From a virus: a DNA stretch of 29,558 bases. The stretch lies in IMG/VR virus record IMGVR_UViG_3300046453_000188, positions 1 to 29,558 of that record. One strand, given 5' to 3'. The notes under the pieces are model-generated. The model was not told where the DNA came from. It worked only from the letters and a program-made list of their open reading frames with translations, and ran no database searches. Below, one piece after another: positions 1-29,558 of this stretch; position 1 is the stretch's first letter; each line of letters starts with the position of its first letter. Both the position numbers and the translations under genes were made by a program.

Positions 1-300
1 CGTCTGCGACGCGTGCGGACCAGCGTTCACGATGAGGTTGAAGTCCTCGACCTGCTTCGCCGCCCACCAAGCCGCCCACTCGAACACGGAACCGGTGGCG
101 GCGGGTGCTTCGGCGGCGTGCTCGTAGTGGAACGCGGGGACGAACAGGCGGTGACCCGGCGTGACGGGGTTGAGGGGCTCGAAGTGGTACACCCCGGACG
201 AACCGAGCTGCTCGATCCCCGTCCCCTTGGTGACGCGTTCCATCACCATCTGGCAGAACGGGCACCCGCCAGCTGCAGCGGTAGCAGTGGCGAGGCTCAC
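1..300 (-). CDS. HIT (histidine triad) family protein, 3' part cut off by window edge
   Basis: The first 100 codons are present; the rest lies beyond position 1. It starts at GTG 300, which overlaps the stop of the 2H phosphoesterase by 4 bp (GTGA). Visible HIT-fold hallmarks are an N-terminal CPFC zinc-type motif near residue 13, then FEPLNPVTPGHRLFVP (the strand and loop before the nucleotide-binding cleft), and NLIVNAGPHASQT near the cut. In HIT proteins this last segment directly precedes the HxHxH triad, so the catalytic histidines should lie just outside the window. HIT proteins are nucleotide hydrolases or transferases acting on dinucleoside polyphosphates or nucleoside monophosphate adducts. 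The substrate here is unknown. It is co-transcribed with the 2H phosphoesterase, suggesting a joint role in nucleotide or RNA-end processing (inference). Confidence 0.8.
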   Translation of the reverse strand, partial: MSLATATAAAGGCPFCQMVMERVTKGTGIEQLGSSGVYHFEPLNPVTPGHRLFVPAFHYEHAAEAPAATGSVFEWAAWWAAKQVEDFNLIVNAGPHASQT

Positions 301-899
301 GGCCGGCCTCCGTAGTCGATGCCGGTCACAGGGAGCGGAGCGTCGCGGAGGGCGGGCTGCAGGGCCCGGACCCACGCCTCGGCCGTCGTGCGCGCCCAGT
401 CGACACCGCTCGGCTGATCCTTCACGTAGGCGAGGGTCACGTGCGCCCGGTACTCCGGGAAGGTGTCGATGTGGGGCAGGTACGAGAGTCGGCCGTGCGC
501 CTTGAGGAGCTCGGGCGTGATCCGTAGGTGCGCGACGATGCACTTGTACGCCTCATCGGGGTACGGCGAATCGAAGACGCCGACGTGGTCGACCGTCACC
601 GCGGACAGGTCGACGCCGGCGAGGACCTGATCGACCAGCTCGCGCCAGACCGGCCCCGGCTCGATGAGTCCGTAGAGCAGGGTGACGTGCGCGCCCGTCT
701 CGCCGACCGCCCCGTCAATCCAGAAGCGCTCGGCGAGATTCGGGGACACGTAGAGGTCGCGGGCGGGGTCCAGGCCTGCGTCGCGCGCATAGTCCGTGAC
801 CGGGATCGCCTCGACGTCGGCCATGATGCAGCCGAGGTCGCTGAGGTTGATGCCGAGCGCGCGGTGCACGTCGGGGAACTGGTGGGCGGACTCGCTCAT
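297..899 (-). CDS. 2H phosphoesterase superfamily (LigT / 2'-5' RNA ligase-like) protein
   Basis: This is a 200-aa protein with the two diagnostic HxT motifs: AHVTLLYG (H71, T73) and AHVTLAYV (H153, T155). They are spaced about 80 residues apart, as expected for the bilobal 2H fold. The segment CIMADVEAI near residue 24 is the usual N-terminal strand of the actinophage version. 2H enzymes open 2',3'-cyclic phosphates, cleave 2'-5' linkages or degrade cyclic oligonucleotides; phage members include the anti-CBASS nuclease Acb1. Which activity applies cannot be read from sequence. The start at ATG 899 follows the upstream stop after 3 bp, with GGTAGGTGA as Shine-Dalgarno region. It is coupled downstream to the HIT gene through a GTGA overlap. 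Confidence 0.85.
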   Translation of the reverse strand: MSESAHQFPDVHRALGINLSDLGCIMADVEAIPVTDYARDAGLDPARDLYVSPNLAERFWIDGAVGETGAHVTLLYGLIEPGPVWRELVDQVLAGVDLSAVTVDHVGVFDSPYPDEAYKCIVAHLRITPELLKAHGRLSYLPHIDTFPEYRAHVTLAYVKDQPSGVDWARTTAEAWVRALQPALRDAPLPVTGIDYGGRP

Positions 900-902
900 C
901 GG

Positions 903-1076
903 TCACCTACCTTTCACCGCGACGCAGAGCGCGGGGTCGGTGGCGAACGCGCAGCCGACGTCGCCGCCGGTGATCGCGAGGCGGATGCCGAAGGTGACTG
1001 CGCAGAGCGCGAGCACGAATGCGGCGATGAAGACCCAGGCGAAGACGGCGGAGATCGCGTCGCGGCGGCCCATCAT
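903..1076 (-). CDS. Small single-pass membrane protein
   Basis: This is a 57-aa protein starting at ATG 1076, which overlaps the upstream stop (ATGA). After a basic N-terminus (MMGRRD) there is one strong hydrophobic helix, from about AVFAWVFIAA to VTFGIRL, and a short tail with two Cys residues. The positive-inside rule would put the N-terminus in the cytoplasm and the tail outside. No family is recognised. The coupling to both neighbours supports it being a real gene. It could be a small envelope-acting phage protein, but there is no direct evidence for function. Confidence 0.6.
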   Translation of the reverse strand: MMGRRDAISAVFAWVFIAAFVLALCAVTFGIRLAITGGDVGCAFATDPALCVAVKGR

Positions 1077-1459
1077 GCGTCCTTCCCGTAGGCGGCGTCG
1101 CGCGCTCGGCGCAGCGCGAGGATCGCCTTGTTCGCCTCGCCGCGGTCCAGGACGTCGGACCAGACCTTCACCTGGTGCTGCTCGGTGAAGTACTCGCCGA
1201 TGTGCTCGTGAGCGCGGGCGGCTGCTGCAGCTTCGCGTTCGGCGTGCTCCAGGAGGCTGCGGATCTCGGCGACCGTCATGTCGACCGCGAGCTGGACCCA
1301 CTCGGCGTCGCGGTTCCATCCGACGTGCAGATTGCGCCGTGCCTGTTCCTCGTGGATGAGAGCCGGTGCGATGGTGTCGCCATCCGGCGTACTCGACTCG
1401 ACCGGCGCTTCCGACGGGCGAGAGACGATGCGGTTGTGGGTGATCTGTTCTCTGGGCAT
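1073..1459 (-). CDS. Hypothetical helical protein
   Basis: This is a 128-aa protein. The start at ATG 1459 (MPREQITHNR) is chosen because AGGAAGG lies 6-7 bases upstream; a longer in-frame start at 1504 has no such site and would run into the divergent promoter region. The N-terminal 35 residues look disordered. The rest is Ala/Glu/Arg-rich and predicted helical (AEIRSLLEHAEREAAAAAR, then KAILALRRARDAAYG). No family is recognised. It opens the leftward cluster that continues through the membrane protein, the 2H phosphoesterase and the HIT protein, and it is divergent from the rightward gene at 1534. Confidence 0.7.
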   Translation of the reverse strand: MPREQITHNRIVSRPSEAPVESSTPDGDTIAPALIHEEQARRNLHVGWNRDAEWVQLAVDMTVAEIRSLLEHAEREAAAAARAHEHIGEYFTEQHQVKVWSDVLDRGEANKAILALRRARDAAYGKDA

Positions 1460-1478
1460 GTTCGCCCTTCCTGTGAGA

Positions 1479-1513
1479 GCCCCGTCACGGGGCCAACCCG
1501 GCATCGCGCCGGG
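1479..1513. promoter_or_regulatory. Two adjacent inverted repeats in a divergent intergenic region
   Basis: Between the leftward gene starting at 1459 and the rightward gene starting at 1534 lie GCCCCG-TCA-CGGGGC (1479-1493) and CCCGGC-ATCGC-GCCGGG (1497-1513). Both are perfect 6-bp dyads. They may be operator half-sites or an RNA structure in the 5' leader of the leftward operon. No convincing leftward -10 was found here. Confidence 0.4.
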
Positions 1514-1521
1514 AAGATCGC

Positions 1522-1533
1522 TACGCTCAGCGC
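1522..1533 (+). promoter_or_regulatory. Leaderless promoter -10 (TACGCT) for the 1534 gene
   Basis: TACGCT at 1522-1527 ends exactly 6 bases before the ATG at 1534, so transcription should begin at or next to the start codon. There is no Shine-Dalgarno sequence. The module GCTACGCTCAGCGCATG recurs with one change in front of the next gene at 2215. Leaderless TANNNT-(6-7)-ATG arrangements are common in actinobacteria. Confidence 0.6.
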
Positions 1534-2199
1534 ATGGATGCGTTCTGGACGTGGAATGGCTGGACAGCAGTGGGATCGATCGCGACGGTCCTCGCTCTCG
1601 CGACGTTGGTCTTCGCGACCGCCGAGTTCGTGGTGAAGCGGCGTCAGGTCGCGGAGTTCATGCTCGACTGGGCGCCGATCGCAACCGCTGCAGTTGCCGG
1701 CGGCACGTTCCACGTGTTCGAGTTCCACAACTTCGGTCGGGGCGCGGCTCGCTTGGTCTCCCTCACGCTGTGCGGTGCCCGCGCGCATATCGACAACACG
1801 AACAGGGCGCCCGAGGTGCTCGGCGCAGGCAGCACGTTCACGCTGCTCGTGACCAGCCCCGATCTGGAGCAGGCGTGGGTTCGATACGTGTACTCAGCAC
1901 AGGCCGACCGTCGGCGCTTCGTTGTCGAGTGGCATCCGTTGATGCGAAATGGGGCGATGGCTGATGAGCTGAGCCGTCAGGAGAATGCGGATGACGCGCG
2001 GCCCTGGATCAGGCGAGCGTTCTACCGCAGACGGGTCAAGCCGGTCGCCCCAGGTGGCGTGCCATTCGGCGTCGTGATCGGACGAGACGGCGCCAAGACG
2101 TTCGTGAAGATGCTGCAGGGCCCCAGCGGAGCGGTGTACAGGGAAATGATCCCCCGCGGTACCGCGCCGGTGCTGGCATACGTGCCGGAGACTACGTGA
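1534..2199 (+). CDS. Membrane-anchored protein of unknown function (moron candidate)
   Basis: This is a 221-aa protein running against the surrounding leftward genes. A hydrophobic helix (about residues 10-33, TAVGSIATVLALATLVFATA) is followed by a basic stop-transfer stretch, VVKRRQ. The remaining ~185 residues would then be cytoplasmic and appear to be a mixed beta domain (FHVFEFHNFG, TFTLLVTSP, RYVYSAQ). No family is recognised. It has its own leaderless promoter and forms a cassette with the lipoprotein at 2215. Phage genes with this arrangement are often expressed from the prophage and alter the host envelope or exclude other phages; that is inference from context only. Confidence 0.75.
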   Translation: MDAFWTWNGWTAVGSIATVLALATLVFATAEFVVKRRQVAEFMLDWAPIATAAVAGGTFHVFEFHNFGRGAARLVSLTLCGARAHIDNTNRAPEVLGAGSTFTLLVTSPDLEQAWVRYVYSAQADRRRFVVEWHPLMRNGAMADELSRQENADDARPWIRRAFYRRRVKPVAPGGVPFGVVIGRDGAKTFVKMLQGPSGAVYREMIPRGTAPVLAYVPETT

Positions 2200-2202
2200 C
2201 GC

Positions 2203-2214
2203 TACGCTGAGCGC
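2203..2214 (+). promoter_or_regulatory. Leaderless promoter -10 (TACGCT) for the 2215 gene
   Basis: TACGCT at 2203-2208 is followed by 6 bases and the ATG at 2215. The module GCTACGCTGAGCGCATG differs at one base from that of the 1534 gene. It starts immediately after the 1534 gene's stop, giving the lipoprotein its own promoter. Confidence 0.6.
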
Positions 2215-2580
2215 ATGCGTCGTCTCATCGCCCCCGCTGCCCTGATCGCTGTGCTCGCCCTCGCCGGATGCTCCGCGCCGAGCGATGCCGAGCCCGCTCC
2301 GGCAGGAGAAACCGTCACGGCCGTTGCGATCGAAGATGCGGCGACGGTCGACGAAGCCGTCGACTGGGTGCTCTCACAGGATGCCGACTCCATGAGCGCC
2401 GACGACGTCGCCGATGCCGCGTCGAAGCTGAACGAGCTCGCCGCACAGCAGTACTCCAACGCGATCTACGGCGACATCAAGGCCGACATGAACACCCTCA
2501 CCCTTGACGCCGTCGACGGTGAGGATGGCGTTCAGGATCGCCTCGTCGAGCTGACGAAGCAGATCCGCGAACTCGGCTAA
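2215..2580 (+). CDS. Small prophage lipoprotein
   Basis: This is a 121-aa protein with a clear type II signal peptide: basic MRR, a hydrophobic core (LIAPAALIAVLALAG) and a lipobox LAGC with the lipidated Cys at residue 19. The mature part is acidic and helical (DADSMSADDVADAASKL, then VQDRLVELTKQIREL), without internal Cys. It would be tethered to the outer face of the cytoplasmic membrane. Other phage lipoproteins in Gram-positive hosts block DNA injection by related phages, so superinfection exclusion is plausible, but no homology to a known one is evident. Its TAA stop interlocks with the terminase stop (CTAA, 2577-2580), leaving no intergenic terminator. Confidence 0.8.
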   Translation: MRRLIAPAALIAVLALAGCSAPSDAEPAPAGETVTAVAIEDAATVDEAVDWVLSQDADSMSADDVADAASKLNELAAQQYSNAIYGDIKADMNTLTLDAVDGEDGVQDRLVELTKQIRELG

Positions 2581-3908
2581 GCCGCGAGCGACCAGTTCAG
2601 CGCCGGCCGCCACATCGACTCGGTCGTCGCGATGACATACCGGCCGCCGTCGAGCGAGTGGTCGTTGACCTTCACGGGCACGTCCTGGCCAGCGAGTGCG
2701 GATTTCGTGTCCCAGCTGTAGCCGGGCGTCTCAGCGATCCAGCCTGGGCATCTGTCGGTGACGACGAGCTGCCGTTCGGCGAGCAGCGACGCGATCGTGC
2801 TGATGCCGTAGGAGACGTTGTTCAGGCCGCCGGCCGTCGGGATGTCGAGCAGGTTCAGTTCGCGTTGGAAGTGCAGCGCGGCCGGGTCGACGATGATGTA
2901 CTCGGGCTGCAGGGCGGTGTCGTACGGGAGGTGGTCGCGGCGTAGCCAGTCGCGGAACAGACCGGCTTGCTGCGACGGCGACAGGAACGCGGCCTCCGAC
3001 TTGCGGGCGTCGTGTCGCCACTCGTCGATCAGCCACAGGCGGGAGCCGTAGCGGCCGTCGATCTGCTTCTCCTTCGAGAGCCCCAGGAGCAGCCCTGTGG
3101 ACGGGTTGTTCGTGCCGAAGTCGAGGCCGACGCCGAGGAGGCGGTGCATCGAGGGGAGCGAGGCCCACGGCTTGACGTGCGTGGCGGGGTCCCACATGCC
3201 GAAGATCGCACCATCAGCGGACACCCACTCGCCCAGGATCTGCCGGCGATACCAGAGGCCCGTGTACTGCGAGCGGAGGCGGGCCTTCACCGTCTCGGAC
3301 AGCGACGGGTTGTCGTCCATCATGAAGTGGTAGCGGCGCCAGTCGGGCAGGTCGCGCATCCGGTCGATGAAGTCCGTCTTGAGCCAGTGCGCGGGGGAGT
3401 CGGGGTTCGTCGTCGAGAACAGCTTCGAGTCGTCCAGCGACATGCGGTTCAGGACCTGCTTGAACGCGGTCTCCTCGATGACCGTGGCCTCGTCGACGTA
3501 GACGAGCAGCACGGTCATGCCTCGGATCTTCCCCTCGGCGCGAGAGTCGTTGATGCCGATGACCTGCACCTCACGGCCGAAGATGTACGCCGTCGGCGCG
3601 TTCTGCCGGTACTTCACCACGTGACGGAAAGCGCGGAGGCCCTCGGACGTCTCGATGGTCTGGAAGAAGTTGCGGTAGATCGAGCCGAGGTTCTTTCCCA
3701 CGATGAGTAGTTGCCCGTTCAGGTCGCCTTCCATCTGCGACACCGCCATGAGGAAGGCGAGCACGGAGACATAGGTCTTCCCGGCCCGGATGCTGCCTTC
3801 CCACAGGTTGAACGTCGCGCCCGGCTTGAGGCAGGCGTGGAGTGAGCGAACCTGATTACGGCCGAGGCTCGCCGTCGCCTGGAACGTGCTCGGTGCCTGA
3901 GGAGTCAT
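2577..3908 (-). CDS. terL: Terminase large subunit
   Basis: This 443-aa packaging motor ATPase/nuclease has its motifs in order: Walker A GSIRAGKT (38-45), Walker B VLLVYVDEA (133-141, D139/E140) and coupling motif STTNPDSP (165-172). The C-terminal RNase H-like nuclease has GLDFGT (D263), IIVDPAA (D341) and NDHSLDGGRYVI (D417/D420). Length and motifs fit the PBSX/Terminase_3-6 group. It pumps phage DNA into the prohead and cuts concatemers. The start at ATG 3908 has AGGTGA a few bases upstream and overlaps the small-subunit gene by 53 bp. It ends head-on against the rightward lipoprotein gene. Confidence 0.95.
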   Translation of the reverse strand: MTPQAPSTFQATASLGRNQVRSLHACLKPGATFNLWEGSIRAGKTYVSVLAFLMAVSQMEGDLNGQLLIVGKNLGSIYRNFFQTIETSEGLRAFRHVVKYRQNAPTAYIFGREVQVIGINDSRAEGKIRGMTVLLVYVDEATVIEETAFKQVLNRMSLDDSKLFSTTNPDSPAHWLKTDFIDRMRDLPDWRRYHFMMDDNPSLSETVKARLRSQYTGLWYRRQILGEWVSADGAIFGMWDPATHVKPWASLPSMHRLLGVGLDFGTNNPSTGLLLGLSKEKQIDGRYGSRLWLIDEWRHDARKSEAAFLSPSQQAGLFRDWLRRDHLPYDTALQPEYIIVDPAALHFQRELNLLDIPTAGGLNNVSYGISTIASLLAERQLVVTDRCPGWIAETPGYSWDTKSALAGQDVPVKVNDHSLDGGRYVIATTESMWRPALNWSLAA

Positions 3909-4332
3909 CAGTCACCTGCCCGTAGTTGTCGTCCTTGAGGGCGTCGGCCATGGTGGCGAGGAGCCCGGCGATCGCACCGCGGACCTCAGCTGCGCCGTCT
4001 TCCGGCTTCTTCTCGTACAGGCCCACGAACTTCGCGCGCTGGTCGATGATCTTCAGCACGCGGTCGATGGCGAACAGGTCGCCGTCGCGGGCGGCTTCGT
4101 AGGCTCCGGCCATGAGGTCGTCGAGGCGGGCGAGTTCGAGTTCAAGGAGCTCGGTTGCGGACTCGCGGGTGATGTCGGCGATGCCCTGCTTCACGGCTCG
4201 ATGTGCGCTGCCCTTGTTCGCGAAGCCGACCTCTTTGGCGATGTCGTCGAAAGTCCATCCCGCTCGGCGGAGGTCGAGGGCTTGCTTGCGCTTCTCGGCG
4301 GCGGTGGCCTTCGAGTTGGTATCGGATGCCAT
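3856..4332 (-). CDS. terS: Terminase small subunit
   Basis: This is a 158-aa protein with an N-terminal helix-turn-helix (GWTFDDIAKEVGFANKGSAH, about 25-44), a central helical oligomerisation region (TELLELELARLDDLMAGAY) and a disordered acidic tail. It recognises the packaging site and delivers DNA to the large subunit. The start at ATG 4332 is preceded by ACAGGAAA. It overlaps terL by 53 bp, and the two are translationally linked. A strong hairpin at 4402-4440 lies upstream, so packaging genes may be transcribed separately from the 6615-4461 operon or by antitermination. Confidence 0.9.
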   Translation of the reverse strand: MASDTNSKATAAEKRKQALDLRRAGWTFDDIAKEVGFANKGSAHRAVKQGIADITRESATELLELELARLDDLMAGAYEAARDGDLFAIDRVLKIIDQRAKFVGLYEKKPEDGAAEVRGAIAGLLATMADALKDDNYGQVTDDSSGTEHVPGDGEPRP

Positions 4333-4401
4333 GGGGTTTCCTGTTCTGCTGGTCCCGCGCCTGGCGGGTCAGGGGATGCTGCGGCGCCTGGCCGGGCATG
4401 G

Positions 4402-4440
4402 CAGACCCCCAGCGACGAGTGGTAGGTCGCTGGGGGTCTG
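4402..4440. terminator. 15-bp perfect hairpin, likely terminator upstream of terS
   Basis: CAGACCCCCAGCGAC (4402-4416) pairs perfectly with 4426-4440 around a 9-nt loop. Neither side has a T-tract, which is usual for GC-rich actinobacterial terminators. For leftward transcription it falls after the small-gene cluster and before terS. The remaining stretch 4341-4400 shows no gene or clear promoter. Confidence 0.65.
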
Positions 4441-4460
4441 GGTCGTACTGTGCGGAATTC

Positions 4461-4616
4461 TCAGCTGCCGCTGGTGCGGCCGGCGCGGGCGGATGCTGCG
4501 CGGCGGGTGGTGCCTGCGCGACGTCCAGAGAATCCGGTTCCGCCCATGATGTTGGCGAAGCCTTCCGCGGAGTTGATGCCGCCTCGGATGTAGGTGGCGA
4601 TGGAGCGGTTACGCAC
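4461..4616 (-). CDS. Tiny basic protein, paralogue of the 4635 gene
   Basis: This 51-aa protein starts at GTG 4616 with AAGGAG six bases upstream. It is rich in Arg, Gly, Ala and Ser, and ends in ARAGRTSGS. It shares an opening (M/VRN...) and its exact closing RTSGS with the next gene upstream, so the two look like duplicated genes. The middle contains GGINSAEGFANIMGGTGFSG, a Gly-rich turn region. No family is recognised. The basic character could suit nucleic-acid or membrane contact (inference). Confidence 0.55.
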   Translation of the reverse strand: MRNRSIATYIRGGINSAEGFANIMGGTGFSGRRAGTTRRAASARAGRTSGS

Positions 4617-4634
4617 GGGTTCTCCTTGGTGGGG

Positions 4635-4742
4635 TCAGCTGCCGGACGTGCGGCCGCCGGATGCGGATGATGCGGTGCGGCGGCGGAAGCCGCGGGTGGC
4701 GCGGGCGATGCCGGCGCGGACACGGGACATGACGTTGCGCAT
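4635..4742 (-). CDS. Tiny Arg-rich protein, paralogue of the 4461 gene
   Basis: This 35-aa protein starts at ATG 4742 with a strong GGGAGGTGA site just upstream. The sequence is MRNVMSRVRAGIARATRGF, then an Arg triplet and a Ser/Ala/Gly tail ending GGRTSGS. About a quarter of residues are Arg. The first 20 residues could form an amphipathic basic helix. No family is recognised. It lies between the 70-aa gene (ending 4765) and its 51-aa paralogue. Confidence 0.55.
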   Translation of the reverse strand: MRNVMSRVRAGIARATRGFRRRTASSASGGRTSGS

Positions 4743-4764
4743 GGGAGTCACCTCCCTTCGGGGC

Positions 4765-4977
4765 TCAGAGACCGACGAGGTTCATGCCGACGGTGTCGGT
4801 GGTGTCGTCGGTGAAAGGGATCGGGAGCCAGGGGCGATCTCCGGTGTCGAGCTTGCCGATGAGGCGGGTCCACTCTGCGTTGCGCTGGTCGGGAGTGAGC
4901 AGTGCGTACCGTTCCTTGCTCATCGCGACATGGCCGATGATGACGGGCGGGTCGATGACGGACGCCGGGTAGCTCAT
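4765..4977 (-). CDS. Hypothetical 70-aa protein
   Basis: The start at ATG 4977 overlaps the stop of the 125-aa gene (ATGA). The sequence opens MSYPASVIDPPVIIGHVAMS and continues with a hydrophilic helical part (LTPDQRNAEWTRLIGKLDTG). No family is recognised. Tight coupling to the PP-loop ATPase pair suggests it belongs to the same functional set. Confidence 0.6.
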   Translation of the reverse strand: MSYPASVIDPPVIIGHVAMSKERYALLTPDQRNAEWTRLIGKLDTGDRPWLPIPFTDDTTDTVGMNLVGL

Positions 4978-5351
4978 GGGCGGAGGTCGATGTCGAGGCG
5001 GGCGGCGACTTCACGGCCGTCGAGGTACTTGTCTCCGAGGTGGGCGAGGCCGGCGGCGGCGAGAAAGGCTTCCTTTTCCTCGCGGGTGGTGAAGCAGACG
5101 GCTACCCAGAACTCGGAGTCGGTGGCGCGCTTGAAGCGGGCGCGCTCGGCGGTGGCGCGGTCGCGGTAGCCATGCTCGAGTGCGGTGAACTCGGTGGCGG
5201 CGTCCGTGGCGAGGTTGTCGGTGTACTTGACGCCGGCGAGCGGGTCGGGCTCGGGGATGTGCTTCTGTCGGCGGCCGGAGAGTCCGCCGGAGCTGCGGCC
5301 GGAGCCGGGGCGCTTGCGGGGGCCACTGAGGCCTGAGCTGTCTCGGGTCAT
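4974..5351 (-). CDS. Phage protein always seen beside PP-loop ATPase genes; function unknown
   Basis: This is a 125-aa protein. The first 30 residues are a Ser/Gly/Arg-rich disordered tail (SSGLSGPRKRPGSGRSSGGL). The conserved part is the C-terminal half, FWVAVCFTTREEKEAFLAAA (81-100) and GDKYLDGREVAARL. I recall a similar small protein beside PAPS-reductase-like genes in actinobacterial and Gram-positive phages; no biochemical function is known to me. The start at ATG 5351 overlaps the PP-loop stop (ATGA), with GGAG upstream. Confidence 0.65.
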   Translation of the reverse strand: MTRDSSGLSGPRKRPGSGRSSGGLSGRRQKHIPEPDPLAGVKYTDNLATDAATEFTALEHGYRDRATAERARFKRATDSEFWVAVCFTTREEKEAFLAAAGLAHLGDKYLDGREVAARLDIDLRP

Positions 5352-6085
5352 GAGCGGTTCTCCATCCGGGCGCGGAAGAGTTCGAGGTCGGCGAGGGGGA
5401 ACCAGTCGAGGATCCGCGCGAAGTCTTCGGGGAAGTGCTCGCTGATCGGCTTGAGGAAGCGGTAGTCGATTCCGTCGAACGATCGGCCGAAGTGCTCGTA
5501 GTCGACGGGAAGGGTGATCCCGGCATCCGCGATGCGGCCGAGTACTTCGCCCTTGAGCCAGTCGGCGATGGGGGACACCTTGCGGTCTTTCGGCTTCATG
5601 ATCCCGTGGCGGGTGAACGAAGCGCGCCGGACGATGCTGTCGGCTGCGCGGACGCCATCGGCGATCCATGTGTCATCGGGAAGTCCGAGGTCGCGGCGGA
5701 TGAAGGTCCACATGTCGGCATAGTCCGGGATAGGAAGGTTCGCCGCTTCGATGACTTCGCACCGCTCGGGCGGTTGGAACACGAAGTTGTTCAGCCACCG
5801 GTAGAACGACGGGTGCGGGTAGCGGTGCACGGTCTTGCCGAGCGCCTGCTCGAGATCGGTCAGGCCGCGCTCCACGAAGTCGAGGGTGCGCCCGGGTGTG
5901 CGGCCGGGGATGTAGTACAGGTGCGCGAGGACGGTTTCGATCCCGGCATCCTGCAGCGCGAGTTCCGCAGCGATCGCATCTTTCCCACCGGAGAACGCGA
6001 CGAGCACGGTGCGGTTCTCGGCGGCGAGAATGTCGCGGATCTCAGCGGAGGTCGGCTGGCCCTTGATGATGGTCGGCACTGTCAC
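5348..6085 (-). CDS. PAPS reductase-like PP-loop ATPase (adenine nucleotide alpha-hydrolase fold)
   Basis: This 245-aa protein has the PP-loop SGGKD in VLVAFSGGKDAIAAE (about 28-42), which marks the N-type ATP pyrophosphatase fold of PAPS reductase, DndC and tRNA thiolation enzymes. It is followed by AHLYYIPG, as in phage PAPS reductase-like proteins. No C-terminal ECGLH redox motif typical of true PAPS reductases is seen, so assimilatory sulfate reduction is unlikely. It more likely activates a substrate with ATP in nucleic-acid modification (inference). The start is given at GTG 6085; GTG 6079 is about equally placed relative to AAGGTG. It is operonic with the 125-aa and 70-aa proteins. Confidence 0.8.
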   Translation of the reverse strand: MTVPTIIKGQPTSAEIRDILAAENRTVLVAFSGGKDAIAAELALQDAGIETVLAHLYYIPGRTPGRTLDFVERGLTDLEQALGKTVHRYPHPSFYRWLNNFVFQPPERCEVIEAANLPIPDYADMWTFIRRDLGLPDDTWIADGVRAADSIVRRASFTRHGIMKPKDRKVSPIADWLKGEVLGRIADAGITLPVDYEHFGRSFDGIDYRFLKPISEHFPEDFARILDWFPLADLELFRARMENRS

Positions 6086-6091
6086 ACCTTC

Positions 6092-6397
6092 TCAGCGGGA
6101 TCGGAATTCATCGACGGTCATCACGGCGGGGGATTCCGCGGTGACGAGCTCGGCCATGCGCTTTGCCTCGGTGAGGGAGTGAGCGCACGCTCGGAGGATC
6201 TCAAACACCCGGCCGGGTTCGAGGTGGCGGGGCATGGCGGCGACCCTCCCGCCCGGGAGGATGATCACCCAGCCGCGGGTGCGGGTGTCCTTGCGGATGA
6301 TGACGCCATCGCCGCGCATGTACTCGGAGGCGCCGACCTTCATCCAGATGAGGTCGCGGTGGTGAGCGCGGTTCTGCTCGGGTGTGGAGTGCATCAT
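6092..6397 (-). CDS. Hypothetical 101-aa protein
   Basis: It starts MMHSTPEQN at 6397, overlapping the upstream stop; the second Met at 6394 is an alternative start. The central part looks like a small beta domain (DLIWMKVGASEYMRGDGVII, then RGWVIILPGGR). A C-terminal helix follows. No family is recognised. It lies in the operon driven from the 6616-6669 promoter region and leads into the PP-loop gene. Confidence 0.65.
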   Translation of the reverse strand: MMHSTPEQNRAHHRDLIWMKVGASEYMRGDGVIIRKDTRTRGWVIILPGGRVAAMPRHLEPGRVFEILRACAHSLTEAKRMAELVTAESPAVMTVDEFRSR

Positions 6398-6615
6398 CGG
6401 ACGGTTCCGGCGAGGCGCTGGACGATGGCCTGGGCGCGCTTGTACTCGGCGCGAGTGATGCCCGCATGCCGGGTGGTGCTGTACGGCTTGGCGGTGACGC
6501 CGGCGCGAATCCAGTTGGCGGCGACGACGCTCTGCGGCTTGCGCAGGATGTCGGCAGCCTCACGCAGCTGGTTGAGGACGGTGTTCGCCCGACTGCTGGC
6601 CTGTTCGGTGCTCAT
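6394..6615 (-). CDS. Hypothetical 73-aa helical protein with leaderless start
   Basis: This is a helical, basic protein (LNQLREAADILRKPQSVVAA, ITRAEYKRAQAIVQRLAG). It could be a small DNA-binding protein, but no HTH is certain. ATG 6615 lies 6 bases downstream of a leftward TACTAT -10 box and has no Shine-Dalgarno site, so a leaderless mRNA is expected. It is the first gene of the 6615-4461 operon. Confidence 0.65.
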   Translation of the reverse strand: MSTEQASSRANTVLNQLREAADILRKPQSVVAANWIRAGVTAKPYSTTRHAGITRAEYKRAQAIVQRLAGTVR

Positions 6616-6621
6616 GTATTC

Positions 6622-6651
6622 ATAGTAACTTTATTGCCTATCTGATTGCAA
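6622..6651 (-). promoter_or_regulatory. Leftward leaderless promoter
   Basis: On the minus strand the -35 is TTGCAA (6651-6646), the spacer is 18 bp and the -10 is TACTAT (6627-6622). The -10 ends 6 bases before ATG 6615. It shares sequence with the rightward promoter at 6634-6663. Confidence 0.65.
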
Positions 6652-6660
6652 CTGAGTTAC
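6625..6660. promoter_or_regulatory. 36-bp nested dyad between divergent promoters
   Basis: GTAACT-3-TTGC-10-GCAA-3-AGTTAC is symmetric about 6642/6643 with equal spacing on both sides. It covers both -10 boxes and both -35 boxes, so a protein bound here would control both directions. The HTH protein encoded at 7081 is a candidate regulator (inference). Confidence 0.55.
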
Positions 6661-6663
6661 CAT
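6634..6663 (+). promoter_or_regulatory. Rightward leaderless promoter
   Basis: The -35 is TTGCCT (6634-6639), the spacer is 18 bp and the -10 is TACCAT (6658-6663). The -10 ends 6 bases before ATG 6670. No Shine-Dalgarno site precedes the start codon. Confidence 0.65.
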
Positions 6664-6669
6664 CATCGC

Positions 6670-7077
6670 ATGACCGACACGAACCTCATCTACGCTTACA
6701 CAGCATCCGACGCCGAGCGCGACGGCCTCCTGCTCCGATTCAGCCCCGCGACGACGCTGGAGGCCGGCTACGCGCTCCCGGTGCTCCTCACGCAGAAGGC
6801 TTACGCCGAAGCGGTCGAGTGGACCCGCGGCGGCACCTGGCAGACGGAGGATGCGCGCTGGCGGGATGTGCTCATGGTCGCGAGGCGCGCGGCGGCAGCC
6901 GCGCTCAAGACGGGGCGCACACAGCTGGCGCGAGTCGCACGGGTACCGAACCTCACAGAGAGCGGAAAGCTGAGCCGCGCCGAACGGCCGAAGGGTGTCT
7001 CGCTGGAGGTGCACGCCGAAGGGTTCGACCTCACCGGGGTGCCTTGCATCATCATCTCGATCCCCGGAGAGGACTAA
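6670..7077 (+). CDS. DUF6573 family protein
   Basis: This 135-aa protein opens MTDTNLIYAYTASDAERDGL and continues AGYALPVLLTQKAYAEAVEW and DVLMVARRAA. This is the pattern of the DUF6573 family found on phages and plasmids; its function is unknown. The start at 6670 is chosen because a TACCAT -10 box ends 6 bases before it (leaderless). The in-frame upstream Met at 6646 lies inside the promoter. It forms a two-gene rightward unit with the HTH gene at 7081, ending at a strong terminator. Confidence 0.75.
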   Translation: MTDTNLIYAYTASDAERDGLLLRFSPATTLEAGYALPVLLTQKAYAEAVEWTRGGTWQTEDARWRDVLMVARRAAAAALKTGRTQLARVARVPNLTESGKLSRAERPKGVSLEVHAEGFDLTGVPCIIISIPGED

Positions 7078-7080
7078 CCA

Positions 7081-7512
7081 GTGAAAGGCAACTCAGATAC
7101 CCTTGGAGGCATGTCCGCACTGTCACGTCTTCGCCGTCTCGGAAACGAGTGGCAGAAGCGACCCCAGATCATCGAGGAAGCGCGCGCTGAGAAGGCGACG
7201 TGGCAGGAGATCGCCGACGCGCTCCACATGACGCCGCACGGCGTCCGGAAGCTCCACGCGACCCGCGTCCGTCCGGAGCTTCTCTGGGTCGAACGCGGCG
7301 GGGATGACGCCTGGTATCTCCGCGTCGCGCCGTCCGAGGAGTTCCCCGACGGCGAGGTGCGCGAACTGCAGCGGTTCGCCGGGCTACACGACGATGCTTC
7401 GCTCGCGGAGATCGGTGAGATCGCCAAGGCGTGGGACTGGATCGTTGAAGGCCCGATGTGGGTCGACACGATGGGCCGCTTCCAGGTGCCGGTCGCGCCA
7501 TCGCAGCGCTGA
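7081..7512 (+). CDS. HTH DNA-binding protein
   Basis: This is a 143-aa protein. WQEIADALHMTPHGVRKLHA (about 41-60) is a helix-turn-helix of the sigma-70 region 4/resolvase kind, preceded by a basic helix. The C-terminal part, with VERGGDDAWYLRVAPSEEF, is unrecognised. Start GTG 7081 has GGAGAGG 8 bases upstream, in the end of the previous gene. An alternative is ATG 7111, which follows a TACCCT box by 7 bases and could give a second, leaderless product. It may regulate the 6625-6660 dyad. Confidence 0.7.
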   Translation: MKGNSDTLGGMSALSRLRRLGNEWQKRPQIIEEARAEKATWQEIADALHMTPHGVRKLHATRVRPELLWVERGGDDAWYLRVAPSEEFPDGEVRELQRFAGLHDDASLAEIGEIAKAWDWIVEGPMWVDTMGRFQVPVAPSQR

Positions 7513-7525
7513 GCCTGAACGAACG

Positions 7526-7557
7526 AAGCCCCGGACCTCGTGTGAGGCCGGGGCTTT
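7526..7557. terminator. Bidirectional rho-independent terminator
   Basis: AAGCCCCGG-A-CCTC (7526-7539), loop GTGT, then GAGGCCGGGGCTT (7544-7556) form a 13-bp stem with one bulged A. It is followed by T on the + strand and lies 13 bp after the 7512 stop. It also faces the end of the leftward early operon (7636), so it separates convergent units. The 78 bp at 7558-7635 is more AT-rich but shows no gene. Confidence 0.85.
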
Positions 7558-7635
7558 CGTCTGGGCGGAGTGCTCCACCATCTACGTTCTATCGTGCACC
7601 AATTGCGGATTTTGCGTATTTATGTTCGAGGAGAT

Positions 7636-7848
7636 TCAGTCCCGGCGTGTCGGCTTCCCGCGGGGCCGGCCACGCCTGATCGTCGGCTCGATCCTGAGCA
7701 GCGCCTTCGCGAGCACCGTCATGCGCCCCTGGGCGTCAAGGCGCGTCGCCAGGCGGTCATTCTGCACCCACTCGTAGATCGTGCGCGCGCTCTTGCCGGT
7801 GAGGGCCGCGCCCTCCTTCACAGTTACCCACTCCTTCGGCTCAGGCAT
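7636..7848 (-). CDS. Excisionase-like HTH protein (MerR/HTH_17 type), recombination directionality factor candidate
   Basis: This 70-aa protein has WVTVKEGAALTGKSARTIYE, YEWVQNDRLATRLDAQGRM, the classic winged helix of excisionase-family proteins. A basic tail (RRGRPRGKPTRRD) follows. Such proteins bind att DNA or operators. For a serine integrase it could be the recombination directionality factor, but these are too diverse to assign by sequence. It is the last gene of the long leftward operon. The start at ATG 7848 overlaps the upstream gene by 8 bp. Confidence 0.75.
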   Translation of the reverse strand: MPEPKEWVTVKEGAALTGKSARTIYEWVQNDRLATRLDAQGRMTVLAKALLRIEPTIRRGRPRGKPTRRD

Positions 7849-8071
7849 CCTTCCCTCCCGTCGCGTGACTCGGGCATCCGCACGGGGCCGGGGCGTCCGT
7901 CATGTCGTCCCACGCGTCGCCAATGCAAGCGGCGTGCTTCCCGTCTCGGCAGTCAGGGCCGACGATCGACGCGGCGATCTCGCCGGCAACGCACTCAGCG
8001 CACCAGCACGGTCCCTGATCGAGGTGGCCTGTGCGCTCGAGACGTTGTGCTTCGTCATGCCACACCTTCAT
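7841..8071 (-). CDS. Small Cys-rich protein
   Basis: This 76-aa protein starts at ATG 8071 (ATGA overlap with the upstream stop). Cys pairs CWCAEC (about 20-25), DCRDGKHAAC and CGC suggest one or two bound zinc ions. No named family is recognised. It is one of a run of small Cys-containing proteins at 7841-9685, coupled by overlapping stop/start codons. Confidence 0.6.
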   Translation of the reverse strand: MKVWHDEAQRLERTGHLDQGPCWCAECVAGEIAASIVGPDCRDGKHAACIGDAWDDMTDAPAPCGCPSHATGGKDA

Positions 8072-8391
8072 TCCTCGTCTCCTTCCTGCTCCACCGGCAC
8101 CCACGACGCGAGAAGCTCCTTGGCTTCGGCGTGTGGACACTTCTCACCGGGTTGCAGCGAGAGGTAGCCGTGCGCCTGGCATCCGCCGTGGTGGTCGAAC
8201 CAGCAGTCGTCGGGGTCGGTCAGGTCGCGCAGCAGCGCCTTGATCTGATCGCTGGGCTCCGGTTCCTCGGCTACGACACCAGCCCGCGCGAACTTCTCTC
8301 GGTAGAACGCCTCCACGGCGGGGACCACCGCGGCGGGCAGAGCGCAGTTGCCCACGATCAGGTATCCGTGCTCATCGATTCGAACGGTCAT
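8068..8391 (-). CDS. Hypothetical 107-aa protein
   Basis: It starts at ATG 8391 with GGAGAACCA upstream and an ATGA overlap. The N-terminal part, MTVRIDEHGYLIVGNCALPA, looks beta-rich. The C-terminal part has a Cys/His cluster (DDCWFDHHGGCQAHGY, then CPHAEAKE) that could bind a metal. No family is recognised. Confidence 0.6.
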   Translation of the reverse strand: MTVRIDEHGYLIVGNCALPAAVVPAVEAFYREKFARAGVVAEEPEPSDQIKALLRDLTDPDDCWFDHHGGCQAHGYLSLQPGEKCPHAEAKELLASWVPVEQEGDEE

Positions 8392-8618
8392 TGGTTCTCC
8401 TCCTCTCGCTGCGCAAGATCGGCAAGGTGCTCGTCGTGCTTCGACCAGAGGACGACCCCGCCCTCGTACTCCGCCCACGACGCGTCCGAACACTCCTTGC
8501 AGATGTCGACGACCTCGCTGGGGCAGTTCTCGAGGTACTCACCCCCGCCGTGGTCGCAGCCGTTCTCGATGCAATCCATCGGCCAGACCTCGGCGGGCGT
8601 CTTCGTGTGCGTGCTCAT
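8388..8618 (-). CDS. Small Cys-rich protein
   Basis: This 76-aa protein starts at ATG 8618 with GGAGAACC upstream and an ATGA overlap. Cys residues occur in DCIENGCDH, NCPSEVVDICKEC and could form a four-Cys zinc site. The tail is acidic. It ends EENQ because the stop and Shine-Dalgarno of the next gene share sequence. No family is recognised. Confidence 0.6.
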   Translation of the reverse strand: MSTHTKTPAEVWPMDCIENGCDHGGGEYLENCPSEVVDICKECSDASWAEYEGGVVLWSKHDEHLADLAQREEENQ

Positions 8619-8881
8619 CGGTTCTCCGCCTCTCCCTGCTGAGCCAGGCGGAGTTCCTCGGTGATGCGAATGCCGCGCGGAATCCACTCGTCCGCACGTT
8701 GCCAGTGTTTGGTGAGCGACTCAACGGTCACCTCCGCTTCGTCAGCCATACCCTCGGCTGCGGCCACGACCTTTCGAAGATCGCCCAGCTTGAGATCGCG
8801 GTACGTGTTGTCGGATTTGAAGACCACTCGGCGGATCTCGCGGTCGTAGCGGGTCGCCTGCGGTTCCTTGCGTTCACTCAT
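8615..8881 (-). CDS. Hypothetical 88-aa protein
   Basis: The start at ATG 8881 (MSERKEPQAT) overlaps the upstream gene by 8 bp. The sequence RREIR-like RYDREIRRVVFKSDNTYRDL then KLGDLRKVVAAAEGMADEAE suggests a strand followed by helices. The tail ends ENR at a GGAGAACCGATGA junction. It lacks Cys, unlike its neighbours. No family is recognised. Confidence 0.6.
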   Translation of the reverse strand: MSERKEPQATRYDREIRRVVFKSDNTYRDLKLGDLRKVVAAAEGMADEAEVTVESLTKHWQRADEWIPRGIRITEELRLAQQGEAENR

Positions 8882-9104
8882 GGCTTGCCTGTTCCTCTCG
8901 GTTCTCTCCCGGGGTGGCGCGGATGAATCCCGCGGCCTGAACAGCGTCGACAAGCTTCTCGGTGAGGGGCCGCATGTTCTGCCCAAGAAGACGGGCCTGC
9001 GCACGTTCCGGGAAATTCGACACGTTGAACAGGACTCCGCCGATTGCTCGATCGAGAGCCGCGTAGTCATCCACTGCCTTCTGTGCAGCATCCATGGCGC
9101 TCAT
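8874..9104 (-). CDS. Hypothetical 76-aa helical protein
   Basis: It starts at ATG 9104 with GGGAGAGAACC upstream and a 4-bp overlap. The sequence is MSAMDAAQKAVDDYAALDRA, then helices around ERAQARLLGQNMRPLTEKLV. Nothing identifies a function. It is co-transcribed with its neighbours. Confidence 0.6.
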   Translation of the reverse strand: MSAMDAAQKAVDDYAALDRAIGGVLFNVSNFPERAQARLLGQNMRPLTEKLVDAVQAAGFIRATPGENREEQASHE

Positions 9105-9685
9105 CGGTTCTCTCCCTGCTCGGTGACGGCGGATGCAGCACGCAGAGCGGCGGCGACCGGGTTGAACTCGGCGGCAACTTCGAGCCAGAACTCCCGAGCC
9201 TCGGCGTCTTCCGGAAGGCCGTCGACACCTGAAACGCACCATCCGGCCGTGCAGCACGGGCACGTCTCGCACGCCCCGCTCCCGCATCCGTTCTCGCAGC
9301 ACCACTCGCCACGGCTGCGGGCCTCAGTGACGAGCGCGTCGAGTCCGGTCACCTCGTAGACGTCGTCGAGCGTGACGACCTTCGGCGCGTCGGACGGTTC
9401 GCCCTGCGGCTCTGATCCGACATACCGCCAACCCGGCTTCAGGTGCCCGTGATTGAGCACATCCTCGGGAGTGCCGCTCACGGTGTTGCCACCCTCGTGC
9501 CCGATGGTGATGCGAGCCGGGGTGCTCGGCTCCGGTACCTCGAACACTCGCCGGCCGAGCCAGTCCGTCGCATCGATGTTGCGGAGCTCGATGACTCGGC
9601 CGATACGACGCATCTGCCACCCCACGGGAGCGCCTTCGACATGCGCCCACTGATCGTCGGCGATCGTCTTCTCGTTGTCGGTCAT
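9101..9685 (-). CDS. Hypothetical protein with C-terminal Cys cluster
   Basis: This 194-aa protein starts at ATG 9685 (ATGA overlap). The first ~110 residues look like a small beta domain (RRIGRVIELRNIDATDWLGR, ITIGHEGGNTVSGTPEDVL). Residues about 128-150 hold eight Cys (EWCCENGCGSGACETCPCC, AGWC), likely binding two zinc ions. A helical tail follows. No family is recognised with certainty. Confidence 0.65.
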   Translation of the reverse strand: MTDNEKTIADDQWAHVEGAPVGWQMRRIGRVIELRNIDATDWLGRRVFEVPEPSTPARITIGHEGGNTVSGTPEDVLNHGHLKPGWRYVGSEPQGEPSDAPKVVTLDDVYEVTGLDALVTEARSRGEWCCENGCGSGACETCPCCTAGWCVSGVDGLPEDAEAREFWLEVAAEFNPVAAALRAASAVTEQGENR

Positions 9686-10584
9686 GCTGCGGTCCTTTCG
9701 GGCTCGTGGTGGATGGTCAGCGCGTCCTGGATGATCCAGGCGGCGCGGTAGGTGTCGTGGTGGGCGTGCACGTCGCCGCGGGTGCGGTGCGTGATCCAGC
9801 CGCCGGCGCGAGGTTCGCGCCAGATGCGCACGCTGCGGCCGGCACGCCGACGGGAGGCGACCGTGTGCTGATCGGCATCCCAGAGCGCCTCGACGCCGCC
9901 GACGCGGGACTGCGTGCCCATGGTGTGGCAGATGCACCGGCAGTCGAGCGCTTCGCAGTCGGCGTGCATCAGCGCATCGCAGGTGGGTTCGCGCGACCAG
10001 CGCGCGGCGCCGACGCGGACTCGTGCGAGTTCGTGGCCGCAGAAATCGCAGGTGACGATGGTGACGCCGCGCTCTTCGCGCGTGACGTGGCCGTAGGTGG
10101 TGAGGCGACTGCAGTTCGGACAGCGCTCTCGTACGAGCTCGCGTTCGCGTTCCTCGACCTCGAGCGACTGGTACGCCTGCTCGGCGGCGATGGCGAAGCG
10201 GATCGCGTCGCGGGCGCCGTCCTCGTCGTGCACCCACAGATCGACTGTGCGCCCGTCTCGCGACGCGAGCAGGCGTTCACACTCGTCGAGAGAGAGGAAT
10301 GAGAGCGTGAGGTTCGAGTAGCCGCTCGGCGAGGAGCCCGCGCCGCCCTCCGGAGACACCAGACGGCCGTCGGCTGCGCGGACGTGCGCGGCGAAATCCG
10401 CCCATTGGATGATCGCTTCGACCGTGCGCTCGTAGCACTCGGTGCAGAGGAAGCCGCGCTCCGCAGCGCGGGGCAGGCATCCGCGGCAGGTGCCGGGGCG
10501 CTGCTCCTCCGCCCAGCCGGGGTGATCCGGGCACGTGACGCGGTGCTCGCCTCGCGTGGGGTGGTTCCGAACACAGGTGATCAT
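9682..10584 (-). CDS. Large zinc-ribbon protein
   Basis: This 300-aa protein starts at ATG 10584 (ATGA overlap). Metal-binding pairs appear along the chain: CPDHPG, CRGC, LCTEC (N-terminal third); CPNC and CDFCGHEL (about 150-180); and CDALMHADCEALDCRCICH (about 200-220). The C-terminal 80 residues (VRIWREPRAGGWITHRTRGD) resemble a separate beta domain. Multiple CxxC ribbons suggest DNA or RNA binding. No specific function can be given. Confidence 0.65.
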   Translation of the reverse strand: MITCVRNHPTRGEHRVTCPDHPGWAEEQRPGTCRGCLPRAAERGFLCTECYERTVEAIIQWADFAAHVRAADGRLVSPEGGAGSSPSGYSNLTLSFLSLDECERLLASRDGRTVDLWVHDEDGARDAIRFAIAAEQAYQSLEVEERERELVRERCPNCSRLTTYGHVTREERGVTIVTCDFCGHELARVRVGAARWSREPTCDALMHADCEALDCRCICHTMGTQSRVGGVEALWDADQHTVASRRRAGRSVRIWREPRAGGWITHRTRGDVHAHHDTYRAAWIIQDALTIHHEPERTAA

Positions 10585-11084
10585 GTGGCGTCTCCGATCT
10601 GCGCGAGGATTCGCGCGGTGGTGTCGTCGTCGAGGGTGCGGAGGCCGAGCGCTCGTCCTCGCGGAACCGCGGTCACTGCCCCATCCGATCCGTTACCGCG
10701 GAGATGGTGCACGTTGGGCTCAGCCCATGGCGAGCACGAGCCGTTGAGTGCGAACAGATTGCGATCGCGGATGAGGTCCGCGCTGATTCCGGTGCCTACG
10801 CCCTCCGCGCGATGCACGTCGACAAGATCGACGACGCCGAGGATGACGCCGCCCGCGATCGGTTCGCCGTCGAGCCAGTCGCCGATGCCACCCCGCCCTT
10901 CCTCGTCGGCAGCGAGCAGCAGGCGCTCCTGACGCTCATCGAGCGTGGCGGTCTTGCCGATCGCCGCATGGATCGCGACCGGCCCGCGGTAGCCTCCGGC
11001 GATGTTCGTCGATCGGTTCTCGACGTCCTTGCCGCCGTGGACGATCGCCGATGCCCATGGCTGGCGCACGGTCAGGATCCTCAC
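10581..11084 (-). CDS. ASCH domain protein
   Basis: This 167-aa protein starts at GTG 11084 (GTGA overlap) as MRILTVRQPWASAIVHGGKD, the signature opening of ASCH domains (RQPWA...GGKDVENRS). It continues with GPVAIHAA, then GGVILGVVDLVDV. ASCH domains are RNA-binding or act on modified nucleosides; one bacterial member hydrolyses N4-acetylcytidine. The DUF4326 gene next to it is a frequent phage companion. The role in this phage is not known. Confidence 0.85.
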   Translation of the reverse strand: MRILTVRQPWASAIVHGGKDVENRSTNIAGGYRGPVAIHAAIGKTATLDERQERLLLAADEEGRGGIGDWLDGEPIAGGVILGVVDLVDVHRAEGVGTGISADLIRDRNLFALNGSCSPWAEPNVHHLRGNGSDGAVTAVPRGRALGLRTLDDDTTARILAQIGDAT

Positions 11085-11452
11085 GACGCACCTCCGTTCG
11101 CGATCTCCAGCAGAACGTCGGCGTGGCATGGCTGATCCAGCGGACACCAGCACGCGAGGTTCCGCCCTGCAAGCTCGACGCGGATCTCGTCGATCGAGAC
11201 AGGTACGAGGTGTGGGTGGTTCAGCAGCAGATCGCGGTATCTCGCAACTGCACTTCGGCGCGCGCCTCCGAGGTCAGCGTTCTGACCGATGAAGCCGACG
11301 CCGTCCCGTTCAAGGTCGAACGGTCCGCGTCGCGACACGGGAACGATCCTGACGGGGTTGCCGAACCTCGACGGTCGTGCGACGACGACCGTGTTCTCCG
11401 GCTTCCGCCAGCCCTTCGCGCGCGACAGCTGCACTCGACGCGGCGCGCTCAC
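11081..11452 (-). CDS. DUF4326 family protein
   Basis: This 123-aa protein fits DUF4326 closely: RVQLSRAKGWRKPENTVVVA, then RPSRFGNP, AVARYRDLL, ELAGRNLACWCPLDQPCHAD and VLLEIAN. The CWCP-x4-CHAD cluster and the RxSxxGNP motif are invariant in the family and may form the active or metal site. The biochemical function is unknown. The start at ATG 11452 overlaps the upstream stop by 4 bp. It is paired with the ASCH gene downstream. Confidence 0.85.
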   Translation of the reverse strand: MSAPRRVQLSRAKGWRKPENTVVVARPSRFGNPVRIVPVSRRGPFDLERDGVGFIGQNADLGGARRSAVARYRDLLLNHPHLVPVSIDEIRVELAGRNLACWCPLDQPCHADVLLEIANGGAS

Positions 11453-11775
11453 CGTGCGTTCCTTCCGGTGCGGCGAGCCCAGTCGACGGCCGGAGCCACG
11501 TTGATGCCGCGCTCGTGCAGCTGGTGAAGCTCCTGAGCGCCGAGGTGCCCCTGTGCCCAGATCTTCGCGATGAGGGCGACGTCGGGCGAAGGGACGCCGG
11601 CGGCTTCGAGCATCGAGGCGTCGCGGATGCGCTGGTCGATGTCGGCGCCGAGAACGCGTAGCGGGTCGAGGCGTTCGAGGTGAGTCACGATCTCATCGAC
11701 GGCGTCTCGTTGCCCTCCTCTGATCACGTACCAGAGCAGTCGGCCGACGTCGGCGAGGGGGGAGAGGTTCAGCAC
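11449..11775 (-). CDS. Hypothetical 108-aa protein
   Basis: The start at GTG 11775 is chosen because GGAG lies 7 bases upstream and the 7-bp overlap with the previous gene matches the operon style; an open frame extends further but is antisense-like in composition. It is helical throughout (LADVGRLLWYVIRGGQRDAV, VALIAKIWAQGHLGAQELHQ). No family is recognised. Confidence 0.6.
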   Translation of the reverse strand: MLNLSPLADVGRLLWYVIRGGQRDAVDEIVTHLERLDPLRVLGADIDQRIRDASMLEAAGVPSPDVALIAKIWAQGHLGAQELHQLHERGINVAPAVDWARRTGRNAR

Positions 11776-11999
11776 GAGCAGGCTCCGTTCAGGGCGATCT
11801 CCATGAAGCAGGATGGGCAGTTGGGGCGAGGTTCCGGCTCGGGGCTTTCGTCGGGGATGCAGCCGTGGTGGACCATCTGGCCGTCGACTCGCTGCACCAT
11901 GTCGCCCGGGTGGATCCGGAAGCCGCAGCCGGCGGCGCATGCGCCGTCGTAGCGTGCCCGCCATGTGGCAGGGGGCTCGTCGTCAAAACGGGGTGTCAT
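11769..11999 (-). CDS. Small zinc-finger protein next to SSB
   Basis: This 76-aa protein starts at ATG 11999, inside the end of ssb (17-bp overlap), with GGAG 8 bases upstream. [20 protein letters not shown], then [14 protein letters not shown] looks like a treble-clef or PARP-type finger (C-x3-C...H-x-C). A second C-terminal cluster reads CPSCF...CSC. DNA binding is likely; a precise function is not assignable. Confidence 0.65.
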
Positions 12000-12486
12000 C
12001 GCCGAAGCTCCCTGTCGACCAGGCATCCGTCGACGTCGAGGATCCGGGGGTGGCCCACGGTTCGTCGGTCGTCTGTGCGGGTGCGGACTGTGCGCCGGCG
12101 GATGCGCTGGCACCGTGGTTGGACGCGGCACGGGTGACCTGCGCGGTCGCGTACCGGAGCGAGGGGCCGATCTCGTCGACCTCCAGCTCGATCGCGGTGC
12201 GCTGGTTGCCCTCGCGGTCCTGGTAGGAGCGCTGACGCAGACGGCCCTGCGCCATGACGCGCATGCCCTTCGTCAGCGAACCCGCCACGTGCTCGGCGAA
12301 CTCGCGCCACACGGATGCACGGAGGAACAGCGCATCGCCGTCCTTCCACTCATTCGCGGCACGGTCGAAGTTCCGAGGCGTGCTCGCGATCGTGAAGTTC
12401 GCGACGGGAAGTCCGTTCTGCGTGTACCGCAGTTCGGGGTCGGCCGTGAGGTTCCCCACGACGGTGATGACCGTTTCTCCTACCAT
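11983..12486 (-). CDS. ssb: Single-stranded DNA-binding protein
   Basis: This 167-aa protein has the OB fold of bacterial [67 protein letters not shown] and a disordered tail ending in GDDTPF. The acidic DDxPF end is the site for partner proteins. It starts at [10 protein letters not shown] (12486), matching actinobacterial SSBs; an in-frame Met at 12507 would overlap the upstream gene. It coats ssDNA during replication and RecT-mediated recombination. Confidence 0.95.
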
Positions 12487-12488
12487 GG

Positions 12489-12977
12489 CTATGCTGCTTC
12501 CTTCCATTCGGCCGGACGGGCGTCCGGGTTATCGATGTCGTCGTCCCAGGCGAGCGGAGGTGCCCATCCTTCGCGCAGAGCACGGGCCTTCGCCTTCGCG
12601 GCGACGGCTCGCTCCTCTCTCGTTCTCATCGGTGGTGGTGATGCCCAGATCTCGTCGTACGCCGCGGCAACCGCCCTTGCCGTTGCTCGCGTGACCGTGG
12701 CGCGTGCGGCGATGTCGCGGCCTCTTCCGAGACCCGCGCGCTTCGCTGTCGTCTGAAACGACCACCCGATACAGGCGAGCGCCTGCATGCGGCGGACCAT
12801 GCCGGTCGCGTCGACGTGTCCGGATGGCATCGGGCGGCCGGCGGCGTGCTGGTGGCGTCGCCAGAACTGGTAGTCCGTGTTCGCCTGTCGGCAGTCGGCG
12901 CAGCGGCACCGGTGGCCCATGTAGCAGGTGAGGTTCTCGCCGTGGCGGTGTTCCGGAGGGCACGTGCGCTCGGTCAT
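12489..12977 (-). CDS. Actinophage zinc-binding/HTH protein of unknown role
   Basis: This 162-aa protein starts at ATG 12977 (ATGA overlap). The N-terminal part [20 protein letters not shown] (about 18-37) is a compact Cys cluster. It is followed by [20 protein letters not shown], the usual 'size of the hop' helix, and [13 protein letters not shown] (HTH-like). This arrangement recurs in many actinophage early regions and probably binds DNA. Its position between the replication protein and SSB fits a role in replication or its control (inference). Confidence 0.7.
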
Positions 12978-13174
12978 CGCGTGACCTCCTGGCCGTTGGC
13001 GCGCCGGATGAGCGCGCGTTGTTGCTCGGTCTCGGCCTCGTAGGCGCGGTCGCGGAGCACCGCGCTGGGCAGCGGCCGGTACACCTCGGAGATCGCGCGG
13101 CGCACGCGGCGGGCGTCGGCTTCGAGGCGCTCGATGAACGTGTCGAACCACTCATCTGCGGTCGTTGCGTGCAT
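12974..13174 (-). CDS. Hypothetical 66-aa helical protein
   Basis: The start at ATG 13174 shares one base with the upstream stop (TGATG). It is charged and helical: EWFDTFIERLEADARRVRRA, then RDRAYEAETEQQRALIRRAN. It may be a partner of the DnaD-like protein, but no family is recognised. Confidence 0.6.
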   Translation of the reverse strand: MHATTADEWFDTFIERLEADARRVRRAISEVYRPLPSAVLRDRAYEAETEQQRALIRRANGQEVTR

Positions 13175-13809
13175 CAGCCGGCCTCCTCTGCGTCACGAGC
13201 GCAGCGATCGCACGGCAGCGGATATCCGGGGTGGATCTCGCACTCGGGGTCGCGCGTGGGCGTCGGTGTCGGCTTCGACTTCGCCGCGGCCTGTGCCGCG
13301 AGGAGGGCGAACTTCGCATCTCCGCACGCCCGGCAGGATCGGCCGCCCGGGCCTGCCGGCGTGTGCTTCGCGCAGAAGGGGGAGAGCGTGGCGGGATCGA
13401 GCGCGGGCGGCTTGGGCGGGCTGGTGCGAACGCCGATCACGGCATCCGTTCCGCGTGTGTCACGGCGTGACTCCGGTCGTGACTGAGTGCGTGACGCAGT
13501 GCGCGACTTCCGCTTTCGCTCAGTCGCCTTCGCCCGCTCGGTCAGCACGTGGTCGCGCGTCGGCTGGTACTCAGCCCAGTCGTGGAACTGGAAGCCACCG
13601 TCGGCGAGATCCCAGAGGCCCGCGTTCGTGAGCTCCACGGCCGCGTCGCGGTCGGCGAGCATGCGGAGCGCCTGCATCGACACGTGCCCGTCGGTGAGTT
13701 GCTGCGCGCAGTAGGCGCCGGCACGCACCCACAGCGCGACGGCTTCGGCCGAGAGAGGGAGCACCTTCGGGTGAGACCAGAACGAGTCGTCGACCTTGAA
13801 CCACACCAT
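13174..13809 (-). CDS. DnaD-like replication initiation protein carrying 12-bp repeats
   Basis: This 211-aa protein has an N-terminal winged-helix domain typical of phage replisome organisers: MVWFKVDDSFWSHPKVLPLS, ALWVRAGAYCAQQL, NAGLWDLADGGFQFHDWAEY. A basic linker with a 4-residue repeat follows (SRTA/SRTQ/SRPE/SRRD, about 101-116), encoded by four 12-bp DNA repeats. The C-terminus has two Cys/His modules (CAKHTPAGPGGRSCRAC, then CEIHPGYPLPCDRC). It probably melts or marks the phage origin and recruits host helicase. As in lambda O, the origin may lie inside the gene (see 13459-13507). Confidence 0.75.
   Translation of the reverse strand: MVWFKVDDSFWSHPKVLPLSAEAVALWVRAGAYCAQQLTDGHVSMQALRMLADRDAAVELTNAGLWDLADGGFQFHDWAEYQPTRDHVLTERAKATERKRKSRTASRTQSRPESRRDTRGTDAVIGVRTSPPKPPALDPATLSPFCAKHTPAGPGGRSCRACGDAKFALLAAQAAAKSKPTPTPTRDPECEIHPGYPLPCDRCARDAEEAG
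13459..13507. repeat. 12-bp-phased iterons inside the replication gene
   Basis: On the + strand CGTGAC occurs at 13466, 13478 and 13490, and CGCGAC at 13502, all exactly 12 bp apart. The array begins with the palindrome GTCACGGCGTGAC (13459-13471). The same 13-mer recurs at 27926 and 28079 beside the integrase. It is a candidate origin or initiator-binding array. Confidence 0.6.
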
Positions 13810-14417
13810 CAGCCGACCGCCCTCGTGCTGAGGAGGCGTGCGCGCGCGGTGTCGTCAGCGATGGCCTTGAGCCGGAAGTACTCGACCTCGCCGTAGACAT
13901 CGATCATCATCTGCATCGCGACGTCTGCCGCGATCTCCTGGCGGCTCTGGCCTTCGAGGCGGTACCAGCGGCCCTCGTTGGCGAAGTACACCGGCACGCG
14001 GCGTTCGTCGTCCACCCAGACAGGAACCTTCACACCCCACGCCTGCGCCTGAGCGGCCCACTCCGCGTCAGACTCGATCCAGCCGTTGAGGATGGAGTCG
14101 AGCCAGAGCACGTTCGTGAGGCGGTGCTTGTTCTTCCGGCCGCCCATGCCACCCTGGCGGTGCTGTGGGACGATGCGATCGCTCTGCGATCCGCTCATGA
14201 CGCAGGCGCGGCCGCGCAGCGCGTCACGGCGGTCGAGGGCGAGGATGACCCTTGTGGATACGCGGTCTGCCATGAGGTCTCCTTGGTGGCATGCGCACCG
14301 GTACGTGGTGCGGCAGAAGTACGGGGTCTTGCAGCACGACGGGCGGCAGCGGCCGCGGGGATCGTCGTGAGGGAGGGTGTCAGGGGAGGGGCGCGGATGC
14401 GCCAACGACGTGCTCAC
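13809..14417 (-). CDS. HNH-like endonuclease family protein with N-terminal Cys cluster
   Basis: This 202-aa protein starts at GTG 14417 (GTGA overlap with the methyltransferase stop). Residues 24-44 have CRPSCCKTPYFCRTTYRCAC, a zinc-type cluster. The core, ALRGRACVMSGSQSDRIVPQ, HRQGGMGGRKNKHRLTN, VLWLDSILNGWIESD, resembles the beta-beta-alpha HNH nucleases of actinophages, with variant catalytic residues. A second possible start, ATG 14273 (MADRVSTRV), has a strong AAGGAG five bases upstream and would give a Cys-less 154-aa form. It lies beside the cytosine methyltransferase. Confidence 0.7.
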   Translation of the reverse strand: MSTSLAHPRPSPDTLPHDDPRGRCRPSCCKTPYFCRTTYRCACHQGDLMADRVSTRVILALDRRDALRGRACVMSGSQSDRIVPQHRQGGMGGRKNKHRLTNVLWLDSILNGWIESDAEWAAQAQAWGVKVPVWVDDERRVPVYFANEGRWYRLEGQSRQEIAADVAMQMMIDVYGEVEYFRLKAIADDTARARLLSTRAVG

Positions 14418-16147
14418 GCGGCGACTCCGAGGGCCTCGTTGACGTCGTCGCCGATCCAGTGGGCGACGTTCACCGCGACGGCGTTGCCGGCGCCCTGCGT
14501 CGTCTCGCTCTTGTTCGCCGCCGACGTGTCGTACTCGTCCCGGAACCGCTGCGCGCGCAGATGCTCCTTGGGGCCGAGCATCCGGAATCGGACGTCGTCG
14601 AGGTCGAACGGTAGGTCGCCCTCGTACATCGACTTCGGTCGAGTCCGCTCGGGCACGACGAGAGAGACGTTGGGACGCGCCACCATGCCGGGCAGGGGCT
14701 CATCGACGCTCTTATTCATATGCTCGATGCGCGCGTAGTCCAGTCCGCCGTGATGCTTCGAGAGGAACGCTCCAGGCGGGACGGTGAGCCCGTGGTGACT
14801 GCCGCCTGCGGTGATGGCCGACAGAGCTTCGTTCTCGACGCCGCGGACGCTGCTCGTGCCGTAGAGCTCAGCGATGTAGGGCGGGACCACGAGGTTGTGA
14901 TGCGCGCCACCGGCCGTGATTGCGCCGAGCGCTGTCGCGGCCGGGTCGCTGTTGCGTCGCTCAGATCCTGCCTGCTCCCCGTACTGGTGGGAGATGAACG
15001 GCGGGAAGGCGAGTGCGTCGCCGATCTTCGTGGAGCGCGTCGGCAGCGGTCCCGCGGTGAGTTCGCGGGCGCGGGCGTCACCGTCGTGGTTCACGGCGAG
15101 CATGTAGGGCGGGACTGCGATGCCGTCGCCGGTGCCGCCGGCCTGGCGTGCCATCAGCGGCATGAGCGAGTCCCACGCGCGGTAGTACGAGTCGGGCGCA
15201 CCGAAGCGCGGGTGGCGCGGGTTCGCTGCGTCCCAGGTCTGCCCCGAGCTCGCGACGACAGCGGGTCGGGCGAACATCCTCAGGCCGACCTCAATGCGCC
15301 GAAGGGTCGCTGCGCTCAGCTTCCGCATGCCCAGCGACGGGCGGTCGCCGAGACGGATGCCGAGATCGGACCAGTCGATGACGGACGCCGCAGGCAGCAC
15401 GTAAGGCTCCACGACCTGCAGCGCGTGCGTCCCGCCGTCGCAGACGTAGACGTACTGCGTGCCATATTTCCCGAACCGCGGCGCGCCCTCGGGCGTCGGC
15501 TTCTTCCAGTGCTGGCGGGTCGACACGACGGAGTCGCACTGCGGGCACCATGCTGGCGGGGCGGGCTCGAGGCGAGGCTGTGGGACGCCCTTCCGAGTTA
15601 GCGCGATGTAGATCCGGTCACGCCACTGCCCGGCCGGCGCGTTCGTGTCAGAGTAGATGTGCGCCGCGTTGACGTTGACGATCTTCCAGCGGTAGCCGAG
15701 CGACTCCCACATGCGCAGCCAGGGCTCGAACAGTGGCCAGGACGCGACCTCGACGACGTTCTCAATCAGGATCACGTCGAAGTTGCGGGCCTCGGCGGCG
15801 CGCAGCGGGTCGTACATGGTCGCTCGGGAACGGACGCCGGCTTCGGGCGGCAGAGGGTCGTCACCGAACAGCGTCGGCGCGGATGCCGTGACCCTCTTGC
15901 GACCACCGGCCGGCGAGTGCCACGTGCACTCGGGGGAGGCCCAGAGCACGGGTGCGTGCGGAAGTCGTCGCATGTCGTAGCCGGACAGATCCCCCTGGAC
16001 GTGATCGGCGTCCCGATGGTTCGCGGAGTGAACCTGGATAGCCTTCTCCCAGTGGTTGTAGGCGGAGACGAGCGTGAACCCGGCCTCCACGAGTCCGCTG
16101 CTTGCGCCGCCGAATCCGGCGAAGAAGTCGAGAAATGGCAGGCTCAT
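14414..16147 (-). CDS. C5-cytosine DNA methyltransferase
   Basis: This 577-aa protein has motif I FFAGFGGAS (8-16), motif IV WASPECTWHS with PEC instead of PCQ and the catalytic Cys at 74, motif VI IENVVEV (E129), motif VIII QWRDRIYIAL and C-terminal motif X QGAGNAVAVNVA. The long middle part contains three related blocks (AxxAITAGGxHHxLxVPP), probably the target-recognition domain. It methylates cytosine C5 in phage DNA, likely to resist host restriction; the target site is unknown. No cognate restriction gene is visible. ATGA overlap with the helicase-methyltransferase gene indicates joint expression. Confidence 0.9.
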   Translation of the reverse strand: MSLPFLDFFAGFGGASSGLVEAGFTLVSAYNHWEKAIQVHSANHRDADHVQGDLSGYDMRRLPHAPVLWASPECTWHSPAGGRKRVTASAPTLFGDDPLPPEAGVRSRATMYDPLRAAEARNFDVILIENVVEVASWPLFEPWLRMWESLGYRWKIVNVNAAHIYSDTNAPAGQWRDRIYIALTRKGVPQPRLEPAPPAWCPQCDSVVSTRQHWKKPTPEGAPRFGKYGTQYVYVCDGGTHALQVVEPYVLPAASVIDWSDLGIRLGDRPSLGMRKLSAATLRRIEVGLRMFARPAVVASSGQTWDAANPRHPRFGAPDSYYRAWDSLMPLMARQAGGTGDGIAVPPYMLAVNHDGDARARELTAGPLPTRSTKIGDALAFPPFISHQYGEQAGSERRNSDPAATALGAITAGGAHHNLVVPPYIAELYGTSSVRGVENEALSAITAGGSHHGLTVPPGAFLSKHHGGLDYARIEHMNKSVDEPLPGMVARPNVSLVVPERTRPKSMYEGDLPFDLDDVRFRMLGPKEHLRAQRFRDEYDTSAANKSETTQGAGNAVAVNVAHWIGDDVNEALGVAA

Positions 16148-18771
16148 GCTGCGCTCCCTTCGAGGTCGAGAAGGTCGAACAGCGTGGGTGCGTTCGCTTC
16201 GTTGTCGTGACGGGTGAGGTAGACGACCGAGTCGGCAGTGCTCACGGGATTGAGTTCGGATCCGAAACCGCGGCGTCCCTGGCGCACCGCTTCGAGGACC
16301 GTGGAGCCGAGACCGCTGAACGGGTCCCCGACCAGCTCGCCGGGGTTCGAGTACATGCGGATCAGGCGGCGGGGGATGTCGAGCGGGAACGGACAGATGT
16401 GCGCCTCGACCTCGCGCTTGCGCTGCTCGCTGTTGAGCGTGTCGATGCGGAGCACGTCGGTCCAGATGTCATCGCGCCACGAGCCGGGGACGAGAGACGC
16501 GAACGTGCCCGGGAGCGCGTTGGCGGCGGCGAGGCGGTCAGCGAGGGCCACGTGCGCGTCGTAGTCGTAGACCGTGCGCTCGGACTGGGCGGTGAACAGC
16601 TTTGAGCGGACGCCGACCTCGAGCGCGGCGAGATCGTCGCCGGTCAGCAGGCGGTCGCCGCCGGTGCGCCATTCGGCCGCGGCGTCGATCTGCCACTGAC
16701 CTACCGAGTAGTCAGCCTTGTCCTTCGACACGGGGAGGTCGGCGTATCCGCGGGAGCGGTTCGTCTGCGGCTTGTGGAAGAGCAGGACGTACTCGGGGGA
16801 GCCGACGCCCATCTTCGAGTGGTCCTTCGTCATCTCGGAGTACGAGAGGCGGTAGGTCTGGTTGTTCTCGCGGACGACGTCGGTGGTGACGGTGATCATG
16901 CCGAAGTAGTCGAACCCGTGGCCGGTGTAGTGCGCGATCGCTTCGGCGTGCATCGTGTCGAACGTGTAGACGCCGGTGCCGGTGACGGATCCGTAGAGCG
17001 GGAAGTCCTTCACGTGCACCGCGAGGATCCGGCCGGGCATGAGCGCACGATGCAGCGACGGAGTCAGGTAGTCCATCTGCCACCAGAACTGGCCGTTGTC
17101 GTCGACGTGGCCGAAGTCGGCGTAGTTGGGCGAGTACTCGTACTTGCCGCCGAAGGGGATCGACGTGACGATCAGCCCCATCGAGTCGGAGGAGACGTGA
17201 TCACGCCACTCGACGACCGAGTCGTTCAGCACGATCTCCCAGTGCTGGCCTGACCATGCCTCGCGCTCGACTCCCATGGCGCGGGCGAGCTCGGTGGAGA
17301 CGGCGGTCGCGTCAAGGCCGAACTCGCGGAGGATGTCGCTCATCGTGTCGGTGAGCGCGTCGTCCTCCTGCCACTTCGTGAGCAGGTTGTCGCGGACGTC
17401 GGACTCGGTCTCGCCGTAGAGCAGATGCACGGTGCACGCCCGCCGCTGTCCGAAGCGGTGGATGCGGTGGATCGCCTGCACGGTCTGCTCGTACTTGTGC
17501 GTGACGCCGACGAACACGGCCGTCGAGCACTGCTGCAGGTTCAGGCCGCGGCCGAGCATCATCGGCTTCCCGATCAGCGCGTAAGTGTGCCCGCTGAGCC
17601 ACGTGCCGAGCCGCTGCTCCACTTCCTCATCCGAGAGCGAACCGTGGATCGAGGAGAACGACATGTTGGCCTTGCGGAGCGCCGACTCGAGCGCGTCCTG
17701 CTCGTCGTTCAGATCGCACCACAGGATGATCTGCGTCGTGGAGCGGTCGATCGCGTGCGCCGCCACGACCTCCATCGCGCGGGCGATCCGAGCCTCCAGC
17801 GTGTGCCGCTTCTCGCGCGCCGACTCGACGGCGGACTTCGCGCCGCCGCGCACGAGAACGCCCTGACCGTCCTTCTCGATCTGGTCGGAGAGGATGCCGA
17901 CCTCGACCTCATCCCAGACCACCTCGAGCGGTGGCAGCGCGTAGCCCTCGTCGGAGTAGCCAAGGTCGGAAGGCCGCTGGATGAAGCACGCCCACGTGTT
18001 CAGCCACAGCATGAACTCGCGCCTTTTGTGCGGGTGGATCTTGAGGTTGCCCGCCTTCGAGGAGTCCCGCTTGAAGAACCGCGTGAGCGCCTGGCCGGTG
18101 TCCATGATGCCGAGGAAGCCGGCGTAGTGGATGAGCTCCTTGTGTCGGTTCGGCGCCGGCGTCGCGGTCGCGACGAACCGGTACGTCACGTCGTTGAACA
18201 GCGGGAGGAACCGCTGATACGTCTCGGAGCCGAACGAGCGCAGCACGGCCGCCTCGTCGAGCGACGCCGCGACGAACAGCGACAGGTCGAACTTGCCATC
18301 CCGCACGGACTCGTAGTTCGTGACGTAGAGACCAGACCATGACTGGTCGACCTCGGCCGTCGATCGGACGAACCGCACCTCGGTGTCGAGGAGGTCGCGT
18401 CCGTCGGCGATGATGTCGAAGCGCACGCCGAGAGGGGCCACGATGAGCCCGCGGCGGGTCTCGATACCGAACGCGTCGCGGCTGCCGCGGATCGCGGGGC
18501 CGTGCTCGACGATCAGTCGCAGGATCTCCAACTGCATGACGGACTTGCCGAGGCCGTAGCGGGCGAAAATCGCGCGTCGTCCGCCCTTCACCGCCCACTT
18601 GACGATGTCGGCCTGGTGGGGCTTGAAGTGCTCGTGACCGGGGCGCATGATCGGCGACAGCCATTCGTCGCGGACATCGAACCCGAAGGTCCGGTCGAAC
18701 GCGACCTTCTCGCGGAGGAACTCGTCGTACGGGCGACCGTCGTTACCAGTCGCCAGCGTGAGGAGAGTCAC
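16144..18771 (-). CDS. SNF2-type helicase fused to N6-adenine/N4-cytosine DNA methyltransferase
   Basis: This 875-aa protein has two domains. Residues ~45-480 are a superfamily 2 ATPase: Walker A region GLGKSVMQLE (73-82), DEAA (172-175), TATPAPN (202-208) and motif VI QAIHRIHRFGQ (432-442), all SNF2-like. Residues ~500-875 are a beta-class amino-methyltransferase with the catalytic motif as TSIPFGG (536-542; usually S/DPPY/F) before the AdoMet motif DPFSGLGST (816-824). Such fusions occur in actinophages and mobile elements. A helicase moving along DNA and methylating it resembles Type I/III or ISP restriction enzymes without a nuclease. The start overlaps the J-domain gene stop by 4 bp. Confidence 0.9.
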   Translation of the reverse strand: MTLLTLATGNDGRPYDEFLREKVAFDRTFGFDVRDEWLSPIMRPGHEHFKPHQADIVKWAVKGGRRAIFARYGLGKSVMQLEILRLIVEHGPAIRGSRDAFGIETRRGLIVAPLGVRFDIIADGRDLLDTEVRFVRSTAEVDQSWSGLYVTNYESVRDGKFDLSLFVAASLDEAAVLRSFGSETYQRFLPLFNDVTYRFVATATPAPNRHKELIHYAGFLGIMDTGQALTRFFKRDSSKAGNLKIHPHKRREFMLWLNTWACFIQRPSDLGYSDEGYALPPLEVVWDEVEVGILSDQIEKDGQGVLVRGGAKSAVESAREKRHTLEARIARAMEVVAAHAIDRSTTQIILWCDLNDEQDALESALRKANMSFSSIHGSLSDEEVEQRLGTWLSGHTYALIGKPMMLGRGLNLQQCSTAVFVGVTHKYEQTVQAIHRIHRFGQRRACTVHLLYGETESDVRDNLLTKWQEDDALTDTMSDILREFGLDATAVSTELARAMGVEREAWSGQHWEIVLNDSVVEWRDHVSSDSMGLIVTSIPFGGKYEYSPNYADFGHVDDNGQFWWQMDYLTPSLHRALMPGRILAVHVKDFPLYGSVTGTGVYTFDTMHAEAIAHYTGHGFDYFGMITVTTDVVRENNQTYRLSYSEMTKDHSKMGVGSPEYVLLFHKPQTNRSRGYADLPVSKDKADYSVGQWQIDAAAEWRTGGDRLLTGDDLAALEVGVRSKLFTAQSERTVYDYDAHVALADRLAAANALPGTFASLVPGSWRDDIWTDVLRIDTLNSEQRKREVEAHICPFPLDIPRRLIRMYSNPGELVGDPFSGLGSTVLEAVRQGRRGFGSELNPVSTADSVVYLTRHDNEANAPTLFDLLDLEGSAA

Positions 18772-19427
18772 AGGAGACCTGCCTCTCGCAGCGTCGCCTC
18801 GGCGAGTGTGACCCGCTGGAACTGCGCGGCGTCACCGCCCAGGTCTGGGTGCGTCGAGCGCTTCGCGGCACGCACGGCACTGACCAGTGCCCCGCGAGAT
18901 GCAAGCGTTGCCGCGCCGGTCGCATCGCCGAGGAAGTCCATCAGGAACTCCAGGGCATCGTCGGCGGTGGCGAACCCCGCCGGGGCCGCGGTCGCCTCGA
19001 TCGCGAGGAACCCGCGGTACTGCTCACCATGGCGGGTTACCCCGTAGCGGTCGACCATGCGGAGCGCTTCGAGTGCCTTGGCGATCGCGCGGAGGTTGTC
19101 CTGCCAGGTGGTGAACGTGTCGCACGGATACGAGAGGTGCCCGTGCTTCGAATCGAGGGAGAAGATCACGCCCGGGTGCTCGGCGACGGCGTGCGCGCGC
19201 GGGCGGCCGTCGAGACGCCAGAGCTTGTCGCCGAGGGGGATCGCGATGAGGAGCTCGGCGGACTCGCGCTGATTGCGAGTGTCGGTGAGGTGCCAGATCT
19301 CACGGTCGAGGAGGTCGAGGGTCGCGGTGAGGCCCGCGCGGAACGAGGCACTCTTCCGGACGCGGGTGAGTTCGCCCGGCCACTGCCTGATGGGGGCGAC
19401 GGTCATGGTGTCGGGCCAGGTGGTCAT
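18768..19427 (-). CDS. J-domain (DnaJ-like) actinobacterial protein
   Basis: This 219-aa protein starts at ATG 19427 as MTTWPDTMTVAPIRQWPGEL. It has HPGVIFSLDSKHGHLSYPCD, ALEALRMVDRYGVTRHGEQY and a C-terminal J-like segment with HPDLGGDAAQFQRV (HPD at about 192). This is a known actinobacterial family often annotated DnaJ. A J-domain normally stimulates Hsp70 ATPase. Its position next to the helicase-methyltransferase suggests assembly or remodelling of a DNA-processing complex (inference). Confidence 0.8.
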   Translation of the reverse strand: MTTWPDTMTVAPIRQWPGELTRVRKSASFRAGLTATLDLLDREIWHLTDTRNQRESAELLIAIPLGDKLWRLDGRPRAHAVAEHPGVIFSLDSKHGHLSYPCDTFTTWQDNLRAIAKALEALRMVDRYGVTRHGEQYRGFLAIEATAAPAGFATADDALEFLMDFLGDATGAATLASRGALVSAVRAAKRSTHPDLGGDAAQFQRVTLAEATLREAGLL

Positions 19428-19867
19428 GCTGCTGCTCCGATGTGCTTCCAGATGCGTCCAGAGACGATCTGCGAGATGTTCGAGGGGGTGACGCCGTATT
19501 CGGCGGCGAGGTCGGTCACGCGGGCACCGACGGCGGCGCGGGATCGAATGTCCAGGACCTGCCCGCCGGTGAGACGTCGACGGGGCGAGCGCTCGCGGCG
19601 CGCCATGTCGGCCATGTTCTCGGCGTGGGTCCCGCGGATCAGGTGCGCCGGGTTGCAGCACGGCGGGTTGTCACACGTGTGGCGGGCTTCGTCGGTGCCG
19701 AGCTCTCCGTGCGTGATAACGAACGCGATACGGGACGCGACGAGCATCCGACCGTCGGCGGCAAACCGGCCGTACCCGGCGGATCGAGCGCGCTTCCACT
19801 CCCAGCAGTCGTCAGCCCCCTTCACGTCAACGTGCGACCAGAAGCGGGCGATATCAGCGGCGTTCAC
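19424..19867 (-). CDS. HNH homing endonuclease with C-terminal HTH
   Basis: This 147-aa protein carries an HNH_3 domain: WEWKRARSAGYGRF, ASRIAFVITHGEL, RHTCDNPPCCNPAHLIRGTH (H and N residues of the motif) and AENMADM. The C-terminal part LTGGQVLDIRSRAAVGARVT, DLAAEYGVTPSNISQIVSGR is a helix-turn-helix for target recognition. Free-standing genes of this kind are mobile within phage genomes. It overlaps both neighbours by 4 bp, so it is well integrated. It may cut competing phage DNA at a homologous site. Confidence 0.85.
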   Translation of the reverse strand: MNAADIARFWSHVDVKGADDCWEWKRARSAGYGRFAADGRMLVASRIAFVITHGELGTDEARHTCDNPPCCNPAHLIRGTHAENMADMARRERSPRRRLTGGQVLDIRSRAAVGARVTDLAAEYGVTPSNISQIVSGRIWKHIGAAA

Positions 19868-20304
19868 AGGTCGACCCCGCCTTCGAGGAGGATCGCGAAC
19901 GTCTCAGCAGTCATCGTGACGAACTGCTCGGCCGGATCCGTGGTGCCGCGCTTCTTGTGCATGACGACGCCGACCAGGGCGCCATCGTTGAGGCGCTCTG
20001 TCTCGGCCTCGCGCAGCCACGCGGGCAGGGAGACCGTGGCGGTGTTCTTGCACTCGATGACAACGCGGCCACCCCGGATCGTGCGGACACCGGAGATGTC
20101 TCCACGGTCCTTCGACCCGTGTTTCACGCGACGGTCGATACGGTCGTCGTTCATGCGTGCAGCGAGCCAATCGGCCTGAGCGCGCTCGAAGGAACTGCCC
20201 GCCTTCTTCGCCGATGCCCGGTTGCGGCGCGGCTTCTTGATCGTCGGAATGGTGTCGGTCTGTACCTGCTCCGACGCGGGGTCGGGCATCATGGAAAGGC
20301 TCAC
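19864..20304 (-). CDS. RecB/VRR-like nuclease, putative Holliday junction resolvase
   Basis: This 146-aa protein starts at GTG 20304 with AGGAG seven bases upstream. A basic N-terminus (KKPRRNRASAKKAGSSFERA) is followed by DRRVKHGSKDRGDISGVRTI and RGGRVVIECKNTA. This is the E-x(n)-D-I-xG...V-x-E-x-K arrangement of PD-(D/E)xK nucleases. In phages of this type it resolves recombination intermediates or nicks DNA. The first gene after the hairpin pair at 20343-20423, it follows the recombination cluster. Confidence 0.75.
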   Translation of the reverse strand: MSLSMMPDPASEQVQTDTIPTIKKPRRNRASAKKAGSSFERAQADWLAARMNDDRIDRRVKHGSKDRGDISGVRTIRGGRVVIECKNTATVSLPAWLREAETERLNDGALVGVVMHKKRGTTDPAEQFVTMTAETFAILLEGGVDL

Positions 20305-20342
20305 GCTGAGACTCCTGCTACGGGATGAGATGTGTGGGTTGA

Positions 20343-20373
20343 GGGGCCGAGCTGCTGCAATCAGCTCGGCCCC
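20343..20373. terminator. 12-bp perfect hairpin (terminator or attenuator)
   Basis: GGGGCCGAGCTG (20343-20354) pairs perfectly with 20362-20373 around a 7-nt loop. It lies between the DUF2303 gene and the nuclease gene. For leftward transcripts no T-tract follows; on the + side CGTTT does. Confidence 0.65.
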
Positions 20374-20378
20374 CGTTT

Positions 20379-20423
20379 CGTCCGGGCCGGCGACCGGGGG
20401 ATACGCCGTGGGAGGCCCGGACG
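20379..20423. terminator. Second inverted repeat after the DUF2303 gene
   Basis: CGTCCGGGCC (20379-20388) pairs perfectly with GGCCCGGACG (20414-20423) around a 25-nt GC-rich loop. It is immediately downstream of the DUF2303 stop and next to the 20343 hairpin. Together they probably reduce read-through. Confidence 0.5.
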
Positions 20424-20426
20424 GGC

Positions 20427-21320
20427 TTACGCGGCCGGGCGGCCGTAGAAGATCGGCACGTCCCCGATGCCGTCGTGCACGCGCGTCTCGACGAGCTCCG
20501 TAGAGTCGGCGTTCGCGCGCTTGTCGGTCTTGCCGTCGCGGATCTCGGTGACGATGTCCGCGAAAGCCGCCTCGAGGATCAGCTCGGGGCGTTCGAGCTT
20601 GAAGCCCAGGGAGACCGATCCGCCGCGGAGGCGGTAGCGGAAGCTCGCCCAGATGGAGTAGATCGGGCCACCGATGTACGGGCGAAGAGCGAGCTGGATG
20701 CGGGACGGGATCTCGATGTCACCCTTCTGGCCGGCCTTCGCGGCCGTGTCCTCCGTGAAGTTCAGCGTCACGTCGCCGCTGGCCTCACGGATGCTGCTCT
20801 CGAACTCGACCTTGGTCTTCGCCTGGAACGTGCGGGCGATGTCGATCATCCGCGCGGCGTCGGGGTCGATGACGTCGAGGTACCGGTCGTCGAGGAAGTC
20901 GGCGAACTCGGCCTGATCGACGAGCTTCCCGTCAGCGGCGACCCACGCGAGCCAAGCGTTCGAGTGCTCAAGGTCGAGACTGACCTTGTGCTTCTGCCAG
21001 CCAGGATCGCCGCCAGCCCTCTCGTGCGAGTCGATCACCGCGATGACCTTCGACGACTTGATGTGGGCGTAAACCTCGGTGCCGTCGACGGCGTGACGGT
21101 TCACGTATCGAACCAGCGACTCCGCGTCGGTGACGCTGCGCGATGCCGTCTCGTGGCGGGGGTGCTCGTCGTACTCGTCAGTGGTGACGACCTTGACCTT
21201 GCCCTCGCCATCTGCGATCGCGTAGACCTCGCCGACAGCGAGTTCTTTCGGTTCGACGGCCTGCTGCGCGAGTTCCGCCGCGACAGCGTTCTCGGTCTTC
21301 GTTTCTTCGATGGTGGTCAT
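20427..21320 (-). CDS. DUF2303 family protein (YfdQ-like)
   Basis: This 297-aa protein fits DUF2303, a common early phage family. It has SVTDAESLVRYVNRHA, TEVYA, VIAVIDSHERAGGDPGWQKH, FLDDRYLDVIDPDAARM, TLNFTEDTAAKAGQ and EIPSRIQLALRPYIGG. Family members lie with RecT/exonuclease genes, and no enzymatic activity is known to me. The start at ATG 21320 overlaps the upstream stop by 4 bp. It is followed by two hairpins. Confidence 0.8.
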   Translation of the reverse strand: MTTIEETKTENAVAAELAQQAVEPKELAVGEVYAIADGEGKVKVVTTDEYDEHPRHETASRSVTDAESLVRYVNRHAVDGTEVYAHIKSSKVIAVIDSHERAGGDPGWQKHKVSLDLEHSNAWLAWVAADGKLVDQAEFADFLDDRYLDVIDPDAARMIDIARTFQAKTKVEFESSIREASGDVTLNFTEDTAAKAGQKGDIEIPSRIQLALRPYIGGPIYSIWASFRYRLRGGSVSLGFKLERPELILEAAFADIVTEIRDGKTDKRANADSTELVETRVHDGIGDVPIFYGRPAA

Positions 21321-21700
21321 GCTCCCGGGGCCTCCTTGACCTCACCGGTGCCAGCGTCGAAGCGCACGCCGGCATCGCGCACTTCCTCCTCCCAGAGCGG
21401 CATCGCGGACGGATCCGTGCGCGACAGGTCGCCCTCTCGGGTGATGAACGCCATCGAGCCCTCGCGGGTCTTCTCTGGCACTTTCTGCGCGATCTTGTCG
21501 TAGACCACGACCGCGTCGGTCAGGCCGTCAGCGGGCTTCACGTCGAGGCGGATCGTGATCGATCCGACCTTCCCAGTCGCCTTCACCGCCTCGATAACCT
21601 TGCGCAGCGTCTCGGCGGCCTCGACATCGGTGCGCGGGCGCACCTGGGCGAGCATCGCCGCGAAGCTCGGCGGCTTCTCGTCGTTCTTCTTGGTATCCAC
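21317..21700 (-). CDS. Hypothetical 127-aa protein paired with DUF2303
   Basis: The start at ATG 21700 (MDTKKNDEKPPSFAAMLAQV) is preceded by AAAGGA. The core VGSITIRLDVKPADG, AVVVYDKIAQKVPEKTREGS, MAFITREGDLSRTDP looks like a small beta domain. Companions of this shape lie beside DUF2303 in other actinophages, as far as I recall. Function is unknown. Confidence 0.7.
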   Translation of the reverse strand: MDTKKNDEKPPSFAAMLAQVRPRTDVEAAETLRKVIEAVKATGKVGSITIRLDVKPADGLTDAVVVYDKIAQKVPEKTREGSMAFITREGDLSRTDPSAMPLWEEEVRDAGVRFDAGTGEVKEAPGA

Positions 21701-21725
21701 CTGGGATGTCCTTTCTCGTGGTGGT

Positions 21726-21857
21726 CTATGCGATCTGGTGGGCGTGCTCGTAGGCCTCAGCCCATGTGCCGAAGAATCCGGCGCTGGTCATCGTGATGAC
21801 CATCCAGGGCCGCTCGAAGTCGAGCCAGACCGGAAGCCGGTGAACGTAGGGCTTCAT
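21726..21857 (-). CDS. Tiny 43-aa phage protein
   Basis: ATG 21857 overlaps the upstream stop (ATGA), and the frame stops with TAG at 21726. The sequence opens MKPYVHRLPVWLDFERPWMV, then ITMTSAGFFGTWAEAYEHAH. It is aromatic-rich and probably a single small alpha/beta domain. Coupling and normal codon use support it. Function is unknown. Confidence 0.6.
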   Translation of the reverse strand: MKPYVHRLPVWLDFERPWMVITMTSAGFFGTWAEAYEHAHQIA

Positions 21858-22294
21858 CGGAGCCCCATCCCGACGGAGGCGCTGATCCGCTTGCCGATGT
21901 TCATGAGGCCGAAGCTGCGGTTCTGGACGGCCTTCTGCATCTCCTCGGCGTAGCGGAGCTTCTCCTTCGCGAGGTTCAGCTGGTGACGCTCGTCCTTCGT
22001 CTTGGAAGTCGCGTACTGCCGCGCGAGCACCGCGCCGGCCTTCTCATGCATGACCATGAGGTCGGAGAATCGGCCCTCGTACGTCTCCTCGGCGCGGTGG
22101 CGGTCTTCGTAGAGGAGGACGATCACGTGCGCGATGTGGTCGAGGGTGTCGGCGATGTCCGTGATCATCTGATCGATCTGCCCGAGCATCGGCGCTCCAT
22201 AGATGCCAGCCGGAATGGCGAGCATCTCGCGCACGGCGCGCTCCGCGGCGGACAGGCGCAGCTCGCCTGTGCTGCCGTCGACGATGTCAGTCAC
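21854..22294 (-). CDS. Hypothetical 146-aa helical protein
   Basis: The start at GTG 22294 (VTDIVDGSTGELRLSAAERA) has GGGAGGTG just upstream and overlaps recT by 8 bp. It is helical throughout (MLGQIDQMITDIADTLDHIA, RHRAEETYEGRFSDLMVMHE). It is likely a coiled-coil partner in the recombination cluster. No family is recognised. Confidence 0.65.
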   Translation of the reverse strand: MTDIVDGSTGELRLSAAERAVREMLAIPAGIYGAPMLGQIDQMITDIADTLDHIAHVIVLLYEDRHRAEETYEGRFSDLMVMHEKAGAVLARQYATSKTKDERHQLNLAKEKLRYAEEMQKAVQNRSFGLMNIGKRISASVGMGLR

Positions 22295-23267
22295 GCGGCA
22301 CCTCCCCGGCTGCCACAGCGGCGTCATACCGGACGGCTTCCGCGGCCTCGTACTCCGCTTCGGTCATGCCCGCTGAGGACGCAGCCGGGGCATCCGGCGC
22401 GCTTTCCGGGTCCGGCTCAACCGCGTCTGCGGGAGCAGCAGCCGCGTCCTCAGCGGGGGCCTGTGCCTCTTCGTCGACCACGTCAGCGTCCACCGTGTTC
22501 GCCTCGCGGGAGAGAAGTCCGGCGCGCGCCAGCCATGCGGCGCGCAGCTTGTCGGTGCCTTCGCCACTGGCCGCGAGGCGCTCTGCGATGGCGTCGAGTG
22601 CGGCTCGATCCTCTGCTCCGGCAATGAGGTCGCCCCACGGCTCGGAGTCCGCGGCAGTGATGGCGTCGGTGGTGTCGACGTCGTCCTGGAAGTCCTCGGG
22701 CGTGTACAGCCCGGCGAGTTCCATCGGGAACAGGCGGCGGAGGGCGTGGGACTCGGCGCGGATGCCGAGCATGTGCGCGGGGCGCTTGTCCCAGTTGTTC
22801 TTCGCGCCGCCGAACTCGGCGAATGTGACGGTCTGCTCGATCGGGCGACTGATGCCCTTTCGGTAGACGCGGACCCGGGCGGCAAAGGGAGTCTTTGGCG
22901 GCACGGTTGTCCAGGGGCCATCCGCTGCGGCTTGCCACTCGATCGGGTCCTGGCCGTCGTACTGGCCAGTGCGCTGCGCGACTACGCGCATGCCGTCGAT
23001 GCCGACGAGGACAGTCCACTTCCCGCCCATGAGGGCGGCGTAGATCTGCTTCGCGGTCGGATCCAGACCAGTACGAGCGCACGCGCCGATGAACGCGGCC
23101 ATGATGCCGGAAGGGGCATAGGAGCGCACCGCGACCGTCTGGCCAGGGTTCTGCGGGTCCGGGCGCTGATCGATCCAGGTCAGCCCGGCGAACTCCATCA
23201 TCGCCGCGGTGTCAGCGTTCCAGGACTCGGGCCGAACGGACGTAGGTAGGGCGAGGTCGGTCGACAT
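22287..23267 (-). CDS. recT: RecT-family single-strand annealing protein
   Basis: This 326-aa protein starts at ATG 23267, sharing one base with the exonuclease stop. It has MMEFAGLTWIDQRPDPQNPG, FIGACARTGLDPTAKQIYAA, GGKWTVLVGIDGMRVVAQRT, WTTVPPKTPFAARVRVYRKG and MLGIRAESHALRRLFP, all characteristic of the RecT/Bet core. The C-terminal ~100 residues are acidic and Ala-rich (EEAQAPAEDAAAAPADAVEP). It anneals ssDNA produced by the neighbouring YqaJ exonuclease, for phage replication and recombination. A gene order of exonuclease then RecT is typical. Confidence 0.9.
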   Translation of the reverse strand: MSTDLALPTSVRPESWNADTAAMMEFAGLTWIDQRPDPQNPGQTVAVRSYAPSGIMAAFIGACARTGLDPTAKQIYAALMGGKWTVLVGIDGMRVVAQRTGQYDGQDPIEWQAAADGPWTTVPPKTPFAARVRVYRKGISRPIEQTVTFAEFGGAKNNWDKRPAHMLGIRAESHALRRLFPMELAGLYTPEDFQDDVDTTDAITAADSEPWGDLIAGAEDRAALDAIAERLAASGEGTDKLRAAWLARAGLLSREANTVDADVVDEEAQAPAEDAAAAPADAVEPDPESAPDAPAASSAGMTEAEYEAAEAVRYDAAVAAGEVPRD

Positions 23268-23872
23268 CAGAAGGGGGTCCTTTCGAGGAGTGCGGCGTTC
23301 ACGCCGTCGAGTACTTCGTGCGCGATCGGCACGATGAGGTCGAGTGCGGCCACGATCTGGGGGTGGTCGCGGTCGAAGTGGAGAGTCTGAGGGTCGCGGC
23401 GGAGACGCCACCCCTCGGGGCCGAACGCCCGGACGAGTTCGCCCCAGACGAAATCTGCGCCCTCGTACTCGGGGAGGCAGTGCAGTTGCCACGCCATCTG
23501 ACGGATCTCGCGCGGGGTCGGACCAGTCACGACCTTGTTGTGCTTGGCCTTGGTCTCGGCGATCCGACATTTCACGGTGCCGTCGACGGTCGCGCCGAAT
23601 TGCTTCTCCTCCGGGTGGTGGATCAGCAGGCTGTTCGGCTCGGCACCGGCCCAAGCGAGCAGCAGTGGCTCCCAGCGGACGCCGGAGCGGGTCGCATCGT
23701 TGCCCTTGAAATCGCGCGGGGCGAGCATCTGCCGGACGTACGTCTCGACGCTCTCCGGCTTCGCGAATGCGCCGGCCTGGTAGGAACCGATCACGCGGGC
23801 GTGCACGCGGTCCCATGACGACGGATCAGCGGTGTCCGCGAGGGTTCGATCGAGCAGCGCGAGGGCACTCAT
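23267..23872 (-). CDS. YqaJ-type (lambda exonuclease family) recombinase exonuclease
   Basis: This 201-aa protein starts at ATG 23872. The PD-(D/E)xK nuclease core is seen as GVRWEPLLLAWAG, then KQFGATVDGTVKCRIAETKA (D and E-x-K). Upstream, RVIGSYQAGAFAKPESVETY matches the start of YqaJ proteins. It degrades one strand of double-stranded DNA ends, giving the substrate for RecT, with which it overlaps by 1 bp. Confidence 0.85.
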   Translation of the reverse strand: MSALALLDRTLADTADPSSWDRVHARVIGSYQAGAFAKPESVETYVRQMLAPRDFKGNDATRSGVRWEPLLLAWAGAEPNSLLIHHPEEKQFGATVDGTVKCRIAETKAKHNKVVTGPTPREIRQMAWQLHCLPEYEGADFVWGELVRAFGPEGWRLRRDPQTLHFDRDHPQIVAALDLIVPIAHEVLDGVNAALLERTPF

Positions 23873-24147
23873 CAGTTGAGCCCGAACGCCGACTTGAGCA
23901 CGATGATCTCGGCCGCCTGAGCCATGAGGCGGTGCCACTCGGCCTCGGGCTGAGACAGCCAGATCAGCGACACCCGACCTTCGCTATCGACACCGACCCG
24001 CCACAGGTGCTTGCTGTGCATGACGGCCGTCTCGATGAGCAGGTCCACATGGGTGCGGATGTGTTCGGTGCGCTCGGTGCCACAGTTGCACTCGTCAGCG
24101 TGCATGGTCGCGAACTCGACGACCGTCATGTCAGGTGCGGTGGACAT
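23872..24147 (-). CDS. Hypothetical 91-aa protein
   Basis: The start at ATG 24147 shares one base with the ATPase stop. The sequence MSTAPDMTVVEFATMHADEC, NCGTERTEHIRTHVDLLIET, KHLWRVGVDSEGRVSLIWL suggests a mixed alpha/beta fold. No family is recognised. Position between ATPase and exonuclease suggests a recombination accessory. Confidence 0.6.
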   Translation of the reverse strand: MSTAPDMTVVEFATMHADECNCGTERTEHIRTHVDLLIETAVMHSKHLWRVGVDSEGRVSLIWLSQPEAEWHRLMAQAAEIIVLKSAFGLN

Positions 24148-25400
24148 CAGGCCACCTCGTCGTCGGCCAGTGCGCCGTCGCGGACGGTGAAGCCGATGCT
24201 GCGAGATTCGTCACGGTCACGCTCGACGAGGACCGTGAACTGCCGGTCCTCGGCGAGGTCCGCGATCGCGGCGAGCGAGTCGGAGTCGAGCAGGTCGCCG
24301 TCCTTGACGATGACGAGCTTGAGCTTCGGGTCCCCGGCGGTGGCGATCGCGAACGCGATGCGGCGGCGCATGGCCGAGTTGACCTGACTGAACGGGACGC
24401 CGTCGAACGTGACGCCGTCCTCGTCGACCGAGAGGCCGTCGACGGGGAACTCGGCGGCTGCGAGCCCGTCGCGCTTCGTCTTCTCGATCGCGTCGAGCGC
24501 GACCTGTGCGCCCTCTTGCTGGTGCTGGGCGGCGGCGAGGTCCGCAGCTGTCCGCTGATATGCCTTCCGGTCCCGCACGGCCTGGTTGACCGCTTCCAGC
24601 CCGCGAAGGCGGTCCTGCAGCGGTTCCACGGGGATCTGCGCAGGGAGGCTGTTCAGCCGCTCGGCGGCGGTCTGCTGGCGCTCCTGCGCGGCGGCCTGCT
24701 GGCGCTGGAGATCCTCGATCTGACGAGCGATCTCGTCGTAGCGTGCGGCTGCCGCGTCGTATTCTGCGGATGCGTCATGCCAGGTGCGGTCGATGCGCTG
24801 CGCCTCCTGGATCTCCGCGAGGACATCCGCCGACGCGGTCTCTTCTTCGGGGGTGTCCTCGGCGGGCTTCGGGAGGGATGCGAGCGCTCCCGAGAGGCGC
24901 TTGACCTCGCGGCCAGCCTCAAGTCGGCGTTGCTCGGCACCCGCCTTCTCGCGGATGAGCGTGTCGAGATCGAAGGGCAGATCGACCTTCTCGAGGAGGG
25001 CCTCTCGCTGCTTCTTCTCGTCGAGGTTCAGGAACGCGACGGGGTCGAAGATCGCACCGCCGAGAAGGGATGCGACGACCTCGGACGGCTTGGAGTACTT
25101 CGCGCCGTCGAGAGTTTCGACGGTCAGAGTGCCGGCGCTGCCGTTCTTCGTCCAGCGGCGCGTGATCTTGAGGTCGAGGTCCTGGTCGACGTACTCGGCG
25201 TGCGCCTCGTCGGCGCCCTCACGGATCGGCTTCGGGGTGAGCTTCGACCCTCGCGGGTCGAACAGTTCGGTCAGACCGTCGATGAAGGACGACTTGCCCG
25301 CGCCGTTCCCGCCGGCGATGAGCACGAGTCGACCAGCGGGGGAGAGCGAGATCTCTCGCACGCCCTTGTAGTCGCGCACGGTGAACGTCTGAGCGCTCAT
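24147..25400 (-). CDS. SMC/RecF-like AAA ATPase with coiled coil
   Basis: This 417-aa protein has Walker A GGNGAGKSS (30-38) in an SMC-like start (MSAQTFTVRDYKGVREISLS). A coiled coil covers about residues 160-310 (EKAGAEQRRLEAGREVKRLS, IARQIEDLQRQQAAAQERQQ). The C-terminal lobe has PFSQVNSAMRRRIAFAIATA and KLVIVKDGDLLD, where Walker B would be. The canonical signature (LSGGQ) and the D-E pair are not clear, so it may be a degenerate or phage-specific SbcC-like protein. It lies upstream of exonuclease and RecT, so a role in DNA end processing is likely. Confidence 0.8.
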   Translation of the reverse strand: MSAQTFTVRDYKGVREISLSPAGRLVLIAGGNGAGKSSFIDGLTELFDPRGSKLTPKPIREGADEAHAEYVDQDLDLKITRRWTKNGSAGTLTVETLDGAKYSKPSEVVASLLGGAIFDPVAFLNLDEKKQREALLEKVDLPFDLDTLIREKAGAEQRRLEAGREVKRLSGALASLPKPAEDTPEEETASADVLAEIQEAQRIDRTWHDASAEYDAAAARYDEIARQIEDLQRQQAAAQERQQTAAERLNSLPAQIPVEPLQDRLRGLEAVNQAVRDRKAYQRTAADLAAAQHQQEGAQVALDAIEKTKRDGLAAAEFPVDGLSVDEDGVTFDGVPFSQVNSAMRRRIAFAIATAGDPKLKLVIVKDGDLLDSDSLAAIADLAEDRQFTVLVERDRDESRSIGFTVRDGALADDEVA

Positions 25401-25633
25401 GCGGACACCGCCTCGTACTTCGCGCGGAGGTCTGCGACGCGGATCGACGCGATCTTGCCCTTGCGGTGCGGGTGGGCGTCATTCCGCAAGATCCGGTAGC
25501 CGACCGGATTCGAGAGAGTGGGAGCGCTGATCACCTCGATGATGCGCAACCGCTTCTTACCTCGCGGGCCTGGCCGAAGCGGCTGCTGCCAGCGCGAGCC
25601 CACGGTGATGGGTGTGATGGTGAGATCGTTCAT
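25397..25633 (-). CDS. Hypothetical 78-aa basic protein
   Basis: ATG 25633 overlaps the upstream stop (ATGA). It is basic and beta-like: MNDLTITPITVGSRWQQPLR, KKRLRIIEVISAP, GYRILRNDAHPHRKGKIASI. It may be a small SH3-like nucleic-acid-binding fold (inference). No family is recognised. Confidence 0.6.
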   Translation of the reverse strand: MNDLTITPITVGSRWQQPLRPGPRGKKRLRIIEVISAPTLSNPVGYRILRNDAHPHRKGKIASIRVADLRAKYEAVSA

Positions 25634-25812
25634 GAGGTGGGTGCCTTTCGAGAATCGGTGGATGAGAACGCTCCGACCGTCCAGCTGACGGTGACGAAGC
25701 AGATGAAGAACAGGACCGCGAGCGCCGTCGACCAGGGACCGCTCGGTGTGAAGAACAGGCACACGAGACACTCGATGCCGATGAGGAACGCCATCCAGCG
25801 GAGCGCGGCCAT
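25630..25812 (-). CDS. Small membrane protein, two transmembrane helices
   Basis: This 60-aa protein starts at ATG 25812, sharing a base with the upstream stop (TGATG). Two hydrophobic stretches (MAFLIGIECLVCLFF, ALAVLFFICFVTVSWTV) are joined by a short Pro/Gly loop. The C-terminus is polar and charged. No family is recognised. Confidence 0.6.
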   Translation of the reverse strand: MAALRWMAFLIGIECLVCLFFTPSGPWSTALAVLFFICFVTVSWTVGAFSSTDSRKAPTS

Positions 25813-26273
25813 CAGAAGCACGCCCGACAGGTGCAATGGGTCACGATCCGCGGACGGTAGTGGCACAGGCGAGACGGTTCGTGCGCCGGCGCGCCCGGGA
25901 CCTTGCACGTCTCGCACGGCTCGACCTGAGCGCCGACATAGACCTCGGGGAGAACGCCCTTCTCGAATGCCGGGTAAGCACCGTCGTCATCTTCGAGCGA
26001 GCGCCCGATCAGGGCCTCCGCGAGCGAAAGCCATCGACCCCACGGAGTCAGTTCGAGGCCTGCATCGGCGGCCGTGTCATCGATGCGGGGAAGCTGCGTC
26101 GTGTGATGTACGAGTGGTTCCGACTCGACCGGGGCGGCAGTACCCACCGCGCCCCGGTCGGTCGTGCCGGAATCCCCAGCCGGCGAGCCGATCCCCACGA
26201 TCGACTGGTTCAGGATGTGGCTGCTCGCCGGCTTCGGTGCCGGGAGTGCGACGGATAGAATCTCGGTGAGCAT
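25812..26273 (-). CDS. Hypothetical protein with C-terminal Cys cluster
   Basis: This 153-aa protein starts at ATG 26273 with AAAGGAG 8 bases upstream. The N-terminal half is low in structure (GIGSPAGDSGTTDRGAVGTA). The middle has LTPWGRWLSLAEALIGRSLE. The C-terminus holds CETCKVPG, LCHYRP and HCTCRACF, enough for a zinc-binding module. No named family is recognised. Confidence 0.6.
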   Translation of the reverse strand: MLTEILSVALPAPKPASSHILNQSIVGIGSPAGDSGTTDRGAVGTAAPVESEPLVHHTTQLPRIDDTAADAGLELTPWGRWLSLAEALIGRSLEDDDGAYPAFEKGVLPEVYVGAQVEPCETCKVPGAPAHEPSRLCHYRPRIVTHCTCRACF

Positions 26274-26296
26274 CTGGAGTGCTCCTTTCTGCGATT

Positions 26297-26318
26297 CGCC
26301 CCCGTGCCAGCGGGGGCG
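26297..26318. terminator. Hairpin in the early operon
   Basis: CGCCCCCG (26297-26304) pairs with CGGGGGCG (26311-26318) around a 6-nt loop, followed on the + side by TTTCTCTTGTT. For the leftward operon it falls between the 49-aa gene and the 153-aa gene and could attenuate transcription. Confidence 0.6.
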
Positions 26319-26332
26319 TTTCTCTTGTTGGA

Positions 26333-26482
26333 TCAGGCGGCGTGAGCCGCGAGGCGTTCGGCCTCAGCGCGTGCTTCGCGCTCCGCGAGGTTCCGCATGA
26401 TGCGTGCGCCGACCTCGCCGGACCGTCGCCACGCCTCGTCAGAGGGAGTCCGACGGACCTCGGGGAGCGGCGTGACAGTCAT
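26333..26482 (-). CDS. Tiny 49-aa protein
   Basis: ATG 26482 overlaps the Cro-like gene's stop. It opens MTVTPLPEVRRTPSDEAWRR, then a charged helix (IMRNLAEREARAEAERLAAH). It is second in the early operon. Function is unknown. Confidence 0.55.
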   Translation of the reverse strand: MTVTPLPEVRRTPSDEAWRRSGEVGARIMRNLAEREARAEAERLAAHAA

Positions 26483-26742
26483 GCTGCAGCCGGGACGGGG
26501 ACGGTCTGGGTCTGCGCCGGAGCAGCGACGTCGACGATGGTGAAGACGTCCTCGAACTTCACCGGGAACGTGAGAAGCACGGACGAGATGAACTTCGGTC
26601 CCGGGGCCGTTTCGCCGTTGAGGGCCCGTGACACCGTGCCCTTGTCGAGGCTGAGAGCAGTCGCGAGCGCCTGCACCGTGTCGAGACCCTGGGAAGCTCG
26701 CACTGCGGCGAATGCCTCCGTGTCGATGCTGAGAGTGGCCAT
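26479..26742 (-). CDS. Cro-like HTH repressor
   Basis: This 87-aa protein starts at ATG 26742 with GGAAGGG upstream. AFAAVRASQGLDTVQALATA, LSLDKGTVSRALNGE is an XRE-family helix-turn-helix. The tail is Ala/Pro-rich. It is the first gene of the leftward early operon, divergent from the immunity repressor, so it is the natural Cro counterpart that would turn down repressor transcription. Open frame continues upstream through the operator region without a credible start, so the shorter form is preferred. Confidence 0.75.
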   Translation of the reverse strand: MATLSIDTEAFAAVRASQGLDTVQALATALSLDKGTVSRALNGETAPGPKFISSVLLTFPVKFEDVFTIVDVAAPAQTQTVPVPAAA

Positions 26743-26762
26743 CTGCGACACCCTTCCGCTCA

Positions 26763-26772
26763 GTTGTGCAAC
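26763..26772. promoter_or_regulatory. Operator copy 1 (GTTGTGCAAC)
   Basis: This is a near-palindrome (GTTG-TG-CAAC). It lies downstream of the predicted leftward start site and upstream of the Cro-like gene. It is one of three identical copies between the divergent regulators. Confidence 0.65.
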
Positions 26773-26795
26773 CAGCGATTGCTGGCCTGCAACCG

Positions 26796-26824
26796 AAGCT
26801 AACACCCCTTCGACTGTTGTGCAA
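26796..26824 (-). promoter_or_regulatory. Leftward early promoter
   Basis: The -35 is TTGCAC (26824-26819), the spacer is 17 bp and the -10 is TAGCTT (26801-26796), read on the minus strand. The -35 is embedded in operator copy 2, so a bound repressor would block it. It would drive the operon 26742-7636. Confidence 0.6.
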
Positions 26825-26825
26825 C
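26816..26825. promoter_or_regulatory. Operator copy 2 (GTTGTGCAAC)
   Basis: This identical copy overlaps the -35 of the leftward promoter. Its distance to copy 1 is 53 bp and to copy 3 is 47 bp. Confidence 0.65.
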
Positions 26826-26849
26826 TCCAAATTGGATTGCTGCACTCCC

Positions 26850-26878
26850 TTGCGCTGTTGTTGTTGTGCAACTACGAT
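26850..26878 (+). promoter_or_regulatory. Rightward repressor promoter, leaderless
   Basis: The -35 is TTGCGC (26850-26855), the spacer is 17 bp and the -10 is TACGAT (26873-26878). The -10 ends 7 bases before ATG 26886, and no Shine-Dalgarno is present. Operator copy 3 fills the second half of the spacer. Confidence 0.65.
26863..26872. promoter_or_regulatory. Operator copy 3 (GTTGTGCAAC)
   Basis: This identical copy lies between the -35 and -10 of the repressor promoter, directly touching the -10. Binding here would shut off repressor synthesis, as expected for autoregulation or Cro action. Confidence 0.65.
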
Positions 26879-26885
26879 GACAGGC

Positions 26886-27353
26886 ATGACAGACACCCGG
26901 TGGTGGAGCTATGTGCGGACGGTCTCGGCCGGCGCGCCCAACAACGAGATCGCAGACCGCGTCGGCATCGACAAGTCGAATGTGACCCGCTGGAAGCAGG
27001 GGAGCCGGCCAGCGGTCGACTTCGTCCTGAAGTTCGCGCGCAGCTACGGCCGCCCTGTGGTCGAGGCGCTGGCCGAAGGCGAATACATCACGGACGACGA
27101 GGCCGAGATCCGCGAGGTGAAGATCGGTGTCGGCGACCTCGCCACGGTCGAGCTTGCCCGCGAGCTGCTGACGCGAGTGGAGGCCACAGAGGCGCCGGTC
27201 GCTCCGCTGCGCGCGCTGAATGTCCCCACCTCCGCAGAGGATCTTGAGATGCTCCCTCCGCGAACCATGGACCGTAGCAAGATCGCGGCCAAGAATCGGA
27301 CGCCGCGCGAAACCGATCAGCACGCCCCGGGCGAGCACCCCGCTGACCACTGA
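26886..27353 (+). CDS. Immunity repressor (HTH)
   Basis: This 155-aa protein starts at ATG 26886 (MTDTRWWSYVRTVSAGAPNN). NEIADRVGIDKSNVTRWKQG is an XRE-type helix-turn-helix, followed by DFVLKFARSYGRPVVEALAE and a longer acidic/Pro-rich C-terminus. Open frame extends upstream to 26766 through the operators; the leaderless promoter supports 26886. It probably binds the GTTGTGCAAC operators and maintains lysogeny. The ImmA-type protease gene follows 11 bp downstream. Confidence 0.8.
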   Translation: MTDTRWWSYVRTVSAGAPNNEIADRVGIDKSNVTRWKQGSRPAVDFVLKFARSYGRPVVEALAEGEYITDDEAEIREVKIGVGDLATVELARELLTRVEATEAPVAPLRALNVPTSAEDLEMLPPRTMDRSKIAAKNRTPRETDQHAPGEHPADH

Positions 27354-27364
27354 GGAAGAAACGG

Positions 27365-27808
27365 TTGAGACAGCTTCTACGCCACGCCACGCAGCTTGGC
27401 TATAGCGTGCGCGTCTGGGATCTCGGTGATTCGATGTCCGGCCAGACCGACACCCTGGACCGAGTCATCACCCTGAACCTCGGGCTGACGCTGCCGGAGC
27501 ATCGATCGACTCTCGCTCATGAGTGCGGTCATGCTTACTACGGCCATGACTGCACCGACCCCGTGACGGAGCGACGCGCTCGGAAGTACGCTGCGACGTT
27601 GCTTATCGAGCCCAGCGAGTACGCGCGCCTGGAGCGCGTCAACCATGATCAGCACTGGCTCGCTGAGGAGTTCTCGGTGACGGTCGACATCATCGAGGAC
27701 TACGAGGAACTGTGCCTCACGCCCCTTCGCGGCGTGACCTACGCGAATGCGCGTGACGGCGTCGGGCAGTGGTCGTTCATGTCGCAGCGAGTGGGAGCAC
27801 TGGCATGA
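27365..27808 (+). CDS. immA: ImmA/IrrE-family metallopeptidase
   Basis: This 147-aa protein starts at TTG 27365, with AGGAAG 6 bases upstream. RSTLAHECGHAYYGHDC contains HECGH (HExxH zinc motif), followed by ARKYAATLLIEPSEYARLER, the typical downstream helix with a third ligand region. Proteins of this family cleave the neighbouring repressor on a stress signal, triggering induction (as ImmA does with ImmR in ICEBs1). Adjacent location to the repressor supports the same role here. Confidence 0.85.
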   Translation: MRQLLRHATQLGYSVRVWDLGDSMSGQTDTLDRVITLNLGLTLPEHRSTLAHECGHAYYGHDCTDPVTERRARKYAATLLIEPSEYARLERVNHDQHWLAEEFSVTVDIIEDYEELCLTPLRGVTYANARDGVGQWSFMSQRVGALA

Positions 27809-28110
27809 ATCAGTTATCCACAGGGGGAGTGCGCCACGCGCGCACGCGATCCCCTCTCGTAAGAGAGGGGATATGGGTCGGGTCGGGTCGGGGAAGCCGG
27901 ACTCACGCGGAGACTCACGCCAGGAGTCACGGCGTGACCGCACCGCCAATCCCCGGTAAATCAGGGTCTTTGGCGGTTCGCGTCGCCTCCATCAGAGGTG
28001 TCTGCTCATCGCCCGATTCGTGCCGGCGGGACCGAAACGGAGACGAACGGCGGACTCTCGATGTGAAGGACGCCGGGAGTCACGGCGTGACGACGAGGGG
28101 AACGGTATGA
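27805..28110 (+). CDS. Possible 101-aa gene bridging immA and integrase
   Basis: The frame opens with an ATG overlapping the immA stop (ATGA, 27805-27808) and closes with a TGA overlapping the integrase start (ATGA, 28107-28110). The product is basic and low in structure (SRGS-like repeats THAETHARSHGVTAPP and GSHGVTTRG). It carries all the DNA repeats of the region, so it may be an accidental open frame in GC-rich DNA. No family is recognised. Confidence 0.3.
   Translation: MNQLSTGGVRHARTRSPLVREGIWVGSGRGSRTHAETHARSHGVTAPPIPGKSGSLAVRVASIRGVCSSPDSCRRDRNGDERRTLDVKDAGSHGVTTRGTV
27814..27822 (+). promoter_or_regulatory. Perfect DnaA box (TTATCCACA)
   Basis: This matches the strict bacterial DnaA-box consensus TTATCCACA, in an otherwise GC-rich sequence. 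It lies just after immA and 27 bp before the hairpin. One box alone does not make an origin, but its neighbours (G-run motif, iterons, dyad) raise interest. Confidence 0.55.
27849..27872. terminator. Hairpin downstream of the repressor-immA unit
   Basis: ATCCCCTCTC (27849-27858), loop GTAA, GAGAGGGGAT (27863-27872) form a perfect 10-bp stem with a tetraloop. No T-tract follows. It could terminate repressor-immA transcription before the integrase. Confidence 0.7.
27875..27893 (+). other. G-quadruplex motif
   Basis: Three GGGTC units followed by GGGG (27875-27893) give four runs of at least three G separated by 2-nt TC loops. This meets the strict G4 pattern. It lies directly after the hairpin at 27849-27872. 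Confidence 0.7.
27900..27938 (+). repeat. Three 12-bp-spaced iterons upstream of the integrase
   Basis: GACTCACGC at 27900 and 27912 and GAGTCACGG at 27924 are exactly 12 bp apart. The third is part of the palindrome GTCACGGCGTGAC (27926-27938), found again at 28079-28091 and in the replication gene at 13459. Confidence 0.6.
27939..27980. other. 42-bp dyad, candidate attP or origin element
   Basis: The left arm CGCACCGCCAA (27939-27949) and the reverse complement of the right arm (27970-27980) agree at 10 of 11 positions. The 20-bp interior is asymmetric and less GC-rich (GGTAAATCAGGG at its centre). Size and architecture resemble serine-integrase attP sites such as that of phiC31. The dyad ends 126 bp before the integrase start. 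Confidence 0.4.
28079..28091 (+). repeat. Third copy of GTCACGGCGTGAC
   Basis: This exact copy of the 13-mer also seen at 13459 and 27926 lies 15 bp before the integrase ATG. It overlaps the likely integrase translation or transcription control region. Confidence 0.6.
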
Positions 28111-29558
28111 CTGCTCGAAGTGCTATCGAGGGCTCGAAGCCCCCACAGCGACGGCGCGGTCTCGGCATGATTCGAGTGTCCAAAGAGCGCGACGGGATGA
28201 CCTCGCCCGATATCCAGAGGAACGCCATCGAGTCGTTCGCGGCCTCGAACGCCATCGACATAGTCGACTGGGTCGAAGGGATCGACGAGTCAGGGTCTCG
28301 CGTCCGGTCTGCATGGTGGCCGAGACTGGACCAGTCGGTCGAACGGCTCAAGCGCGGCGAGATCGACGTCATCGTGGTGTGGAAGTTCTCGCGCACCGGG
28401 CGCAATCGGCTCAAGTGGGCTATCGCGATCGACAGCGTCGACACCGCCGGCGGCGCGATCCTTTCCGCCACTGAGCCGATCGAGACCGCTACGGCCTCGG
28501 GTAGGTTCGCGCGAGGGATGCTCGGCGAGCTCAACGCCTACCAAGCCGACCTCATTGGGGAAGGCTGGAAGGACTCGCACGCCCGGCGATTCCGCGAAGG
28601 CAAGCCGATCAACGGCCGCCCGCGGTTCGGGTACGTCTACGACAAGGAGTCGAAGTCATTCGCGCCGGATCCCGTGAGCGGTCCGATCCTCGCGGCGGCC
28701 TATCGGCGGTACATCGCGGGGGAGAGCTTCTACGCGCTCATCGAATGGCTGAACAAGGGCCCGACCCGGCCGGTCGCCGGATACGGGCCGAGGGGCGGCG
28801 ACGGTCTATGGACGCAGGAGACGCTACGACGTGTTCTCGACGCCGGATTCGGTGCCGGTGTCATCACGTACCGCGGCGAGGTGAAACAGGGCGTCCACGA
28901 GCCTGTGATCGACGGAGACGAGTGGGAAGCCTACCTAGAGACGCGCAATCGCCGCCGCGTCAACCGGCGCACCGAGCGCTCTGAATACACCTACTCCGGC
29001 ATCCTCTGGTGCACCTGCGGGTCAAAGATGCACGGCAGCACTTCCGGCGGAGACGCGTCGCGGGCCTATCGGTGTCGCTACGGCACCGAGAAGCGCGCTC
29101 ATGCGGGCGGCTACATCCTCGAGAAGCAGATCGACAAAGCCGTGCTGGCATGGCTGAGCGAGAGCCGGGACCGGGCGCACAGCGAGATCGCGGAGAGCAT
29201 CAGTCGCCTCCCGGAGGCCGCGCCGGTAGACGCTACCGCCGAACTCGAGCGACGTCTCTCGGAGCTCGCCAACAAGCAGGTCGTGCTCGCTGAACAGCGC
29301 CTCATCATGGGGCTCCCGCAGGCCTCGTACGAGACGCTCCGGGACCGGTGGGCGGCGGAGGCAGCGGCACTGGAACAGGAGCTTCGGACGTCGAAGAAGC
29401 GACGGGTAGCACCCGTGACGGTGCTACCCGTGCTCCTCGACCGCTGGGATGATCTCGAAGTCGCCGAGCGACGCGAGTACATCCGGTCGCTCGTTGCTCA
29501 GATCGTGATTACGCCCGGAACCCGCGCCTCTCAGCGCATCGCCATCATCCCGCACTAG
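28107..29558 (+). CDS. int: Large serine integrase
   Basis: This 483-aa protein starts at ATG 28107 with GAGGGG upstream, in preference to a longer frame from 28020. The catalytic domain has MIRVSKERDGMTSPDIQRNA (nucleophile Ser25), then VIVVWKFSRTGRN with active-site Arg residues. The recombinase domain follows (GKPINGRPRFGYVYDKESK), then a zinc ribbon (LWCTCGSKMHG...YRCRYG) and a coiled coil (ELERRLSELANKQVVLAEQR). It inserts phage DNA at attB and, with a directionality factor, excises it. TAG at 29556-29558 coincides with the window end. Confidence 0.95.
   Translation: MTARSAIEGSKPPQRRRGLGMIRVSKERDGMTSPDIQRNAIESFAASNAIDIVDWVEGIDESGSRVRSAWWPRLDQSVERLKRGEIDVIVVWKFSRTGRNRLKWAIAIDSVDTAGGAILSATEPIETATASGRFARGMLGELNAYQADLIGEGWKDSHARRFREGKPINGRPRFGYVYDKESKSFAPDPVSGPILAAAYRRYIAGESFYALIEWLNKGPTRPVAGYGPRGGDGLWTQETLRRVLDAGFGAGVITYRGEVKQGVHEPVIDGDEWEAYLETRNRRRVNRRTERSEYTYSGILWCTCGSKMHGSTSGGDASRAYRCRYGTEKRAHAGGYILEKQIDKAVLAWLSESRDRAHSEIAESISRLPEAAPVDATAELERRLSELANKQVVLAEQRLIMGLPQASYETLRDRWAAEAAALEQELRTSKKRRVAPVTVLPVLLDRWDDLEVAERREYIRSLVAQIVITPGTRASQRIAIIPH

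Follow-up and report, generated by a model that had tools for sequence, protein, structure and literature searches.

Introduction

In phage lambda and the Stx phages the iterons of the replication origin lie in the middle of the O gene, where they are bound by the initiator, and extra iterons merely lengthen the linker of the protein (PMC7466680). In rep of pSK41 the origin boxes are likewise central, in the linker that follows the winged-helix domain at the N-terminus, and the protein can do without the residues encoded by ori (PMC5703833). Among actinophages, RepA and RNA-based origins have been described for extrachromosomal mycobacterial prophages, with a lambda-like position within repA suggested as one possibility, and the same 2020 study calls mycobacteriophage replication systems poorly characterised for lytic growth (PMC7157519). 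Our literature search, which covered mostly papers available without subscription and is to that extent a limited negative, found no description in actinophages of the origin type reported here.

The DNA analysed, referred to as the window, is a virus record of 29,558 bases whose end coincides with the stop codon of an integrase gene, and it is probably incomplete. Among the nearest relatives of the window are a genome bin of Microbacterium and phages of Microbacterium and Gordonia, which makes a Microbacterium-like actinobacterium the probable host. As in lambda O, the window carries iterons inside what by sequence is an initiator gene, and as in the RepA_N type of pSK41, the origin of the whole family appears to lie in the central linker. 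Unlike lambda O, the window's initiator has no lambda O Pfam match, the family has a C-rich pentamer tract, often with a TNAC-loop hairpin, there is a full copy outside the gene, and no AT-rich region accompanies this integrase-side copy. Unlike RepA_N plasmid initiators, it has no RepA_N Pfam match, belongs to phages of high-GC hosts, and has a different tract and hairpin. The extrachromosomal mycobacterial prophage origins are also actinophage origins, but they are maintenance origins from other phages, with no repeated motifs reported, and are dispensable for lytic growth (PMC7157519). Also close are the actinophage initiators of PHROG 2447 / 3926 / 9474, including Pickles13 gp41 and Malibo gp71, which belong to the same protein family as the initiator of the window; in those two the module stays in the gene, whereas in the clade of the window it stands beside the integrase.

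Results

The hexamer CGTGAC occurs at 13466, 13478 and 13490 and CGCGAC at 13502, with a spacing of exactly 12 bp. These repeats read TCACG in gene sense, since the minus strand carries the replication gene, and the linker reads TCGCG-12-TCACG-12-TCACG-12-TCACGCCGTGAC. The adjoining 13-mer palindrome GTCACGGCGTGAC, with 6-bp arms and one centre base, is found exactly at 13459, 27926 and 28079 and nowhere else in the window, where its reversed control pattern has 0 matches. With at most 2 mismatches it has 10 matches against 2.9 expected, a number reached in 0 of 100 shuffles. The preliminary description had reported the four units, the recurrence of the 13-mer at two places near the integrase and three further TCACG units there with the same spacing, and all of these were borne out (Table 1).

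Table 1. Coordinates of the initiator gene, its repeats and the integrase-side features along the window
Feature	Position	Strand	Remarks
Replication initiator gene, 211 aa	13174..13809	-	Winged-helix-like N-domain (about residues 1-110), iteron-coding linker, short C-terminal part
Outlying half-site GTGA, +23 from palindrome	13437..13441	-	From the register table; also in L004, L099 and L022-L024
In-gene iteron array	13459..13507	-	Half-sites -36, -24, -12 and 0, and palindrome GTCACGCCGTGAC (gene sense); kept in L004 and L099
DnaA-box-like 9-mer TTATCCACA	27814..27822	+	Sole TTRTCCACA in the window; TTGTCCACA at the equivalent place in G013
Hairpin	27849..27872		10-bp stem, TTAC loop on minus strand (ATCCCCTCTC-TTAC-GAGAGGGGAT); 9-bp stem of changed sequence in G013
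C-rich pentamer tract	27875..27893	-	(CCCGA)n on minus strand, GGGTC x3 + GGGG on plus strand; 51 bp to palindrome, conserved in G001 and G013
Integrase-side iterons	27903..27938		TCACG at 27903, 27915 and 27927 (12-bp spacing); palindrome 27926-27938
Second integrase-side palindrome GTCACGGCGTGAC	28079..28091		153 bp from the first; GTCACAGTGTGAC at equal 153-bp distance in G001
Serine integrase gene	28107..29558	+	phrog_95, PF00239; downstream of the origin module; tyrosine integrase instead in G013

Upstream of the integrase, the non-coding stretch 27814-27938 holds a complete module of iterons, GGGTC tract, hairpin and DnaA-box-like 9-mer, and its minus-strand order of iterons, tract and hairpin matches that of the in-gene origins. 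Of these parts the window's in-gene copy has just the iterons; it lacks the tract and hairpin present in many relatives. The second integrase-side palindrome ends 16 bp before the start codon of the integrase, and the counterpart in G001, GTCACAGTGTGAC, differs from it by a symmetric change and therefore fits the expectation for a dyad site. At the integrase side no AT-rich unwinding region was found (GC 60-72%), and the lowest-GC 60-mers of the window lie elsewhere; GC skew and AT content were uninformative as pointers to a working origin. The DnaA-box-like site is a single 9-mer of a kind that is rare near the gene in other family members (4/85). With only 4 boxes near 85 genes, a DnaA box was rejected as a general origin part of the family. 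In G013 (L118:4272, 4465) two DnaA-box-like 9-mers, TTGTCCACA and TTATCCACA, flank the first integrase-side palindrome. An ImmA/IrrE-like metalloprotease gene (27365-27808; PF06114, phrog_87) lies between an HTH gene and the origin module.

From 97 collected members of the initiator family, 85 non-redundant ones were used. A motif search in related phages had been proposed in the preliminary description as a check, and linker iterons were indeed present family-wide in these relatives. The repeats are lineage-specific (GTCAC/GTGAC, GTAAC/GTTAC, GAAGCA/TGCTTC, GTTCGC/GCGAAC and others), and in 56 of the 85 they are followed directly by a C-rich tandem tract of 5- or 6-bp units, mostly CCCGA, the other 29 having no tract under the definition used. 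Unit length and copy number differ widely across the family, the longest tract seen being the 11-fold CCCGTA hexamer tract of the initiator gene L036:7956-8777. Within the genes there are 48 strict tracts, (CCCGN)3+CC, every one of them on the coding strand; 1.57 Mb of flanking DNA holds 2, one on the integrase side of the window and the other just past the short gene L060. Several members have CCATT, CCAGT or CCACT tracts with no CCC runs, and a G-quadruplex was thus rejected as the common denominator of the tract.

A perfect hairpin with a stem of at least 7 lies within 50 nt after the tract in 28 of the 56 tract-bearing members, compared to 1.5% of random segments, and the other half have no perfect hairpin. 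In a loop-anchored test, stems of at least 6 enclosed the TNAC loop 15 times in 63 after the tract and 2 times in 8920 elsewhere (p=1e-31). The stem sequence varies between members while pairing is retained. Three members with a short gene, L042, L083 and L090, have their iterons and tract 3' of the stop codon, where they are not read by that gene. The in-gene arrangement recurs in gp41 of Microbacterium phage Pickles13, and the genes behind gp41 carry DnaC-like loader and DnaB-like helicase annotations. Malibo gp71 has iterons and tract; the CCCGN tract is absent from Atcoo gp64, Dori gp81 and SF3 gp560. By comparison of these genes, the linker array looks like an intragenic origin of the kind found in lambda O or pSK41 rep.

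The repeats also encode a repetitive peptide, and the preliminary description had allowed that conserved peptide sequence might explain them in full. In the window, TCA accounts for 4.3% of Ser codons across the phage genes, yet within the SRxx repeat it encodes 3 of 4 serines (p=3e-4). When synonymous codons were resampled for the same peptide, the probability was 1.5e-4 for three TCACG units spaced by 12 bp, 0.0025 for the palindrome and about 1e-5 for both together. These two tests were tailored to the motif after it had been seen, and therefore the family evidence weighs more; a generic test of 7-mer repeats against synonymous shuffles was not significant for the gene of the window alone (p=0.32). 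Across the family, 48 of the 85 linkers exceed synonymous-codon shuffles at p<=0.05 (Fisher combined 6e-47). A 6-mer is present at least 3 times in 78 linkers and stands in more than one reading frame in 69 of these 78; in L008, for example, GAAGCA recurs every 11 bp and so passes through all three frames. As the copies stand in several reading frames, a peptide repeat cannot be their cause, and for the family as a whole the codon shuffles and frame shifts contradict the peptide explanation. This suggests that the repetitive PDPTR and SRxx linkers of many such proteins are a by-product of origin DNA.

The clade of the window comprises the window, G001 (via L004) and the Microbacterium bin G013 (via L099), with an SH-aLRT value of 97, and lies near L022 and L024; deeper forks of the tree are uncertain because there are few alignment columns. 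None of the three members has an in-gene tract, and all three have, upstream of the integrase, a tract 51 bp from the palindrome, the hairpin, half-sites and a DnaA-box-like 9-mer. All three also retain, inside the gene, the palindrome and the half-sites at -24, -12, 0 and +23. The non-coding module aligns to the in-gene origins of L022-L024 over the palindrome, GGCTTCCCCGACCCGACCC, the hairpin and the following bases. In a scan of IMG/VR from which the window's own record was excluded, the 19-mer GGCTTCCCCGACCCGACCC was found in only four contigs, on the integrase side in G001 and in the gene in L022-L024. Viral contigs were also scanned for CCCGTACCCGTACCCGTACC, for which the matches listed are to be read as "at least". 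The records of L022-L024 have one palindrome each and no TTRTCCACA, and the window and G001 each have three palindromes, with the integrase-side pair 153 bp apart, and one DnaA-box-like 9-mer. The non-coding copy of G013 carries a 2-nt indel. The neighbour of the module is a tyrosine integrase (PF00589) in G013 and a serine integrase in the window and G001, yet the module is in place in all of them; kept beside an unrelated integrase type, it is therefore not an integrase element.

The initiator protein matches phrog_2447, a replication initiation protein, over residues 1-203 (E=1.2e-44). No Pfam family was matched at E<=0.001, and so neither a lambda O-type nor a RepA_N model; a sequence search of the PDB gave nothing better than E=1.4, and Foldseek with the predicted structure gave no match at E<=0.001. 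AlphaFold predicts an N-domain of winged-helix type (pLDDT about 90-98) with a long helix at residues 85-110, and the iteron-coded linker is uncertain in the model. The predicted N-domain superimposes on the RepA_N structures 4pql, 5kbj, 4pt7 and 4pta with Z scores of 6.4-6.9 and an rmsd of 3.0-3.1 over 76-77 residues, values that many unrelated winged helices reach as well, and its match to DnaD 2vn2 is weak (Z 5.5), with no Pfam match. All that speaks for the "DnaD-like" label of the preliminary description is a weak winged-helix resemblance. The weak structural matches, to unrelated winged helices as well as to those of RepA_N, DnaD and ORC, fit an initiator and leave kinship unproved.

Several other genes of the window were noted. 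Directly upstream of the initiator cluster, at 14414-18771, a C5 cytosine methylase gene (PF00145) adjoins a fused helicase/N6-N4 methylase gene (PF00271, PF01555). A gene for a RecT-like annealing protein (22287-23816) lies near that of a 417-aa ATPase (24147-25400), which matches phrog_1499 and has a weaker SbcC-like match.

Discussion

We consider it likely that the repeats are binding-site arrays of the initiator, and that an origin which normally lies in the gene is represented in this clade by a complete non-coding module next to the integrase. On the sequence evidence the in-gene and integrase-side modules are homologous; initiator binding, origin activity, the mechanism of melting and any role of DnaA are what we infer from this. 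The preliminary description had proposed a lambda O-like initiator gene that contains its own binding sites, plus a second binding locus. The core of this proposal is supported by the comparison of 85 relatives; as all parts are present at the integrase side and the in-gene copy is incomplete, the integrase-side locus probably serves as the working origin and not just as a second site. Most simply, the ancestor of the clade would have gained the non-coding module by copying or transfer from the gene, and the gene would then have lost its tract and hairpin. The reverse direction, from non-coding DNA into the gene, is made less likely by the wide occurrence of in-gene modules among family members.

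In the mechanism that we propose, the family origin would lie in the linker that connects the winged-helix-like DNA-binding domain to the C-terminal part, with lineage-specific iterons and palindromes followed by a C-rich tract of period 5 or 6 and often by a TNAC-loop hairpin. In the lytic phase the initiator would bind the iterons and the palindrome, and the tract and hairpin DNA next to the array would be opened or structured, allowing entry of helicase loader and helicase. In the window, the in-gene iterons and the palindrome at 28079 may serve as accessory, titrating or autoregulatory sites. We suggest only tentatively, and with rather less conviction than the reading as initiator-binding arrays, that the C-rich tract and TNAC-loop hairpin form an undescribed GC-rich opening or helicase-loading module which replaces the AT-rich element and can move out of the gene together with the iterons.

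The alternative that survives best, though we think it unlikely, is that the main origin is still the array in the gene, or that this array forms half of a bipartite origin, with the integrase-side copy as a regulatory or enhancer site for the same initiator. Retention of the in-gene half-sites and palindrome throughout the clade speaks for this, and because of it the in-gene sites are probably still used; against it, the tract and hairpin found in much of the family are absent from the gene and both present at the integrase side.

A good deal less probable is a role as operators through which the initiator or a lysogeny repressor would control transcription of the integrase. The closeness of the palindrome at 28079 to the integrase start codon, and its symmetric change in G001, would be in keeping with such control, but the module is equally in place beside the unrelated tyrosine recombinase of G013, and operators leave the tract, the hairpin and the homology to in-gene origins unexplained. 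A better operator candidate is also available in the three exact TTGTGCAAC repeats (26764, 26817, 26864; region 26764-26872) between divergent HTH genes, which are likely the repressor operators of an immunity switch.

DNA directly upstream of a serine integrase is a usual place of attP, where the integrase-side sequences indeed lie. That they belong to an attachment or partition site rather than an origin is nevertheless very improbable, as they are kept beside the tyrosine integrase of G013 and share their sequence with in-gene origins; moreover, the integrase stop codon is the end of the window and G001 stops near the end of its integrase, which, if these are trimmed proviruses, suggests that att lies beyond. 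Least credible of all is that the repeats merely reflect a low-constraint linker peptide (SRxx, PDPTR) with no role at the DNA level: linkers are commonly repetitive and the generic test on the window gene was not significant, yet copies change frame, the repeats are not reproduced by synonymous shuffles, the SRxx repeat favours the rare Ser codon TCA, and the module is also found in non-coding DNA, where the indel of G013 argues against conserved translation.

If the reading as initiator-binding arrays with a relocated origin is right, many actinophage initiator genes would carry a recognisable origin signature, and the clade of the window would offer a natural experiment on an origin separated from its gene. 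The DNA pieces concerned are short and directly testable for binding and minireplicon activity, and they show where to look for the start of replication.
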